Assembly: GCF_019693215.1 (NCBI RefSeq)
Contig: NZ_CP081183.1
Coordinates: forward strand, 1,987,226 to 2,051,225
Source of the DNA: Salinarchaeum sp. IM2453
GTDB taxonomy: Archaea > Halobacteriota > Halobacteria > Halobacteriales > Salinarchaeaceae
DNA length: 64,000 nt
Direction: 5' to 3'
Part shown: one piece after another, positions 1 through 64,000 of the stretch
How positions within the stretch are numbered: position 1 is the first letter of the stretch
Layout of the letters: each line of letters begins with the position of its first letter
Position numbers and translations under genes: made by a program
Notes under the pieces: model-generated
What the model saw: the letters and a program-made list of their open reading frames with translations, nothing else
The model's database searches: none
What the model was told of the DNA's origin: nothing

Positions 1-140
1 GAATCCATGTCTGTGGAGACTGCGCTCCTCGCGCGGATGGCCGGCAACAACCGACCAGCCATGAAGAAGCGCGTTGTGGAACAAAGAACTCCCGTCCGAA
101 AAGTACGGATCAGCGCGAGCAGGGTAGGTAGCTCACCAAA
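1..140 (+). pseudogene. 3' fragment of an IS200/IS605-type tnpB with its right-end hairpin
   Basis: The first 75 bases read in one frame as a degraded version of the C-terminal tail of the intact tnpB in this window (19145-20464): 'ESMSVETALL' here against 'ESTPAETALP' there. The following bases, up to about 135, match the right-end region of the same family, ending in a GGTAGCTCAC-like terminus. The RuvC core is absent from the window, so this is a remnant or the tail of an element cut by the window edge. An open frame of 79 codons runs through it but has no plausible product. From 140 to 411 the DNA is AT-rich and I see no gene; it carries the promoter region of the next gene. Confidence 0.6.
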
Positions 141-411
141 CCATCGTAACCGTCCGTTATTGATATTAGGAATTAGCAATCATTTAAAATCACTTGAGTA
201 TAGGACAACAAATCTGCCACTTATTATTACTATTCGATCATGTTGAACAAACATAATATTTTACTGTCTACATATGGTTATTTTTGAGTGAAATTCGATT
301 AATATAAGTATTTAATCTATAACTGTTGCACAGTGGAATACGATAGATGAGTACACAATTGTTCGAATCCACTGACGGTTCTCTCAGACTATACGGGGGT
401 GTCGGTGTTTC

Positions 412-1782
412 ATGAGTAGTGAAAAATCAACTACTGATATTACGCTTGACTACCCAGCCTCCGATTGGAAAGGTTTCTTTAAACATCACTTTGGTCCTTC
501 AATGATGTGGGCACTGATCAGCATTGGAGGCAGTCATATTGTATTAGGGCCGGAAATGGCTGCTACGTTTGGTTTATTTGCTGTCTGGGTTTTTGCGTTT
601 GTCTATGTTGCGAAGTACGGTGCCTGGGAGCTGGGAATACGTTATAATTACGGAGCGGGGGAAAATCCTGTTGAAGCGTATGACCAACTCCCCGGGCCGA
701 AAAACTGGATGCAATGGTTTACTGTCATTGTATTCGGGGTACTGTACGTTGGAATCACTGCCTCTGTTGGCATGAGCACCGCCGCCTTGGCAGCAGCAAT
801 TACACCTCTTTCAGTTCCTGTCGCATTCGTCGTGTTTGTCGGCGGTGCAGGTATACTGGTCTTCTTTGCAAAGTACAGTTTATTAGAGAAAATCCTAATT
901 GGTTTTACCGCAGCACTTGGTGCATTATTGATTCTCGGCGTTTTTGCTGGTCCACCATCCACAGATGTTGCTGCTGAAACCGTATTCTCTCTCAACCTCG
1001 GCGGCGAGCGAACGATTGCGTTTGTTGCGCTCTTTGCTGCCGTTGCTGGATTTGCTCCAACTGGATTTAGTACGAGCGTGCTAATCGGTAGTTGGAGTAT
1101 GGCAAAGGGCGAAGGAGCAAGCCAACTCAAAAAACATGGGCTTGACCCTCACGATGACCAATATCATGATTATATCAAAGAGTGGATACAGACCGGACGA
1201 CGAGACTTTAATATCGGCTATCTTCTGAGTTTTGTTGTTGTCATCGCCATGGTTCTGTTAGCGACAAACGTGCTGTATCCTGATCCACCGGGCGATGAAA
1301 ACTTCGCTATTGCAGTTGGTGAAATTCTTTCCGAATCGTTTGGTGAATGGTCTTTCTGGGCAATGATGCTTGGGGCATTTGCTGCGTTGTATTCAACAGT
1401 AATCACGCTGCTTGATGGTGCATCTCGTGCTGTTGGTGATGTAATTCCAATGGCTATGGAAAACGATGATCTCGATAGCGACCTGATTCGTCGGGTCATG
1501 GTCGTGTTGATTGTCGTTGTGAGTAGTCTTACCGTTCTCATCCTCGGGAACATTCCGGTCACATTACTCGTCTCGGTTGCAGCGATCCTTGCAGTCACCG
1601 AGATCCTATTTTACCCTGCAAACTACTACATTGTCAAAAAGAACCTTCCAGACGCATTCCAACCGTCCCGAGCATGGACTATCTACTATGCACTCAGCTT
1701 AATTGCGGTGCTTGGGTTTGGTGTTATGGGTGCTGCAGTTGAATTAGGGTTTGTTCCAGAACTTGTTGGGCTACTTTCCTAA
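412..1782 (+). CDS. Nramp-related membrane transporter, non-canonical
   Basis: This 456-residue protein has about eleven hydrophobic segments and belongs to the Nramp/SLC11 superfamily by layout and by similarity to the second copy at 36913-38466. Shared landmarks are 'GGSHIVLGPE' in the first membrane segment (GTSHIITIPT in the other copy) and 'APTGFSTSV' in the sixth (LPTGIDVSL in the other). True Nramp metal transporters carry DPGN in segment 1 and MPH in segment 6; neither is present here, so metal transport cannot be assumed. It lies 53 bases upstream of a D-lactate/glycolate dehydrogenase on the same strand and may be co-transcribed with it. A GGGGGTG stretch about 12 bases before the ATG could serve as a weak ribosome binding site. 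The family call is good; the substrate is unknown. Confidence 0.75.
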   Translation: MSSEKSTTDITLDYPASDWKGFFKHHFGPSMMWALISIGGSHIVLGPEMAATFGLFAVWVFAFVYVAKYGAWELGIRYNYGAGENPVEAYDQLPGPKNWMQWFTVIVFGVLYVGITASVGMSTAALAAAITPLSVPVAFVVFVGGAGILVFFAKYSLLEKILIGFTAALGALLILGVFAGPPSTDVAAETVFSLNLGGERTIAFVALFAAVAGFAPTGFSTSVLIGSWSMAKGEGASQLKKHGLDPHDDQYHDYIKEWIQTGRRDFNIGYLLSFVVVIAMVLLATNVLYPDPPGDENFAIAVGEILSESFGEWSFWAMMLGAFAALYSTVITLLDGASRAVGDVIPMAMENDDLDSDLIRRVMVVLIVVVSSLTVLILGNIPVTLLVSVAAILAVTEILFYPANYYIVKKNLPDAFQPSRAWTIYYALSLIAVLGFGVMGAAVELGFVPELVGLLS

Positions 1783-1835
1783 CGAACATACTCAATTTCT
1801 TATATCCTGAATCTAAATGAGCAAGTAGACTGACT

Positions 1836-3218
1836 ATGGAGCACGATTTTCTGACTGAGATTGTCGGCACACAACGCGTTAGCACCGATCCAAGTACGTT
1901 GAATGATCATAGTCATGACTGGGGCACTCCGGACGAACATCATGTGCGTCCCGATGTCGTTGTTTGGCCTCGCTCAACTGAGGAGGTTGCTGCTATCTTA
2001 TCTGCAGCACACGATCAGTCTATTCCAGTTACACCGTATGGATCTGGCACAAGCACGCAGGGACATGCTGTACCCAACGAGCATGGTATTAGTCTTAATC
2101 TCACACAACTTGACACAGTCGTTGATATCCGCACAAACGATTTCCAAGTGGATGTCCAAGCAGGCGTTGTCGGATCTGATCTGAATGAGGCATTATCAGA
2201 AACGGGGCTGTTCTTTCCGTCACTTCCTGCTTCAGGAGATACAGCAACAATTGGAGGCATGATAGCAAATGATGCAAGTGGGATGCGAACCGTAATGTAT
2301 GATGAAGTGGCAGACCGGGTCCTCCGTCTGCAAGTCGTGCTCCCAAATGGGGAAATAATTGAGACCGGAACAAAAGCAATGAAGTCTTCTTCCGGATATA
2401 ATCTTACCTCACTTTTTACCGGAAGTGAAGGGACTCTCGGGATCATCACGGAAGCAACGCTTGAACTATCACCACGACCATCGAATATCTATGGGGGCCG
2501 GCTTATCTTCAATTCCCGCGGTGATGCATCTGAGGCAGTCTTTGACTTGATCCATTCGGGGATTGACATTGCCAAGCTTGAGCTGGTCGATTCAATCTGT
2601 GCAGCAATGGTTAATGATTATCTCGACGCAGACCTTCCTGACGCTCCGATGTTGTTCATTGAGCTACATGCTGACCATGGAGTTGATGCACAGGTTGATA
2701 CTGTTGAGAAGATAGCTGTTCAACATGACGCACAGGCAGTTGATCTGTCTCCGTCTGGCGATCGGATGAATGACCTGTGGGAGATCCGGTCTGAAATTGC
2801 CAACGCATTGGATCCGTACAATCCCGACTTAACTCCGATTGCTCTCGGGGATGTCAGCGTCCCAATTAGTGAATTTGCACCCTTTATCGGAACCATTGAG
2901 CAATTAGCCGAACAATATGATCTACTTATCCCATGCTTTGGACATGCTGGCGATGGAAATGTCCACTATGCGATATTAGCACGAGAAAATGATCCTGAGC
3001 ATCAACAACTATGCACAGAAGTTGATAAGCAGATCATTACCACTGCCATCGAAATTGGCGGAACAGCCACCGGGGAACATGGAATTGGAGCAGAAAAAAC
3101 AGAGATGGTACAAGAAGAATTTGACACAGCCACCATCCGGCTCATGCATGATATAAAAGATAGTGTTGACCCCGACCATATCCTTAATCCTGGCACGTCA
3201 CTCCCATCAACAGAGTAA
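1836..3218 (+). CDS. FAD-binding D-lactate/glycolate dehydrogenase (GlcD family)
   Basis: A 460-residue flavoprotein of the GlcD/D-lactate dehydrogenase family, full length. The N-terminal FAD-binding PCMH domain (about residues 35-215) shows 'TPYGSGTSTQG' and 'GDTATIGGMIANDASG'. The C-terminal FAD-oxidase domain shows the family hallmarks 'GHAGDGNVHY' and 'GEHGIGAEK'. The family oxidises D-2-hydroxy acids such as D-lactate or glycolate at the cytoplasmic membrane face, passing electrons to quinone or another carrier. No separate GlcE or GlcF subunit follows, which suits the single-chain D-lactate dehydrogenase type. The transporter upstream on the same strand might supply the substrate, but this is inference. 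D-lactate versus glycolate cannot be settled from sequence alone. Confidence 0.85.
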   Translation: MEHDFLTEIVGTQRVSTDPSTLNDHSHDWGTPDEHHVRPDVVVWPRSTEEVAAILSAAHDQSIPVTPYGSGTSTQGHAVPNEHGISLNLTQLDTVVDIRTNDFQVDVQAGVVGSDLNEALSETGLFFPSLPASGDTATIGGMIANDASGMRTVMYDEVADRVLRLQVVLPNGEIIETGTKAMKSSSGYNLTSLFTGSEGTLGIITEATLELSPRPSNIYGGRLIFNSRGDASEAVFDLIHSGIDIAKLELVDSICAAMVNDYLDADLPDAPMLFIELHADHGVDAQVDTVEKIAVQHDAQAVDLSPSGDRMNDLWEIRSEIANALDPYNPDLTPIALGDVSVPISEFAPFIGTIEQLAEQYDLLIPCFGHAGDGNVHYAILARENDPEHQQLCTEVDKQIITTAIEIGGTATGEHGIGAEKTEMVQEEFDTATIRLMHDIKDSVDPDHILNPGTSLPSTE

Positions 3219-3334
3219 ACCTTGGAATTGCTAGCTGCTGATCGCGGAACCAAATTCGAGTGCTGTTTCCATTGATTGATCCTAAGAAATTAGATAGATA
3301 TTCAAATTCTTGACCATTATCTTTCGGTGATCGA

Positions 3335-3907
3335 TTAGCTCTGAATCTCTTGCTTCCAGATTTGCCAGAGTGCTTTGTATACCGTCCAGCAATCGCATTC
3401 ACACTGAGAAGCGATTGCCTGCCCTCGTTTTAGATACTGATTGTATTCGATAACTGATGGAGAATTTGGATATCCCTTGGAAAGTTCACCAGCCGCATGT
3501 AATACCGCCCACGTTCGGGGGCCAGTAACAAGATAGGCATCTGGATCGAGAAACTGCAAAAAAGCAGAGGCAACCGGAACATCAACGCCTGAAAGATCGG
3601 TAAGTAACTGCATCTTGTCAACCACGGAAGTCTGCTGTGTCGTTTCATCAAGCGCAATTAGTACATCGTTGAAATCGTTTTGCCGAAATGCCTCCTCAGC
3701 TTTCTGTCGTTGCTGCCCTGGATATTGTCCTAAATGCCGCCTGTAGTACCATTGAACAACCCATTCAACATCTCTTTTCCCAATGTCTTGGCCCCTCAGT
3801 GTCTTTGGCAACATCCGAATATGCTCCTCTTCGACATCAACAAGTGGCTCGGTATCAGCGTAAGTATCGGCAGCTTCCGTAATCTGCTCCGTCGACAATT
3901 CAATCAT
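3335..3907 (-). CDS. Conserved haloarchaeal protein, possible helix-hairpin-helix fold
   Basis: A 190-residue acidic protein I cannot name. The central stretch 'GVDVPVASAFLQFLDP' resembles the helix-hairpin-helix segment of DNA-glycosylase-like proteins (a Gly-Val turn followed by ASA and a hydrophobic helix), but no catalytic Lys/Asp pair of the HhH-GPD family is obvious. The C-terminal third contains a CECDC cysteine cluster. It is transcribed convergently to the GlcD-type gene and divergently from the formate-dehydrogenase-like gene, and so stands alone. It starts at an ATG. A coding origin is supported by acidic composition and length; function is open. Confidence 0.65.
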   Translation of the reverse strand: MIELSTEQITEAADTYADTEPLVDVEEEHIRMLPKTLRGQDIGKRDVEWVVQWYYRRHLGQYPGQQRQKAEEAFRQNDFNDVLIALDETTQQTSVVDKMQLLTDLSGVDVPVASAFLQFLDPDAYLVTGPRTWAVLHAAGELSKGYPNSPSVIEYNQYLKRGQAIASQCECDCWTVYKALWQIWKQEIQS

Positions 3908-4067
3908 GCCCTGCTCTTTGTTTGTGATCGCCTAAGCATTTCGGCGACCCACTTCCATGCGGTGCTTTGTTGGAAGGCACAGACATCACATATAGACAGA
4001 TCTTCCTGATTATTGGGGATTAATTTATACGTATCGGGGCCTGACAGTGTGTAATTCGTGGTACATG

Positions 4068-6203
4068 ATGTCACAAAACAACAATGACCCAATCAAAACG
4101 ATTTGTCCGTACTGTGGTGTTGGTTGTGGAATTGGTGTGGCCACTGATGATGACTCCAGTGAAATGCATTTTCGACCATGGGGCGATGCTCCTGTCAACA
4201 GTGGTCGTATCTGCATTAAAGGCGGAGCAGCCACCGAAGTCGTTAATCATGAGGATAGACTGACTGATCCACTGATCAAAGAAAACGGGGGATTCCAGAA
4301 AGTTAGTTGGGAAAGGGCATACGAGTATATCATTTCAGAGCTTGAGCGTATTCACGAGGAGCACGGTCCAGATGGAATGGGATTCTTTGGATCCTCAAAG
4401 ACGATGAACGAAGAAAACTATCTTCTTCAGAAACTTGCTCGGCGGTACGGAACTAATCAGGTTGACAACTGCACGCGAATGTGTCACGCCTCAACTGTTT
4501 GGGCGCTTCGCCGGAGTTTGGGCGCTGGTGCAATGACAAATAGCATGGCCGACTTGGCAGAGGAAGCTGATGTACTTTGGATTCATGGTGCTAATCCGGC
4601 CGAACAACACCCTATTGCAAACAGCCAGTATTTTCGACAAGCAGCACTTGATGGAGCAACTGTAATTCAAGTTGATCCACATGCCAATAAAACAACGCGC
4701 TCGTTTGAAATTGAGGATACTGACCGGCATATGCACTTACAGGTTGAACCAGGAACTGATATTGCGCTACTAAATGCTGTCATCAAGACCATATTAGAGC
4801 ATCATGAGAAAAATCCAGAAGATAATTGGATTGACGAAGACTTCATCGAAGATCGAACCGAAGGATTTGAAGACCTGAAACGCACACTTGCAGACTTTGA
4901 TAGAGAGGCTGCTGCAGAAACATGTGGTGTTGATCTTTCGGATATCGAGGAGGCAGCTGAAGTATATGCTCAAGCCGGTAATGCAGCAATATTTACTGGT
5001 ATGGGGATGAGCCAGCACACATCCGGCGTTGATAATGTGCAAAATGAAATCAACCTCGCGCTAATCACTGGAAATATCGGTCGACCTGGTACAGGAATTA
5101 ATCCACTACGAGGCCAGAACAACGTGCAGGGAACATGTGATGTCGGTACAATGCCAAACGTTCTGCCAGGCTATCAAGAAGTGGATGATGATGAGGCTCG
5201 TGAATCTATCGAGTCGGTTTGGGGGTTCGATATTCCTTCTGAACCTGGTCTGACCAATGTTGAAATTTCACACTCAATCGGTGAATCTGTCTTTGGCCTC
5301 TATGTGATGGGAGAGAATCCACTAATGAGTGAACCGGACTCTAATGCTGCTCGACAACGGTTTGACGAGGATCTTGAATTCATGGTCGTGCAGGACATCT
5401 TTATGACTGAAACTGCTGAATTAGCTGATGTCGTCTTGCCAGCAACATCGTGGGCCGAACGGGGAGGAACGGTCACAAATACTGATCGGCGAGTGCAGCT
5501 AATGCGTCCGGTTGAAAAAGTATACGACAATACAAAACATGATCTTGATATACTCAGCGAGATTGGGACCCGGTTATTTGATGACGGATTTGATTTTGAT
5601 GGCCCTGAGGAGGTATTTGAGGAGTTACGTGAAGTCTGTCCCATATATCATGGCATGACCTATGATACGCTTTCTGAAGAAGGGTTGCAGTGGCCCTGCT
5701 ATGAACCAGGTGACGAAGGTGACCAGTATCTCTATAAAAAAGAGTTCGACACTGACAATGGCAAAGGACACATCGAAGGTGTCCGCCATCAACCCCCTGC
5801 TGAAACCCCAGATAAAGAATATCCGCTTATTCTGACAACCGCGCGCCTTGAAGAACATTACAACACGGGAACAATGAGTCGCCGGTCACCAACACTGAAC
5901 CGACAACATCCTGAAAACTTCGTTGATATTCATCCTAAGGACGCAGAAAGATATGGGATTGAAAACGGTCAAACAGTCCAACTGCGCTCCCGACGTGGAT
6001 CCATTGAAGTCACGGCTCAAGTAACAGATGCGATCAAGGAAGGAGTTATTTGGACAACCCCACACTTTGCTGCTTCCTCTGCTAATCGGCTTACAAATGA
6101 TATACTCGATGACCGGGCTAAAATACCCGAGTACAAGGCTGCTGCTGCTGAGATTGATGTTGATATTGATACCAGCAGTTCTACAGAAACAGCTGACGAC
6201 TAA
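4068..6203 (+). CDS. fdhA: Molybdopterin oxidoreductase, formate dehydrogenase alpha-subunit type
   Basis: A 711-residue member of the DMSO-reductase superfamily. The N-terminal Fe4S4 motif C13-x2-C16-x3-C20-x28-C49 is complete ('CPYCGVGCG' ... 'GRICIKGG'). The Mo/W ligand region reads 'DNCTRMCHAST', matching the formate dehydrogenase pattern with cysteine at the selenocysteine position (C139) followed by the catalytic-type His. The C-terminal molybdopterin dinucleotide-binding domain (about 590-690) is present. It should be cytoplasmic, since no Tat signal is seen. No iron-sulfur beta subunit, gamma subunit or maturation gene is adjacent. An upstream in-frame GTG would add seven residues, but the ATG pair at 4065/4068 fits the family start better. 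A DUF309 gene follows, and an oxalate/formate-type carrier lies 7.6 kb away. Formate is the likely substrate, not proven. Confidence 0.8.
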   Translation: MSQNNNDPIKTICPYCGVGCGIGVATDDDSSEMHFRPWGDAPVNSGRICIKGGAATEVVNHEDRLTDPLIKENGGFQKVSWERAYEYIISELERIHEEHGPDGMGFFGSSKTMNEENYLLQKLARRYGTNQVDNCTRMCHASTVWALRRSLGAGAMTNSMADLAEEADVLWIHGANPAEQHPIANSQYFRQAALDGATVIQVDPHANKTTRSFEIEDTDRHMHLQVEPGTDIALLNAVIKTILEHHEKNPEDNWIDEDFIEDRTEGFEDLKRTLADFDREAAAETCGVDLSDIEEAAEVYAQAGNAAIFTGMGMSQHTSGVDNVQNEINLALITGNIGRPGTGINPLRGQNNVQGTCDVGTMPNVLPGYQEVDDDEARESIESVWGFDIPSEPGLTNVEISHSIGESVFGLYVMGENPLMSEPDSNAARQRFDEDLEFMVVQDIFMTETAELADVVLPATSWAERGGTVTNTDRRVQLMRPVEKVYDNTKHDLDILSEIGTRLFDDGFDFDGPEEVFEELREVCPIYHGMTYDTLSEEGLQWPCYEPGDEGDQYLYKKEFDTDNGKGHIEGVRHQPPAETPDKEYPLILTTARLEEHYNTGTMSRRSPTLNRQHPENFVDIHPKDAERYGIENGQTVQLRSRRGSIEVTAQVTDAIKEGVIWTTPHFAASSANRLTNDILDDRAKIPEYKAAAAEIDVDIDTSSSTETADD

Positions 6204-6312
6204 GCACATCTTCTGAAAGAGACTTCTGTCAGTACCACTGTACATGAAACCTGCAGGAAAAAACAGATAGAGCCCGTTGAACTCTGACATTGAGATAGTT
6301 CACAGAAATTTC

Positions 6313-6351
6313 AAGGCGGATGCCACGGTGATTGCCCCCGAGGCAGTTGAC
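6313..6351 (+). repeat. Solo IS-end-like repeat (GGCGGATGCC type)
   Basis: AAGGCGGATGCC at 6313-6324 recurs exactly, inverted, at 15652-15663, and its 10-base core is found inverted at 33515-33524. It is followed by CCCCGAGGCAGTTGAC (6336-6351), which resembles CCCGAGGTTGTTGACC at the 46.3-kb repeat and CCCCGAAGCAGTTGAC (inverted) near 15340. There is no coding capacity. I read it as a stranded left-end fragment of an IS200/IS605-type element lying between the formate-dehydrogenase-like gene and the DUF309 gene. Confidence 0.5.
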
Positions 6352-6416
6352 TTGTATAGACTCCCGGCGACAAGTACTTTTTATTGTAAGCTAACGTCTG
6401 TTTGAGTCTAATATCC

Positions 6417-6902
6417 ATGTCAGAGCATACTAACCGTGCTGATGTTTCTCCTCCATCCAATCCCCAAACCTCCGGCTGGAACACGGCTGAACAGCAGTGG
6501 GAACACCCAACGCTTCGGAAGGCAACAGTTCATGGCATAAGGTTATATAATGTTAGTGAATATCATGAGTCCCACGATTGCTTTGAGTATGAGTGGTTCA
6601 ACTATGGATCCGGTACAACCGAGAGTGCATTCTTACACGGCATGGTTCAAGTCGCGGCCGGTGCGTACAAACACTTTGATTTCGAGAATGATGATGGGAT
6701 GCGGTCGCTGTTTCAGACAGCACTGCAATACTTGCACGACGTGCCAGACCGGTATTACGGTGTTGACGTTGCTAATGTGAAACGTGCACTTCAACAGGCA
6801 CTTTCTGACCCAAGTCTACTGAATAACTGGCTGATAACACTAGATCAACGTAATCCGACAGCATCAGAAGTTGACTACATATATGCAGAACAGTTTGACT
6901 AG
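6417..6902 (+). CDS. DUF309 family protein
   Basis: A 161-residue protein with the DUF309 signature: '[18 protein letters not shown]' (usual pattern: small residue, YHE-HD-E-W) and '[15 protein letters not shown]'. The family is small, probably all-helical and of unknown biochemical role. The ATG at 6417 was chosen over an upstream in-frame TTG because a TATA-like CTTTTTATTG lies about 35 bases before it, as expected for a leaderless haloarchaeal mRNA. It follows the formate-dehydrogenase-like gene on the same strand but is separated from it by 213 bases and a repeat, so it probably has its own promoter. Confidence 0.8.
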
Positions 6903-7124
6903 CCAAGTGATCATGCTAAATCGCTCAATATTTCATCATAACCGTTTCATTGCATTATATTTTGGAATCAGGTCGATTTATAACCATTTCCCATTAGCAC
7001 GGCGCAACTTAGGAAATTGCTGGAATGAGATCTGAGATATGCGCAATATATGATTATTTAACTACTTGTTTACAATCGTTTCGACATTCCTAAAAGGCTG
7101 AACAACTGTTTATCCATTGCTTTC

Positions 7125-8687
7125 ATGACAAAAGATAGCATTTCTGCTGATCGCCGGACAATGTTGAAGGCAGCCGGCATTGCAGGTGTGTCAGTAGGCG
7201 CAACAACAACAGCCGGATGTTTAGATTTGCTTGGTATTGATGATGACCAAGTCACGATAACTATGAGCGAAGTTGCGTCAACACCTGATCCTAACGATCA
7301 TAACGCAACGTCCGATTACAATTCTCTTGACCCTGTATATGAACCCTTGCTCCAAGTTGATGAGGAAGGAAACATTGAGGAACACGTCATTACCGATTGG
7401 GTGACTGACTCAGATACAATTGAGCTAACAATTCGAGATGATGTACAATTTCATAACGGCGATGATCTCACAGCATCTGATGTCGCATATACAATAAACC
7501 GCCAAGTTGATGACGATGTGGGCGTTGTCAGTCCGCAGGATGACGGGATGATTGGTATTACGGAAGCGGAGGCTGTCAATGACACGACAATTGAAGTCTC
7601 ACACGAATCAAACCCCGACCTTGCAATGATGGGAATTGCAGTTTTCGGGCGTGCTATGAACGAGGAGTGGACAGCAGACAATGCCGACGATGAAGATGGT
7701 ACTGTTTCCGGTGATATGAACGGAACAGGGCCATATCAACTAGAGGACTTCTCACAGGGAGACTACTACGAATTTACTGTGTTTGATGATTATTGGGGTG
7801 AAACACCAGATGTTGAAGAAATTAGACTTGAGGCAGTTGATGAAGATACAACTCGTCGGGATCGACTTCTCGCTGATGAAACTGAGTTTGTGACTAATCT
7901 TCCTCCAGAAGACATTGATGATGTTGAAGGCGAAGATGACCTTCGGACGGAGACTATCACAAGTTACAGAAATATCTTCCTTGCAATGCCAAACGATGAT
8001 GGTCCATTCGACAGTAAAGACTTCAGACAGGCGATGAACTATGCGATTGACAATGAAGAAGTCCTCAATTCAATTTTCGATGGATACGGAGAGCCGATGT
8101 CACAGCCTATTCCTGAAGGAATCTTTGGCCACAATCCAGAGCTTGATCCGTATGAACAGGATCAGGATCTCGCAGATGATCTAATTGAACAGAGCGGTTA
8201 TACAGATGAAGAATTAGTAATCCATGTCCCGAACGGTCGATATATTAACGATGTAAACACTGCAGAATACGTTGCTTCACAGATTGATGAGCTTGACAAC
8301 GTAAGCTGCGAGCATGAGGTCAGGGACTTTGGAGAATTGGTTGAGGAAATTCTTGACGGCGATCTTGAAACTTCTCCTGATATTTATCTCATTGGATGGG
8401 GGAACCCAACTCATGATGCTAACTATGGTCTTGAACCATGGTTTGTTGAAGGACAATCTTCATACGCGTTTGAAGATTCGGAGCTGGAACAGCGGATTAT
8501 TGATAGTCAGACGATTGAAGACACAGATGAGCGCGAAGAAGAACTTCAAGAGATTAACGAGTATATTCATGACGAAGCCCCGTGGGTATTCCTCCACCGA
8601 CAAGAAAGCATCTATGGCGTACATGAAGATATTGACTGGTCCCCTCGTTCTGATGAACGGATAAATCCTGAAACGATGGAAGAATAA
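7125..8687 (+). CDS. dppA: ABC transporter substrate-binding lipoprotein, dipeptide/oligopeptide type
   Basis: A 520-residue solute-binding protein of SBP_bac_5 type. The N-terminus has a twin-arginine signal ('DRRTMLKAAG') ending in a lipobox cysteine ('TTAGC'), so it is exported folded by Tat and lipid-anchored on the outer face of the membrane. The mature part begins with the family pattern of a listed ligand site ('NSLDPVYEPLL') and contains 'VQFHNGDDLTASDVAYT', typical of peptide-binding proteins. It heads a five-gene same-strand operon with two permeases and two ATPases. A TATA-like CTAAAAGG about 32 bases upstream of the ATG suggests a leaderless transcript. Ligand class (di/oligopeptide, possibly nickel or sugars in some relatives) is inferred from the family. 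Confidence 0.88.
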   Translation: MTKDSISADRRTMLKAAGIAGVSVGATTTAGCLDLLGIDDDQVTITMSEVASTPDPNDHNATSDYNSLDPVYEPLLQVDEEGNIEEHVITDWVTDSDTIELTIRDDVQFHNGDDLTASDVAYTINRQVDDDVGVVSPQDDGMIGITEAEAVNDTTIEVSHESNPDLAMMGIAVFGRAMNEEWTADNADDEDGTVSGDMNGTGPYQLEDFSQGDYYEFTVFDDYWGETPDVEEIRLEAVDEDTTRRDRLLADETEFVTNLPPEDIDDVEGEDDLRTETITSYRNIFLAMPNDDGPFDSKDFRQAMNYAIDNEEVLNSIFDGYGEPMSQPIPEGIFGHNPELDPYEQDQDLADDLIEQSGYTDEELVIHVPNGRYINDVNTAEYVASQIDELDNVSCEHEVRDFGELVEEILDGDLETSPDIYLIGWGNPTHDANYGLEPWFVEGQSSYAFEDSELEQRIIDSQTIEDTDEREEELQEINEYIHDEAPWVFLHRQESIYGVHEDIDWSPRSDERINPETMEE

Positions 8688-8766
8688 GTCAGGAATTGAA
8701 TTTATCTGCTGTCAACGTTTGGAAGCTTCATACTTCCACCCACTATATACATTATAGCCTCCACGC

Positions 8767-9753
8767 ATGCGCCTGATAAAATTCTTGGTTCGTCGAAGTT
8801 TACAAGGTCTGCTGGTTGTCTGGGGAGTTGTCACAATCACATTTTTACTCCGTGTTGTGACTCCGGGAGATCCTATCGATCTGATCGTTGATCCTGGAAC
8901 TTCTCCCGACACTAGAGAACAGATACGGGAAGACTTCGGACTTAATGAGCCATTACATGAACAGTATATTGATTATCTTCTTCAGCTAGTCACCGGTGAT
9001 CTTGGCTACTCATTTCAAGAACGACGTGATGTAGCAGCAATTATTATCGAACGACTTCCAGCAACAATTGAACTTGCCATTGCAGCGACAATTGTTGCCC
9101 TAGTTATTGCCATTCCGTTAGGTGTAATCGCTGCGACCCGCCGCCAGCAGCCTGCCGATTACGCTGCGACAACATTCTCATTATTAGGTATTAGCACACC
9201 GAATTTCTGGTTGGGCGTTATGCTCATTATGATCTTTGCTGTTCAGCTTGGTATCTTTCCGACTAGTGGTCGCCCAGTCGGACTCTGGGAGTCAATTGTT
9301 TCGCTCACGTCGGGGGATATTGTTCCAATAATCCAGTGGACAAACTACATCATCTTACCTGCAATCACGCTTGGAACGTACTTTACTGCGCTTATTACGC
9401 GACTTACTCGGAGTGGAATGCTTGAAGAACTTGGCCAACCATATGTCACTGCAACTGAAGCAAAGGGTCTTCCAGGTGTGCTGATCCGGTATAAACATGT
9501 TTTGCGAAATACGATGATCCCGATTTTGACCGTACTTGGTCTTCAACTCGGAACATTGATTGGTGGAGCAGTTATTACTGAGGCTATCTTCGACTGGCCG
9601 GGACTCGGTGATCAATTAATTAGTGCTATTAATGCCAACGACTGGCCACAAATACAAGGCATCCTTGTTGTAATCGGTGTAAGCTTCGTGATTATCAATG
9701 CGGCTGTTGATCTTCTTTACAGGTATCTTAACCCACAGGTGAGTGAACAATGA
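8767..9753 (+). CDS. dppB: Dipeptide/oligopeptide ABC transporter permease DppB
   Basis: A 328-residue inner permease with six predicted membrane helices. The N-terminus 'LVRRSLQGLLVVWGVVTI' and the early 'VTPGDPIDL' loop are typical of DppB/OppB. The EAA-type cytoplasmic loop that contacts the ATPases is visible as 'TEAKGLPGVLIRYKHVL' with the conserved Gly. It sits 79 bases after the binding-protein gene and its stop overlaps the start of the next permease (ATGA at 9750-9753), indicating translational coupling. It forms a heterodimer with the following gene product. Confidence 0.9.
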   Translation: MRLIKFLVRRSLQGLLVVWGVVTITFLLRVVTPGDPIDLIVDPGTSPDTREQIREDFGLNEPLHEQYIDYLLQLVTGDLGYSFQERRDVAAIIIERLPATIELAIAATIVALVIAIPLGVIAATRRQQPADYAATTFSLLGISTPNFWLGVMLIMIFAVQLGIFPTSGRPVGLWESIVSLTSGDIVPIIQWTNYIILPAITLGTYFTALITRLTRSGMLEELGQPYVTATEAKGLPGVLIRYKHVLRNTMIPILTVLGLQLGTLIGGAVITEAIFDWPGLGDQLISAINANDWPQIQGILVVIGVSFVIINAAVDLLYRYLNPQVSEQ

Positions 9754-10742
9754 TCTCTGAACGGATTAAATCAAGTCTCAGGCGTGAATTTAGTAAAAGT
9801 CTACTTGCCAAAGTAGGATTAATACTCGCGATTTTGATTATATTCATTGCTATTTTTGCACCCATGCTGGCAACGCACGACCCGACAGCGACTGGATATT
9901 ATACCGAGGAGTCTGACTCGTACCCACCATGGGGTGTTACATATACTGATACGGTCCTTGGAGGTGATGAAGAATACACCGTTGAAGCATCTTCAGATCA
10001 CCTTCTCGGCACCAATCACTTAGGACAAGACGTCTTCTCCAGAGGGCTGTACGGAGCCCGCACGTCGTTGCTTGTTGGACTGATCGGAACGGGATTAGCA
10101 GTCGCAATTGGGGTTCCATACGGACTAGTTTCTGGATACTTTGGGGGACGCATCGATGACTCACTGATGCGAATGGCAGACATCATGCTCGCCTTCCCGT
10201 CACTTGTTTTGGCGATTGCATTGATAGGTCTCTTTGGTCAACAAGAGGTTGCTATACCGGATCCATTTGTCATGGCTGGTCTGGCTGATGGGATGCCCGA
10301 GACGTTTGTGCTTCCAGGCACAGTTACGATTGTTGTGGCTTTAGTTAATTGGGTCTGGTTTGCTCGAGTGGCTCGCGGAGAGGCGCTCTCAGTCAAATCT
10401 CAGGAATATGTAGCAGCAGCCCGAAGCATGGGAGCAAGCCATTGGACAATTATTCGGCAACATGTGCTCCCAAATAGCCTGACGCCAATAATTGTCCTTG
10501 CAACAATCCAAGTCGCGGCGGTTATAATCCTCGAAAGTTCTTTGTCTTTTCTTGGATTTTCGGGCACAACGCTTTCGTGGGGGTATGATATTCAGCAGGG
10601 TCAGGGATTCCTCCGTACTGAATGGTGGATTGCAACGGTCCCTGGTGTTGGTATTTCGCTTGCCGTAATTAGCGTTAACCTTCTCGGAGACTGGCTGCGC
10701 GATGCATTGGATCCAAACATTGAGGGCCAAGGAGGGTTCTAA
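9750..10742 (+). CDS. dppC: Dipeptide/oligopeptide ABC transporter permease DppC
   Basis: A 330-residue permease partner of DppB. It has an N-terminal helix, an extracellular loop containing 'LLGTNHLGQDVFSRGLYG' (the DppC signature GTD-x-GRDV/LGQDV type), then five more helices. The EAA loop is 'AARSMGASHWTIIRQHV'. The first loop is longer than in many bacterial homologues and rich in acidic residues and tyrosine, a normal halophile feature. The gene overlaps dppB by four bases and its stop is one base before the next start. Confidence 0.9.
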   Translation: MISERIKSSLRREFSKSLLAKVGLILAILIIFIAIFAPMLATHDPTATGYYTEESDSYPPWGVTYTDTVLGGDEEYTVEASSDHLLGTNHLGQDVFSRGLYGARTSLLVGLIGTGLAVAIGVPYGLVSGYFGGRIDDSLMRMADIMLAFPSLVLAIALIGLFGQQEVAIPDPFVMAGLADGMPETFVLPGTVTIVVALVNWVWFARVARGEALSVKSQEYVAAARSMGASHWTIIRQHVLPNSLTPIIVLATIQVAAVIILESSLSFLGFSGTTLSWGYDIQQGQGFLRTEWWIATVPGVGISLAVISVNLLGDWLRDALDPNIEGQGGF

Positions 10743-10743
10743 A

Positions 10744-11955
10744 ATGAGTGCACAAGATATTCTGCGAGTACGCAATCTTTCAACCCGGTATTTCACAGAT
10801 GATGGACAAATAAATGCTGTATCTAATCTCTCAGTTGATATCCAAGAAGGTGAAGTGTTTGGTATTGTCGGCGAATCTGGAAGTGGAAAGAGTGTGACTG
10901 CCCGATCTGTAATGGGATTAATCGAATCCCCGGGCCGAATCACAGAAGGAGAAGTCTGGTATCGAGATCCAGATATTGTTAGTACTATTGGAGATAAGCA
11001 TCCAGATGCGATAGATGGTGACTTTGTCAATCTCCGGGCACTACCAACTGAACTCCGAAACTCATTCCGCGGAACCAAATTTAGCATGATCTTCCAAGAT
11101 CCTGAAAGTAGCTTTAATCCGAGCCTTACTGTTGGTGAGCAAATTGCGGAAGCTGTCGAAGTTCAGCGTCGAGCGAGTGCGAATCCTCGCACTACACGAG
11201 CTCGAACAGACGATTATTCATTACTTTCGTATCTTAGTTCAACTGTGGTCCCATCCAGACGATATGTTTCCTCTGAAAGTAAAGAAAGAGCGATTGAATT
11301 ACTTGATAAAGTCGGTATCCCTGATCCAGCCGAGCGAGCCCAAGAATATCCCCACGAATACTCTGGTGGGATGCTACAGCGAGCGATGATTGCTCAGGCA
11401 ATCGCTGGCGATCCAGACCTCCTTATTGCAGATGAACCCACGACCGCACTTGATGTGACCATTCAAGCACAAGTTCTCAATATTCTTCGAGAATTGCAAG
11501 AGGAGACCGGTATGACAATACTTCTAATTACACATAACCTTGGAGTGATCGCACGCATGTGTGATCGTGTTGGCGTTATGTATGCCGGACAGTTTGCTGA
11601 ACGAGGAACACTACGAGAGATTTTCGAAGAAAGTGTACACCCCTACACTAATGGGCTGCTTGGTTCTGTTCCAGACTTGGAGGACACAACACAGCAGTTA
11701 CAGCCAATTCCTGGTAACGTACCAAGTCTCATCGATGCTGAAATGCCAGACCGTTGCTACTTTGCTGATCGATGTCCTAAAGCAATGGAGAAATGCTTGT
11801 CATCTGTCTCTGAACACATAGTTGATAAAGACAGTGATCATACGGCCCGTTGTGTATTAGCACAGGGTGATTATGACCCCGCACAGGCGGTCGATATTAG
11901 TAATGGAAAGATTAGAAAAGCCGATTCTCAACAGGAGGTAATTAATCATGACTGA
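10744..11955 (+). CDS. dppD: Dipeptide/oligopeptide ABC transporter ATPase DppD
   Basis: A 403-residue ATPase. It has Walker A 'GESGSGKS' (about residue 43), Q-loop 'FQDPES', ABC signature '[10 protein letters not shown]' (about 206), Walker B '[12 protein letters not shown]' and H-loop 'ITHNLGV'. The C-terminal oligopeptide-transporter extension includes the cysteine cluster '[14 protein letters not shown]'. The ATG at 10744 is chosen because GGAGGG lies eight bases upstream; an in-frame ATG 42 bases earlier would overlap dppC deeply. The gene overlaps the next ATPase start by eight bases. About 65 residues between Q-loop and signature are longer than in the bacterial archetype. Confidence 0.9.
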
Positions 11956-13579
11956 CAATACTCCGCTCATTGAAGTTGAGGGGCTGGAAAAATATTTTTG
12001 GGAAAACGATTCACTCTTGGACCGACTTCTCGGAGGGACTCCAACGGCGGTCCAGGCCGTTGATAACGTCTCATTCAGTATCCAATCTGGAGAAACGCTC
12101 GGGCTTGTCGGAGAGTCAGGATGTGGGAAATCAACAACAGGTAAGACATTGCTTCGATTGCTTGATCCTACTGGCGGAGCTGTCAAATATAATGGTGACC
12201 TTGATCAGATTTCCCCAGACAAGGATCGGAATATATACAATTTCGACAAACAGGCCCTAAAAGAATTCCGCCGGAACGCACAAATACTCTTTCAGGATCC
12301 ATTTTCCAGTCTTGACCCTCGGATGACGATTGGCGACATCGTTACTGAGCCCCTTCGAATCCATGACTGGCCGTGGACAAATAGCGAAATAAGCACCGAT
12401 GCTGAGGTGCATACTGATGGAGTATCTCTGGAACGAGTGAAGGTTACTGTTACTGATGATATTGATAAAATTGTTGAGCCAAAAGACGGAGTTTCGACAG
12501 CACATGTTACGATCACACAAAAAACACAACAAGAGCACGACGAGGAACGATCAGTTGCTGTGACAGACAATTATATTGCTACAGTTGATGAAGACCTCAC
12601 TGTTTCACTTACTGAAGACGAGATTGGTATTACCGTCAAGGTAACCGTTGGCCGCTCCGATGAGGCTGTTCGCAAATCCAGAGCTATGAACCTATTAGAA
12701 CGAGTCGGATTAGCAATTGAGCAACTCGATCGATATCCGCATGAATTCTCTGGAGGACAGCGACAACGAATTGGAATCGCACGTGCATTAGCACTTGAAC
12801 CAGCATTTATCGTCCTTGATGAACCCACTAGTGCTCTTGATGTATCTGTGCAGGCACAGATCCTAAATCTCCTTGCAGAATTGCAGGACGATTTTGAGCT
12901 TACCTATTTACTCATTAGTCACAACCTTTCTGTGATCCGTCATATCAGTGATCGAGTTGCTGTTATGTATCTTGGTGAGATCGTTGAAATTGGCCCGACT
13001 GATCAGATTTTTGAATCACCAAAACACCCCTATACGAAGGCCCTCCTAGAAAGTGTTCCCCGTGCCTCAGTAGATGAACAATACCGAGATATTGAAGTAA
13101 TCGCAGGTGATGTTCCATCCCCCCGCGATCCGCCAAGTGGATGTCGATTTCGAACCCGTTGTCCAGTTGTTATACCGCCTGAAACAACCGATATAGACCA
13201 AACTCTTTATCGCGAAATCATGACTGTCCGAGAGCGTATCACAGAACGATCAATTAGCCTCTCTGAAATTAAAGACAGGGCAGACACTGACTCTGATGAG
13301 GCACTTGCTAATAAATTAAAGGATCGGTTCTTTGAGTCTAAACTACCACCACAACACGAATCAACAATCGACGCTGCATTTTCAGCATTAATCGAAAAAA
13401 GTTGGGATGAAGCGGAATCGATCCTAGCAGACGAATATGAAAGCGTTTGTGAAAACGTCAATCCTACATTAACTGATCAGGCACATCCAGCGGCGTGCCA
13501 CCGGTGTGAGCAATCCGAACAGGTGACCACAAAGGTAGATCAGTGGAAACAAAATATCTCATCAGATCAGTTCCCTTGA
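11948..13579 (+). CDS. dppF: Dipeptide/oligopeptide ABC transporter ATPase DppF with large insertion
   Basis: A 543-residue second ATPase of the transporter, long for the family (usually about 320-420). Walker A is at 55-63 ('GESGCGKST'), Q-loop at 115-117, ABC signature 'FSGGQRQRI' at 267-275 and Walker B '[12 protein letters not shown]' at 287-298. Roughly residues 141-235, between Q-loop and signature, are an acidic, Thr/Val-rich insertion with no ABC homology that I can see. The C-terminal oligopeptide domain is also stretched: its first cysteine pair (CRFRTRC) is separated from the last (CHRC) by about 120 acidic residues. It has a strong Shine-Dalgarno GGAGGT eight bases before the ATG, inside the end of dppD. 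Confidence 0.88.
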
Positions 13580-13825
13580 TTATATAGGGTTTCTTCTCAT
13601 CGGACCACAGCTGATAATATGACTCAAACCTACATGTGTATATCAGTAGATATTGTGACTGATAGCCTCTCCCCGTTGCTGAATTACGCTCTACTGTGTT
13701 TCAATTTGAAAAACTGATTTTATAATTTTTAATATATGTTTTCTAATAAATACCTGTATTATTTCTGGAGAGATATGTTCTTAATAATCAAAAAGACATT
13801 TTTAGATGGAAGCCAACTGAGTCAT

Positions 13826-15109
13826 ATGACGGCAACATCGAAAAACCGATGGATTATCGCTTTTTCTGCAATTGCGATCCATATGTCAATCGGATCGATC
13901 TATGCTTACAGTGTTTATCAGAATCCGTTACAGGAGCTTCATGGCTGGACAAATTCCCAAGTCACACTTGCATTTAGCTTGGGACTGTTCTTCCTTGGGA
14001 TAACAGCGGCAAGTATGGGCTGGTTTGTCAATCGGTATGGCCCTCGGCTGTCAGGTTATGTATCGGCTGTCGTGTTCGGGATTGGTACTGTTGGTGCAGG
14101 AATCGGTGTAGAGCTCGGATCTCTGCCAATATTCCTCTTTATGTTCGGCGTTCTTGGTGGCGTTGGTCTTGGAATTGGATATATTGCACCTGTCTCGACA
14201 CTCGTCTCATGGTTCCCGGATAAGCGGGGATTAGCGACGGGATTAGCGGTGTTTGGATTTGGCGGTGGTGCATTAATTACGGCACCGGTTGCAGAGCATC
14301 TAATGAGCATTATTTCAGTGTCACAAACGTTCTATACACTTGGCGTATTCTATTTCATAGCAATCACGGCTGGTGCCAGCTATCTTGCTAAACCCCCAGA
14401 AGGATGGACTCCCGAAGGATTTGATCAAGACGTCGAGACTGAAGGCGAACACGGCCCCGCTGGAGCAACAGCAAGTGATCTAGCACAGTTGACCGGTCGA
14501 GAAGCACTCCGAACTCCTAGATTCTACCTGTTATGGGTCGTTATGTTTCTGAACATCGCTGCAGGATTGATGGTTCTTTCCCAGGCGTCGAACATGACAC
14601 AAGAGATTACTGGTGTAACGGCTGCCGTTGCCGCTGGAGTTGTGGGCGTCATTGGATTCTTTAACGCCGGTGGACGAATCGGGTGGTCAGCACTATCTGA
14701 CTACACAGGGCGAACCAATATGTTCACGTTGTTCTTTGCTGCGCAAATTCTGATTTTCTTGTTGATGCCAAGCGTGACGAACGTATATCTCTTTGCAGCT
14801 ATGCTATGTCTTGTCGTGAGCTTCATGGGTGGTGGATTTGCCTGTCTCCCCGCCTACATTGGCGACCTTTTTGGCACACGGTCACTTGCTGTGATCCATG
14901 GATATCTGCTAACTGCGTGGGCATTAGCAGGCCTTGCATCACCACAGATGATTGCGTATTTCCGTGACACAACTGGAAGCTTCGCTGGGGGAATGTACGT
15001 AATCGCTGGCGGAATGTTTGTTGGGCTTATCGCTATCACAGTGCTTCGATTACGGATTAATAATGTGAGAGACGCTGATACCGTACAAACGCCGGCTGCA
15101 GAATCTTAA
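13826..15109 (+). CDS. MFS carrier, oxalate/formate antiporter (OFA) type
   Basis: A 427-residue twelve-helix major facilitator protein. Features are the short N-terminus followed by 'SIGSIYAYSVYQNPL' (typical of the OFA subfamily), the motif A loop 'NRYGPR' and 'GGVGLGIGYIAPVSTLVSWFPDKRGLATG', which is the strongest OFA landmark (quoted here only as a region at about residues 110-140). The ATG at 13826 was preferred over an upstream in-frame start because the extra 30 residues are basic and aromatic and unlike the family. Substrates in this subfamily are small carboxylates (oxalate, formate, lactate, pyruvate). Its position after a formate-dehydrogenase-like gene and a peptide transporter is suggestive only. 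Confidence 0.82.
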   Translation: MTATSKNRWIIAFSAIAIHMSIGSIYAYSVYQNPLQELHGWTNSQVTLAFSLGLFFLGITAASMGWFVNRYGPRLSGYVSAVVFGIGTVGAGIGVELGSLPIFLFMFGVLGGVGLGIGYIAPVSTLVSWFPDKRGLATGLAVFGFGGGALITAPVAEHLMSIISVSQTFYTLGVFYFIAITAGASYLAKPPEGWTPEGFDQDVETEGEHGPAGATASDLAQLTGREALRTPRFYLLWVVMFLNIAAGLMVLSQASNMTQEITGVTAAVAAGVVGVIGFFNAGGRIGWSALSDYTGRTNMFTLFFAAQILIFLLMPSVTNVYLFAAMLCLVVSFMGGGFACLPAYIGDLFGTRSLAVIHGYLLTAWALAGLASPQMIAYFRDTTGSFAGGMYVIAGGMFVGLIAITVLRLRINNVRDADTVQTPAAES

Positions 15110-15149
15110 TTCACAGTGCGATACAAATTATCTGAGCCGTTGACACTCT

Positions 15150-15240
15150 CTTACCGTCTAAACGAAAAGCAGCGCGAGTTCCCCCTTGCGAAAACCTGCG
15201 GTTTTCGGCTTTCGCAGATATCCGATCTGCGTCAACACCG
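15150..15240. other. Two adjacent perfect stem-loops downstream of the MFS gene
   Basis: CGAAAACC (15189-15196) pairs with GGTTTTCG (15200-15207) across a three-base loop. CGCAGAT (15213-15219) pairs with ATCTGCG (15225-15231) across a five-base loop. The two hairpins are five bases apart and lie 80 bases after the MFS stop codon, in DNA with no credible gene. They may be a transcript-end structure, a small structured RNA, or the end of a decayed transposon, since other IS-end fragments lie just beyond. The symmetry is direct observation; function is not known. Confidence 0.5.
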
Positions 15241-15329
15241 CGCACGAGGTTGTTTACCCGTACGAATTGTTTCTCCTGTTTACCACCGATTACAGCATTT
15301 TGAAGAAAAGCCGCAACGTTTAGTCGTCA

Positions 15330-15663
15330 ACTGCTTCGGGGTTAAACCCAGAGCTTGTCAGTGAACTCCTGATTCACCCGTTTCCGCGGAAGGTCTGGGG
15401 TGACCAGTCACGTTCGCTGTCTCTGAGTTAAGAGCTAGTTGACTGGCAATCCACCTATCACGAGACGTTCGCTCATGAGGGGTGTACAGGCGGTCGAGAA
15501 GACTACCCCGAGGCTTAATTCCCGGGGTGAGTTCATGGTCGCCAAGACTCACCACTCGATAAATATGTATATCCTAATCCGGGAGACAGATTGTTGCATT
15601 ACGTGACTGTATTTTCAAGTGCCAGCTTCTTCCCTTGAGCCCGAACCTCGGGGCATCCGCCTT
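15330..15663 (-). repeat. Decayed IS200/IS605-type fragments
   Basis: On the minus strand the stretch begins with AAGGCGGATGCC and CCCCGAGG (15645-15663), the same end motif found at 6313. It then passes through a 65-codon open frame (15555-15358) that ends near a GGAGTTCAC terminus like the right end of the family, and continues to CCCCGAAGCAGTTGAC near 15340. No transposase core is readable. I interpret it as a collapsed element of which only the ends and a short tail remain. From 15241 to 15329 I see nothing else. Confidence 0.45.
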
Positions 15664-15697
15664 AGTTATTCTGTGAAAACCGATTAAGCGGACTTAG

Positions 15698-17281
15698 TCA
15701 CTTGATTTGACTTCCGTTCCTGAGTCCCTCAATTCTATTCTGTAGTTGCTGTATGTTGCGAGTTTGTTCATCAGTAGCTTCTTCGACCTCTTTGACTTGC
15801 GATCTTGCTTCTGTCGAATGGTCTTTGATATTTTCAAGTGTTGCGGTGACCTCCTCAATACTTGATGCCTGCTCGTCATTCGCTCGAGATACTTCGTTAA
15901 TCCCCTCAGCGGCTTCCTCGACAGCATCTGCAATCTTTTCGAATGCTTCAAGCATCTCTGTAATCTGGCTACTTGCGTTGCCGATTTGTTGTTGTGATAT
16001 CTGAACTGTCTCTACAGTCTGTTTCGTACGCTCTCTAAGTGCTGTGATCGTCTTCGTAATCTCGTCTGTATGCTGCTGTGTTTGATCAGCAAGTGTTTTT
16101 ATTTCATCGGCAACAACGCCAAAACTGTCACCATTTGTTTCAGCTCTAGCAGCCTCGATGTTTGCATTTAGAGCCAGCAGGTTTGTCTGGTCTGCGACAT
16201 CGTCAATCACTTCAATGATTTCATCAATATCATTGATCTGTTCCTCTAGTTGTTCGATATCGTCAACAAGCTTGTCTGCGACCTGTGTTACTTTATTGGT
16301 TGCTGTCTTTGCCGCATCGCTTTTTGAAACCCCTTCCTCTGCAAGACCTTGAGATTCAGAAGCAGCCGCATCGACTTCCTTCGCTGTCGCAGCTACTTCT
16401 TCCATTCGTGCAGAGAATGATTCCATTTCTGCGACCGTGTCGTCAAGCATTTGATCCTGCGACTCAACATGACTGGTTATTTTATGCATATTTCCGTTAA
16501 CTTGATCAATTGTTGCGGCAAGTTCATTTGCTGCTGTCTCTACCTCACTACTGAGCTTCTGAAACTCATCAATAAACTCATTTAGCTCTTCAACAACAGC
16601 CAGCAATCCATCATCGATAGCATCCGTATCGATAGATCCAGAATCTGCTCGGGCGTCTAATTTTCCGTTTCGAACAGCATCTAACGTCGTTGTTATCTCC
16701 TTTACAAGGCTTTCCACAGCTTGGCGGCGCTGAACTTCTGCGGTTTGATCGACAACTGTCTCGATTACGCCGACCAGCTCTCCGTTTCGATACTGTGGTG
16801 TTGCGGCAAATTTAATATGCTTCTGATTGCCGTGTTGGTCAATCATTGTACTTGTATCTGCTACTTGACCTTGTTCTGCATCGACCAACTCCACATCATA
16901 CTCCTCGTGTGCATCTTTTGGATTTTTAAGTACCTTATCAGCGAGTGTTTTTGCTCTACGTCCATCTGGATAGAACATCTCGCTTGCGACATTGTGCCCG
17001 AGAGCTTCATCCTGACCAGCTCCAGTTAATTCAGCAATTGCCTTGTTCCAGCCAATAATATCCCCAGTAGAGTCAAGAACGAATGTTGGTTGGTGAAGTC
17101 CATCAAGTAACTGATGAGTGCTACTATCTAATAGCCCATCATCTGATTTGCTGTCTGCTGATGCATCATGTTCGCTTTCAGCTGTTTTTGTTGATTGTAC
17201 TACTCCACCATCAGTAACTTGGTGGAGAGTCTCTGTGCTATTTGATGTTGAATGAAGGAGGGCAAGTAACTTGTCAAACAT
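15698..17281 (-). CDS. Soluble chemotaxis-type transducer with PAS domain
   Basis: A 527-residue methyl-accepting-type signal transducer without membrane segments. A PAS domain lies at about 55-182 ('PTFVLDSTGDIIGWNKAI'). A HAMP-like linker follows at about 190-225. The long coiled-coil signalling domain (about 235-520) contains the highly conserved hairpin tip with 'ADQTNLLALNANIEAARA', which binds CheW and CheA. Being cytoplasmic, it would sense an internal or redox/ligand signal through PAS. There are no che, fla/arl or receptor-partner genes in the window, which is notable if the host is a non-motile square archaeon. The gene stands alone, on the minus strand. Confidence 0.88.
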   Translation of the reverse strand: MFDKLLALLHSTSNSTETLHQVTDGGVVQSTKTAESEHDASADSKSDDGLLDSSTHQLLDGLHQPTFVLDSTGDIIGWNKAIAELTGAGQDEALGHNVASEMFYPDGRRAKTLADKVLKNPKDAHEEYDVELVDAEQGQVADTSTMIDQHGNQKHIKFAATPQYRNGELVGVIETVVDQTAEVQRRQAVESLVKEITTTLDAVRNGKLDARADSGSIDTDAIDDGLLAVVEELNEFIDEFQKLSSEVETAANELAATIDQVNGNMHKITSHVESQDQMLDDTVAEMESFSARMEEVAATAKEVDAAASESQGLAEEGVSKSDAAKTATNKVTQVADKLVDDIEQLEEQINDIDEIIEVIDDVADQTNLLALNANIEAARAETNGDSFGVVADEIKTLADQTQQHTDEITKTITALRERTKQTVETVQISQQQIGNASSQITEMLEAFEKIADAVEEAAEGINEVSRANDEQASSIEEVTATLENIKDHSTEARSQVKEVEEATDEQTRNIQQLQNRIEGLRNGSQIK

Positions 17282-17577
17282 AGATTCTTACTCATGCTGA
17301 TAACTGAGTGATGGGAGGACCGAATCTGTATTTCGATATAACCGCGCCAATCTACTTAATTATTTATGCTATTTCTATCAGAGTGCAGCGATTTGCAACA
17401 ACATTGAGACACGTCTACGGTGATGATTGTGAGCGATGTTGCTGTGAAGCCTGACAGCAGGATCTGTAGAACCCAGTCTCTTTCGTGCGAAGCTGACCCA
17501 TGAGCAAACAGTCATGGAGTTATCATAAAATAGCAACCTTCGCAAAATTGCAACATTAATCGCATCTGCAGCCATCG

Positions 17578-18078
17578 CTATTCTGGCTCTGTGAACCGTT
17601 CATCTGACTGAGTTGTCTCTGCTTGCCTCCCTTTTTCTTCAAGCCATCCAGCTGTCACACTGCTCGGACAATCAAAATCAGGAACATATGGTTTGATATC
17701 CAACAACGGTGTTTCATCAAGCACGTCAATATTAGTGACCTGTATTGTGCTCCCAACAATCTCCTCTATCTTGACGACGGACATTCCAATGCGATTCGGA
17801 CGTTGTGGTGCCCGCGTTGCGAAGACTCCCTTCGATGTTGAGTCGAGGAATGGTGTTACTGATAATTCTGTGTTGGTACTTGCTTGGTGGAAATGATAGA
17901 GTAAGATGCAATGTGTGAATCCTGATAACGCGGTAACTCCCTGTGTGTATTCATTATCTAGTCTAACTTCTCCGGATGCTGTTTCGTTACCGACTGGCTG
18001 GATCGGCATATCTTCTGGTGTCTGAAATGGTGTGTGGATTGTTCCAATTCGCTTGTACGCGATAGTGTCGTTGTTCAT
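17578..18078 (-). CDS. trmO: tRNA-A37 t6A methyltransferase TrmO (UPF0066)
   Basis: A 166-residue protein of the TrmO/YaeB/VirR family, which methylates N6-threonylcarbamoyladenosine at position 37 of tRNA using S-adenosylmethionine. The family signature is clear: 'GTIHTPFQTPEDMPIQP' at the N-terminus, and 'FATRAPQRPNRIGMSVV' followed by 'VLDETPLLDIKPYVPDFD'. Length is normal for the archaeal short form, which lacks the extra C-terminal domain of the E. coli enzyme. It starts at an ATG; it is single, with about 200-300 bases of non-coding DNA on each side. From 17282 to 17577 I see no gene, only a weak open frame with non-halophilic composition. Confidence 0.88.
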   Translation of the reverse strand: MNNDTIAYKRIGTIHTPFQTPEDMPIQPVGNETASGEVRLDNEYTQGVTALSGFTHCILLYHFHQASTNTELSVTPFLDSTSKGVFATRAPQRPNRIGMSVVKIEEIVGSTIQVTNIDVLDETPLLDIKPYVPDFDCPSSVTAGWLEEKGRQAETTQSDERFTEPE

Positions 18079-18285
18079 CGATACCCGATATACTGTTAGT
18101 AATATAAAATATCCTCCGAATCAAAAACTATCATGGTATTAGTCTAATGGACATTAACCGCCCTTCTGCTGCGCCTTGTGATGCTCATATAGATTCCATA
18201 ATCTTTCAATTCGCACAGCTATAAATATCCAGAGCTAATATAGGGATTGGTTGAAGCAGCTTATCGTAGCCTCCGTTGGGAAGAA

Positions 18286-18714
18286 CTACGGTTCGCGGCT
18301 AATATCAATGACTGTTGATACTCGAGCATTCTCCTTTATATCGATCCCGGCCCCTCCGGTTGACAGTGGTACCAAAGACAGTGCGTCCATCTCCATTGTT
18401 GGATGAAATGCTCCACGAGTAATCAACTCAGTTCGTGGTTGGGTTGTCACTGTTGCATCAGAAATAAGCTCTTCATTATACTCTAGGAGGTACTGTCCTC
18501 CTTCTAGAGAGTACCAGCCATAGTCATCATCTTTGTTCTTCTTTTTTGTTCCAACTGTCTGAATCCCGGCCGACTCAAGCTCTCCCCCTCCAAAGTCAAC
18601 TTTACCAGGCTCTGCAATCTCGTATATCTCTGCCACTGTTAAGTCAAGATGCCCATTATTGATCTGTGTGCGTTCATGTATGGTCCCTGTAAAGTGGTCT
18701 GTAATGTCTGTCAT
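18286..18714 (-). CDS. dUTPase/dCTP deaminase-fold protein
   Basis: A 142-residue protein matching the dCTP deaminase/dUTPase beta fold: 'YGWYSLEGGQYLLEYNE', then 'QPRTELITRGAFHPT' (counterpart of the RSSLAR motif), and near the end 'LKENARVSTV' (counterpart of the L-x-N/GxRI-x-QL motif). It probably hydrolyses dUTP or deaminates dCTP, keeping uracil out of DNA. It is shorter than canonical Dcd (about 195), fitting a compact archaeal subgroup whose exact activity is not established here. A TATA-like GATATATGC about 29 bases before the ATG at 18714 favours this start over one three codons upstream. Confidence 0.7.
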   Translation of the reverse strand: MTDITDHFTGTIHERTQINNGHLDLTVAEIYEIAEPGKVDFGGGELESAGIQTVGTKKKNKDDDYGWYSLEGGQYLLEYNEELISDATVTTQPRTELITRGAFHPTMEMDALSLVPLSTGGAGIDIKENARVSTVIDISREP

Positions 18715-18880
18715 AAATGTCATTCTTTACCACGATAGCATATATCTATTGAATATGCGAATAAGTCATATTGGACCGGGTTTGATCTGTTATTGATTTG
18801 GCTGCCTCTGCTTTCACTTAGTAAATTGACCAGCAAGTTCGATAGATATTTAATAAAAACATAATTAAATTGTTAGCAAC

Positions 18881-18890
18881 ACTTTTTAAG
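18881..18890 (+). promoter_or_regulatory. TATA box of the small zinc-finger gene
   Basis: CTTTTTAAGT centred about 30 bases before the ATG at 18916 has the form and spacing of a haloarchaeal TATA box serving a leaderless transcript. The surrounding AT-rich DNA gives other weaker candidates, so the exact element is uncertain. Confidence 0.45.
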
Positions 18891-18915
18891 TAAGACGCCT
18901 ATATTTATTAACACA

Positions 18916-19068
18916 ATGGCACATACCTGTACCACATGCGAAACCGAGTTCAAAACAGCAGCTGGATTGACCCAACACCTCCCACTTCATCATAACACCT
19001 GTGGTGTTTGTAACGAGCAATTTGATGACACAGACTCACTCCGGAACCACATCCACAGCTCTCACTGA
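18916..19068 (+). CDS. Small double C2H2 zinc-finger protein (50 residues)
   Basis: This short gene reads as a 50-residue protein made almost wholly of two zinc fingers. Finger 1 is C5-x2-C8 with histidines about 13 and 16-17 residues later ('CTTCETEF' ... 'HLPLHH'). Finger 2 is 'CGVCNEQF' ... 'HIHSSH', with a textbook C-x2-C-x12-H-x4-H spacing, ending at the stop. Hydrophobic positions (F, L) between the pairs match the classic C2H2 fold. Small CPxCG or C2H2 microproteins are common in haloarchaea and often regulatory; the target is unknown. A TATA box at 18881-18890 fits a leaderless start. It lies just upstream of the tnpB element, which ends about 70 bases away. Confidence 0.75.
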   Translation: MAHTCTTCETEFKTAAGLTQHLPLHHNTCGVCNEQFDDTDSLRNHIHSSH

Positions 19069-19130
19069 TCTAATTGCTCTCTTTTTATATGCAATTTTCG
19101 TGGCACGCCTCCACCTATAGGAAGCGTCTG

Positions 19131-19200
19131 TTACAAGGAGTGAACTACCCCTGCCTACTCGCCGCCGTTGGCGGCTCCTTGAGGCAGGGGCTTCCTGGTT
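19131..19200 (-). ncRNA. Putative guide RNA (omega/reRNA) scaffold end of the tnpB element
   Basis: On the minus strand the 3' end of tnpB folds into an outer nine-base stem (19182-19190 with 19148-19156) enclosing a perfect six-base inner stem (GCCGCC/GGCGGC at 19061+100-based positions 19161-19166 and 19170-19175, loop of three). This is followed by TAGTTCAC, and then element-external DNA that would act as the guide. Sense-overlapping transcripts from IS1341-type tnpB genes are established in haloarchaea, and TnpB guide RNAs end at this point in the family. The hairpins are seen; the transcript is inferred. The 5' boundary is not determinable here and probably lies within tnpB. Confidence 0.55.
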
Positions 19201-20464
19201 CAACGACGCGCTTTGGAGACACATCATCGGATGGTTCCTCAGTCTCCCCAGGGAGCGCAGTCTCTGCAGGCGTTGATTCGGCCATGCCCTGACCTACTGT
19301 CATCGTCTGTGCTTCCACTCCAAGTTGCTCCAGCCCCAGACGCTTGATTTCGAGCGCGGCATTGTAGTCCCTGTCAGCTTCGAACCCACACGCCGGGCAG
19401 GAATGCTCACGTACCCATAACGGTTTGTCTGTCTCACACCCACATTGTGAACAGCGTTTCGTCGTGCCTTCTGGCGGCACTTCAATCACGTGACACCCGT
19501 TTTTCTTCCCGTGACGTTTGAACGCTTGAATCGTTTCCCGCCACGACATCGATGCAATGTTCCGACTGTTCCCACCATTTTCTGTCATCGCTTTCACGTC
19601 CATGTCTTCGAGAAACACTGCGTCGTACCGAGTGGTGTATTCATTGGCGAGTTTCTCCCGGTAGTCTTCACGACGGTTCTGCAATCGGTTGTATGCTTGA
19701 GCGAGTTTCTGCCGGGCTTTCTCCCAGTTGTTCGAGTCGTATGTTTTCCGGGAGAGATTGCGGTGTCGGCGTTCGATTCGGGCACGGGCACGCTGTTCGT
19801 CAAGTGATTCGAACGACCGACCGTCCGAGTCGTGGATAAACGTCGTGATGCCGAGATCAATCCCAACTGTATCTGCCGGGTCAATCTTCTCGACAGGTGG
19901 TTTGTCCGGGTATTCCGGGTCGTAATCAACGACAATGCTGACGGACCAGTCACCGGTTTTTTCTTTTTTCAGGATGATTTGTGTAATCTCGCCGTCGTCG
20001 GGGAGTGGGCGGTGGTAGGTGAGATGAAAGTCACCGATGTTGGAGAAGTTCACGATCGCATGCTCAGCCCGATCCGTGTTATGATCCACGTCGAAACCAG
20101 ACTGGTTGTACACGATACTGCGGAACTCTCGTGGTGGTTTCCATTTCAACCGCCCAACGTCGTACCCCCGATCTTGGAGTGATTCAAGGACGCTTTCGCT
20201 TTGCTTGATGCGCCGGATCGCCATTTGCAGGCACTTGGAATACACGCTTTGCCACTCTGGCCAGCGTTGTTTCCATCTATTGGGGCCGGTGAGGTTGTTC
20301 TGCAGTTCTGTATAGGATGGTTTGTTGTAGTCTGGACGTGGCCGATATTCTTGTGTGAGCGCGTGATTGTATACTTCTCGACACGTCTGAATATCGGCCC
20401 ATGCAGCAGTCGCTGTCTCAGCGTCTTCCGGCGTTGCAGCGTACTTGAACGCCTCCTCAACCAC
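19145..20464 (-). CDS. tnpB: TnpB RNA-guided nuclease (IS200/IS605 OrfB)
   Basis: A 439-residue TnpB, full length. The split RuvC triad is complete: D203 in 'VGIDLGITTF', E286 in 'AVFLEDMDV' and D366 in 'FEADRDYNAA'. The zinc ribbon C338-x2-C341 ... C356-x2-C359 is intact. It starts at a GTG, and residues 1-60 match the usual haloarchaeal N-terminus ('FKYAATPEDAETATAAW', 'VYNHALTQEY', 'KPSYTELQN'). TnpB family proteins are guided by an RNA made from the right end of the element to cut target DNA, which helps the element persist. The last 45 residues after the RuvC core are low-complexity and overlap the right-end RNA region, as is usual. No tnpA is adjacent. Confidence 0.9.
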   Translation of the reverse strand: MVEEAFKYAATPEDAETATAAWADIQTCREVYNHALTQEYRPRPDYNKPSYTELQNNLTGPNRWKQRWPEWQSVYSKCLQMAIRRIKQSESVLESLQDRGYDVGRLKWKPPREFRSIVYNQSGFDVDHNTDRAEHAIVNFSNIGDFHLTYHRPLPDDGEITQIILKKEKTGDWSVSIVVDYDPEYPDKPPVEKIDPADTVGIDLGITTFIHDSDGRSFESLDEQRARARIERRHRNLSRKTYDSNNWEKARQKLAQAYNRLQNRREDYREKLANEYTTRYDAVFLEDMDVKAMTENGGNSRNIASMSWRETIQAFKRHGKKNGCHVIEVPPEGTTKRCSQCGCETDKPLWVREHSCPACGFEADRDYNAALEIKRLGLEQLGVEAQTMTVGQGMAESTPAETALPGETEEPSDDVSPKRVVEPGSPCLKEPPTAASRQG

Positions 20465-20515
20465 TACCGACTTATTGGGTTGGCTGTCACTTGAACGTTC
20501 GGAAAATCACGGAGT

Positions 20516-20628
20516 GTACGGCTGTGTCCCCGCCCTACTCGCTCCCTTCGGTCGCTCCTTGAGGACGGGGACTTAGCCTGTAAAAGTTAAAAAATCTACA
20601 GAGATAGCAGGCAGAGTGCCTCGAGATC
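20516..20628 (-). repeat. Two-part IS-end repeat upstream of tnpB (copy A)
   Basis: Read on the minus strand, this has a CTCGAGGCACTCTGCCTG / CTATCTCTGTAG segment (20628-20597), then a spacer, then a hairpin segment. The hairpin pairs GTCCCCG (20526-20532) with CGGGGAC (20566-20572) plus an inner CCT/AGG. The order and the linking bases (TTTACAGGCTAAG-like) recur in the 25.8-kb copy, where no tnpB is present. It is therefore a unit of about 110-145 bases, not a chance pair of motifs. Non-coding. Confidence 0.6.
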
Positions 20629-20639
20629 GCCAAAAATCA

Positions 20640-21116
20640 AATATTCTCGACCGACTTGACCCTGAGATACTTCACACTGCGTTCTACCCTGTCAGATGTA
20701 TTGACTGAATCTTAGATTTACACCGGTAACAAGGCAAAGTCTCGCGTTTACGGGTGTGGATGAAGCCGACAACTGGGCATCTGTCTACGGTTTGTTGTCC
20801 TACTGTTTTCTATCCAATCGAAACATAGATGTAACTGTATCGAGACGACTCAGTCCTCGAGTAAATGGATAATATTGAAATGCCGGCCAAGCTGCGTCTG
20901 AAGGCATCCCCTTTAGGCCGCTGGTCGTGAACTTCGAGTAAACACGACACCACTCAATCCCATGCTGGGATCAGAGAGGGCGGTTTGGCCCCGTCAGGTC
21001 CGGTCATGCCGATTGGACTGCAACCCTGAAACTCCAACGTGGGAATCCCCCGACTGAAGTCGTAGGAGGAGGTCAAAGGCGATTAATACGGATTAGCATC
21101 TGAATCCAAAACTGCG
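20640..21116. other. Gene-free stretch with a second type of IS right end
   Basis: No gene is supported in these 470 bases. From about 20880 to 21078 the DNA is more GC-rich than its surroundings. It ends in a small perfect hairpin, CGACT (21051-21055) / AGTCG (21058-21062), inside an AATCCCC...GGAGGAGGTCAAAG context that resembles the right end common to another IS1341-type lineage of haloarchaea. I take it as a tnpB tail remnant on the plus strand; the reading frame is too decayed to prove it. Confidence 0.4.
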
Positions 21117-21596
21117 TCAATCCTTGAATCTTTGATCAAGCCGACGCGTTTTTCCCCACTGTGATTCAGTGGTTTCTATGTAATAGTAGAAAACGGGAAT
21201 AAAACAACACCAAGACAGAATATATGCAATTCCGATAGGAGTGGTCTGGGCATCAAAGCGCAACGCAAATCCATTGATGAAGCCGATAAATAGAATAGCA
21301 ACAGTAACAATAACGATTGGTTTTCGCTCTAGCCAACTGTAAAGCACGCCCACCAACGATCCAGTCACATAGCTGAACACATACTGTCCAATTGCAGCAA
21401 GTACGATGTACGCGTAAAAATACAGCGTCGCTGATCCAGGCAAATTAACACTAACACCATGTACAACGGTCTCAACCCAACTGACGGACTCGTCCGGTGC
21501 AGATAATAAACTTCCAACCACCAGTAATGCAGTCAATAAACCAACAACACGACCGGCGATTACTCCTGTTTGTCCTGGATCATTGGGACTGCTCAT
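21117..21596 (-). CDS. Small membrane protein, unrecognised
   Basis: A 159-residue protein with four predicted membrane helices (about 13-32, 58-85, 95-113 and 120-140) and a charged C-terminal tail rich in Arg/Lys ('KTRRLDQRFKD'). I do not recognise a named family. It starts nine bases after the stop of the YbjQ/DUF74-type gene on the same strand, so the two are probably one transcript and may act together at the membrane. Confidence 0.65.
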   Translation of the reverse strand: MSSPNDPGQTGVIAGRVVGLLTALLVVGSLLSAPDESVSWVETVVHGVSVNLPGSATLYFYAYIVLAAIGQYVFSYVTGSLVGVLYSWLERKPIVIVTVAILFIGFINGFALRFDAQTTPIGIAYILSWCCFIPVFYYYIETTESQWGKTRRLDQRFKD

Positions 21597-21605
21597 CTCT
21601 TTTTG

Positions 21606-21920
21606 TTATTTGAACCGGACTGCAGTTCCGTAAGCAATGACTTCTGATCCGCCACCAGTAATCGTTGATGTTTCCATCCGAACGTTGACGACAGCATCAG
21701 CACCTAAATCTCGTGCATCCTCAACCATCCGATCAAGCGCCTCATCGCGTGCATCTGTAAGTAGCTCTGAGTATGCTTTCAGTTCCCCGCCCGCAAGATT
21801 CCGAATACTTTGTGTAATATCTCGACCGACATTTCGTGCTTTGACCGTATTTCCACGTGCAATACCAAGTGTTTCTTCAATCTCTTCGCCTGGGACTGTT
21901 TCTGTTGTTACAACTCGCAT
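21606..21920 (-). CDS. YbjQ/UPF0145 (DUF74) heavy-metal-binding-fold protein
   Basis: A 104-residue protein of the UPF0145 family: 'TTETVPGEEIEETLGIARG' start, 'EALDRMVEDARDLGADAVVNVR' helix, and 'EVIAYGTAVRF' end. The family forms small homo-oligomeric barrels and is called heavy-metal-binding from weak homology; no enzymatic role is established. The ATG at 21920 was chosen because the 25 extra residues of the longer frame (from 21995) are basic and cysteine-rich and do not match the family. It is followed at once by a membrane protein gene. Confidence 0.85.
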   Translation of the reverse strand: MRVVTTETVPGEEIEETLGIARGNTVKARNVGRDITQSIRNLAGGELKAYSELLTDARDEALDRMVEDARDLGADAVVNVRMETSTITGGGSEVIAYGTAVRFK

Positions 21921-22020
21921 GTTTCTAACTAAGATTAGCAGACACAAAACCTTTCGATGGACGGTACTTCTGTGCTTGATCTCGAAACAGCACAATTATA
22001 CTGTCACATGGTCTACTGAT

Positions 22021-22470
22021 TTAAACTAACTACAAACGCTTGACACCTTGCAGATACATCTTTGGGCCTATCTTCGTATAAACAACTGTAAATTTGTATG
22101 TGCCTGATCAAGCGTCTTCCTTCTAGAGACTTGATGGCGTCTATTCCCTGTCAAACGACCACTCCCCACTTTGATCGGGATTTCTCCATGTTCTCGCCTT
22201 TGACCGCAGTACCGTTCCATATTGCGTGGCCCGGTCAAGTAGCACTCCGGGTCATCATTATAGGCCCCGGGGCACGTTGACTGGACCCCGTTCATCCGAA
22301 CAACTGTTGGCTCGGATTAACGTACTTAGGCTATTCCTGAAGTCCAACAAGTGTACTTCCCCCGTCTTACTGCTCTTCTTGTTCGTTTTGGCGGACCGCG
22401 ATGTCCCTGGAGGTGGGAACTCTGCTTAGACAAGTTGAAATCAATATGATGCCAGATGGTTGTATAACTA
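22021..22470. other. Gene-free, GC-richer stretch of possible foreign origin
   Basis: From about 22090 to 22430 the sequence is clearly richer in G and C than the AT-rich DNA on either side, and no open frame in it has halophile-like composition or a recognisable domain. It may be another collapsed IS. I found no copy of the family hairpin in it. The stretch after 22440 is the promoter region of the next gene. Confidence 0.35.
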
Positions 22471-22508
22471 TTTGTTATTAATATTTACTAATAGTTGTTA
22501 TTAAGCAA

Positions 22509-22524
22509 ATTTTTGTACAAAAAT
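22509..22524. promoter_or_regulatory. 16-base perfect palindrome upstream of the TAXI-TRAP operon
   Basis: ATTTTTGTACAAAAAT is perfectly self-complementary. It ends about 22 bases before a TATA-like TTTAATATG (around 22547-22555), itself about 28 bases before the ATG at 22578. This position, just upstream of the core promoter, is where haloarchaeal activators or repressors bind. The protein that binds it is unknown. Confidence 0.5.
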
Positions 22525-22577
22525 ATCGTGCATAGAAATAACAAAATTTAATATGCAAAATATATTCTTCATGGTTG

Positions 22578-23663
22578 ATGACGGAAGAAAATATCTCTCG
22601 TCGTAACGCACTCAAAGCAGCAGGGGCGGCAGGCGTAGCCGGGATGGCCGGTGTTGCGGGTTGTTCAGACCTATTTAGCAGTCCAGATGTCACAATTGCG
22701 AGTACCTCCTCAGGAAGCTCATCATATGAGACAGGGCAGGCGCTTAATTACGCAGCCAGTGAGCACGATGCTGATGTTGATATATCGATCCAGACTTCTG
22801 AGGGCTGGACTGCTAACCTCTATGCATACGAGGCAGGTGACTTTAATACAATTAGTGTTGACAATAACTCGCTTTCACAAGCACTTAATGAGGAAGGCGA
22901 CTTCGAAGACGACCCTGTTGAAGAATTCCCAATGCAGGGATTCATATTTACGTCACTGGAGATGTTTTTCGTCAAGCGGGAAGGAGCTGACTTTAACACC
23001 GTTGAAGAACTGCGCGAAGGAGACTACGATATTTATCCAATTGAGCCAGGATTCGGGACACGACTAATGACTGAAGAAGTCCTCCAAGCAGCTGGCATTT
23101 ATGACTTTGATGAGGAAGAAGGCATCGAGAACAATAACGAAATCAATAACGCAGACACGACCGATATTGCAGAAATCATTGAGGAACAAGAGATTGATGC
23201 TATTGTTCTCTATGGACAGAATGGTGTCTCTCTTGCAAGTTGGTGTGATGAAGTCGTAACACAGAATGATCTCGAATTGGTCGAGACTGATGAAGATTTT
23301 GCACAAACGATTGACGACCTTGATGGAGCGAGCCTATTGGAAGATAGTGATCCAGTAGAGCGATATGGTATTGAAGAAGGAATTGACGAGGGCATGGAAG
23401 TCGCCCAATGGAGCCTTGATGGCCAATGGGCATTTGGTAGCGATGTAGATCCAGAACACGCATACGAGATTGCTGAAATATGCAAGGATCACTACGAAAC
23501 AATGCGAGAGTCTGACGACTCAGTGCTTGAATATGGCGATGACCCAGAGATCTTTACAAACGCAATTCTCGAGGATCACCCAGTACACCCAGGCGTTGTT
23601 GATTTCCTTAAAGACGAAGGTCTCTGGAATGACGACTGGGAAGAAGGAGAGATTGACGAATAA
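22578..23663 (+). CDS. TRAP transporter substrate-binding lipoprotein, TAXI family
   Basis: A 361-residue extracellular receptor. It has a twin-arginine signal ('ISRRNALKAAGAAG') followed by a lipobox ('GVAGC'). The mature protein opens with 'TIASTSSGSSSYETGQALN', the TAXI-family pattern, and contains 'YDIYPIEPGFGTRLMTEEVL' and 'WSLDGQWAFG'. TAXI receptors bind small organic acids or amino acids (glutamate-like in some cases). The ATG at 22578 is the first standard start; an in-frame TTG precedes it by one codon. The fused permease gene follows 41 bases later, making a two-gene operon, typical for this transporter class. Confidence 0.88.
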   Translation: MTEENISRRNALKAAGAAGVAGMAGVAGCSDLFSSPDVTIASTSSGSSSYETGQALNYAASEHDADVDISIQTSEGWTANLYAYEAGDFNTISVDNNSLSQALNEEGDFEDDPVEEFPMQGFIFTSLEMFFVKREGADFNTVEELREGDYDIYPIEPGFGTRLMTEEVLQAAGIYDFDEEEGIENNNEINNADTTDIAEIIEEQEIDAIVLYGQNGVSLASWCDEVVTQNDLELVETDEDFAQTIDDLDGASLLEDSDPVERYGIEEGIDEGMEVAQWSLDGQWAFGSDVDPEHAYEIAEICKDHYETMRESDDSVLEYGDDPEIFTNAILEDHPVHPGVVDFLKDEGLWNDDWEEGEIDE

Positions 23664-23704
23664 CTAACCTGCCGAGTGGTTCGGCATCTTACCCTATTGT
23701 ACCC

Positions 23705-25798
23705 ATGACGATCGGACCGAATATCAAAGACAGTGAATTGCTTAATCAACCAGTCAGTAGATCCATCAAAGAGCGTGTCACTAAGTCAGCGATTACTGAT
23801 CGAATATCGCTATGGTATCTACTGACGTTTCTTACTCTTCCCTACTGGGGATATATGCTCTATATGATTTATCAGGGAGCTGCCCGACACGGATTCGTTG
23901 GGCTGTTCGTCGGTGGTATTCTCTCACTGTATGCTTTGTATGAGATGACGGAGTTGGTCGACGGAGGAAGAGATTCGATTCAGGCAGACGTCCGCAGACT
24001 ATTTTCAAGAGAGAATATTGTAGAAACATCATTACTCCTTGGCAGCGCTATCATCTCGATCATAACCTCCCTTTATATCCACATTAACGTCATGGACCTC
24101 CTTGATCGAGGCTATGCGACGACAAATGAGTATATCATGGCCGGTCTATTCACATTTGCAATCATCTACTTAACGTGGCGATCTTTTGGGGCCACGTTCC
24201 TCGCAATCGTCGTCGTAGGTATCCTCTACGGAATGTTTGGATACGTCGCTCCAGGCGTTCTGAGTCATGGCGGGATGTCCATTGAACGGACACTGCGAAC
24301 ACTGGTTATTGGCGTTAACGGATTCTTTGGATCACTTTCACAGATGACAGCCGCATGGATTGCTCCATTCCTACTTTACGGAGGATTACTGAAAGCATAT
24401 GGCGCATTTGATCTGATTCTCCGTGGTGCGGCATACGTTGGTAAACTGTTTTCCTCTGGAGTTGCCCAAGCCGCTGTTGTTGCAAGTGCCGTCATCGGAT
24501 CGGTCAACGGAAGTCAAACAGCAAATGCAGGAATGACTGGTTCGTTTACGATTCCGATGATGAAAGACAGTGGGGTGAGATCAAAGACATCTGGTGGAAT
24601 TGAGGCTGTTGCATCAACATCTGGTCAAGTACTTCCCCCCGTGATGGGTGCTGGCGCATTCGTGATGGCAACTCTACTTGGAATTGCCTATGTAGATGTG
24701 CTGGTTGCCGGGCTGATCCCGGCGGTAATCCTTATGATTACAATCATTGTGGCTGTCCACTATGTGGCTGCTCCGCAGCTCACTGAGGCTGACAGCGTTG
24801 CAGATAATATCGATACAGACCTGTCTCGTCGGGATGCTGGACTTGAGATTATCAAGTTCGGCATTCCGTTAGGTGTTCTCATTTATCTCCTTGGTGTTGC
24901 TCAGTGGAGTGTGCAAGGATCTGCATTGTACACTGTTATTGCTATGGTCGTCATGGGTATTTTGCTCCCAACCGGACAAGCGACTGTTGAAACACGCAAC
25001 TACCGAGCAACGTTCTGGATGGGTGTAAAAACCATCAAGCAAACTATTGTTGGCTTCCGCGAAGGAGCAATTATCCTTGCCCCAATCGCAATTATTTTGA
25101 TTGCTATCAGTGGTGTTGTCGACATTTTAGAAGCAACCGGTGTTCCTGGAGTTATTTCCCTTGCTATCATGGATCTATCTGGAGGATCACTGCTGTTAGC
25201 TGGCGTCTTGGCAATGATCACATGTATCTTGCTCGGGCTCGGTATGCCGACAACAGGTGCATACACAATTGTGGCACTGCTTGTTGCTCCAACGCTCATT
25301 GAGCAGTTCCATATGCCTGAACTTGCAAGTCACTTTTTCGTATTCTATGCTGCAATTCTTGCAGGTCTCACACCACCGATTGCAACATGTGTAGCGGTAA
25401 CAACGGGAATTGCTAGATCGGGCTTCTGGGAAACTGCGTTAGAAGCAATCAAGATATCAGCACCACTGTTTATACTGCCATTCTCTTTCCTGTATCATCC
25501 AGAGATCGTCAATCATCAGGGTGAGATAACCACAAATCTCCTCCTAACGTCTGGATTGATTATGCTTGGTGCGCTGATTATGATCCACGGGATTAACTAT
25601 CGGTTCAAGCATGCTCGTGTTCAAACTGCAGTCATTCGTGCTGTATTCATTGGTCTTGGCCTAGTCATCATGATTTATCCTGGCATGATGATTCAAGCGG
25701 CTGCACTTGGTGTCGGTATTTTGTTATACATGCTTCTCGCTAATGTTGATGATACTCGTCCACTGGAACAGTGGCGATCCCGGTTGCCTGGGGCATGA
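23705..25798 (+). CDS. TRAP transporter fused permease (DctQM type)
   Basis: A 697-residue membrane protein with roughly 18 hydrophobic segments: an N-terminal small-subunit (DctQ-like) part and a C-terminal large-subunit (DctM-like) part in one chain, as usual for TAXI systems. Landmarks are 'AVIGSVNGSQTANAGMTGSFTIP', shown here only as a region near residues 260-283, then 'VASTSGQVLPPVMGAGAF' and 'LGLGMPTTGAYTIVALLVAP'. It forms a sodium-coupled secondary transporter with the preceding receptor. The substrate is not predictable. The gene stop codon overlaps the start of a repeat at 25797. Confidence 0.88.
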   Translation: MTIGPNIKDSELLNQPVSRSIKERVTKSAITDRISLWYLLTFLTLPYWGYMLYMIYQGAARHGFVGLFVGGILSLYALYEMTELVDGGRDSIQADVRRLFSRENIVETSLLLGSAIISIITSLYIHINVMDLLDRGYATTNEYIMAGLFTFAIIYLTWRSFGATFLAIVVVGILYGMFGYVAPGVLSHGGMSIERTLRTLVIGVNGFFGSLSQMTAAWIAPFLLYGGLLKAYGAFDLILRGAAYVGKLFSSGVAQAAVVASAVIGSVNGSQTANAGMTGSFTIPMMKDSGVRSKTSGGIEAVASTSGQVLPPVMGAGAFVMATLLGIAYVDVLVAGLIPAVILMITIIVAVHYVAAPQLTEADSVADNIDTDLSRRDAGLEIIKFGIPLGVLIYLLGVAQWSVQGSALYTVIAMVVMGILLPTGQATVETRNYRATFWMGVKTIKQTIVGFREGAIILAPIAIILIAISGVVDILEATGVPGVISLAIMDLSGGSLLLAGVLAMITCILLGLGMPTTGAYTIVALLVAPTLIEQFHMPELASHFFVFYAAILAGLTPPIATCVAVTTGIARSGFWETALEAIKISAPLFILPFSFLYHPEIVNHQGEITTNLLLTSGLIMLGALIMIHGINYRFKHARVQTAVIRAVFIGLGLVIMIYPGMMIQAAALGVGILLYMLLANVDDTRPLEQWRSRLPGA

Positions 25799-25945
25799 AC
25801 TGCCTTAGGGCTTGATTCCAAGGCTATCGGCCTGCTCTGCCTGTAGGATATTCGTTTATCTTTTGTAGGCTATATTCCCGTCCTCAAGGAGCAACACAGT
25901 GAGTAAAGCGAAGGAGCAGCGCACTAAGGTGAGGATACAGCCGTT
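25797..25945 (+). repeat. Two-part IS-end repeat (copy B), no tnpB
   Basis: Directly after the permease stop comes a GCCTTAGGG / TTCCAAGGC imperfect palindrome, then CTCTGCCTGTAG, an AT-rich link ending TTTTGTAGGCTA, and CCGTCCTCAAGGAGC with the decayed rest of a right-end hairpin up to ATACAGCCG. All segments occur in the same order in copy A at 20516-20628. Here the hairpin is interrupted by extra bases and would not pair well. Non-coding; it may double as a transcript end for the TRAP operon. Confidence 0.55.
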
Positions 25946-26039
25946 GCTCAGCCTACTTTGAAGCAGTTACGCTATGCGATATTGAATCATCAACTGTGAT
26001 GGATTCTACTCATGCGGCTGGCTTAGAACGGGATGGTAA

Positions 26040-26222
26040 CCGTTAGGCAGACTCCATTCGTTCTGTCACCCCCAAGTAGGTCAGGACATGGCTGAATCAC
26101 CGCCTGTGGAGACTGTGCTCCCTGTGGGAACCACGGTGGTTCCTGCAAACCGCGTCGTGGAAGCAGGAAGCCCCTGACTCAAGGCCCCGACAACGGCGGG
26201 GAGTAGGCAGGGCTAGTTCACT
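26040..26222 (+). pseudogene. tnpB C-terminal fragment with right-end hairpin
   Basis: One frame from about 26083 reads 'GQDMAESPPVETVLPVG', clearly the same tail as the intact TnpB ('GQGMAESTPAETALPGE'). It is followed by GCGTCGTGGAAGCAGGAAG and a nested hairpin with inner stem CCCCG (26185-26189) / CGGGG (26197-26201), then the terminus CTAGTTCAC. The RuvC and zinc parts are gone. The hairpin is well preserved, so it could still yield a guide-type RNA; this is not shown. Confidence 0.65.
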
Positions 26223-26283
26223 TCGGTATCCAAACCTGGGCCTTCTTAGTCTCTGGATTAATAACTTGGTGAGTGTGCTAATC

Positions 26284-26334
26284 CCTCGTCCCAACAGAGC
26301 GACCGGTAGAAGTGAGTAGGACGAGGTAACTCAC
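26284..26334 (+). repeat. Solo right-end hairpin overlapping the usp stop codon
   Basis: CCTCGTCC (26284-26291) pairs perfectly with GGACGAGG (26319-26326). The second arm is preceded by GTGAGTA and followed by TAACTCAC, the layout of the tnpB right end (GCGAGTAGG...TAGTTCAC). The terminal TCAC includes the complement of the stop codon of the minus-strand usp gene (ends at 26331). It is the third such unit within 540 bases. Confidence 0.5.
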
Positions 26335-27053
26335 ATCTCACTTTTCCCTAAACGATTAACGACTAATACAGGACTGACACACTCTGAGGCTACTTGTTCG
26401 GGCTTTTTGTCACCAAAAAGTGATGATCTAAGTGTCGGAGATTGCTCACCCATTACAACTGCGCCATGACCTCCAGCTGCTTCTGCGAGTGTGCTAAAAG
26501 CCACTGGCTCTCCCGGTTGCCGCTGTGTATCCTCCCCCCCAGACTCAGTCTGTACATCTATTCCCGCTTCTTGGAGCCGCTTAGTTGCAGACGCAATTTG
26601 TTCCGAATCCAACCCGGAGTCCCGTGCAGTAAATAGGGTTACGCCGATATCGCGATCTACGACGAGTGACTCTACAAACGATAGAATATTTCCAATATCA
26701 ACTTTATCGGACAGCGAAACGAGTAACCGGTCAATCTGTCCTGCCATCCCCGGGATCACGAACGCTTGTGCACCAATCTCATCTGTAATTCGCTCTATTG
26801 TCTGTTTTTGACTGTGCGTAAATACGAGACGGTGGTCTGCCTTACAGCCCGCAGATTCAAACTCTGCCTTAAGATCCTCTAACGCTTCGGTTGCGCGGTC
26901 TTCATATTGCAAACGTGCTTGATCTGGTGAGGTCTGCTCTGGAAGCACATGATACCCAAGAATTGTCACATTTGATGTACTTAATAAGTCTATAAGCCCG
27001 GGTGAAATGGTTTGGTTTTCAAGAATTCGTATTGGTATGAGTATATGTGTCAT
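26331..27053 (-). CDS. Tandem UspA-domain protein
   Basis: A 240-residue protein with two universal-stress-protein domains (about 1-140 and 140-240). The first begins 'HILIPIRILENQTISPGLI'; the second ends with the relic 'VVMGEQSPTLRSSLFG' ... 'SPVLVVNRLG', the position of the ATP-binding G-x2-G-x9-G(S/T) motif, here poorly kept. It overlaps the stop of the upstream amino-acid permease gene by one base, so it is translated from the same mRNA. In haloarchaea Usp proteins often sit with APC permeases, presumably as cytoplasmic regulators of transport; this is family knowledge plus context, not shown. Confidence 0.8.
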   Translation of the reverse strand: MTHILIPIRILENQTISPGLIDLLSTSNVTILGYHVLPEQTSPDQARLQYEDRATEALEDLKAEFESAGCKADHRLVFTHSQKQTIERITDEIGAQAFVIPGMAGQIDRLLVSLSDKVDIGNILSFVESLVVDRDIGVTLFTARDSGLDSEQIASATKRLQEAGIDVQTESGGEDTQRQPGEPVAFSTLAEAAGGHGAVVMGEQSPTLRSSLFGDKKPEQVASECVSPVLVVNRLGKSEM

Positions 27054-28477
27054 TATAGCACCCCCTTAAGCTTTACATCCCGAGCATAATATAAATACCA
27101 GCCTACTGTCACAGCAATTACACCAATACCCACAGCAATTGAAAGTCTATTCATGAATAGTATTAGTCCGAAACTTGCTATTGCACCCAGAACTGGAATA
27201 ACTGGTCCTCCCGGAACGCGGAAATCCGGGTCGTACCATTCCGGCTCATCACGTCTGATGGCAAGCAATGCCACACAGATTAGCCCATACATAATCAAAT
27301 GAAGAAACGAAGCAACTTCTGCAAGCAATTGCACCTGTCTGGTCGCCGCTAAGACAATGATCGGGCCCCCAGCCATGCCCAATGCGATATGCGGTGTACC
27401 GTATTGTAGATTAATCTGGCTTGCTCGTTGTGGTAATAATGCGTCCTTTGAGACACCGTAAATCGCTCGAGACGTACTTAGTATCGATGCATTTGCTGAT
27501 GACATTGTTGCCAGTAAGCCTCCAATAATGATTACTAGTGCGCCTGGTGTTCCCAACAATTCCCGTCCAATCTCTACCATCGCCGTCTCACCTGCTGCTT
27601 CTAGTGCTGTTTGATCAAACACATCTGTCGCGACGAAGATCGTTACTACGTATAGAGCTGTAACAATTAGAACCGAACCAATCATTGCCAATGGCAGGTT
27701 CCGACCTGGATCTTTCATCTCTCCAGCAACGGTCGCAACCTGCGCAAACCCTAGATATGATGTAAACACAAGTGCGGCAACTGAGAGAATTGGAACGACT
27801 TCCCAGACATTCTCAGCTTCAGAAGGAGGTGTGTCAGCGTCTACGATTCCGAACGCTTCTAGCATCCCGAATGCCAGAAACACAACCAGCATCGAAAGCA
27901 AGAGAGCAACAATTCCGTTCTGAAGCTTGGCGGCGTTCTCTGTTCCAGTAACGTTTAGTATGGTGAATCCAATTCCAAAAACCACCGCAAGCACGGATAC
28001 AAGAACGCCTGAGCTTATACTAATTGAAATTCCAACCTCGGCGAGTGCATCTAAAGCGTAATACCCTAGCCCAACAAGGTAAAAAGCGGTCGCAAATACC
28101 AACCCAAGCCATAGTGATAATCCAACAATTGTCCCAGCTAGTGTACCAAGCCCCCGAGATATAAAATAATACCCTCCACCGCTTTTCGGCATCGCTGTTG
28201 CCAGTTCGGATGTTGGAAGTGCTACTAGCAATGCAACAACGCCTCCAACTGCAAATGAGGCTGTTGCCGCTGTGCCAACTTCTGACCCAGCAAGCCCAGG
28301 AAATACAAAGATTCCCGCTCCGATCATCGTTCCAATACCGATTGCGAGCCCACCTGCTAATCCGAGTGTTCGTTCAAGCTCAGAATGTTCTGTGATCGTC
28401 GCTTCATCGGTTTCTACAACTGATTCTTCACTGTGTGGCGGAGAATTTACTCCAGTATCACCTTGTCTTTCACCCAT
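27053..28477 (-). CDS. APC-family amino acid permease
   Basis: A 474-residue transporter with twelve predicted helices. The N-terminal helix contains the APC signature 'GGLAIGIGTMIGAGIFVFPG', followed by the helix-2 start 'AVGGVVALLVALPTSELA' and 'MPKSGGGYYFISRGLGTLAG'. An acidic 35-residue N-terminal tail precedes the first helix. It likely imports amino acids or polyamines with a cation. The next gene downstream is a tandem Usp protein. It starts at an ATG. Confidence 0.88.
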   Translation of the reverse strand: MGERQGDTGVNSPPHSEESVVETDEATITEHSELERTLGLAGGLAIGIGTMIGAGIFVFPGLAGSEVGTAATASFAVGGVVALLVALPTSELATAMPKSGGGYYFISRGLGTLAGTIVGLSLWLGLVFATAFYLVGLGYYALDALAEVGISISISSGVLVSVLAVVFGIGFTILNVTGTENAAKLQNGIVALLLSMLVVFLAFGMLEAFGIVDADTPPSEAENVWEVVPILSVAALVFTSYLGFAQVATVAGEMKDPGRNLPLAMIGSVLIVTALYVVTIFVATDVFDQTALEAAGETAMVEIGRELLGTPGALVIIIGGLLATMSSANASILSTSRAIYGVSKDALLPQRASQINLQYGTPHIALGMAGGPIIVLAATRQVQLLAEVASFLHLIMYGLICVALLAIRRDEPEWYDPDFRVPGGPVIPVLGAIASFGLILFMNRLSIAVGIGVIAVTVGWYLYYARDVKLKGVL

Positions 28478-28917
28478 ACAAGTGAATAATACGCTGGGCG
28501 ACAGTTATATATGATGGCTAATTATGGCTTATTGATATTTACTTTTCCTAAACGGAAGTAACGTTAACCAATCACCTGTCAGTGTTTAGTACAAATGATA
28601 ACTATCCAAACCTCCGCTCGGTATGAAATTTTTACTGACACAGGTTTGAGACAGACATCAATTCACGTATTTGTAGAAGCAATCGCGCTAGATCAGTATC
28701 AGGATAACTTATTGCCGAGGACCGATAGAGTCATTTTCCACGTAATACCTAATTTTAAGAATATATGTGACAGTAATTCTCTAACATTACTGTTTATGAT
28801 ATTAATAACCATTGCACGTCAAATATATTTTAGCATTGATCCAATCGAAATTAAGCATTAATTACGATTATAAATAGAAAAAATTAATTATAATAACAGA
28901 TAGGGAATAAATGGAAA
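28478..28917. other. AT-rich intergenic stretch
   Basis: These 440 bases separate two divergent transcription units. I see promoter-like AT-rich DNA and no convincing gene; an 88-codon frame (28595-28861) has neutral, isoleucine-rich composition unlike the acidic proteins around it. No IS-end hairpin was found. Confidence 0.5.
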
Positions 28918-29052
28918 ATGGGCAATCTTAGCTCTAGTCTATCTCGAGTATCAGGAGAATCGCTATTGTCTGGGAAAGTCTCTGTCTTTCCCGACACAGC
29001 ACTACGACAACTGTTGGATGCCTTCTTGCGACGAGGGTTGGTTGAACCATGA
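28918..29052 (+). CDS. Small ORF (44 residues) coupled to the DUF4212 symporter operon
   Basis: From the ATG at 28918 a 44-residue frame runs to a TGA whose first bases overlap the ATG of the DUF4212 gene (ATGA at 29049-29052). It has a balanced Ser/Leu/Arg-rich sequence including 'VFPDTALRQLLDAFLRRG', which could form an amphipathic helix. It is not strongly acidic. The exact four-base overlap is the same coupling used between the next two genes, which supports it being translated. A TATA-like AATTATAATA lies about 30 bases upstream. Function unknown; it may be a leader peptide or a small subunit. Confidence 0.45.
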   Translation: MGNLSSSLSRVSGESLLSGKVSVFPDTALRQLLDAFLRRGLVEP

Positions 29053-29441
29053 CACAGGGAAGCGAACAAAGCCAAATTGAACCGGACAGTGAGACGGACT
29101 ATCTTGACTCCCCGGTTCACATGTTCCGACCATCAACCTCGTTTATGCGAGATCACCTCAAAACGATATGGGGACTTTTTGCGATTTGGCTTGTTGTTAC
29201 ATTTGGCCCTGTTACAGCCACCTGGGTCGCTACAGATACGATGACAAATATCTATGTGCTTGAATTTCAACTACACTACTTCCTAACTGCAATTGGATCT
29301 CCCGTCGGGGCTCTTGTTTTATGCGGAGTGTACGCTTGGCGACGCGACCAACTGGATGCGAAATACAATGTTGCACACTCATCTGAAACCGAAGACACAA
29401 CCACACAGTCAGCCGTAACTGATGGAGGTGATCAGCTATGA
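29049..29441 (+). CDS. DUF4212 protein, small subunit of a sodium/solute symporter
   Basis: A 130-residue protein of the DUF4212 family (putative solute:sodium symporter small subunit). It has an acidic N-terminus, two membrane helices (about 42-64 and 80-103) and an acidic tail. 'FQLHYFLTAIGSPVGALVLCGVYAWR' covers the family core at about 74-99 (cited as a region). It always occurs beside an SSS-family transporter, as here: its stop overlaps the next start by four bases. Membrane-located; role presumed to be assembly or regulation of the symporter. Confidence 0.85.
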   Translation: MTQGSEQSQIEPDSETDYLDSPVHMFRPSTSFMRDHLKTIWGLFAIWLVVTFGPVTATWVATDTMTNIYVLEFQLHYFLTAIGSPVGALVLCGVYAWRRDQLDAKYNVAHSSETEDTTTQSAVTDGGDQL

Positions 29442-31090
29442 TTGATCCAATTTTACTTGACGCTGTTTCTGGATTCTTTGACGGTGGGTTCAAACTCATC
29501 CCGGCACTAACCCTTGCGGCGATGTTGGTTGTATTTCTGGGTGTTGGTTACTTTTTCCGTGTTGCTGCTGTCGATGATATGTGGGTTGCTGGCCGGTCCA
29601 TTGGATCAATTGAGAATGGCATGGCCATTGCCGCTAACTGGATGAGCGTTGCAGCGTATCTTGGTGTTGCGTCAACGGTTGCACTACTGGGGTACTTTGG
29701 CCTTGCATATGTTGTTGGGTGGACTACTGGATACTTCATCCTATTAATCTTCCTTGCAGCCCAGTTCCGTCGATTCGGAAAGTACACTGCTCCGGACTTT
29801 GTCGGAGACCGTTACTATTCTGATCTTGGTCGAGCAATCGCTGCTACAACAACACTTCTAATTGCTTTTGTTTACATTATCGCACAGGGTAATGGCCTCG
29901 GCCTGATGGCTCAGTATATCTTCGGTGTCCCATATGAGTATGGTGTTATTTTGCTCATGTCGATTACAATTGGATACGTCGCTCTATCTGGGATGCTTGG
30001 GGCAACAAAAAACATGGCACTACAGTATGTTATCCTAATCTCAGCGTTTTTACTCGGGCTTTACGCCACTGGCTGGACTCAAGGGTGGTCTACTTTTATC
30101 CCATTCATTGAGTACGGTGAGCAAGCAACCGCGATGGCTGAGATTGAACGCCAGTATACTGAGCCCTTTACTGATGCCAGCTACTATCATTGGATTGCTC
30201 TTTGTGTGAGTTTAATTGCTGGAACATGTGGCCTTCCGCACGTTCTTGTTCGGTTCTATACTGCAGACAACGAGCGAAATGCTCGCTGGGCAACGGTTTG
30301 GGGACTATTCTTTACACTTCTGTTGTTCTTAGGTACAACGGTGTACGCCGCATTTGGATCCCGTTTATACCAAGAACAGGTTGGAGATTACACTGATATG
30401 ACTGATACTGCCTCTGAAATTCTTGTTGTTTTCACAACGTACTTAGCTGGCTTACCCGAGTGGTTGGTTGGTATTGTCGCCGCTGGTGCTATTGCTGCTG
30501 GTCTCGCGACAACTGCTGGCCTATTTATTTCTGCCTCTTCGGCAGCTGCTCACGATATCTATACAAATCTGTATAAACCAAACGCGACGCAGCGAGAGCA
30601 GATGATTGTTGGTCGATCAACAATCCTCATTCTCGGTGCTATCGTTACGGTCTTGGCGCTTAACCCACCGGCGCTGATTGCTGAAGTCGTTGGTATGTCG
30701 TTCGCCCTTGCAGGTACCGTTTTGTTCCCTGTCTTTTTCCTTGGTCTTTGGTGGGAGAATGCGACTCGAGAAGGGGCAATTGCTGGAATGATTGTTGGCC
30801 TTATTATCGGCTTTGGATCGATTCTTAATGAAGTCCTTCCACAGTACATTGGAGCTATTTCAGGAGAAGCAATTTTCCCAACATTTGCTACTGTCGTTCC
30901 AGCGACTTCTTCGTCTCTTGTCGGTGTTCCGGCGGTAATGCTCACCATTATTATTGTCTCTTTGTTCACAGAGGAGCCACCTCAGGATGTCAAGCGACTT
31001 GTCCGCCAATGTCACAGTCCTCGTCCAATGGATGATATGCAATCAGCTGAGGAAGCAGTCGCAGACGGTGGAAATCCGCAGGACGACTAA
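29438..31090 (+). CDS. SSS-family sodium/solute symporter (acetate/ActP-like)
   Basis: A 550-residue transporter with about 13 helices of the solute:sodium symporter family. Landmarks: 'FLGVGYFFRVAAVDDMWVAG' at the N-terminus (the family 'D-x-W-x-AGR' motif), 'GNGLGLMAQYIFGVPYEYG', 'GTCGLPHVLVRFYT' (the GLPHV-x-VRFYT motif of acetate-type SSS members) and 'AAGLATTAGLFISASSAAAHD'. The DUF4212 partner upstream points to the monocarboxylate subgroup, with acetate, lactate or pyruvate as likely substrates. Substrate assignment is inference. Confidence 0.88.
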   Translation: MIDPILLDAVSGFFDGGFKLIPALTLAAMLVVFLGVGYFFRVAAVDDMWVAGRSIGSIENGMAIAANWMSVAAYLGVASTVALLGYFGLAYVVGWTTGYFILLIFLAAQFRRFGKYTAPDFVGDRYYSDLGRAIAATTTLLIAFVYIIAQGNGLGLMAQYIFGVPYEYGVILLMSITIGYVALSGMLGATKNMALQYVILISAFLLGLYATGWTQGWSTFIPFIEYGEQATAMAEIERQYTEPFTDASYYHWIALCVSLIAGTCGLPHVLVRFYTADNERNARWATVWGLFFTLLLFLGTTVYAAFGSRLYQEQVGDYTDMTDTASEILVVFTTYLAGLPEWLVGIVAAGAIAAGLATTAGLFISASSAAAHDIYTNLYKPNATQREQMIVGRSTILILGAIVTVLALNPPALIAEVVGMSFALAGTVLFPVFFLGLWWENATREGAIAGMIVGLIIGFGSILNEVLPQYIGAISGEAIFPTFATVVPATSSSLVGVPAVMLTIIIVSLFTEEPPQDVKRLVRQCHSPRPMDDMQSAEEAVADGGNPQDD

Positions 31091-31209
31091 CCACCCAAAG
31101 CCATAATCTCCATTTATTTATACGACTGGGTTTGGTTAATTAATCCGTATTCATTTTGTATGGATGCCTATATCCTCTGTTACAGCAGGCATAATACTGA
31201 AATTCGACC

Positions 31210-32265
31210 ATGCCATATGATGTCATTGGGAGAAGAACTGTGACCACTGTCACCAAACCGAACGATCAAAATAAGAATGTTTCCGTCGATGATCTTGAGG
31301 ACCGCCACCGCCGACATCAAATTCTGTCGGACGGCACTTCGGTCGTCGCTACGCTATCTGCTACTGGGATTAACGATGATAATACAATCCATACCGTACT
31401 CACCATTGATGGGGAACCGTTTATAATAACCTTCGAACCTACACCAGAGGATGCAGCTGCTCTTGTTGCCCTCCACGAACAACGAGACATCCCCTTTGAT
31501 GGCGATTTGTCTAACCTCGTAGGTGAAACGTTTAAAATTCGCTTTGAAGACTACCCAGATCGCGTCACGTTTGTCGATATTGACTATACGCTCTCAGTAT
31601 CCGCCAATGACAATTTAGACCAGAGTTCCGTGGCTTCGCTTCAATCTACCTTATCTGAATCACATCGGCAAGCGATCTACAGAGCTGGCTATCATGACGA
31701 CGCTAAGCATCAACCACTCGAAGCCACCGTTGATGGCATCGACGTGCTCAAAAATGGCAATACCCTCCAAGTACGAATTAAAATTCACGGGACATCGCTA
31801 TACTGGCACGTGCCTATCCCAGATAATCTGGGGAGTTCTGGTAATACGACATATCACCAACTCGTCGAACAACTTGGCAAAGGATCTCCTTCTGAAATTC
31901 CGGGTGGGCGGCTTTTTCTTCTCCAAACTGATACGATTGGGCCAAATATTTCGCGACGTGGAGCACTTGCCGTTGTTGAGGATAGTATCTCCAGATGGCA
32001 AATATTCACCTCAGCATATGATGCTCGGGCGGCTGCGACCCGCACCGCCCCTTCCGATCCAACCCAATTCAGGACGACAGATGCCCAGCGTGGTTGGCTT
32101 ATTGCGAAGGCATCCATATATGCACTACTTTTCATTTCACTGATTAGCGTGATTACAGAGAGCATCCTTCCAACGTTCAGTGCTGCAGCCATCTCGGTAA
32201 TGCTAATTTTTTTTGCTGGTGTTGGACTATTTACTGGCGTTATACTCGTGTTACTAAATGACTAA
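31210..32265 (+). CDS. Unrecognised protein with two C-terminal membrane helices
   Basis: A 351-residue protein I cannot name. Residues 1-290 are soluble, acidic and beta-rich, with a repeated style of segment: 'VVATLSATGINDDNTIHTVL' at about 45-65 and 'LEATVDGIDVLKNGNTLQVRI' at about 172-192 may be two copies of a similar beta domain. Residues about 300-320 and 328-349 are hydrophobic helices at the extreme C-terminus. The protein would be tail-anchored with its bulk on the cytoplasmic face, as no signal peptide is seen. It is followed by an inverted repeat and another unknown membrane protein. Confidence 0.6.
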   Translation: MPYDVIGRRTVTTVTKPNDQNKNVSVDDLEDRHRRHQILSDGTSVVATLSATGINDDNTIHTVLTIDGEPFIITFEPTPEDAAALVALHEQRDIPFDGDLSNLVGETFKIRFEDYPDRVTFVDIDYTLSVSANDNLDQSSVASLQSTLSESHRQAIYRAGYHDDAKHQPLEATVDGIDVLKNGNTLQVRIKIHGTSLYWHVPIPDNLGSSGNTTYHQLVEQLGKGSPSEIPGGRLFLLQTDTIGPNISRRGALAVVEDSISRWQIFTSAYDARAAATRTAPSDPTQFRTTDAQRGWLIAKASIYALLFISLISVITESILPTFSAAAISVMLIFFAGVGLFTGVILVLLND

Positions 32266-32305
32266 AACTACAGGGGATGTGGCGCGAATGGACCGAGGTT
32301 CGTGA

Positions 32306-32342
32306 AAACCACAGTACGACATGAAGCTTCATACTGTGGTTT
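32306..32342. terminator. 11-base-pair inverted repeat after the unknown gene
   Basis: AAACCACAGTA (32306-32316) and TACTGTGGTTT (32332-32342) are perfectly complementary, separated by 15 bases which themselves contain the palindrome ATGAAGCTTCAT. It lies 40 bases after the stop of the 351-residue gene. It could end or protect the transcript, or be the terminal repeats of a tiny element. No U-tract follows directly, so a classic terminator is uncertain. From 32343 to 32496 I see only AT-rich promoter-like DNA. Confidence 0.4.
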
Positions 32343-32496
32343 ATAATTGCGTAGTTTGGCGGAAAGGCAACCATACCAAGACCACAAATGTGTTTTTAAA
32401 TAGGTAAAAAGTAGATGAATAAACATTAAAGCAAATATTGCTGGTCAAATTTGGCCTAATATATCCACTTTTTGGATAGTGTGAACTACCATACAT

Positions 32497-33471
32497 GTGA
32501 GTGTTAGACAGAAAAGTCACTTTCTATCTCAGTGGATTGGCCTGACAGTTGGGACAGGTGCACTCGTTCTCGCCCCTATCGGTTTGCTTGTGCTCGGAGC
32601 CAGAGAAGCAGCCACACAAAGTGATTTTTCATATATCCTTGCTGGACTTATCGTAATGATTGGAAGTATACTCATCAGCGTTAATTATGAATTCTCGTCT
32701 CGAACAATCTCACCTGACTGGTCTCTTGGACTAGAAAAGTCTCTGTACACTGGTATAATCAGCATCGTTATCGGCGCTGTCATGACGTACGGCTTATCAC
32801 GACATGCTGGCTTTTCGGTAATTGTTGCTGCAAGCGTTGTTGGCATTCTTGGTGGTATTGTCGCTGGTAAGTACAGTTCACTTGTTTATTGCGGTGCGTT
32901 TGTCGGTATGACGTCTCCTTCCATCTTCGGTAGTTATCTTCATGTCGTTGGTGCTGCGATACTGGCAAGCTTTGTTTGGTACCTTTCCCGTCCGATGTTT
33001 CGGGGAATGGGAGGAAAGCTTGGCACTGTCGCATTTGTTGGGGTAATAATTTTAGTATTGTCTGGTGGATATTCTGTTGAGCAACACCACACTGCAGGAC
33101 TGGAGACACTCTATCTTGCAATTATCTATTCAGTTTTGGGCGCATTAGGAACCTACTTACTACATACCAGCGGTAAGACAGATAATGTGATTGCATCAGC
33201 AACTGTCGGACTTGTTGGTGGTGCTATGCTCCCATTCATCCACGCTTCTGGCGAACTTCTCGCAGCAAGTGTATTTGCTGCTTCATTCGCTGGCATGAGT
33301 ACCCCAGAGCGAATCCCAAGCTCCTCGTGGATGGCAAGTGTAGGTATTTTATCTGCTGTTGGTGTTGTTTATACAACAGCAACTAAAGACGGCTGTGGTG
33401 GATTGCTCGGAGCGATTGCTTTCGGAAGTTCGCTTATCATTTACGGCATTGTGCAGTTGCTGAGAAAATAA
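32497..33471 (+). CDS. Polytopic membrane protein, unrecognised
   Basis: A 324-residue protein that is nearly all membrane, with about ten hydrophobic helices and short loops. Internal similarity is visible: 'ASVVGILGGIVAGKYSSLVYCGAFVGMTSP' at about 112-141 and 'ATVGLVGGAMLPFIHASGELLAASVFAASFAGMSTP' at about 231-266 (cited as regions) share a G-x2-G...(A/S)FxGM(T/S)xP pattern, suggesting a duplicated five-helix unit. No family name can be given. The start is a GTG, the first possible in frame. It is flanked by an inverted repeat upstream and an IS-end repeat downstream. Confidence 0.65.
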   Translation: MSVRQKSHFLSQWIGLTVGTGALVLAPIGLLVLGAREAATQSDFSYILAGLIVMIGSILISVNYEFSSRTISPDWSLGLEKSLYTGIISIVIGAVMTYGLSRHAGFSVIVAASVVGILGGIVAGKYSSLVYCGAFVGMTSPSIFGSYLHVVGAAILASFVWYLSRPMFRGMGGKLGTVAFVGVIILVLSGGYSVEQHHTAGLETLYLAIIYSVLGALGTYLLHTSGKTDNVIASATVGLVGGAMLPFIHASGELLAASVFAASFAGMSTPERIPSSSWMASVGILSAVGVVYTTATKDGCGGLLGAIAFGSSLIIYGIVQLLRK

Positions 33472-33514
33472 ACTGTTCTGACATCAAGCGACAACTGTTT
33501 GATCCAAGTCTCGT

Positions 33515-33590
33515 GGCATCCGCCCCGAAACTCCGTGAGGTACCTCGGAGAAAAGTCCTAAGGCACATAGTTTACCTTCTCTGTAGACTT
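33515..33590 (-). repeat. IS-end repeat, diverged copy
   Basis: On the minus strand this reads CTACAGAGAAGG (the CTACAGAGAAAGC box of the family) through a GTGCCTTAGG segment and a CTCCGAGG/CCTCACGGAG imperfect palindrome to GGGGCGGATGCC, the motif also seen at 6313 and 15652. It joins in one place the two motif types that are separate elsewhere, and so supports their being parts of one ancestral end. Non-coding, 44 bases after the previous gene. Confidence 0.5.
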
Positions 33591-33649
33591 TGCGTGGTAG
33601 CGTATCATTGACATAACCCTTTTTTCCTTTCCAATTATGGTTTTATAAT

Positions 33650-34849
33650 ATGGATTCATTTAAGGGGGAAATATCAATATCGGACATCGAGTACGAGCCA
33701 ATTAGTGTTAAAGACCTCCTCGTTCAGATGAAAAATACCGCCGAGTTAATGATTGATCTTTCTTATACTTCCGTCTTATACCAGAATGAGGAACTAGCAA
33801 ATGAAGTACTTCGACTTGAGGAGCGAATGGATATTCTGGAGCTCAGAGCCCAGATGAGTCTTTTAATGGCTGCGCGAAATCCAACTGACGCAGAACAGCT
33901 TGCTCCCGTTCTTGGGATCGTTGCTGCAACAGACCAAATCAGCGATGCTGCCGGTGATATTGCTAAGGTTGTTCTTGAAGATGTAAGGCTTCCAGAAGCA
34001 ATGCGTAGCTCTCTTCCAGAGGCACTAGAATTACTTGTAAAAGGTGTTGTTACATCTGATTCAACATATGCTAATCAAGCTCTTGACAGTATCGACCTAG
34101 AATCACAGACAGGTGTTCGAGTAATTGCTATTCGACGCGAAAATGAGTGGATTCTAAACCCAGGTCCACAGACCAGAATCGGTGTTGACGATGTTGTATT
34201 TCTTCGTGGCCCCAGGCCGACAATCGATGAAGTATATGAGAAACTAACTGGGGAAGCCTATACATCTCCTGTTTCTGAGCAACCACAAATTGATGACCTT
34301 GAGCGAGCGGTTGACACGATCGTCCATATGAAAAATCTTTCTGAGTTATCGGTAGACCTTGCTTATAGCAGCGTCTTATTTGATGATAAGGACCTTGCAC
34401 AGGAAGTTCGGAATCTTGAGGTCGAAGTTGATGCACTTGAATCGCGGCTGGAGGCGTGGGTCCTTCAGGCGGCTAGTGATGCTAATGATCCCGTTTCTCT
34501 TCGCGGGTTGATCCATCTTAGCACAAGCACTGAGGTTATCAGCGATGCAGCGATTGACATTAGTGAAGGTGTTTTACGGGACATCACGACTCATCCAGTC
34601 GTACGATTAGCCGTACAGGAGAGTGATGAAGTAATTACTCGTATCCAAGTCGACGCAGGAAGCGAGTTGGATGGCACCCGTATCCTTGATGGCGTTCCTG
34701 ATAAAGACATCTCAATGTCAGTTATTGCAATTCGACGAGATGATGACTGGATCCTTGCTCCTGAAACGGAACTTACGATTCAAGCAAATGATATTCTTAT
34801 TGCCAAGGGCACACAGCGTGCTGCTGAGGTATTCCGCAATTATTCATAG
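33650..34849 (+). CDS. Duplicated PhoU/TrkA-C domain protein
   Basis: A 399-residue cytoplasmic protein made of two similar halves. Each half has a PhoU-like helical domain ('VKDLLVQMKNTAELMIDLSY' and 'AVDTIVHMKNLSELSVDLAY') followed by a TrkA-C/RCK-C beta domain ('GVRVIAIRRENEWILNPGP' and 'MSVIAIRRDDDWILAPETE'). Such proteins regulate cation channels and transporters by ligand binding. Two half-size MgtE genes lie on the opposite strand just beyond, so regulation of Mg2+ or other cation uptake is a reasonable inference. It starts at an ATG with a TATA-like TTTTATAATA only about 10 bases upstream, so the core promoter may lie further back. Confidence 0.82.
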   Translation: MDSFKGEISISDIEYEPISVKDLLVQMKNTAELMIDLSYTSVLYQNEELANEVLRLEERMDILELRAQMSLLMAARNPTDAEQLAPVLGIVAATDQISDAAGDIAKVVLEDVRLPEAMRSSLPEALELLVKGVVTSDSTYANQALDSIDLESQTGVRVIAIRRENEWILNPGPQTRIGVDDVVFLRGPRPTIDEVYEKLTGEAYTSPVSEQPQIDDLERAVDTIVHMKNLSELSVDLAYSSVLFDDKDLAQEVRNLEVEVDALESRLEAWVLQAASDANDPVSLRGLIHLSTSTEVISDAAIDISEGVLRDITTHPVVRLAVQESDEVITRIQVDAGSELDGTRILDGVPDKDISMSVIAIRRDDDWILAPETELTIQANDILIAKGTQRAAEVFRNYS

Positions 34850-34852
34850 TGA

Positions 34853-34985
34853 AGTACTCGGGGTCAAGCTTGAGGCACCCTGCCTGGTTTCTCTGTAGAA
34901 TTCACGCCTGTAGAGACTGTGCTCCCTGCGTGGATAGCTGCCGGCAGCCGACCAGCTGTAAAAACAGTGCGTCACGAAACCAGAA
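34853..34985 (+). repeat. IS-end repeat joined to a tnpB tail fragment
   Basis: GTACTCGGGGTCAAGC / TTGAGGCAC and CCTGCCTGGTTTCTCTGTAG (34854-34898) form the first part, starting four bases after the gene stop. The second part (34903-34975) is CGCCTGTAGAGACTGTGCTC..., homologous to the tnpB-tail fragment at 10-85 and at 26097. The clean join of the two is what a deletion of the internal tnpB would leave. Non-coding; convergent with the MgtE-type gene downstream. Confidence 0.6.
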
Positions 34986-35027
34986 AACCACCCCAAAGAG
35001 CATATCAACGCAAACAGAGGAGAAAGT

Positions 35028-35609
35028 TCATATAAACCCAACAACATACCCAGCAACGAAAATAAAGATCACCATCCCAAACACATCTACGATATTTGTC
35101 ACAATCGGGATCGTAGTATCATCTGGATCAATACCGAGCTTAAATGATACGTATGTCGCTGAGATACTAAATATTACGGCGATAACTGCAACCGCATATC
35201 CACTTACAAGTGCAATAATTAGTAATTCTACAAGCGTTAGCGTAGATCCAATTACCTGACCAATTATCCATGCCCCGATCGCTAGCGCAGTAAATACTGT
35301 GCCAGCAAGTCCTAGTATAGCTATAATATTTGCTTGGAGAATTTTATCCCGAGGATCAAAATTCGCCGTTCCTAGATGTACTCGTGTTGATAATCTAGAT
35401 GAAAGAATCGCCCCAAGATTACCTCCCATGTCCACCATCGTTGGAACCATTACAGCAAGAATTGCAAACTCCTCCAGCATTTCCTCCGCGTCGTCAAGGG
35501 TAATCCCAGCCCATAAAACAATGATTGAGAGAACGATCAGTAACGGAAACATGTTCCCGACGATCCGGCGCGTTTTCCAGGATCCAAGCGATCCCTGAGG
35601 GACTACCAT
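35028..35609 (-). CDS. MgtE-type divalent cation transporter, half protein (second)
   Basis: A 193-residue protein equal to one MgtE/SLC41 membrane domain of five helices, without the N-domain and CBS domains of bacterial MgtE. The conserved 'MVPTMVDMGGNLGAILSSRL' (P-x2-x-x-GGN) and 'PIVTNIVDVFGMVIF' (P-x-VTN/T-x2-D-x2-G) motifs form the ion pathway in the family. It starts exactly where its upstream neighbour stops (one shared base). Two half proteins probably assemble into a heterodimer equivalent to the duplicated eukaryotic SLC41 or the bacterial homodimer. Substrate is probably Mg2+. Confidence 0.85.
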   Translation of the reverse strand: MVVPQGSLGSWKTRRIVGNMFPLLIVLSIIVLWAGITLDDAEEMLEEFAILAVMVPTMVDMGGNLGAILSSRLSTRVHLGTANFDPRDKILQANIIAILGLAGTVFTALAIGAWIIGQVIGSTLTLVELLIIALVSGYAVAVIAVIFSISATYVSFKLGIDPDDTTIPIVTNIVDVFGMVIFIFVAGYVVGFI

Positions 35610-36199
35610 CAGACAATCACCTCAATTGTAAATACGGCAAGCAGCAAAAATAACATTCCAAAGATATCTCCCAGTGTTGTCACAATTGGACCGACAAGAT
35701 TGTCTGGGTCGTATCCGAGTCGATACCCTGCAAAAATTAGCACGAGTAGTCCGATAATCATCACAACTGACGTTAGTACTCCAGCGATGAGCATAATCCC
35801 CACAAACTCGTATAGAGCAGCAGCTTCTCGTCCTAATATCTCTAGGGCACCCCAAGAAATTACTCCAATTACAATTGAGATTCCAATTCCATTAATAAAT
35901 GATGCAATTACTGCATTTACTAGTCGGTCATTCCACTCCAACTTCGGTTTGATCAGTCCCTGATGCAGCCCACTTGAAATTCGCCCGCCAAGTGCACCAT
36001 ACACATTTCCACGTGTCGCTAAAAACACTGGAACCATCACCAACAACCCCGGAAACCGTGCCACGCTGTCGAGTAACTCTTCTAAGACCAACCCAGCAAA
36101 TAATCCACCTCCAAGGGCAATAATTAATATTGGTAATGACTCTCGATAGATCCGCCACATCTCTTGACGTGGATCCATGTTATGTACAATTTTGCCCAT
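35609..36199 (-). CDS. MgtE-type divalent cation transporter, half protein (first)
   Basis: A 196-residue five-helix MgtE domain, paralogous to the next gene. Motifs: 'MVPVFLATRGNVYGALGGRI' (here GN instead of GGN) and 'GPIVTTLGDIFGMLFLL'. The N-terminus 'MDPRQEMWRIYRESLPIL' is the amphipathic lead-in; an in-frame ATG at 36178 is an alternative start. It is the first gene of a two-gene operon and is convergent to the PhoU/TrkA-C regulator. It lacks CBS domains, so any gating must come from another protein, perhaps that regulator. Confidence 0.85.
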   Translation of the reverse strand: MGKIVHNMDPRQEMWRIYRESLPILIIALGGGLFAGLVLEELLDSVARFPGLLVMVPVFLATRGNVYGALGGRISSGLHQGLIKPKLEWNDRLVNAVIASFINGIGISIVIGVISWGALEILGREAAALYEFVGIMLIAGVLTSVVMIIGLLVLIFAGYRLGYDPDNLVGPIVTTLGDIFGMLFLLLAVFTIEVIV

Positions 36200-36912
36200 C
36201 CATGAAAATCGTTTGTGAACTGGTTTCCCTTCAAGCTCAAGACTTTGATAAATCGACTTGTGGATCGTTTGACTTCCCTCTACCCCTGTGGAAGTGGTAT
36301 TCCTCCTTGTGGATTTCAGCTTGCTTCTAATCCTTCGGAGACAATGTTCCTTGCCTCACAGCAGAAATACGGGCAGCGATCGGCCGAGCGTCGCACGAAA
36401 TACACAGGTCTTGTTTCACTGTATCTATGACACTTCGAGAGCTACGACATGACTGTTGCCAGGACGCTTATCTAACCATCTGGTAAAGTGTTCAAATATT
36501 GTGTCAAATATTATTTTGAGGTAAAATTAAATAACTTTGCCGAATATATTATAAAAATATTTTATTTTGCCGAAAAACAGTTGCTTGATAAACTTTTCTC
36601 GCAGATATTACCTTATTAACCTCGTTTAAATCATTATAAATCATGTTCATCCTTAATGTGGATGAATTCAGTAGGGACTGCACATTTCATCATATCGTAT
36701 TTAGTGTGGTACTCTGGGGAACTGGCTAGTAAGGTATCAAAGTTTGTCGTCGGTATCCTTTATTTGGTACAACAATCGGCCCTCGTATCAGCCTGCCGCC
36801 GTCCTTCAAATTATCCTGGCCTGTCAGGTAAAAATTCACTTTCCGTTCGATTGGGCCATTCCTTATGTGTACCGCATGTGAACCGACTTTTCCATTTCGA
36901 AGGTGACTAACT
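36200..36912. other. Long gene-free region with a possible mRNA leader
   Basis: About 710 bases without a convincing gene. From 36490 to 36655 the DNA is very AT-rich, with two TTTGCCGAA motifs (around 36537 and 36570). A TATA-like ATTATAAA at 36633-36640 would start a transcript near 36660, giving the Nramp-like gene at 36913 an unusually long leader of about 250 bases. An 84-codon frame fills this leader (36656-36910) but is poor in acidic residues. The leader ends with the Shine-Dalgarno-like GAAGGTGA just before the ATG. Confidence 0.45.
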
Positions 36913-38466
36913 ATGGCTACAGATCCTGAATTTCCAACTGACCGTCCAAGTCAAAGCAGCGATGAGCCTGTTCCTCCCGAGGAGTATAGTGAGAGTGAGA
37001 AAATTGACTATGATGTCACACCTCCAAAAACGGATTATAAATCATTATTCAAGCACTTTGGACCCGGTATTTTACTGATGATGACTGGCGTGGGAACAAG
37101 CCACATTATTACTATACCCACCGCTGGTGGTCGATTCGCATGGGCTCTTCTATGGGCAATTCCGCTAGCCTATGCATTCAAGTGGTACGGTTTTCGGATG
37201 GCATACCGTTTCACGTATGCAACCGGAAAAAGCATCATGGATGCGATGAATGCAACGAAGCGTAAGTGGGCTTTGTGGTATGTTTTGTTAGTGTTTGGTG
37301 TACAAATGTTAATTGGCCAAGCAGGACGGTTGATTGCTGCAGCTGCTGTACTTTATTTTGCCTTTACAACGCCCGGATTTGTCGATCTGCCAATGTGGGT
37401 GTATGCTACAGGGATCGGCGGGATTAGCGTTGGTATTATTCTATCGGGTAAGTACCGCCTTGTTGAGTGGGTTGTCAAGATAATAATGGTGGTCGTTGTC
37501 ATTGCGTTTGTGCTTGTCTACTTTGTCAACCCGCCTCCAGCTGATGCGTATGTTAATTTCTTCGTGATCGATGTGCCTCCTGAAGCATGGCTTGTCTTCG
37601 CTGCAAGCATCGGGCTTCTCCCAACCGGAATTGACGTCTCATTACAAGCATCTGAGTGGGGCTTAGCGAAAAAGAAAGGTCTACCTCGCCTGCGTCGCCG
37701 TCTTGAACAGGAGGGAGCAGCAAAAGATATCGATAAATTCAACGGTTCAACTGATGTCAGTGATTTCACCGTTGATTACGATCAGCTTTCTGACCGAACA
37801 CGCGAATACTGCTACCGATGGTTCAGAATCGGCGTCCGTGACTTTGACTTTAGTAATGTTGTTTCGCTTATACTCGCCATAATTATTATGTCCCTATCGG
37901 TTGTTTGGATGTATCCGTCAGATGTTGAAGGAGAAGCTGCGATTGGAGAGATAGCTGCTATTTTTACTGAATCCGTTGGATCATGGATGATGGCTCTCTT
38001 CCTTCTCGGCGCGTTTGGAATTACATTCTCTACACAGTTCAACTATTTCGATGGTCGTCCACGAGTTATCTCTGCCGCTTGTCGAAACCTGTTCCCTAGA
38101 GTATCTAAATGGTCTGGAGTCGAGAACTCACCAGACGGAGCATCACGCGTCTGGTATTCTGAGTTGAATATCTGGCGTATTTCAATGATGTTGTCCTTTG
38201 TTGGTGCCGTTGCAATCATCGCTGGTGTTCCTGAACCCGTATTTGTTGTCTTGGTTGCCTCAGCACTTGCAGCCGTGATTGCACCAATTATCTTCTTCTT
38301 TAACTTCTGGTTCTGCCTGAAAGCAATCCCGGAAGACAGTGAGTTTTATCCAGCACAATGGGAGATTTACTTCACGTGGATCAGCCTCATTGTATTTACC
38401 TTCTTGATCATTCTTTCACTGCTAGCAATGTTCGATTTGATCGGTTGGATCATCCCAAATGCATAA
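36913..38466 (+). CDS. Nramp-related membrane transporter, non-canonical (second copy)
   Basis: A 517-residue paralogue of the 412-1782 protein, with about eleven to twelve helices and a 50-residue acidic N-terminal tail. Segment 1 reads 'MTGVGTSHIITIPTAGG' where Nramp metal transporters have DPGN; segment 6 reads 'LLPTGIDVSLQASEW' where they have MPH. It has a larger cytoplasmic loop after segment 6, rich in Arg and Lys ('LPRLRRRLEQEG'). GAAGGTGA six bases before the ATG suggests a leadered mRNA, unlike many genes here. A small membrane-anchored protein gene follows 18 bases after the stop. Substrate unknown. Confidence 0.75.
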   Translation: MATDPEFPTDRPSQSSDEPVPPEEYSESEKIDYDVTPPKTDYKSLFKHFGPGILLMMTGVGTSHIITIPTAGGRFAWALLWAIPLAYAFKWYGFRMAYRFTYATGKSIMDAMNATKRKWALWYVLLVFGVQMLIGQAGRLIAAAAVLYFAFTTPGFVDLPMWVYATGIGGISVGIILSGKYRLVEWVVKIIMVVVVIAFVLVYFVNPPPADAYVNFFVIDVPPEAWLVFAASIGLLPTGIDVSLQASEWGLAKKKGLPRLRRRLEQEGAAKDIDKFNGSTDVSDFTVDYDQLSDRTREYCYRWFRIGVRDFDFSNVVSLILAIIIMSLSVVWMYPSDVEGEAAIGEIAAIFTESVGSWMMALFLLGAFGITFSTQFNYFDGRPRVISAACRNLFPRVSKWSGVENSPDGASRVWYSELNIWRISMMLSFVGAVAIIAGVPEPVFVVLVASALAAVIAPIIFFFNFWFCLKAIPEDSEFYPAQWEIYFTWISLIVFTFLIILSLLAMFDLIGWIIPNA

Positions 38467-38484
38467 TTATATTCAGATAGTGTC

Positions 38485-38919
38485 ATGCCAACATTTACTA
38501 TAGATAAAGAACGATTTCTCGGGCTTGCGATCCTTGGTTTAGCTATTGGAATGGTCACGCTTGTAGGTTCATTCTTGTCTCCTACCCTCGGTCAATACTA
38601 TATTGGAGATCTAGTCCAAGAAGAGTCATATGCAACAGTCCATGTCGATGAGTCAGATGAGAAAATAGAGATAACTGTTACCAGTCTTCTGAATGCTGAT
38701 ATGATCCAAGTACAACACTCAGCAATCAATGAGTCAGTGGCTACAACAAAGCTCAATGAAACAGGATCTGAACTTCACTTAGAACCAGAAAGTTCCTATC
38801 TTGATGCACCAATCGAAGAAGGAGATGTCATTGAGTTTGTTATTCATGTTGAGGATGATAGTGGCTTAGACGCAATTGACACCAGACAGTACGAAGTTAA
38901 CCATACTTATCCCACGTGA
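38485..38919 (+). CDS. Membrane-anchored small protein, unrecognised
   Basis: A 144-residue protein with one hydrophobic segment (about residues 11-33, 'LGLAILGLAIGMVTLVGSF') and an acidic, beta-rich domain (about 45-140) that would lie outside the cell. It is only 18 bases behind the Nramp-like gene, so it is probably its partner in one operon. No family is recognised; an N-terminal signal-anchor is the best description. Confidence 0.65.
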   Translation: MPTFTIDKERFLGLAILGLAIGMVTLVGSFLSPTLGQYYIGDLVQEESYATVHVDESDEKIEITVTSLLNADMIQVQHSAINESVATTKLNETGSELHLEPESSYLDAPIEEGDVIEFVIHVEDDSGLDAIDTRQYEVNHTYPT

Positions 38920-38947
38920 AGATGTTCCGTAAATTGTCGCTCACACG

Positions 38948-39364
38948 TTAGCGAATGACTGTAACTGGAACAGCTGATCGACGAATAACTTTTTCCGCCA
39001 CACTTCCGAGCAGCACTCGGTCAATTCCTTTACGACCGTGACTTCCGATAAATATATGATCGATGTCGTTGTCCATTGCGAACTCTACAATTGTGTTGTG
39101 TGGTGTGCCTTCGGCAAACTCGTATTTGGCATCAAATCCGGCATCGTTGAACTGCTGTTTAAATTCAGCAAGGTGGTCTTCGATTTCTTCCTGTTCGGCT
39201 GCCTCCTGATATACGCGGGTCTGTGTAACTGGAATTCCCGGTGCGACCACATGTAGTAGAGTAATTTTTGATCCCCAAAAATTATCCAGTGCAAACCTGA
39301 CTGCTGCTTGACAGGGGTCTGAGTCGTCCACTGCGATCAACGCATGGGCATCATCTGCTGACAT
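38948..39364 (-). CDS. Universal stress protein, single UspA domain
   Basis: A 138-residue UspA protein with the complete ATP-binding pattern G-x2-G-x9-G-S ('GSHGRKGIDRVLLGSVAEKV'). The N-terminus 'ALIAVDDSDPCQAAVRFAL' is the canonical beta1-alpha1 unit. It should bind ATP as a dimer in the cytoplasm. It is convergent with the membrane-anchored protein gene and divergent from the GAPDH gene, whose AT-rich promoter region separates them. Confidence 0.9.
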   Translation of the reverse strand: MSADDAHALIAVDDSDPCQAAVRFALDNFWGSKITLLHVVAPGIPVTQTRVYQEAAEQEEIEDHLAEFKQQFNDAGFDAKYEFAEGTPHNTIVEFAMDNDIDHIFIGSHGRKGIDRVLLGSVAEKVIRRSAVPVTVIR

Positions 39365-39592
39365 ACAGAATCTATATGTTGTACTCAGTTTTATTATAAA
39401 GACTTTTGGCTCTGATCAAAATTTATCATGTTCCTTTATGATGAATAGATCAGAGACTATTGAATTTTATCCACTGTATTTTTATACTAGTATACGAGAA
39501 GTCTATGTCATTATTAAATGTATTGGTTGGTGTAATACGTACATTGATCCTCGATTATTCATGTAAGTATATGATAGTCACAACTCACACGT

Positions 39593-40585
39593 ATGATTAA
39601 TGTAGGTGTAAACGGATACGGAACAATTGGAAAACGAGTCGCTGACGCTGTTGCAGCCATGCCGGACATGTCTCTTGTCGGGATCAGCAAAGCGAGTGCT
39701 GGCCACACAGCAGATGCAGCCCACTCACGTGGTTACGATATCTATCCTCCGGATGGACGACAAGAAGATTTTGCACAAAGCGGAATTAACACGGCAGGGG
39801 TTGTCGACGATATGATTAAACAAAGCGATGTTGTTGTCGACACCACCCCGGCTGGAATGGGTGCTGAATATCGGCCCATTTATGAGGAGCACGATACACC
39901 TGCAATCTTTCAAGGTGGAGAACCCTCTGAGGTCGCCCCAGTAAGCTTCACTGCTCGGGCAAATTATAATGAGGCAATTGGAGAAGACTATGTTCGAATT
40001 GTATCTTGTAATACTACTGGGCTAAACCGCCTCTTTGCTCCATTGCTTGAAGAATATGGGATTGAACGGGCACTTGTCACGCTTGTCAGGTGCCGAGGCG
40101 AACATGCTGTGATTTCTGCTGATCCGGTTAATCCCCCATCTCACCACGGTCCAGATGCGCTTGAAGTGCTTCCTGAGATCGGCGACATCCAAACGATGGG
40201 AATGCGGGTCCCAACAGTTCGCCATCACTTCCATACAGTCAATGTTGAGCTTGAGGATCCTCCGTCTGAGTCTGACATAATTGAGTTTCTCTCTTCAGAA
40301 TCACGACTTCATCTTATCGATGAAGACTTAGACATGAACTCTGGATGGGACTTACAGGAATTCGCTCTGGACCGGGGGCGCGATCGTATGAATCTCTATC
40401 AGAACCAGATATTTGAGGGCTCAGTTACTGTTGAAGGGAATCAATTATACCTGTTCCAGTCAATTCATCGTGAGAGCGATGTCATACCAGAGAACATCGA
40501 TGCAATCCGAGCGATAACCGAAGGAATCGACAAAGAAGAGAGTATTGCACGCACCAACGAAGTGCTTGAAGTCGGAGGGTTCTAA
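39593..40585 (+). CDS. gapB: Type II glyceraldehyde-3-phosphate dehydrogenase (archaeal)
   Basis: A 330-residue archaeal-type phosphorylating GAPDH. Residues 1-20 carry the nucleotide-binding loop 'GVNGYGTIGKRVADAV'; the catalytic cysteine is C139 in 'VSCNTTGLNRL'; 'VRCRGEHAVISADPVNP' and 'VPTVRHHFHTVNVEL' are conserved substrate-domain segments. It interconverts glyceraldehyde-3-phosphate and 1,3-bisphosphoglycerate, in haloarchaea mainly in the gluconeogenic direction for the type II enzyme. The next gene, a PEP-synthase-like half protein, starts three bases after the stop, so the two are tightly coupled. The symbol used varies between genomes (gap, gapB). Confidence 0.88.
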   Translation: MINVGVNGYGTIGKRVADAVAAMPDMSLVGISKASAGHTADAAHSRGYDIYPPDGRQEDFAQSGINTAGVVDDMIKQSDVVVDTTPAGMGAEYRPIYEEHDTPAIFQGGEPSEVAPVSFTARANYNEAIGEDYVRIVSCNTTGLNRLFAPLLEEYGIERALVTLVRCRGEHAVISADPVNPPSHHGPDALEVLPEIGDIQTMGMRVPTVRHHFHTVNVELEDPPSESDIIEFLSSESRLHLIDEDLDMNSGWDLQEFALDRGRDRMNLYQNQIFEGSVTVEGNQLYLFQSIHRESDVIPENIDAIRAITEGIDKEESIARTNEVLEVGGF

Positions 40586-40588
40586 TAG

Positions 40589-41965
40589 ATGTCTCAACAC
40601 CAGTCTTCCCGTGAGCAACATGAAGACTCTGATAATCTCCTTTGCCAAGGTCTAGGTGCGAGTCCTGGCGAAATAAGTGGTAAGGTTACCATTGTAAACG
40701 ATCTTGAGGAAACAGATCAGGTAACTGAACAAGATATTATTGTTACAGAGATGACGATGCCGGAAATGGTTCCCGCAATGAAACGGGCAAGTGGCATTGT
40801 CACCAATCAAGGCGGGATTACGTGTCATGCCGCGATTGTCTCTCGTGAGCTAGGAGTTCCAGCAATTGTCGGTACAGGAGACGCAACAACTGAGCTAGAG
40901 GATGGGCAAACAGTCGAAATCGACGGTGACCGGGGCACAATTAAGAAGGCAGAAGCTTCGGACGTACTCTCCTCGTCTAGCGAAACTGATGACACAAGTC
41001 AGACATCTAATTCATCAGAAAGCACCTCCTCATCAACAGCTACCACGGACCCAGCTGTTCCCACAACTACAGCAACCGATGTGTTTGTCAACGTTTCAAT
41101 TCCAGAAGCAGCCGAAAGGGCTGCAGCAACAGACGCAGACGGTGTCGGTCTTCTCCGGGTAGAACATATCCTGCTATCATTGCAAAAGACGCCGGCAAAG
41201 TACGTTGAGGACCACGGCGCTGATGAATTCGTTGATCAAGTTGCACAGGAAGTAGAACGAGTTGCAGAAGCGTTTTATCCACGTGAAGTCCGAGCTCGGA
41301 CAATGGACGCACCAACAGACGAATTAGCAGAGCTTGAAGGCGGAGAGGCCGAACCCCACGAACATAATCCAATGCTTGGCTGGCGAGGCATCCGACGAAG
41401 TCTTGATGAGACTTCACTAACAAAGCTTGAGCTTCGTGCGTTTAAACAGGTTCGTGACAATGGATACGACAACCTCTATGTAATGTTCCCCCTTCCAAAT
41501 GATCCTGAAGAGGTTGTTGAAGCACGTGAGCTAATGCGAGAAGTTGGGATTAATCCCGACGAAACTAAATGGGGTGCAATGATAGAAACCCCAGCAAGTG
41601 TCCGCCAAATCGATGAAATTATTGATACCGGTATTGATTTCGCTGCATTAGGTACAAACGATCTTATTCAGTATATCTTAGCTGTTGACCGGAACAACGG
41701 CAACGTAGCAGATGTCTTTGATGAGATGCACCCAGCAGTGCTAGAAGCTATGAGTGAAGTCATTGAAGCCTGCAATGAGAATGATGTGCACACAACGATT
41801 ACTGGACAGGCCGGATCTCGACCAGAAATGGCTCGATTCTTGGTTAATGAGGGCATCTCTTCTGTATCAGCAAATATAGACGCAGTGGATACCGTTAGAG
41901 AGGTCATTGGACGAGCGGAACAAAAACTGATCCTTGATGAGGTCCGGGCAGAACGACTTGACTAA
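40589..41965 (+). CDS. PEP synthase-like protein lacking the ATP-grasp domain
   Basis: A 458-residue protein homologous only to the C-terminal two thirds of PEP synthase/pyruvate-phosphate dikinase. Residues about 18-120 are the swivelling phosphohistidine domain with an intact 'QGGITCHAAIVSRELGVPA' site (His80). A Ser/Thr-rich acidic linker (about 125-163) follows, then the PEP/pyruvate TIM barrel with 'NPMLGWRGIRRS', 'GAMIETPASV' and 'ALGTNDLIQYILAVDRN'. The N-terminal ATP-grasp part is absent, and the catalytic cysteine of the barrel (normally ICGQ) is replaced by Thr405 ('TITGQAGSRPE'). It is linked to GAPDH by a three-base gap and to an aldolase 22 bases downstream. It may be a regulator, a partner of a separate ATP-grasp protein, or an enzyme with changed chemistry. 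Confidence 0.82.
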   Translation: MSQHQSSREQHEDSDNLLCQGLGASPGEISGKVTIVNDLEETDQVTEQDIIVTEMTMPEMVPAMKRASGIVTNQGGITCHAAIVSRELGVPAIVGTGDATTELEDGQTVEIDGDRGTIKKAEASDVLSSSSETDDTSQTSNSSESTSSSTATTDPAVPTTTATDVFVNVSIPEAAERAAATDADGVGLLRVEHILLSLQKTPAKYVEDHGADEFVDQVAQEVERVAEAFYPREVRARTMDAPTDELAELEGGEAEPHEHNPMLGWRGIRRSLDETSLTKLELRAFKQVRDNGYDNLYVMFPLPNDPEEVVEARELMREVGINPDETKWGAMIETPASVRQIDEIIDTGIDFAALGTNDLIQYILAVDRNNGNVADVFDEMHPAVLEAMSEVIEACNENDVHTTITGQAGSRPEMARFLVNEGISSVSANIDAVDTVREVIGRAEQKLILDEVRAERLD

Positions 41966-41987
41966 TCTGGGCTAATCATTTAAGAGC

Positions 41988-42857
41988 ATGCGTGGCACAG
42001 GTGTACCGATCACGACTCCATTCGACTCATCTGGAGATATACACGAAACAAAGCTTGTTGATGTTGCTGACTGGTTAATGGAGAGCGGCGTTGATTTTCT
42101 TGTTCCTACCGGATCGACGAGTGAAGCTGAACTCCTTACAGCAGAAGAACGCCATCAGGTTACAAAGATTGTTGCCGAGACTTCATCTGTTCCTGTTCTC
42201 GCTGGCGCTGGTCATCCCGGTAGAAAGGAAACACTACAGCAGATATCAAAAGCCGTGAGTGCTGGAGCAGATGCTGTTCTGATTGTTACTCCTTTTTATT
42301 ATGAGCATTCTCAATCTGATCTCATTACTTACTATCGATCGATTGCGGATGCCTCCTCTCTTCCTGTCTATCTATATAATGTTCCAGTCTATACTGACAC
42401 CTCGCTCACTCCCTCTACAGTTCAGACTCTATCAAATCATAGGAATATCCACGGAATCAAAGACTCAAGCGGTGACCTTCAGCAACTAAAGCGAATTATC
42501 ACCTTGACTAATGATTCATTTGATGTTCTTGTTGGGAGTGGCGGAATCTATGCTGATGCTCTTCTCAACGGAGCAGATGGGGGGATTCTTGCCCTTGCCA
42601 ATATAGCTCCTGAACTCACAACGGCGATTTACACAGCTGTATCAAATGATAATGTTCAAAAAGCGATTGGCTTGAATAGACAAGCAGCGGCGTTAAATCA
42701 CGCAATCACACGTCAACACGGAGTTGCTGGACTGAAACACGCCATGCAATATCGAGGCATAGACGCCGGTGGTATTCGGTCGCCACATACTTCGGTTACC
42801 GAGCGTGATGGAAAAGAGATACAAGATATCTTAGACCAGACTCCTATGATAAAATGA
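41988..42857 (+). CDS. DapA/NAL-family aldolase, possible KD(P)G aldolase
   Basis: A 289-residue class I aldolase/lyase. The Schiff-base lysine is K158 ('HGIKDSSGD'), the catalytic tyrosine Y130 ('VYLYNVPVYT'), and the carboxylate-binding loop is 'GSTSEAELLT' (GTTGE in true DapA). The family includes dihydrodipicolinate synthase, N-acetylneuraminate lyase and 2-keto-3-deoxy-(phospho)gluconate aldolase. GSTSE rather than GTTGE and the position after GAPDH and a PEP-synthase-like gene favour KDG/KDPG aldolase over lysine biosynthesis. It probably belongs to the same operon. Substrate is inference. Confidence 0.8.
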   Translation: MRGTGVPITTPFDSSGDIHETKLVDVADWLMESGVDFLVPTGSTSEAELLTAEERHQVTKIVAETSSVPVLAGAGHPGRKETLQQISKAVSAGADAVLIVTPFYYEHSQSDLITYYRSIADASSLPVYLYNVPVYTDTSLTPSTVQTLSNHRNIHGIKDSSGDLQQLKRIITLTNDSFDVLVGSGGIYADALLNGADGGILALANIAPELTTAIYTAVSNDNVQKAIGLNRQAAALNHAITRQHGVAGLKHAMQYRGIDAGGIRSPHTSVTERDGKEIQDILDQTPMIK

Positions 42858-42907
42858 ACTGTCCCGGAGACAATTCTTGGGGCACTCTGCCTGCTTTTCC
42901 CTGTAGA
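42856..42907 (+). repeat. Solo IS-end repeat after the aldolase gene
   Basis: It overlaps the end of the stop codon: TGAACTGTCCCGG / TTGGGGCAC imperfect palindrome, then CTCTGCCTGCTTTTCCCTGTAG. This is the first part of the two-part repeat; the second part (right-end hairpin) is missing, replaced by AT-rich DNA. As in copy B the repeat begins immediately at the stop codon of a plus-strand gene. Confidence 0.55.
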
Positions 42908-42989
42908 ATTCCCATTTTGCAGCAGCATTGATATTTTACAACAGTTTCTGGCCAATGCTGACAAGTGTCTGCACTACATTTAAACAACT

Positions 42990-44060
42990 GTGCTTTCCGA
43001 TGCAGAAACGCTCACTGAACTTCTTATTGCCGCCGTTGTCAGCCTTGGCGGGCTTGTTTTGGCGTATATAGTCATCAGCAAAGGCATTGAATACCTCGCT
43101 TCATACCTACCAGGTACTGATCCACAAACAATCCGCTCGGTATTCCGACGGCCAGTTGTTGGCACGGCATTTCTTTTTATTGTTTGGGTGTTTCTCCAAC
43201 CCCTTCCGATTCCAGCACAAGCTCAACCGGTTGTGACACCAGGTTTTTGGACAGTTGGTGTTCTTCTTTGGCTTCCCGGGTTTCTCCGTGCTGGACGCAT
43301 TGGAATTAAAGCAGCCGTCAAAACGGAGCAACTTGAACAGACGGTAGCCCCTATCGTTCAAAACATTTGGACGATTGTGATCCTACTTTCCGGAGCTGGC
43401 GTACTCATGTCAATCTGGGGCATTGAAATCACACCACTGCTTGCTTCTGCAGGTGTCCTCGGCATTGTACTAGGATTTGCTGCCCGGGAAACAATTGCTA
43501 ACTTTCTTGCAAGCTTATCTCTGTATGCTGATGATACCTACCAAAAGGGTGATTTTATTGAGATTGAAAGCGCCGATATTACGGGATATGTAAATGACAT
43601 CAGTATACGAAGTACAACACTTACAACTCTTGATGGTGACATCGTTACCATTCCAAACGGACAACTAAACGAGGAGATTATTACAAACCTTTCAACTCCA
43701 CAACCAACACGTCGATTACACTTACCAGTCGGTGTCTCGTATGAGGCAAATCCAGCTGAGGTAAAATCTGTTTTCCATAATGTTGTGGAAAAAGAAGGAT
43801 TAGTTCTCAATCAACCAGAGCCTCGTGTACATCTTCGTGAGTTTGGTGACTCTGCAGTTATTTTCGAACTGCTCGTTTGGATCGACCAGCCTCGGAAAAA
43901 ACGAGTTATTGAAGACAGGTTAAATACGGCAATTTATGACGCACTCGCAGCAGCTGACATCGACATTCCATATCCCCAGCGCGATGTTCGTATATCAACT
44001 GCTGATGACTCCCCGGGACGTGATACTGATCTTGTAGATAATGAGGAGGAGTCGGATTGA
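42990..44060 (+). CDS. MscS-family mechanosensitive channel
   Basis: A 356-residue MscS-type channel. There are four predicted helices: about 8-28, 53-70, 82-100 and the pore region 120-160. The pore-lining TM3 is rich in Gly and Ala ('ASAGVLGIVLGFAARETIAN'), followed by the conserved beta domain ('GDFIEIESADITGYVNDISI', 'VTIPNGQLNEEIITNLS') and the C-terminal alpha/beta domain. It should release solutes on hypo-osmotic shock. It starts at a GTG, the first fitting start. It converges with the SHOCT-domain gene only eight bases away. Confidence 0.88.
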   Translation: MLSDAETLTELLIAAVVSLGGLVLAYIVISKGIEYLASYLPGTDPQTIRSVFRRPVVGTAFLFIVWVFLQPLPIPAQAQPVVTPGFWTVGVLLWLPGFLRAGRIGIKAAVKTEQLEQTVAPIVQNIWTIVILLSGAGVLMSIWGIEITPLLASAGVLGIVLGFAARETIANFLASLSLYADDTYQKGDFIEIESADITGYVNDISIRSTTLTTLDGDIVTIPNGQLNEEIITNLSTPQPTRRLHLPVGVSYEANPAEVKSVFHNVVEKEGLVLNQPEPRVHLREFGDSAVIFELLVWIDQPRKKRVIEDRLNTAIYDALAAADIDIPYPQRDVRISTADDSPGRDTDLVDNEEESD

Positions 44061-44067
44061 ATAGGTG

Positions 44068-44490
44068 CTATGATTCTTTTTCTTTCTCTTTGTTTGATGC
44101 AGCAAGTTCTCTATCTAGCAGTGAGTCATCTGTGATATTGATCTCTTCTTTTGATAGATCAAGTTCTTCTTCTAATTGTCTCTCAAATTCTCGCTCAGAG
44201 ATTTTCCCAGCAACATACTGCTCTCTGAGCTCTCGTGCTTCTACCGCTTCCAACTGCTCGTTGCTGTCGGATTCTGTTGTTACTACAAACTTGTATCCAA
44301 CATATGTGATGATAATAAAGAGGGCCATCATCAGTGGTACAAATATCATCCCCATCATTGGTCCACCCATATGTGAACCAACTCCACCCATTGACATTGC
44401 TAACGAGAGCATCACCTGTGAAAGTAAAAATATTGCTACGGCTCCTACTAATAGCCATTTAACCAACGCATCTGTTATAGGTTCTCTCAC
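44068..44490 (-). CDS. Small membrane protein with SHOCT domain
   Basis: A 140-residue protein with two hydrophobic helices (about 9-33 and 45-68; the loop is Met/Gly-rich, 'MGGVGSHMGGPMMGM'), then a short oligomerisation SHOCT domain, 'LREQYVAGKISEREFERQLE' at about 88-107. SHOCT-containing membrane proteins are widespread in haloarchaea and without known function. It starts at a GTG. It is convergent with the mscS-type gene. Confidence 0.75.
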   Translation of the reverse strand: MREPITDALVKWLLVGAVAIFLLSQVMLSLAMSMGGVGSHMGGPMMGMIFVPLMMALFIIITYVGYKFVVTTESDSNEQLEAVEARELREQYVAGKISEREFERQLEEELDLSKEEINITDDSLLDRELAASNKEKEKES

Positions 44491-44649
44491 ATGTAGATTA
44501 CGTATTCAAACGACTTGAGAGCTATTGTATGCTAAATTATATAATCTCAGGTTGTTTCAAAACTCAGAGGCTGGGCTCTTTGTTTCAATCGTAATCTCTG
44601 ATTCATGGAGAACACTTATTAAGGTTCTATTTCTTCTCCCTGTACGTGC

Positions 44650-46314
44650 ATGCTACACACTACTGGTGACCTCCTTTCTATCGATGTCGGGGCTTGTTCA
44701 ACGACGGATATTGATATCGACTCACTTACCTCCAAGTATATCGGTGGTAGAGCGCTTGCAACTCGATTAGCCCACGAACGAATTCCGTTTGATGCGGATC
44801 CGATGGGACCAAAGAATCGACTTTTCTTCACGACCGGTCCACTGCAGATGTCACAGATGAGCTTTACTGGACGGATGAATTGCACTGGTATATCTCCTCT
44901 TACTGATGGTCTGTTATCTAGCAACGCTGGTGGATTCTTATCTCGTAACTTTGCTAGTACGGGTTACGCTGCAGTTGAGTTAGCTGGCAGTAGTGATGAA
45001 CTTCTTGTTATTCACGTTCGAGATGATGAGGTCCAATTTGAGCCAGCCCATAGCCTCCATGGTGCAACCGTTCCTGAGACACTCGAATATCTTGAAGCAG
45101 AACGGGATATTTCACCTGATCAAACGACAGTTATCGGGCCAGCTGGTGAGAATGCCGTTCGATTTGCTTCAATTATGACATCTGGTGAGCGAGCCTTTGG
45201 ACGAGGAGGTCTCGGTGCTGTTATGGGTGCAAAAAATGTGAAGGCGGTCACCTTTGCTGGCGACCGTGCTCCATCAATTGAGATCCCATCAATCCAACAG
45301 GAGATCCACAGAGAAGCAGCAACTGACGACCATATTATGAAAGACCAGGGGACTGTCTCAGTTATGGACCTAGCTAATGAGATCAATGGTCTTCCGTCAT
45401 ACTACTTTTCAGAACAATCCTTTGATGGAGTCGAAGAAATCAACGGTGCCGCAGTCGCAGACAAAAAGTACAAAAAAGGAACCTGCTCAACGTGTGCTTT
45501 TGCATGTAAACTCCCAACGCGTGATGAAGAAACTGGCATTGAGACAGAGGGACCGGAATTTGAGGTGGCAATGGCACACGGGTCAAACTCGGGCGTCGAT
45601 GAAATTGTTTCAGTAATGAAATCAAATGACCTTTGCGATTCCTATGGGCTTGATGCCATCTCTGCAGGCAACACGATTGCTGCTTACCTTGCCGCTGAAG
45701 ACGAATTCGGCAACACTGACTTAATTCATCGGTTACTTGAAAAAATCGCCCACAGAGAAGGAATTGGTGATAAATTAGCTGAGGGAATTGATCGAGTCCA
45801 CGAGGACCTTGGCGTTGAGAACTGGTCCGTAAAAGGTCTTGATTTTGCTGCACATGAAGGGCGAGTATTACATGGCCAAGGACTTTCCTATGCGGTTGCT
45901 AACAGAGGTGCTGATCACATGTATGCAACGTTTTATTCTGTTGAGTATCCACTTGCTTCAGAACACAAAGCAATGGATCCAGAAGGAACTCTTGGTAAAG
46001 CATCCCGACTTGTCCGTAGAGAGAATTTGATGGCTGTCAACGACTCAGGTGTTCTTTGTAAATTCGCCCGTGATTACATGACTCCAGACCGGTATGAAGA
46101 ACTGTTTGCGTGTGAGTTCGACACACTTCTCAATGTTGGCGCGAAGACGGTCACCCTCGAACGGCATTTCAACAATCAGCGCGGGTTCGATGCTAGTGAT
46201 GACCGTCTTCCATATGACCTCCCTGATTTAAACGAAGCCATCAATGAGTACTATACAGAACGCGGATGGAATGCTGGAGTTGTTCCGGATAGCCAGTTAC
46301 CGGCTGATCTGTAG
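44650..46314 (+). CDS. aor: Aldehyde:ferredoxin oxidoreductase family (tungsten/molybdenum pterin) enzyme
   Basis: A 554-residue AOR-family protein, slightly short of the usual 600-640. The N-terminal pterin domain shows 'YIGGRALATRL', 'TGPLQMSQMSFTGRMNCTG' and 'MTSGERAFGRGGLGAVMG'. The Fe4S4 ligands are C279-x2-C282-x3-C286 ('CSTCAFAC') and C470 ('GVLCKFA'), and the pterin motif is 'CDSYGLDAISAGN' (329-341). The family oxidises aldehydes (or glyceraldehyde-3-phosphate in GAPOR) with ferredoxin as acceptor. Its closeness to GAPDH and an aldolase makes a sugar-derived aldehyde plausible. It stands alone, with an upstream TATA candidate, and is followed by an IS-end repeat. Confidence 0.85.
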   Translation: MLHTTGDLLSIDVGACSTTDIDIDSLTSKYIGGRALATRLAHERIPFDADPMGPKNRLFFTTGPLQMSQMSFTGRMNCTGISPLTDGLLSSNAGGFLSRNFASTGYAAVELAGSSDELLVIHVRDDEVQFEPAHSLHGATVPETLEYLEAERDISPDQTTVIGPAGENAVRFASIMTSGERAFGRGGLGAVMGAKNVKAVTFAGDRAPSIEIPSIQQEIHREAATDDHIMKDQGTVSVMDLANEINGLPSYYFSEQSFDGVEEINGAAVADKKYKKGTCSTCAFACKLPTRDEETGIETEGPEFEVAMAHGSNSGVDEIVSVMKSNDLCDSYGLDAISAGNTIAAYLAAEDEFGNTDLIHRLLEKIAHREGIGDKLAEGIDRVHEDLGVENWSVKGLDFAAHEGRVLHGQGLSYAVANRGADHMYATFYSVEYPLASEHKAMDPEGTLGKASRLVRRENLMAVNDSGVLCKFARDYMTPDRYEELFACEFDTLLNVGAKTVTLERHFNNQRGFDASDDRLPYDLPDLNEAINEYYTERGWNAGVVPDSQLPADL

Positions 46315-46332
46315 TCAAGCAATCTGGTTGTC

Positions 46333-46378
46333 TACAGAGAAAGCAGGCAGCGTGCCTCGGGGCTTGACCCGAGGTTGT
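46333..46378 (-). repeat. Solo IS-end repeat with the best-kept palindrome
   Basis: On the plus strand CTACAGAGAAAGCAGGCAG is followed by the palindrome CCTCGGG (46355-46361) / CCCGAGG (46368-46374) with a six-base loop, then TTGTTGACC. It is the same unit as at 25797, 34853 and 42856, but in the opposite orientation relative to the flanking gene, so it is not simply a gene terminator. Non-coding. Confidence 0.6.
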
Positions 46379-46426
46379 TGACCAGTAGCATACCTTTTTG
46401 AATATGTAATGCCACTAGCTACACTG

Positions 46427-47431
46427 ATGACAGTCGAGGTACAACAGATTCAGTTGTCAAATACATCGTTTGAAGGTAACAATAATGCATATCTTCTCAA
46501 GACGGAGGAAAAAACAATATTAATTGATACTGGTGATGGCACACCAGAAACCCTAAATCAACTCCAGAACGGGATTTTAGAGTACAATACCGGTATCTCT
46601 GATATTGATCATATTTTTCTTACACATTGGCACGATGATCATGCCGGATTAGCCGGCGAAATTCAGGCAAGGAGTGGTGCATCTGTACATGCACACGAGA
46701 AGGATCTCCCACTCGTTGAACAACGTTCCGAAACTTGGAAGAACATGTACGAAACCAGAATGGAGTACTATGACCAGTGGGGAATGCCTGAGCACAAGCA
46801 ACAAGATCTTGAATCGTTCTTCAGACAAACCGATCTGACAATGCGGTCACCAGACGTGACGCCGATTCAAGATGGGGATACATTCACCTTTGGATCGACA
46901 ACATTACGCGTAGTTCATATTCCTGGACACACAGCTGGACTGTGTCTATTTGAAGTCAATAATGGAGCGGACATTGCCTTTACCGGTGATACCCTATTGC
47001 CGATGTATACACCTAACGTTGGTGGGGCTGATCTTCGAGTTGTCCAACCGCTTAAACAATATCTTGACGGCCTTGGCCAGATAATTGACGCAAACTATAC
47101 CCGTGCATGGCCTGGACATCGATCCCCGATTGATAATCCGGTAACCCGTGCGACAGAGATTATAGAACATCACAAAGACCGCACGATTAGAATAATCAAC
47201 GTGCTTGTAAATGAAGGTCCTTGTGACGCCTGGACAGTTAGTAATCATCTTTTTGGAAAACTTGAGAATATACACATCCTCCACGGTCCCGGCGAGGCAT
47301 ATGCACATCTGGATCATTTGGAACGGACCGGTGCAGTACATTACGAAGCAGGCACATACCAGCTTTCATCACACGTTGAGTCATTAGCTGAGTCAAATCA
47401 GTCCAGTGAAATAATTGATATATGCTTCTGA
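46427..47431 (+). CDS. Metallo-beta-lactamase-fold hydrolase with C-terminal winged-helix part
   Basis: A 334-residue MBL-fold protein of the glyoxalase II/LACTB2-like branch. The metal-binding motif 'THWHDDHAG' is complete; further ligands are in 'IPGHTAGLCLF', 'FTGDTLL' and 'AWPGHRSPI'. The last 75 residues resemble a small helical/winged domain ('CDAWTVSNHLFGKLENIHIL'). It probably hydrolyses a thioester or similar substrate. The ATG at 46427 is preferred to that at 46409, as the TATA-like CTTTTTGAAT is centred 29 bases before it. Confidence 0.82.
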   Translation: MTVEVQQIQLSNTSFEGNNNAYLLKTEEKTILIDTGDGTPETLNQLQNGILEYNTGISDIDHIFLTHWHDDHAGLAGEIQARSGASVHAHEKDLPLVEQRSETWKNMYETRMEYYDQWGMPEHKQQDLESFFRQTDLTMRSPDVTPIQDGDTFTFGSTTLRVVHIPGHTAGLCLFEVNNGADIAFTGDTLLPMYTPNVGGADLRVVQPLKQYLDGLGQIIDANYTRAWPGHRSPIDNPVTRATEIIEHHKDRTIRIINVLVNEGPCDAWTVSNHLFGKLENIHILHGPGEAYAHLDHLERTGAVHYEAGTYQLSSHVESLAESNQSSEIIDICF

Positions 47432-48020
47432 GCGATATCTGCCCGACTGTATTTTCTAGGCGTGTCCAAGTTTTATTATTTTATGCTAGGCAGAATCAAG
47501 TACTATAGGATCTGGAGATCCTGTTGACTAACACATATAGTATGCCCTTAATTGCCAAATATAGTTTATTTTATACGGTGACTAAACCGCCTCATTACTG
47601 TAGAAACCCCGAGACAAAAACTCCCGGATTTAGCCGCGGGTAGTTCAAGTGAGGATCGGTGGTAGAGCTACCTATATTACTGATCTCAAAATCCATATAA
47701 TCTAATTGAATTTAAACTTAGATGCGTTATCGACAGAATTAGCAACTACAGAAATTCATGGAGTCCATGTGAATCGCCAAAACGTAGGGTAGGTAAAATA
47801 TATCTGTGCGATAGTTGTATGTGTATAATCTTATATGACACAACTTCAATGAGTTAACTTCCATTTCTGCAGGCCACCTCCTCGTTCTCAACGAGTCGCC
47901 GAAGGCGGCGAGTAGACAGGGGTAGCTCACTAGAGAATAATGCTAAATTGAGCTCAAGCATATCCATTTTCGACATGAGTAAATCACAAGTTTGTTCAGC
48001 CACTTTTTCTGCCAGATAGC
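47432..48020. other. Gene-free region with a decayed right-end repeat
   Basis: Nearly 590 bases without a supported gene. At 47860-47935, on the plus strand, lies a right-end-like unit: GTCGCC-GAA-GGCGGC hairpin followed by GAGTAGACAGGGGTAGCTCAC, matching the intact tnpB right end, but with its outer stem lost. A weaker similarity (CCGCGGGTAGTTCAAG) is at 47630-47650. The rest is AT-rich. A small palindrome GGATCTGGAGATCC is at about 47509-47522. Confidence 0.5.
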
Positions 48021-49571
48021 ATGTCTGAACCGGCAGTAAATCATTCATCTCCATACAAGTTACCTCCTGAGAACTCCAGTCCAACTCGCTTTCTCACAGT
48101 TTCTGGTCATATCACCTCGATGTGTATGTCTCATACTCTTGAAAGGGCTATAGAATATCACGCTCCAGACGCGATTATTGCAATCCCACCTGACGAACAT
48201 CATGTTCCTGGAGCATTATATGATTCTTCACAGTCCGTTCTTTCCTGTGGCCGAGTACAAACTCCCGACTCATATTTGGTCAACAAGGATACGATGATCT
48301 ACACAATACCTCACAGTGTTGAATCGCTGTCAGTAGAGTCACTTGAACCTGTAGATCAAGCATCTGATCCTCCGGCATCCTTCGATGCTTCTCTTTCGAT
48401 TTATATCACGAATCAAATTTCACTCCGTATCAACCCGTACGACCGTACAACAACGCTAAAAGGTCTACAATCGTATTTAAATCAGCTACCAGATTCATTA
48501 AACTATGAACAAGGCATCCATTGCTCTACGGAACTCCGTTCTGGATATCGGACCATTAAGTCTATTGACGGAACAAGATACCAGATTGTCGGGATCGGTC
48601 AGGGAGACGAAACAAGTAGTGCTGGATGCGATACACAAACTGATACTATTGGTATATTTGATGTTTTTGAGAATGGTGCAGTTACTCACAGTGAAATGGA
48701 TCCAGTAAATTTTGGAATCCGTGGGTTGCAGGGTGTTGGTTCCACACGAGCTAAATACCTTCGACAGAACGGGTATACAACAGTACAACAGATTGCTGAT
48801 GCAACACTTCGTGATCTACAGCAACTACCAAAGGTTGGCCGATCTACCGCACAGAACATTAAACAAGCAGCACAAGGACAAATTAGCAATAAACCTATTA
48901 TTACGGGAGAAAATCCGCTCCCTGATAAGGACCCCATTTATATTGACATCGAAACTGATGGGCTTGCTCCCTCAACTGTCTGGTTGATTGGCGTCCTCGA
49001 TGGTACAGCTGAACATGGTAGTTATCTTGCATTCAGAGAGCAACAGCCGGAAGATTTTCGACATATTGAAGATTTTGTATTCTGGGTGCAGGCCAATGCC
49101 GCCGACCGACCCATAGTTACATGGAATGGTTACGGGTTCGATTTTCCTGTACTACGTGACCAAATTCAACAACACTGCTACGATCAAATCGAAACGTGGG
49201 AAAGTCTACGCAAGATTGATCTATTATGGTGGGCGCAACACCAAGATGGCGGCAACGCTATTTTACCTGGGCCGACCAATCAACTAGAGCAGGTAGCAGA
49301 AGCGCTTGGTTGGACGCCAAATACGACTGGGATTAATGGCCAACTTGTGGCGAAAATATACACTGCGTATCGGTCAGCGTTTAATAATCAACGTGATGAA
49401 CAGTCTACATACCGCCCTGATTGGTCTCGGCTTGAAAGGTACTGTGAGGACGATGTACGTGCACTCGCATCAATCTACGAAGCACTAAAGAACAGCCACC
49501 AACCTATTGATAACCAACAGCAAAAACGTCGATCAAATAGCACACAAGGGGCACTTTCTGATTTCACATGA
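48021..49571 (+). CDS. DEDD exonuclease with helix-hairpin-helix, MrfB (YprB)-like
   Basis: A 516-residue protein with three parts. Residues 1-230 have no recognised fold. Residues about 232-285 hold tandem helix-hairpin-helix motifs ('LQGVGSTRAKYLRQNG' and 'LPKVGRSTAQNI'). Residues about 305-490 are an RNase H-like DEDD exonuclease domain: 'IDIETDGL' (D309, E311), 'WNGYGFDFPVL' (D374) and 'YCEDDVRA' (D477/D478). This matches the YprB/MrfB family of bacteria, in which MrfB works with helicase MrfA in repair of mitomycin-type DNA damage. The stop overlaps the helicase start by four bases (49568-49571), as expected for partners. An archaeal role in DNA repair is inferred. Confidence 0.8.
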   Translation: MSEPAVNHSSPYKLPPENSSPTRFLTVSGHITSMCMSHTLERAIEYHAPDAIIAIPPDEHHVPGALYDSSQSVLSCGRVQTPDSYLVNKDTMIYTIPHSVESLSVESLEPVDQASDPPASFDASLSIYITNQISLRINPYDRTTTLKGLQSYLNQLPDSLNYEQGIHCSTELRSGYRTIKSIDGTRYQIVGIGQGDETSSAGCDTQTDTIGIFDVFENGAVTHSEMDPVNFGIRGLQGVGSTRAKYLRQNGYTTVQQIADATLRDLQQLPKVGRSTAQNIKQAAQGQISNKPIITGENPLPDKDPIYIDIETDGLAPSTVWLIGVLDGTAEHGSYLAFREQQPEDFRHIEDFVFWVQANAADRPIVTWNGYGFDFPVLRDQIQQHCYDQIETWESLRKIDLLWWAQHQDGGNAILPGPTNQLEQVAEALGWTPNTTGINGQLVAKIYTAYRSAFNNQRDEQSTYRPDWSRLERYCEDDVRALASIYEALKNSHQPIDNQQQKRRSNSTQGALSDFT

Positions 49572-52042
49572 GTAATAAACGACGACCAGACACAACTTTG
49601 AACGAGGCTTCGCTATCGGAACGTAATTTTGAAGAAGCATATCCTGAATACCAAGGACAGATCAAATATGCTGAGCGCATCAACCCCAGAGACGGAAAAT
49701 CCGTTAACCCGGATAAGGTTCTCCGACCGAAGCTCGCTGATCGTGTTGGTTCTGACTTGTGGACACATCAGGCAGAGGCACTTGATCTCCTTGCCGAACA
49801 GGAGAATGTTGTTGTGACAACGAGCACATCATCTGGAAAAACGTGGGTATACGCCTTACAAATTGCACGCAACTATCTGCGTAACCCAGAGAACACTGCG
49901 CTTTGCCTTTTTCCGATGAAAGCATTGACGCGCGACCAGAAGAACGAATTACAAACAAAGTTGCAGGACGACTGGAACCTTGATATTACTATTGGTGTTT
50001 ACGACGGTGATACAAGTAGCGATCAAAAGCGCCGAATTAGAAAACAGGCAAATGTCATTTTGACAAACCCTGCTGGCCTAAATGTCTATTTACTTCGCCA
50101 TAACAAAGATCGTGGCTGGCACCGATTCTACAATAACCTTGAGTTAGTTGTTGTTGATGAAGCTCACGAATACAGTGGTGTCACAGGAACTCATGTTGCA
50201 TTTATCATCCGCAGATTGCGCCGTCTGCTGAACTATTATGATACAGATCCACAGTTTGTAATGACAACGGCAACGATAGGTAATCCTGCAGAGCATGGAG
50301 CCCGACTTACAGGCGCTGAATTTTCTGTTGTTGATGAGGACGGATCACCCCGCGGACAGCGGGATATTATTTTCTGGGAACCACCGATTGATGAGTCTCA
50401 ACTCTCAGACAACCCAGACGATCCACTTGGAGATTATGAACAGGCTCGGGTTGCAACGGGAACAGAAGCAGCCAGTGTAACCGCACATCTTGGTATTAAT
50501 GGAGCACAAACGCTACAGTTCTGTACAGCCAGGCAGGGAACTGAGGTTGGAGCAAAACAAATCGTAAATGCAGCACAAGACCATCCCGAAAGTGGCTTTG
50601 TTGAGACTCAAGCGTATCATGCTGGTCTCGGCAAACAGCAGCGAAGGCAGGTTGAAACCCGGCTCAAAAACGAACAACTCGATGCTGTTGCAACAACAAA
50701 TGCTCTTGAGCTGGGAATCGATATTGGATCAGTTGATGCAACTGTGACAGCTGGATATCCAGGAACACGACAATCATTCTGGCAGCAGGTCGGGCGGGCC
50801 GGCAGAGGAGATAACGATGCAGTGTCCGTTCTTATCGGTGGTATGGATGCAATGGATGGCTACATCTTCGAGCATCCATCGTATCTGACTGAAGCAGAGT
50901 CCGTCGAAGATGCTGTCGTATCGATTAGTAATGAACAGATATACAGCGATCATATTTTGGCCGCTGCCTCAGAACGCCCACTCCAGTCAGAGGATGCCAT
51001 GTTCTTTGGGGATGAATCACGGTTTGGAGAGACTGTTGCCATGTGGCAGAAAGCAGGATTTCTTGAAGAGGTAGGCTCGCTTGATGGAGGGGGTGTCACT
51101 TACACCGGAGATCCCCGTCCCCAATCTCGGATCTCATTGTACGGAACTGACAGCACCGAATATACAGTCATCTGTAAACATGGCGAAATTGACCATGACC
51201 CGGTGTCAAAAGAGCGCGCCTATCGAGATTACCATGAAGGTGCACTATTTCTCCATGCTGGACAACAATATAAAGTTGCTAAGGTTGATCATACATCACC
51301 GCGACCACAAATTACTGTCACAAAAACAGACGTTCACAGCTACACACAGACTCAATCGAATAAATCTATCCAAGACATTACCGTCATCAACCATCGGCCT
51401 CTTGCAAATGGATATGATCTGTACTTTGGAGAAGGGACTGTCAACATACAGTACGACCGGTACCACGTGCGCGATATCTACACAGGAGATATTATTCAGC
51501 ACGGACTCAAAACAGGTTCTCCACCACTCGAACTGAATACTGAGTTGATGTGGGTTAGCCTCCCGGAACAGCACTGTTCAAAGACTATTGCGGCTCTTGA
51601 CGGCAATTATCTTGTCCCATCTACTCGGGCGGAGGAAGATAGACGAGTTCCAGATGAACCAGCACGATATACATATGCCGGTGGACTGCATGCAGCGGAG
51701 CATGGAATAATTCAATTAGCACCTCTTGAATTGATGATTGATAATGCAGATGTTGGTGGCTTATCGACTCCCCGTCACCATCACCATACAATTCCCGGGC
51801 CTGTTTGGTTCATCCATGATGGAATTGATGGAGGCGTGGGATTCTCGAAAGCAATCTACGAGAACTTCACAGCCTTGGCCAAACGAACATTAGACCGCGT
51901 TGAGAATTGCCAGTGTTCTCGTCGCAGAGGGTGCCCACTCTGTGTCATGTCCGAGCATTGTGGCAACAACAATGATCCATTAGACACACTTAGCGGTTCA
52001 ATGATCCTCAATGATGTGCTGTGTGCAATCAACGAGAATTAA
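49568..52042 (+). CDS. DExH-box helicase with DUF1998 zinc site, MrfA (YprA)-like
   Basis: An 824-residue superfamily 2 helicase. Motif I is 'TSTSSGKT' (85-92), motif II 'VVDEAHEY' (DEAH at 197-200), motif III 'TTATIGNP', and motif VI 'QQVGRAGRGD'. The C-terminal DUF1998-type cysteine cluster is C783/C789/C792/C798 ('CSRRRGCPLC' and 'EHC'). The ordering and the cysteine site match YprA/MrfA/Hrq1-type helicases, 3'-5' DNA translocases. It is coupled to the exonuclease gene and ends an apparent two-gene operon; the MBL gene follows after 115 bases. Confidence 0.88.
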   Translation: MSNKRRPDTTLNEASLSERNFEEAYPEYQGQIKYAERINPRDGKSVNPDKVLRPKLADRVGSDLWTHQAEALDLLAEQENVVVTTSTSSGKTWVYALQIARNYLRNPENTALCLFPMKALTRDQKNELQTKLQDDWNLDITIGVYDGDTSSDQKRRIRKQANVILTNPAGLNVYLLRHNKDRGWHRFYNNLELVVVDEAHEYSGVTGTHVAFIIRRLRRLLNYYDTDPQFVMTTATIGNPAEHGARLTGAEFSVVDEDGSPRGQRDIIFWEPPIDESQLSDNPDDPLGDYEQARVATGTEAASVTAHLGINGAQTLQFCTARQGTEVGAKQIVNAAQDHPESGFVETQAYHAGLGKQQRRQVETRLKNEQLDAVATTNALELGIDIGSVDATVTAGYPGTRQSFWQQVGRAGRGDNDAVSVLIGGMDAMDGYIFEHPSYLTEAESVEDAVVSISNEQIYSDHILAAASERPLQSEDAMFFGDESRFGETVAMWQKAGFLEEVGSLDGGGVTYTGDPRPQSRISLYGTDSTEYTVICKHGEIDHDPVSKERAYRDYHEGALFLHAGQQYKVAKVDHTSPRPQITVTKTDVHSYTQTQSNKSIQDITVINHRPLANGYDLYFGEGTVNIQYDRYHVRDIYTGDIIQHGLKTGSPPLELNTELMWVSLPEQHCSKTIAALDGNYLVPSTRAEEDRRVPDEPARYTYAGGLHAAEHGIIQLAPLELMIDNADVGGLSTPRHHHHTIPGPVWFIHDGIDGGVGFSKAIYENFTALAKRTLDRVENCQCSRRRGCPLCVMSEHCGNNNDPLDTLSGSMILNDVLCAINEN

Positions 52043-52157
52043 CACATTCCAAAGTTTGCTCAGATAAAACGGCTACCAAGCGAGTGTAGCGTTCATAGTG
52101 TGATTTATCATAATCCCTATTATTGATCGGATATAATCCCATACAACGCTGTTTGTC

Positions 52158-53192
52158 ATGAAATACCATACTATTATTGTCATTGTGACCATTATTTTCA
52201 CAGGCGGGTGTGCTGAGCTGATTGACACTAACGATGGGAATAGTGAAAATGATGAAGATGATCCATCACACATAACTAACGTTAGTGGGGACGTTGCCGT
52301 TCATCATATAGACGTTGGGCAGGCAGATGCGACACTTATTGAAACTCGTAAAAACGAGACAATGCTGATCGATTCTGGAGATCACTGGGATAACGGTGAA
52401 ATTGTAATCGACTACCTTGAGCAACAGGATATCACTAAGATTGATCACCTTGTTGCTACACACGCGCATGCAGATCACATTGGTGGACATGCTGATATTA
52501 TTGAAACGTTTGAGACAGAATACGATGGAATCGGTAATGCCTACGATCCCGGTGTTGAGCATGACACTCAAACATACGGTGACTACATCAACGCAACAGA
52601 AGAGTATCTTGGTGAGCTGCTGATAATCGAAGAGGGCGATGAAATACCAATTGCAGGAAACGTGAGTGCATCCATATTGAATCCACCGGAGGAGCGACAG
52701 TCAGATGACTTCCACGAGAACAGCGTGGTAATGAAGATCGAATTTGGTGAATTTGTCTATATCACAACCGGCGATGCAGAAGTACCGATAGAACAACGAT
52801 TAGTAGAAGAATTAGACGTAGATCTCTCCGCACATACATACCAGGCCGGGCATCACGGGTCGAATACTTCGTCGAGTGAACCGTTCCTTGAGGCAATGTC
52901 CCCAGAAGTTGTTGTTATCTCAAGTGACTTTGACAGTCAGTATGGACACCCTCATGATGCGGTGCTCGAACGGTTTGCTGCCCACAACATCGAGACATAT
53001 TGGACAGGTATACATAATACAACGGTTGTAACAACTGATGGAATAAATGTCAGCGTTACCACTGAGCAAGAAGGGCCAACCGATCCGCTACAACTTCGTG
53101 ATATGAACCCAGTCGAAGATGCTTCTAGCAATTCGCTCGGACAACTGACCGACACCATATTAATCGATCAGACCCCACTGATACAAGTATGA
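52158..53192 (+). CDS. Secreted MBL-fold lipoprotein, ComEC C-terminal-domain-like
   Basis: A 344-residue protein with a short hydrophobic signal ending in a lipobox, Cys18 ('FTGGC'), then an acidic spacer. The MBL domain has H102-x-H104-x-D106-H107 ('THAHADHIGG'), 'IDVGQADATLIE' and 'AGHHGSNTSSS', the hallmarks of the ComEC/Rec2-type MBL subfamily that acts on DNA or phosphodiesters outside the cell. It is likely surface-anchored and could degrade extracellular DNA. The stop overlaps the DUF3006 start by four bases. The signal looks Sec-type, not Tat. Confidence 0.82.
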   Translation: MKYHTIIVIVTIIFTGGCAELIDTNDGNSENDEDDPSHITNVSGDVAVHHIDVGQADATLIETRKNETMLIDSGDHWDNGEIVIDYLEQQDITKIDHLVATHAHADHIGGHADIIETFETEYDGIGNAYDPGVEHDTQTYGDYINATEEYLGELLIIEEGDEIPIAGNVSASILNPPEERQSDDFHENSVVMKIEFGEFVYITTGDAEVPIEQRLVEELDVDLSAHTYQAGHHGSNTSSSEPFLEAMSPEVVVISSDFDSQYGHPHDAVLERFAAHNIETYWTGIHNTTVVTTDGINVSVTTEQEGPTDPLQLRDMNPVEDASSNSLGQLTDTILIDQTPLIQV

Positions 53193-53482
53193 CACTCAGT
53201 GGAATATATACAGCGGCGGTCGATCGAATTGTAGATGGGAAACATGCTGTCCTGTTAGTTGAAAATGATGAGGGGGAAACAATCGATGAGAAAGTGGTAC
53301 CTGTCACAGAACTCCCAGAACAGGCGCAGGATGAATTAGGACTTGTCTCGGTAAAATTTGCTGATGACTCCCCGATTGAGTACACATACTTGCAAACTGA
53401 AACGCAAAAGCGCCGAGAATCAATTAAAAAGACACTTGACCATATATCAACACCACTATCTGAACGAACTGAGGATGAATGA
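53189..53482 (+). CDS. DUF3006 protein
   Basis: A 97-residue acidic protein with the DUF3006 pattern near the N-terminus ('AAVDRIVDGKHAVLLVEND' with following 'VVPVTELPE'). DUF3006 genes are often found next to ComEC-like MBL genes, as here; the function is unknown. Probably cytoplasmic. A run of eight T bases about 100 bases after the stop could end the transcript. Confidence 0.8.
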   Translation: MTLSGIYTAAVDRIVDGKHAVLLVENDEGETIDEKVVPVTELPEQAQDELGLVSVKFADDSPIEYTYLQTETQKRRESIKKTLDHISTPLSERTEDE

Positions 53483-53579
53483 ACACTCCCACTGACTGCA
53501 ACAATTGGTTTTGCTCTTCTGCAGGGATGAATGCTCAATTCAGATAATGTAGTATATCTGACTGCAAAATCCCTTGTAC

Positions 53580-53587
53580 TTTTTTTT
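53580..53587 (+). terminator. Oligo-T transcript end
   Basis: Eight consecutive T bases on the coding strand, 98 bases after the DUF3006 stop and before the next promoter. Archaeal RNA polymerase ends at such U-tracts without a hairpin. No stem precedes it. Confidence 0.45.
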
Positions 53588-53609
53588 GCACTACTGCTCC
53601 AAAGCATTT

Positions 53610-53629
53610 AATTGAATATATGTTCAATT
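53610..53629. promoter_or_regulatory. Operator-like palindrome over the acr3 promoter
   Basis: AATTGAA-TATATG-TTCAATT is a perfect 7+6+7 palindrome, and its centre contains a TATA-like ATATATG. A transcript from it would start about 53640, at the ATG of the small ORF. A repressor bound here would block TBP. The TTGAA/TTCAA half sites resemble those recognised by ArsR/SmtB-type repressors, which would make arsenite induction plausible. No arsR is in the window. Confidence 0.5.
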
Positions 53630-53638
53630 GTATTTTTG

Positions 53639-53794
53639 ATGGCACAACTGACAAAGCCGCCTTGTAGATGGGGACGATTACTTCGCTGGTATCGTAATAT
53701 TATGAATCGGCCTGATGTATGTAGACAACCAACAGTGGATATCCACTGCCATTACTGGATTACTGACAGTCCGGAGGGATTCGGCAATGAGTGA
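53639..53794 (+). CDS. Small ORF (51 residues) in front of acr3
   Basis: From the ATG at 53639 a 51-residue frame runs to a stop 8 bases inside acr3. It sits at the predicted transcript start, so would be leaderless. The sequence is rich in Arg, Trp, Cys and His ('KPPCRWGRLLRWYRN', 'CHYWITD') with three cysteines and two histidines, unlike the acidic proteome. It could be a metal- or arsenite-sensing leader peptide, or a chance frame. The acr3 Shine-Dalgarno sequence lies inside it. Confidence 0.35.
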   Translation: MAQLTKPPCRWGRLLRWYRNIMNRPDVCRQPTVDIHCHYWITDSPEGFGNE

Positions 53795-54944
53795 GCTGGA
53801 TCACGATCACGGCCCTGATTGTGACTGTCCTGACTGTGGCGACCCAAGATCAATGGACTTTCTGGATAAGTATCTCACTGTCTGGATTTTCCTTGCTATG
53901 GGTATTGGAGTTGGGCTTGGATACGTCGCCCCGGGTGTTGTTGAGCCGATCCAAGATTATTATCTTGTTGAGATTGGCCTTATCGCCATGATGTATCCGC
54001 CGTTAGCGAAAGTCAACTATCGACAATTGCCTCGTGTCTTTAGTAAATGGCGGATTCTGAGTTTAAGCCTCCTCCAGAACTGGCTGATTGGTCCCACTCT
54101 TATGTTCCTTCTAGCGGTGATCTTCTTCAGCGGGTTAGTGCCACCGTTTCCGGCACATCCTGAATACTTCCTTGGGCTGATTTTTATCGGGATGGCTCGC
54201 TGTATTGCAATGGTGCTTGTCTGGAATGACCTTGCTGATGGGTCCAGTGAATACGCCGCAGGATTAGTCGCATTTAACAGCCTTTTCCAGATCATTACTT
54301 ACGGTATCTACATCGCATTTTTCGCACTGTATCTCCCAGATGTACTTGGGCTGGACCAGCTTGCCGCTGGTATTGGAGACTTTGATGTCACGGCGGCACA
54401 GGTATTTGAAGCAATTGCTATCTTTCTTGGCATCCCATTTGCTGCAGGACTACTCACACGCCTTGGAGGTGTTCGAACAAAAGGCGAAGAGTGGTATCAA
54501 GAACAGCTCGTTCCTAAAATCAGCCCCTTGACGCTGATCGCACTGCTTTTTACTGTGATTGTGATGTTTGCTACTCAGGGAGAGAATATTCTCGCACAGC
54601 CACTTGATGTTGTCTGGATTGCTATTCCATTAACTATCTATTTCATCATCATGTTCTTTGTCAGTTTCATGATGGGGCGCGGCATTGGTGCTGATTACTC
54701 AACAACAACGGCGATCGGATTTACTGCCGCTTCGAATAACTTTGAACTTGCAATTGCCGTTTCAGTGGCAATATTTGGGGTTGGCTCTGGTGTTGCCTTT
54801 GCCACTGTTATTGGTCCATTGATCGAAGTCCCCGTCCTGCTTGCCCTTGTATACGTAGCAATTTACTTCCAAGAGAAATTTGATTGGGGAGGGTACGATA
54901 CTGGGCAACTTGAGAATACGAACTCACCTGGTGACGATAACTAA
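53787..54944 (+). CDS. acr3: Arsenite efflux permease ACR3
   Basis: A 385-residue ten-helix transporter of the ACR3/BART superfamily. The essential cysteine lies in the fourth helix ('GMARCIAMVLVWNDLADG'). 'YPPLAKVNY' and 'AASNNFELAIAVSVAIFG' are further hallmarks. It expels As(III) using the proton gradient. The N-terminus bears an extra acidic Cys/His stretch 'DHDHGPDCDCPDCGD', a possible metal-binding tail. GGAGGG eight bases before the ATG at 53787 sets the start; a 24-residue longer frame was rejected. Its end overlaps that of cbiP by four bases (convergent). Confidence 0.9.
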   Translation: MSELDHDHGPDCDCPDCGDPRSMDFLDKYLTVWIFLAMGIGVGLGYVAPGVVEPIQDYYLVEIGLIAMMYPPLAKVNYRQLPRVFSKWRILSLSLLQNWLIGPTLMFLLAVIFFSGLVPPFPAHPEYFLGLIFIGMARCIAMVLVWNDLADGSSEYAAGLVAFNSLFQIITYGIYIAFFALYLPDVLGLDQLAAGIGDFDVTAAQVFEAIAIFLGIPFAAGLLTRLGGVRTKGEEWYQEQLVPKISPLTLIALLFTVIVMFATQGENILAQPLDVVWIAIPLTIYFIIMFFVSFMMGRGIGADYSTTTAIGFTAASNNFELAIAVSVAIFGVGSGVAFATVIGPLIEVPVLLALVYVAIYFQEKFDWGGYDTGQLENTNSPGDDN

Positions 54945-56506
54945 TTCCCGTCTCTTTTCTTTTCCTCGTAGTAAGCTCCTTGCTCCCCAATAGATATAGC
55001 TGCGTATACTTTGCTCATTTCCATATTATTCAGTAACCAATCCGCAGCTTTGTCAATGGGATTTTTCTGTTCTTTCTCTACAGGTCGTGTACCACCGGAG
55101 GAGGCATATACTGTATCAAGAAACGATGTCCGAATTTGTTTATTCTCAAAGATCCCGTGGAAGTATGTCCCGAGGACTTTCCCTTTACTAACTCCGTATT
55201 TAACCGCGCTTGTCTCGTCCTCAGGTGTCAAAAATGGTGTTGACACACTATCTTGTGCTGTTGTTTGTCCCATATGTATCTCATAGCCAGTTGCCTCTCC
55301 AGTTGCCCCTGAAATCGGGCCTGTTCCAGATACAATGAACGTTCGTTCTCTTACTGTTTTTTCTGTCTGAAATTCTGTCTCAACAGGAAGCAATCCAAGT
55401 CCATCTACAGTGGACTTTTCAACTGTCCCTTCAAGATCTGCATTATGAATTTGCTCGCCAAGAAGTTGGTATCCGCCACAGATTCCAATAATTGGCCCAT
55501 CAAATGATCGTAGTTTTTCATCGAATCCTGCTTCAGTAAGTGCTAGAAGGTCATCAACTGTATTCTTCGTCCCTGGAATAATTACAGCGTCCCCGTCAGA
55601 GATTTCCGCAGTAAGCGGCCGATACGAAACCCGTACTCCCGGAACAGTGGCGAGCGGATCAAGGTCTGGAAAATTAGATATCCTTGGTAGGCGTGGTACT
55701 ATGATCGTTACCTGCTGTTCCGTTGGTACCGTATCTTTACCAACTGTTGTCTCTACATCTCCTGCTGGAATAGAGAGACTATCCTCTTCTGGTAATCCAA
55801 ACTGTCTCCAAGGAAGAACCCCCAATACTGGAATCCCAGTTTGGTTCTCAATCCTGTCTATGCCTGGATCAAGGAGTGTCTCATCCCCTCGGAACTTGTT
55901 AATCACGACCCCAATCACCTGATCTTTTATATCATCTGGCAGCAACTCAATCGTACCTAAAATCGAAGCAAATGCTCCACCACGTTCAATGTCTGCGACA
56001 AGAATAATAGCCCCCTCTGTAAACCGTGCTGTTTCAACGTTTGCTAAGTCTCGATCATGGAGGTTAATCTCAGCAATTGAACCTGCACCCTCTGCGATAA
56101 TCACATCATGAGAGCCAGAAAGCCGGCTCCACGCCTGTTTGGCTGCGTTATATGCATGATTCCACTGTGATTCATAATAGTCACGGGCATCATACTTGGC
56201 AACAACGTCCCCATCAAGTATTAACTGGCTCGCTTCATCTCCATGTGGTTTGAGTAACACCGGATTGATATCTGTATTCGGCTGTCGTCTTGCTGCATGT
56301 GACTGAACATACTGTGCTATTCCGACTTCGCCGAATGTATCCTCTTGTGTTGCTTTCGGGACGGCGCGGGCATTGTTTGACATATTCTGCGCTTTAAATG
56401 GTGCTACGGTGAACCCCTGATCCGCGAGTATTCGACAAAGTCCTGTCACAACTGTTGACTTACCAACATGAGATGCTGTCCCAGCAACAAGAATTGTCTC
56501 AGTCAT
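54941..56506 (-). CDS. cbiP: Cobyric acid synthase CbiP (CobQ)
   Basis: A 521-residue amidotransferase that amidates four side chains (b, d, e, g) of adenosylcobyrinic acid a,c-diamide. The N-terminal ATPase part has 'GTASHVGKST' and 'PFKAQNMSNNA'; the C-terminal glutamine amidotransferase-like part has the nucleophile Cys in 'IGICGGYQLLG' and the His in 'GTYFHGIFEN'. It ends the leftward operon; its start overlaps the cobO stop by one base. Length is normal. Confidence 0.92.
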   Translation of the reverse strand: MTETILVAGTASHVGKSTVVTGLCRILADQGFTVAPFKAQNMSNNARAVPKATQEDTFGEVGIAQYVQSHAARRQPNTDINPVLLKPHGDEASQLILDGDVVAKYDARDYYESQWNHAYNAAKQAWSRLSGSHDVIIAEGAGSIAEINLHDRDLANVETARFTEGAIILVADIERGGAFASILGTIELLPDDIKDQVIGVVINKFRGDETLLDPGIDRIENQTGIPVLGVLPWRQFGLPEEDSLSIPAGDVETTVGKDTVPTEQQVTIIVPRLPRISNFPDLDPLATVPGVRVSYRPLTAEISDGDAVIIPGTKNTVDDLLALTEAGFDEKLRSFDGPIIGICGGYQLLGEQIHNADLEGTVEKSTVDGLGLLPVETEFQTEKTVRERTFIVSGTGPISGATGEATGYEIHMGQTTAQDSVSTPFLTPEDETSAVKYGVSKGKVLGTYFHGIFENKQIRTSFLDTVYASSGGTRPVEKEQKNPIDKAADWLLNNMEMSKVYAAISIGEQGAYYEEKKRDGN

Positions 56507-57126
56507 TAATACTCACTTCCCCGTCGAGCTTGATATCCTGCCTCTGAAGGGTGTTTTTCCTTTTCAACATGGGAGATTAGATCTGCAATATCTGTTATCC
56601 AATCCGGTCGCTTGTGGCCTCCTGTTATAATAATCTCCAGTTGGTCTGGCTTATTTTCCAAGATATTACGCACTTCACCTTCTTCGATCAAGTCCCGTTC
56701 GACGGCATACAATAATTCATCAAGGACTAGCAGATGGACTCCATCTTTCGGATCACCGGTGCTTGAAAGAATATCTTCTAACTCTGCCTGTTTTACGCCC
56801 TCAAACAAATCCTTAACCCGGGTTATTCCTTCCATCGCCGCCTTTCTGAACTTTTCATTGTTTTGCTCTGGACGATGCCACCCTTCGGCTCCAACTGACT
56901 CACGACTCACATTCGGTATACTATCAAGCACGGTATATTCTCCCGGTCGATACGGACCTTCTTCAACCGTCTTTAGAAATTGTAACATATGTACTCTATA
57001 CCCATGTCCTGCTGCACGGATGATCGTTCCAAGTGCCGCCGTAGTCTTGCCTTTACCATCGCCCCAGTAGACTTGTATCAGTCCAAACTCATCTGGAGCG
57101 TTTGAGGATATATTCCAATCAGGCAT
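56506..57126 (-). CDS. cobO: Cob(I)yrinic acid a,c-diamide adenosyltransferase (CobA/CobO/BtuR type)
   Basis: A 206-residue P-loop enzyme. 'VYWGDGKGKTTAALG' holds the P-loop characteristic of the CobA family; 'HLLVLDELLYAVERDLI' is the Walker B part, and 'IITGGHKRPDWITDIADLI' is the conserved end. It transfers adenosyl from ATP to reduced cobalt of the corrin. It overlaps cbiA by eight bases and cbiP by one, in one tight operon. Confidence 0.92.
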   Translation of the reverse strand: MPDWNISSNAPDEFGLIQVYWGDGKGKTTAALGTIIRAAGHGYRVHMLQFLKTVEEGPYRPGEYTVLDSIPNVSRESVGAEGWHRPEQNNEKFRKAAMEGITRVKDLFEGVKQAELEDILSSTGDPKDGVHLLVLDELLYAVERDLIEEGEVRNILENKPDQLEIIITGGHKRPDWITDIADLISHVEKEKHPSEAGYQARRGSEY

Positions 57127-58432
57127 AGTTAACTAATCGGTCAAAGATTCCACTTGCTGGGTGAAAGTGCGTATACGCACCTACTGTGTTATACTCTGTA
57201 AGACCATCTTGACTATCATTAATTCCTGTACCCTGTTTAACGTCAAATACATACCGGGCGTCCGGTCCTGGGCGCGCTTTGGAGTGGTGAAATTCATGAC
57301 CTCGATATTTCTTCCCTTTGTCTGTTACTGCTGTCTTCTTCACAGCCTGCAACTCTGTGTATCCAAGCGCCTCCCGGTTTCCATCAAACGTTATTTTAGC
57401 TGGAAGCACACCTGCCATGTCATAGTGGCCTGGTGTTAGATTACTTTGGTCAGTGACCACAATCTCTTCTGCGAGAGTCATCAATCCACCGCACTCTGCA
57501 TACATCGGGGTACCATTGACAGATCTAGTATATATCTCATCAAGTGTCTGGCTATCGGCCAATTTTTTGGCTTGTAACTCTGGGTATCCGCCAGGAAGAT
57601 AAATTACATCGGCATTAGGGACCTCGTCACCAGCAATTGGAGAAAATACCTTCAGTTCCCCGGTTGAACGGATTCTAGTCACGGTTTCTGGATAATAGAA
57701 TGAAAATACTTCATCACAAGCCATTGCGACCGTTTTGTCTGTATTTGTTCTTTGCTGTGCTTTGTTTGCCGTTTGTCGGTCTGCTGGTGGCTGTGCTAAT
57801 GACCGTATTTGCTCAATAGCGAGTGTTTCGGTAATCTTATTGAGGGAATCCGTACCGATGATTGAGTCCGCTCCGTATGTAAGCCCAAGGTGTCTGTCAG
57901 GTATCGCTAAATCATCGTTTGGTGGAACTCGTCCAAGGTACTCTATCTCCTCAGGAAGCGACCGCTTAATCCCTTCTTCATGTTTTCCTCCATGCGCTCG
58001 CTGTGCGATTATCCCAACAATATTAACATCATCATATTGGTCAAATCCCAAGGCCATTGCTCCAACGCTTTCCATACATGCATTAGCATCTACGACAAGG
58101 ATAACTGGTAGATCAAGACCCCGAGCAACCTCGGCTGTTGAGGTTTCCGTTCCATCATATAACCCCATCATGCCCTCAATAACACATAAATCTCCACCAA
58201 ATCGCTGGTATTGACGATACATCCCATCATTTCCTTGCAGCCATGGATCAAGCGTGCGAGAGGGCTGGTCAGCAACCGCCTGATGATGCATTGGATCAAT
58301 AAAATCTGGCCCCGCCTTGGCTGGCTGTACATCACATCGCTGTTCGAGTCCCGCTAATATTGCTAACGTTGTCGTAGTTTTTCCCACTCCAGAGTGCGTT
58401 CCAGCGACAATAACTCCAGGTATATCAGACAT
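57119..58432 (-). CDS. cbiA: Cobyrinic acid a,c-diamide synthase CbiA (CobB)
   Basis: A 437-residue enzyme that amidates the a and c carboxylates of cobyrinate. It has P-loop 'GTHSGVGKTT', 'KAGPDFIDPMHH' in the N-domain and amidotransferase cysteine 'MYAECGGLMTLAE' in the C-domain, with 'GHEFHHSKARP' near the end. It overlaps cobD by eight bases and cobO by eight. Confidence 0.92.
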   Translation of the reverse strand: MSDIPGVIVAGTHSGVGKTTTTLAILAGLEQRCDVQPAKAGPDFIDPMHHQAVADQPSRTLDPWLQGNDGMYRQYQRFGGDLCVIEGMMGLYDGTETSTAEVARGLDLPVILVVDANACMESVGAMALGFDQYDDVNIVGIIAQRAHGGKHEEGIKRSLPEEIEYLGRVPPNDDLAIPDRHLGLTYGADSIIGTDSLNKITETLAIEQIRSLAQPPADRQTANKAQQRTNTDKTVAMACDEVFSFYYPETVTRIRSTGELKVFSPIAGDEVPNADVIYLPGGYPELQAKKLADSQTLDEIYTRSVNGTPMYAECGGLMTLAEEIVVTDQSNLTPGHYDMAGVLPAKITFDGNREALGYTELQAVKKTAVTDKGKKYRGHEFHHSKARPGPDARYVFDVKQGTGINDSQDGLTEYNTVGAYTHFHPASGIFDRLVNYA

Positions 58433-59426
58433 TGCTCAACACCTCAATAAGATCATCATTCTCCTCAGGCATCCGAACAGCGATACGAATATGATTGTCT
58501 AATCCATGAAACGTCCGGGCATCTCGGAGTTTAATCCCAGCTGACTTAGCTGTTTTACAAATTTTGTCAACAGATTGTTGTCCTGTGTCTATCAATAAAA
58601 ATGGGGCGTCTGAAGGAATAACTGTGAAATCTGATGCAAGCTCATTCCAGATTCGTATACGTTCTTCTTGGACTCGGTCTTTTGTCTCTGATACGAATGA
58701 TTGCTGCTGAAGACAGTAGGTACCTGTTAGTAATGCTGGTGTACTCAGATTCCATGTTCGTCGTATTGAGTTGATCTTTTCTTGGTATTCTGCACTAGCA
58801 ACTGCATATCCAGCACGAATTCCAGGCAGTCCATACATTTTGGTGAGCGATCGGAGCACGATTGCTCCAGGAGTTCCCGCAAGTGAGGACTGATTTGTAA
58901 AATCAAGAAACGCTTCGTCGATAATAACTGCTGTATTCGCTTGTCTGCATTTCTGAATAAGTGTCTCGAGGTGACTTCGACTATACAGGTAGCCAGTAGG
59001 ATTATTTGGATTACAAATTATAACTGCTGTATACTTTGATGGGTTAATATCCAGTATTTTCTGAGAATGTACACAAATTGGGTCTCCTCCTTGTAATCTG
59101 ACTTCACGATGGTATTCGCTAAAACTTGGTGCGGGAATTGCAACCCGATCTCCTTGATCAACAGTGCTCTGTACTGCCAGTCGAAGAGCTTCGAGCCCGC
59201 CAGCTGTTGGAACAACTAACTCATGATCACAGCTGACAGCGTTACTCGCGTGCTTCCGAAAGGTTGTATATGTATCATCTGGATACCGTCGTGCGAGCTC
59301 AAAACCAGACTCATACTGTTCACGTACGCCATCTGGAACAACCGGATTTGTATTTGCGCTAAAATCGATCAACTCATCGTCTGTTGTTCCTCCGTGATGT
59401 ACACGATTAACTTGTCCTTGTGTCAT
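58425..59426 (-). CDS. cobD: L-threonine-O-3-phosphate decarboxylase CobD-like (HisC fold)
   Basis: A 333-residue PLP enzyme. It has the 'GGTTDDELIDFSANTNP' start typical of CobD (HisC-like), 'ICNPNNPTGYLYS', and the Schiff-base lysine in 'RSLTKMYGLPGIRAGYA'. It makes (R)-1-amino-2-propanol phosphate for the lower B12 loop. Histidinol-phosphate aminotransferase is the alternative, but context and start favour CobD. It is the first gene of the leftward operon; a TATA-like ATTAAATC on the minus strand about 25 bases before its ATG fits a leaderless mRNA. Confidence 0.88.
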   Translation of the reverse strand: MTQGQVNRVHHGGTTDDELIDFSANTNPVVPDGVREQYESGFELARRYPDDTYTTFRKHASNAVSCDHELVVPTAGGLEALRLAVQSTVDQGDRVAIPAPSFSEYHREVRLQGGDPICVHSQKILDINPSKYTAVIICNPNNPTGYLYSRSHLETLIQKCRQANTAVIIDEAFLDFTNQSSLAGTPGAIVLRSLTKMYGLPGIRAGYAVASAEYQEKINSIRRTWNLSTPALLTGTYCLQQQSFVSETKDRVQEERIRIWNELASDFTVIPSDAPFLLIDTGQQSVDKICKTAKSAGIKLRDARTFHGLDNHIRIAVRMPEENDDLIEVLSNV

Positions 59427-59626
59427 GCTTATTCCTGAGTCTATTGGATTTAATTGATTGCGCTCATCTGCTGATATTCCTCAAATTACCGGTGGCTACA
59501 TTATGTGACGGCTCAAGGGGCTTAGAGTCTATGTGTATAGCTATTACGCGTGAAAGATGACTTGTGCTGTACATTTGCTGTCTGTAATTATATTTGCATT
59601 AGTTCAAGCGTAATTGTTTTAACGAT
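59427..59626. promoter_or_regulatory. Divergent promoter region of the two cobalamin operons
   Basis: The 200 bases carry two outward promoters: ATTAAATC (minus strand, about 59445-59452) for cobD, and TTATATTT (about 59588-59595) for cbiT. I see none of the conserved sequence expected of a bacterial cobalamin riboswitch (the B12-box), and the predicted leaders are too short to hold one. Control is probably by a DNA-binding protein. Confidence 0.5.
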
Positions 59627-60202
59627 ATGAGCAGACACTGGAAAATGATGGGGTCGATTTCACTACCACACGACGCACCTGCAGGCCCAACTAAGCCTGA
59701 GATACGAGCAGTACTTATTGACAAATTCAATCTCGATGATGATGATCACTTTGTTGATGTCGGGTCATGCACTGGTGCTGTGAGTATCGCTGCCGCACGG
59801 CACGCAGGAAAGGTGACGGCCATTGAGAGAAACCCTAACAGTGTTAAAGCAACACAAAAGAATATTGCAGCAAATCAAACCTCGGCCCCAGTTACGGTGC
59901 ATCAGGCTGAAGCACCTGAGGCGTTCCCTGATGAGGCTGATGCTGTCTTCATCGGTGGATCTCGTAACTATATCGAAGTTATCGACAAAGCGCTTGCATC
60001 TGGTGCAGATCGAATCATTATGAATGTAGCCCGTATTGAACGTGCTGGGTGTGCAATTGAGACATTTCGAGAACGTGACATTCTAGCCGACGTGCTACAA
60101 ATCCGAGTTGACCACGGATACACACTAGCTGGTGAGACGGCGTTTGAGAACTTAGATGCTGTGTATATGATTATTGGCTCAACAACAGGTGATACAATAT
60201 GA
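59627..60202 (+). CDS. cbiT: Cobalt-precorrin-6/7 C15-methyltransferase (decarboxylating) CbiT
   Basis: A 191-residue Rossmann-fold SAM enzyme. 'DVGSCTGAVSIAAAR' is the SAM loop (C-T-G where most have G-T-G), 'VTAIERNPNSVKATQKNI' the ribose-binding acid strand, and 'ADAVFIGGSRNYIEVID' the conserved region of CbiT. It methylates C15 and decarboxylates the ring C acetate. The gene heads the rightward cbi operon and overlaps cbiL by four bases. Confidence 0.92.
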   Translation: MSRHWKMMGSISLPHDAPAGPTKPEIRAVLIDKFNLDDDDHFVDVGSCTGAVSIAAARHAGKVTAIERNPNSVKATQKNIAANQTSAPVTVHQAEAPEAFPDEADAVFIGGSRNYIEVIDKALASGADRIIMNVARIERAGCAIETFRERDILADVLQIRVDHGYTLAGETAFENLDAVYMIIGSTTGDTI

Positions 60203-60888
60203 AATTATATGGTATCGGAGTGGGCCCAGGAGACCCACAATTGCTAACAATTCGTGGGAAAAGAGTGCTTGAACAAGTTGATACAGTGTTTATACCTGGT
60301 GACCTTGCCCAAACAATTATTTCTGGGTATGTTTCTGCATCCAATATCGTTGAGATCCAATTTCCAATGACGACGGATAAGGATAAACTTCAGAAAGCGT
60401 GGCAGACAGCAGCTGATCATGTGGTTGAAAAAACAGATGACAAAGCTGCATTCGTTACGATCGGTGACCCGTCAATTTATTCCACGTTTGGTCACTTGCG
60501 GCGAGCACTGCGAAACAATCATTCCACAATTGATATCGAAGTTATTCCAGGGGTTAGTGCTGCGACCGCATTTGCCAGTGCGTTTGATGTTGATGTCGTT
60601 AGTGGTACAAATCTCATGTTAGCTGAAGCCCCTAATGGTACTGCACCAACTGGACCAGATCAAATGGTCCTTCTGAAAATCACTGACGTTCCAACAACTC
60701 ATTCGAAGTTGACCGAAGCTGGATACGATGTTTGGTATGGTAGACGGTTATTTATGGAAGATGAATCAACAGTTATCACGCAGAACCCAGATGATCTTGA
60801 GGATCGCGATTACTTTACTCTTGGATATGCTCGACATCAAGATATTCGGTTTCCGTCTATAGGTGGAGGTGAGAATAATGGGACCTAA
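60199..60888 (+). CDS. cbiL: Cobalt-factor II / precorrin-2 C20-methyltransferase CbiL
   Basis: A 229-residue tetrapyrrole methylase. The N-terminus 'YGIGVGPGDPQLLTIRG' is diagnostic for CbiL/CobI; 'IGDPSIYSTFGHLRRAL' and 'VIPGVSAATAFASAF' are the substrate and SAM loops. It adds the C20 methyl, the first committed step of the corrin route. Its last ten bases overlap the cbiF start. Confidence 0.92.
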   Translation: MKLYGIGVGPGDPQLLTIRGKRVLEQVDTVFIPGDLAQTIISGYVSASNIVEIQFPMTTDKDKLQKAWQTAADHVVEKTDDKAAFVTIGDPSIYSTFGHLRRALRNNHSTIDIEVIPGVSAATAFASAFDVDVVSGTNLMLAEAPNGTAPTGPDQMVLLKITDVPTTHSKLTEAGYDVWYGRRLFMEDESTVITQNPDDLEDRDYFTLGYARHQDIRFPSIGGGENNGT

Positions 60889-61711
60889 CCAGACGAACCA
60901 CGAGCGGTCCGTTGGCGACCGGAAAAACGGTATTCCATTTATTGGTGCTGGTCCAGGAAATCCTGGATTGCTAACCGTTACTGGTCGACAACTGTTAGAA
61001 AATGCTGACCTCGTTGTCTACGCTGGGTCACTCGTCAACAGTGATATCCTCTCTGCTTATTGTTCAAGTGCTGAACAGGTATCCAGTGCATCAAAAGAGT
61101 TAGACGAGATCATCTCAGTGTTAGCTACTGCGTATAACAATGGGAAATCCGTTGTTCGGCTCCACAGTGGCGACCCGGCAATCTATGGTGCAATTGTCGA
61201 GCAGATCGATGAACTTGAGAAGCGAGATATTCCTACATATATCGTCCCTGGCGTAACTGCTGCCTTTGCAGGGAGTGCTGCGCTCCAGACACAACTTACG
61301 TTACCAGAGGTTGCTAATCACGTCGTGATAACCCGACCCCATGGAGAGACATTGGAGGAAAAACAGGATCGCATCAGTGAGTTTGTTGGAATGAATGATA
61401 CAACGACCTGTGTTTACCTTGGAACACATGCGATTGAGGATATTATGGATCGACTCATAGCCGATGGACATGACCCACAGACACCTGTGGCGGTAATCTA
61501 CCGGGCCTCTTGGCCAGAAGAAGACGTGATTACTGGCACAGTTACGACAATTGCCGAAGAGGTCAATGCAGCTGGATATAACCGGTCTGCTGTCATGCTC
61601 ATTGGCAAGGCTGTTACCAAGGCTAACTATGCACGGTCGTCACTATACAGTGACTGGCAGCACAAGCAAAACACCGATGAGGTTGGCTCTAACGGTGATC
61701 GAGATGAGTGA
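60878..61711 (+). CDS. cbiF: Cobalt-precorrin-4 C11-methyltransferase CbiF
   Basis: A 277-residue tetrapyrrole methylase with 'GAGPGNPGLLTVTGRQLL' and 'LVVYAGSLVN', typical of CbiF/CobM, 'LHSGDPAIYGAIVEQI' and 'VPGVTAAFAGSAAL'. The ATG at 60878 is chosen because GGAGGTGA lies about six bases upstream; an in-frame GTG 15 bases earlier is rejected. It overlaps cbiG by eight bases. Confidence 0.92.
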   Translation: MGPNQTNHERSVGDRKNGIPFIGAGPGNPGLLTVTGRQLLENADLVVYAGSLVNSDILSAYCSSAEQVSSASKELDEIISVLATAYNNGKSVVRLHSGDPAIYGAIVEQIDELEKRDIPTYIVPGVTAAFAGSAALQTQLTLPEVANHVVITRPHGETLEEKQDRISEFVGMNDTTTCVYLGTHAIEDIMDRLIADGHDPQTPVAVIYRASWPEEDVITGTVTTIAEEVNAAGYNRSAVMLIGKAVTKANYARSSLYSDWQHKQNTDEVGSNGDRDE

Positions 61712-62627
61712 TACAACCCTCAGTAGTGACGCTCAGATTACTATCATAACATTTGACCGAACTCAGCCGCTTGCAGATGAAATCCTCTCATTGCTACGGC
61801 CCACTTATAACATCCAAGCAGTCCCTTACGAGTCTTCTGTGTTTGAAGATTACTGGAAATCAACGGATTGTTTTATCTGCTTGATGGCAAGTGGCATTAC
61901 AATTCGGAAGATAGCACCCCTAATAGACAGCAAGTGGGAAGATCCAGCAGTGGTAACTGTTGACTCAAATGGGACATATGCAGTACCATTGCTTGGCGGG
62001 CACCATGGAGCAAATCAAATAGCAAACGAATTGAGATCACTAGATATAATCCCAGCTGTTACAACTGCATCTGAAATTGCTGGTAGACAAAGCGTAGAAC
62101 AACATGCGGACACTCTCAACGCTACAATTGAAAATCGCCCATCGACTGTTGCGACAAATCTAGCAATTCTTGAAGACAATCTTGCGCCAATTGTCCGTGT
62201 CGATGGCCCGAGTGCTGTTCTTGTGGACGACCAAACAACAGTTCTTAGCCGCAATGTAAATGACGGAGTTGTCATTGGTACTGGAAGTAAATCAGGAGCT
62301 ACGAAGGAACAATTTCTCAGTGCTTGGCAGTCAACACTTGCTACAGCTGACCTTTCGTTTGAGGATGTTGAGTGTATCGCTACGGGTACGTGCAAACAAG
62401 ACGAATCAGGATTATTTTCTGCGGCACAGCAATTGGATTTAGGCGTTGTCTGCTTTGACAAGAACACACTCTCACAGCATCAAGGTCCGTCTGAATCAAA
62501 AGCAGCCGAGATATTAAACTGGCCAGGTATCGCGGAAGCAAGTGCAATCGCCGCTGGACAGGACCATGAACTGTTGGTCAAGAAGCAGCAGCATGAGAAG
62601 ACAGTAACGGTGGCGGTTGCACGATGA
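61704..62627 (+). CDS. cbiG: Cobalt-precorrin-5A hydrolase CbiG
   Basis: A 307-residue protein, opening the delta-lactone ring and releasing acetaldehyde in the anaerobic pathway. The N-part has 'CLMASGITIRKIAPLIDSKW' with 'VVTVDSNGTYAVPLLGGHHG'; the C-terminal part has 'GTGSKSGATKEQFLSAW' and 'TGTCKQDESGLFSAAQQL'. The ATG at 61704 is used; a frame open for a further 51 codons upstream is internal to cbiF. Its presence shows the cobalt-early, oxygen-independent route. Confidence 0.9.
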   Translation: MSDTTLSSDAQITIITFDRTQPLADEILSLLRPTYNIQAVPYESSVFEDYWKSTDCFICLMASGITIRKIAPLIDSKWEDPAVVTVDSNGTYAVPLLGGHHGANQIANELRSLDIIPAVTTASEIAGRQSVEQHADTLNATIENRPSTVATNLAILEDNLAPIVRVDGPSAVLVDDQTTVLSRNVNDGVVIGTGSKSGATKEQFLSAWQSTLATADLSFEDVECIATGTCKQDESGLFSAAQQLDLGVVCFDKNTLSQHQGPSESKAAEILNWPGIAEASAIAAGQDHELLVKKQQHEKTVTVAVAR

Positions 62628-63445
62628 CTGAAAATACTGGTAAGCTCTACGTTGTGGGTATTGGACCTGGGCTTCCTGAGCAGATGACCACCCAAGCACA
62701 AGAAATAATTAAAACTGCCGACTGTATTATCGCAGCTCCACTTTACCAGCAATTCCTCCGGCAGGGAAATATTATTTCTCAAACAGAAACGGAGCGTACT
62801 CCTGACGTGCTTGACTCTTCAATGGACCGACAATCAGAGCTAGCAACAGAGGCGTTCCAACGAGTAAGAGAAGGACAAACCGTAGTTCACATCTCTGGCG
62901 GTGATCCGAATGTATACGGTAAATCTGACCTTCTGTTTATCATTGCCCAACAGCAGAATATCACGGATATTCCAATTGAGGTTATCCCCGGTGTTACTGC
63001 CGGACTAAGTGGTGCCGCAAAGCTTGGTGCTCCACTTTCAAGCGACTTCTGTACAATCTCTCTGGGAAGTAACTGGCGGGATTGGACTGAAATTGAAACC
63101 AAAATACAGGCTGCTGCCGAAGGCGGATTCGTTATTGTGCTGTACAATTGCTGGCGAAACTATAGTCAGGCTATTGATGTATTGCAGGCTGTTCATGCTC
63201 CAGAGACGCCTGTCGCAGTTTTCTCCGATATAGGTCGCAAAGACGCCGGCCGTCATCCAAACGGGGAAGATCATCATATCACTACGTTAGGTGACATAGA
63301 TGAGATTAATTCACACATCAATGGAATGTCTACCTCAATCTTAGTCGGTAATGAAAATACTGTCATTTGGTCGAATAACCATCGGAAGTACCTTATCACA
63401 CCTCGAGGTACAGAGGTGCCAGAGAAATTTCAACAGTCGCTATGA
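62624..63445 (+). CDS. cbiH1: Cobalt-precorrin-3 C17-methyltransferase-like CbiH, copy 1
   Basis: A 273-residue tetrapyrrole methylase related to CbiH/CobJ. 'YVVGIGPGLPEQMTTQAQ', 'HISGGDPNVYGKSDLLF' and 'VIPGVTAGLSGAAKLGAPL' with 'LYNCWRN' are the family features. It is the first of two adjacent, diverged CbiH-type genes. The glycine-proline loop has 'GLPEQM' where classic CbiH has 'G-x-x-x-MT', so it may have a modified task. Overlaps of four bases with cbiG and cbiH2. Confidence 0.88.
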   Translation: MTENTGKLYVVGIGPGLPEQMTTQAQEIIKTADCIIAAPLYQQFLRQGNIISQTETERTPDVLDSSMDRQSELATEAFQRVREGQTVVHISGGDPNVYGKSDLLFIIAQQQNITDIPIEVIPGVTAGLSGAAKLGAPLSSDFCTISLGSNWRDWTEIETKIQAAAEGGFVIVLYNCWRNYSQAIDVLQAVHAPETPVAVFSDIGRKDAGRHPNGEDHHITTLGDIDEINSHINGMSTSILVGNENTVIWSNNHRKYLITPRGTEVPEKFQQSL

Positions 63446-64000
63446 CAACTACACAACACAGTTCTGATTCTGAATTGAACGGACATATTTTTGCCATCGG
63501 CATTGGTCCCGGGAGCCTCTCAGGAATGACTCAGCGAGCACACAGCGCCCTGAGATCAGTTGACGCTATTGTTGGATACAGTACGTACGTGGAATTACTT
63601 CCGGATGAGATTCTTGAATCCACAGAAACAGTCCATCAAACAGCGATGGGTGGTGAAGTATCCCGTACAGAGAAAGCTATTGACTATGCAGAAACCGGCA
63701 AGGAGGTTGCACTCATTGGTAGTGGCGATCCGAATGTGTATGCACTTGCAGGTTTAGCGCTTGAGATTTTAGAATCACGATCGGCCACAGATATTGAATT
63801 TACTGTTGTTCCAGGAGTTCCAGCAGCCCAATCATGTGCTGCTCGGCTGGGAGCACCGCTGGTTACTGATACGGTAAGTATTAGCCTCTCTGATTATCTT
63901 GTTCCAGCCGATCAAATATTATCTAAACTGCGTGCCGTTGCTGCTGAAGAGTTTGCGATTGCAATTTATAATCCATGGAGTTCTCGTAGAACAGGGATGT
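63442..64000 (+). CDS. cbiH2: Cobalt-precorrin-3 C17-methyltransferase CbiH, copy 2 (cut by window end)
   Basis: The frame opens at an ATG overlapping the previous stop and is still open at the window end, giving 186 residues. 'FAIGIGPGSLSGMTQRAH', 'VGYSTYVELLPD', 'GSGDPNVYALAGLALEIL' and 'VVPGVPAAQSCAARLGAPL' with 'IYNPWSSRR' match CbiH/CobJ closely, more so than copy 1. It methylates C17 and drives ring contraction. The rest of the protein (some 80-100 residues) lies outside. Confidence 0.9.
   Translation, partial: MTTTQHSSDSELNGHIFAIGIGPGSLSGMTQRAHSALRSVDAIVGYSTYVELLPDEILESTETVHQTAMGGEVSRTEKAIDYAETGKEVALIGSGDPNVYALAGLALEILESRSATDIEFTVVPGVPAAQSCAARLGAPLVTDTVSISLSDYLVPADQILSKLRAVAAEEFAIAIYNPWSSRRTGM

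Follow-up and report, generated by a model that had tools for sequence, protein, structure and literature searches.

In the PEP synthase family the barrel domain binds PEP or pyruvate, and a Cys residue moves the C3 proton as the two are interconverted. PTS Enzyme I also joins a phosphohistidine domain to a PEP barrel, with no ATP-grasp domain. In PpsAB, HpeHI and CreHI the swivel subunit is separate from the ATP-grasp subunit, and HpeH, which consists of a swivel and an acceptor domain, moves phosphate between two substrates without its ATP-grasp partner (PMC12167813). The mycobacterial protein VadK (Rv1127c) is a PPDK-derived histidine kinase that autophosphorylates as a kinase (PMC13400623). 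In haloarchaea, PEP synthase and type II GAPDH both serve gluconeogenesis (PMC7746861, PMC10817205). Here we describe a locus, found in a 64,000-nucleotide stretch of DNA from Salinarchaeum sp. IM2453 (the window), in which a paralogue of PEP synthase (PPS') follows a paralogue of type II GAPDH (GAPDH').

PPS' has the swivel-barrel order, the phosphohistidine motif and the PEP/Mg residues of archaeal PEP synthase (pyruvate, water dikinase, EC 2.7.9.2; NF005057, TIGR01418; 8a8e, 9dae); however, it lacks ATP-grasp, carries Thr in place of the Cys, scores under the equivalog cut-offs and is partnered with GAPDH'. Its predicted fold is similar to that of Enzyme I (2hwg), but both the HPr-binding insert and the Cys are missing. 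Like the swivel subunits of PpsAB, HpeHI and CreHI it stands apart from ATP-grasp, yet those systems have an ATP-grasp partner and an RPH-type acceptor domain, whereas PPS' has a PEP-utilizers_C barrel. VadK resembles PPS' as a dikinase derivative recruited to a new, partly regulatory role, which for PPS' is a possibility only; unlike VadK, PPS' has no ATP-grasp domain.

Architecture and relatives of PPS'

The PPS' reading frame starts with ATG, has boundaries of exactly 40589-41965 and is organized as follows:

40589-41965, + strand: PPS', a stand-alone swivel and barrel PEP synthase paralogue of 458 aa, without ATP-grasp and with C405T
40637-40951, + strand: phosphohistidine swivel domain (residues about 17-121), with GGITCHAAIVSREL
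40964-41056, + strand: disordered Ser/Thr linker (residues about 126-156), pLDDT < 50
41069-41923, + strand: PEP-binding barrel (residues about 161-445)

An earlier note on this DNA had described a PEP-synthase-like protein with an intact phosphohistidine site at His80, intact barrel motifs, a Ser/Thr low-complexity linker, no ATP-grasp domain and a Thr where the catalytic Cys should be, and on all of these points, including the residue numbering, our analysis agrees. A Pfam search placed the PEP-utilizers mobile domain at residues 46-116 and PEP-utilizers_C at 157-443, and PPDK_N (ATP-grasp) was absent from the protein. His80 (codon 40826-40828) lies inside GGITCHAAIV, and Thr405 (ACT, codon 41801-41803) aligns with the Cys of ICGQ. 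The linker, predicted to be disordered, is present in every stand-alone member, and its length and sequence differ between relatives. Against the NCBIfam PEP synthase equivalogs PPS' scored 483 of 598 bits (NF005057) and 457 of 740 bits, in both cases under the cut-off, and its alignment to solved PEP synthases covered their C-terminal half. An AlphaFold model built from a 43-sequence alignment (mean pLDDT 83.3, pTM 0.81) found its closest PDB entries in the C-terminal domain of PEP synthase (8a8e), PPDK and phosphorylated Enzyme I (2hwg, TM 0.70).

Relatives were sought in 84,980 species genomes, with a single-protein query that reaches close relatives only, and in 392 haloarchaeal genomes. 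The stand-alone forms comprise 13 distinct haloarchaeal sequences of 448-474 aa, carried by the window genome, all eight sampled genomes of a genus taken to be Haloplanus, two genomes taken to be Haloquadratum walsbyi J07HQW1 and J07HQW2, and one MAG each from Haloplanus and Halobacteriales. Thr405 (ITGQ) is found in 13/13 of them, as against Cys in 76/76 full-length PEP synthases compared; His80, R190, R237, E333, N357, D358 and R368 are invariant in both groups, and the swivel motif HAAIVSREL is kept in all 13 stand-alone forms. Nine positions are fixed differently in PPS' and the full-length enzymes, and six of these (S353A, F354L, L387A, I388M, S403T and C405T) fall within residues 353-405, a stretch that includes the catalytic segment. 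Such clustering near the Cys segment, as read from the alignment, points to an altered pocket and not to decay. The stand-alone forms, about 54-60% identical to haloarchaeal full-length PEP synthases, make up a single clade (100/100) that is sister to haloarchaeal PEP synthases, in a tree with flagged long branches from which the genome's own full-length enzyme was left out, which makes the clade itself more secure than the depth at which it splits off. When 393 genomes of the phylum were scanned for the signature TTITGQ, an exact-match pattern that is not exhaustive, it occurred in the window and in Haloplanus only. Of the 392 haloarchaeal genomes, 389 contained a match to PPS'; the remaining three, all from a single genus, contained none, which suggests that they lack PEP synthase.

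Purifying selection is strong on both the PPS' and the GAPDH' gene, with dN/dS of about 0.04-0.15 in close pairs. The idea that PPS' is a pseudogene or the product of a frameshift or an assembly error found no support and is scarcely conceivable, being ruled out by the 13 genomes that share its architecture and its Thr and by the low dN/dS. The earlier note had named an assembly error, or close homologues that keep the N-terminal domain and the Cys, as outcomes that would overturn its description; neither was found.

The same note had suggested that PPS' might be half of a split enzyme, that is, a PEP synthase or two-component dikinase with its ATP-grasp subunit encoded elsewhere. Split dikinases do exist, in PpsAB, HpeHI and CreHI (PMC12167813). 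However, no PPDK_N outside full-length PPS was found in ten relatives. The genome of the window encodes a complete PEP synthase (818-aa open frame) and one extra PPDK_N in a larger, unlinked protein, which was likewise not found in the ten relatives. The suggestion is thus not supported, and we consider a split enzyme very improbable. The larger protein (581280-581885 in the genome, open frame of 1048 aa) has a weak PPDK_N match of 57-60 bits, preceded by a stretch that resembles a nucleotidyltransferase by eye.

A swivel and barrel without ATP-grasp also resemble Enzyme I minus its HPr-binding insert, as the match to 2hwg illustrates, and PPS' could on these grounds be an Enzyme I-like component of a PTS. 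Against this, HPr was found neither in the genome of the window nor in 8/8 Haloplanus, in a search for which the Haloferax volcanii control was positive, and the Cys that acts as proton donor in Enzyme I is also missing from PPS'. A role in a PTS is accordingly a distant prospect.

The GAPDH partner and its junction with PPS'

The gene preceding PPS' and the boundary between the two are as follows:

39593-40585, + strand: GAPDH', a divergent second type II GAPDH paralogue of 330 aa, with SCNTTG kept and RCRGEHAV in the RRGGDPxxxxRGPI region
40583-40591, + strand: junction TAA-TAG-ATG, made up of the GAPDH' stop, a second stop and the PPS' start in one frame

GAPDH' scored 412.7 bits against NCBIfam NF003251 (type II GAPDH, gapII), over the cut-off of 185, and the catalytic SCNTTG motif is retained. 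In contrast, 8 residues of the RRGGDPxxxxRGPI region, which is invariant in 16/16 canonical copies, are missing in 13/13 GAPDH' sequences, and the fixed changes of the latter include M211H, P264D, C272Q and Q293R. The GAPDH' sequences form a clade of their own (100/100). All 11 pair-bearing genomes searched have two type II GAPDHs, GAPDH' and a canonical copy elsewhere, whereas each of five comparison genomes without the pair has one copy over the cut-off. In both Haloquadratum genomes the SHHGPD motif of type II GAPDH is changed to SYHG[IP]D in GAPDH', so that the first His is dispensable in this paralogue.

According to the earlier note, PPS' starts three bases after a type II GAPDH. The spacing proved correct, with both genes in the same frame, and the GAPDH is the divergent paralogue and not the canonical copy. 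The note had also proposed a look at other haloarchaea for Thr405 and for the GAPDH linkage; the linkage recurs as regularly as the Thr, with PPS' immediately downstream of GAPDH' in 13/13 loci. In the other 12 loci, too, PPS' shares the reading frame of GAPDH' and opens right behind a stop codon. This junction is consistent with translational coupling, and the two proteins are probably co-translated. Pairwise distances of GAPDH' and PPS' correlate (r = 0.92), a correlation that shared species history alone would also give. We conclude that GAPDH' and PPS' are a co-inherited functional pair derived from two gluconeogenic enzymes.

As a control, the upstream regions of the GAPDH genes were scanned with a consensus motif for sites like those of TrmB, a regulator of gluconeogenesis. 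None was found within 200 bp of GAPDH' in 12 relatives, and the GAPDH' gene of the window gave one match with 1 mismatch; of the canonical gapII promoters, several have a site that fits the motif nearly or exactly.

Candidate chemistry of the pair

PPS' may quite possibly be an ATP-independent phosphohistidine transferase that acts in partnership with the altered GAPDH' and whose substrate is not pyruvate; this is the explanation that we tentatively prefer. His80 on the swivel domain would carry a phosphoryl group to or from a PEP/pyruvate-like compound, which the barrel would bind at its intact Arg/Glu/Asn/Asp site. Because the use of pyruvate needs a proton to be moved at C3, the loss of Cys405 and the remodelling of the pocket suggest that this compound is probably not pyruvate but an acid, such as a 2-hydroxy acid, that needs phosphoryl transfer only. 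The Cys is lost but the phosphate/carboxylate ligands and the phosphohistidine have stayed, and the simplest remaining chemistry would be to pass a phosphoryl group between His80 and either a PEP-like acid or a 2-hydroxy acid. HpeH offers a precedent for phosphate transfer of this kind in the absence of the ATP-grasp partner (PMC12167813). The phosphoryl group would come from, or go to, a phosphorylated metabolite or the product of GAPDH', and not ATP; as a donor for His80 the GAPDH' product would be an attractive candidate. It is from the comparisons given above that we infer the phosphorylation of His80, its substrate and donor, and a pathway or complex shared by the two proteins.

A specific sub-case of this explanation is a relay charged by redox chemistry, in which GAPDH' would make an acyl phosphate from an aldehyde and phosphate, and the phosphoryl group would pass to His80 and on to an acid substrate in the barrel, without ATP. 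In reverse, PEP would be drawn through an acyl phosphate to an aldehyde. Such a relay would account for both the dispensable ATP-grasp domain and the constant GAPDH partner, and gene pairs of a kinase and an acyl-phosphate reductase are familiar from ArgB-ArgC and ProB-ProA. However, we know of no PPS-type swivel domain that is driven by an acyl phosphate, and the case for the relay is purely inferential; we regard it as rather unlikely.

The main rival to the transferase is a regulatory pseudoenzyme. PPS' would then bind PEP or pyruvate without turnover, either as a sensor or by co-assembly of its barrel with the full-length PEP synthase, and GAPDH' would likewise be regulatory. Only the acid/base residue has been lost and the ligand residues are kept, as this rival would have it, and a pseudoenzyme, too, would be expected to have lost the Cys. 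Co-assembly is made easier to envisage by the large size of archaeal PEP synthase assemblies, with 24 subunits in Staphylothermus (PMC8100219), by the multimeric state of solved PEP synthase C-terminal domains and by the presence of a full-length PPS in the genome of the window and in all ten relatives searched. On the other hand, the swivel domain and HAAIVSREL are as strictly conserved as in active enzymes, which would be needless for a purely barrel-based sensor, and GAPDH' retains its catalytic Cys motif. We take a regulatory pseudoenzyme to be a serious possibility, though one on the doubtful side. Of the roles that the earlier note had proposed, a phospho-carrier and a pyruvate/PEP sensor are thus both still plausible.

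Diverged copies of two gluconeogenic enzymes have here been brought together in one small unit, with the use of ATP and the residue thought necessary for making PEP discarded. The pair would be a phosphotransfer pathway without ATP or a sensor made from two central enzymes, and it suggests that archaeal carbon metabolism includes a module for phosphate transfer or regulation that has not been described before.

A promoter element shared with a transporter, and other neighbouring genes

Two genes upstream of the pair in the window have counterparts, by family, near the pair in relatives:

36913-38466, + strand: Nramp_1-family transporter without DPGN or MPH, 1.1 kb upstream of the pair, 23% identical to the relatives' co-regulated transporter
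38948-39364, - strand: universal stress protein A family (Usp) gene, divergent from GAPDH'

In 11 of 12 relatives the region downstream of the pair contains a Nramp_1-family transporter gene in opposite orientation, as well as a Usp gene. The relatives' transporter has neither DPGN nor MPH, the motifs of metal-transporting Nramps. All ten pair-bearing relatives that were searched (10/10) have a close orthologue of it (72-100%), as against 0/25 genomes without the pair. Upstream of GAPDH' a conserved element, MATGCAAAAYMTG, is present in 12/12 relatives, and in ten of the scanned loci the transporter, too, has a copy of the element ahead of it. Every Haloplanus genome (8/8) contains the pattern WMATGCAAAANNTGYR at exactly two sites, one before the pair and the other before the transporter. 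In H. ruber, where the transporter is about 48 kb from the pair, the element is still present, with a score of 20.9 on a weight matrix for which scores of 18 or more occur at 2 of 1.56 million background positions. In the two Haloquadratum genomes the weight-matrix scan likewise detected the element both at the pair and at the transporter, but the strict pattern WMATGCAAAANNTGYR missed the site at the pair, matching that at the transporter and a single unrelated position. As judged from its occurrences, the ATGCAAAA / WMATGCAAAANNTGYR element in Haloplanus is a two-promoter regulon, and the pair and the transporter are apparently switched together in the relatives.

This tie to a transporter promoter, and the lack of a TrmB-like site at GAPDH' in relatives, unlike several canonical gapII genes, count against a regulatory pseudoenzyme; together with the conservation of the swivel motif, the transporter link would modestly favour a transferase. 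A transferase is less easily reconciled with two other observations. No conserved catabolic gene accompanies the trio of GAPDH', PPS' and transporter, which leaves none to name the substrate, and the window genome has neither the promoter element nor a close orthologue of the transporter, so that the transporter part of the argument rests on the relatives. In a version of the redox relay that we consider distinctly unlikely, the co-regulated Nramp-superfamily transporter would bring in a 2-hydroxy or 2-oxo acid and the barrel would phosphorylate it; if true, this would be a new pathway, with a new charging route for swivel domains of the dikinase type.

The component families are already known, but the open-access literature searched contained no PEP synthase paralogue without ATP-grasp and Cys that forms an operon with a type II GAPDH paralogue lacking a loop and has a promoter element in common with a transporter. 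With three genes and two promoters per genome the system is small, and it is directly testable in Haloplanus, a genus with cultured strains.

In the window genome neither the weight-matrix scan nor the pattern WMATGCAAAANNTGYR found the promoter element, a resemblance at 39560-39573 being weak and not significant, and no close orthologue of the relatives' transporter was found, the nearest relatives being 23-26% identical. The association of the transporter at 36913-38466 with the pair is here only suggestive. The Usp gene is near the pair in most relatives too, with 25-29% identity to that of the window where matched.

Downstream of PPS', the gene at 41988-42857 had been labelled a KDG/KDPG-type aldolase, a label that remains unproven. 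It belongs to the DHDPS/NAL superfamily, with dapA as its best match (188.5 bits, cut-off 206) and 116 of 390 bits against Arch_KDGaldase, and is under every equivalog cut-off; none of the relatives' neighbourhoods was found to contain it. Further along, 44650-46314 encodes a protein of the aldehyde:ferredoxin oxidoreductase (AFOR) family that scores far under the GAPOR and PRK09849 cut-offs. Considered as pathway partners, the DHDPS-family and AFOR genes were set aside, as they are not among the neighbours common to the relatives. Another Nramp_1-type transporter without DPGN and MPH lies at 412-1782 of the window, one of three Nramp_1-type transporters genome-wide. Since this protein and the one at 36913-38466 lack both metal-binding motifs, their cargo may be something other than a metal.
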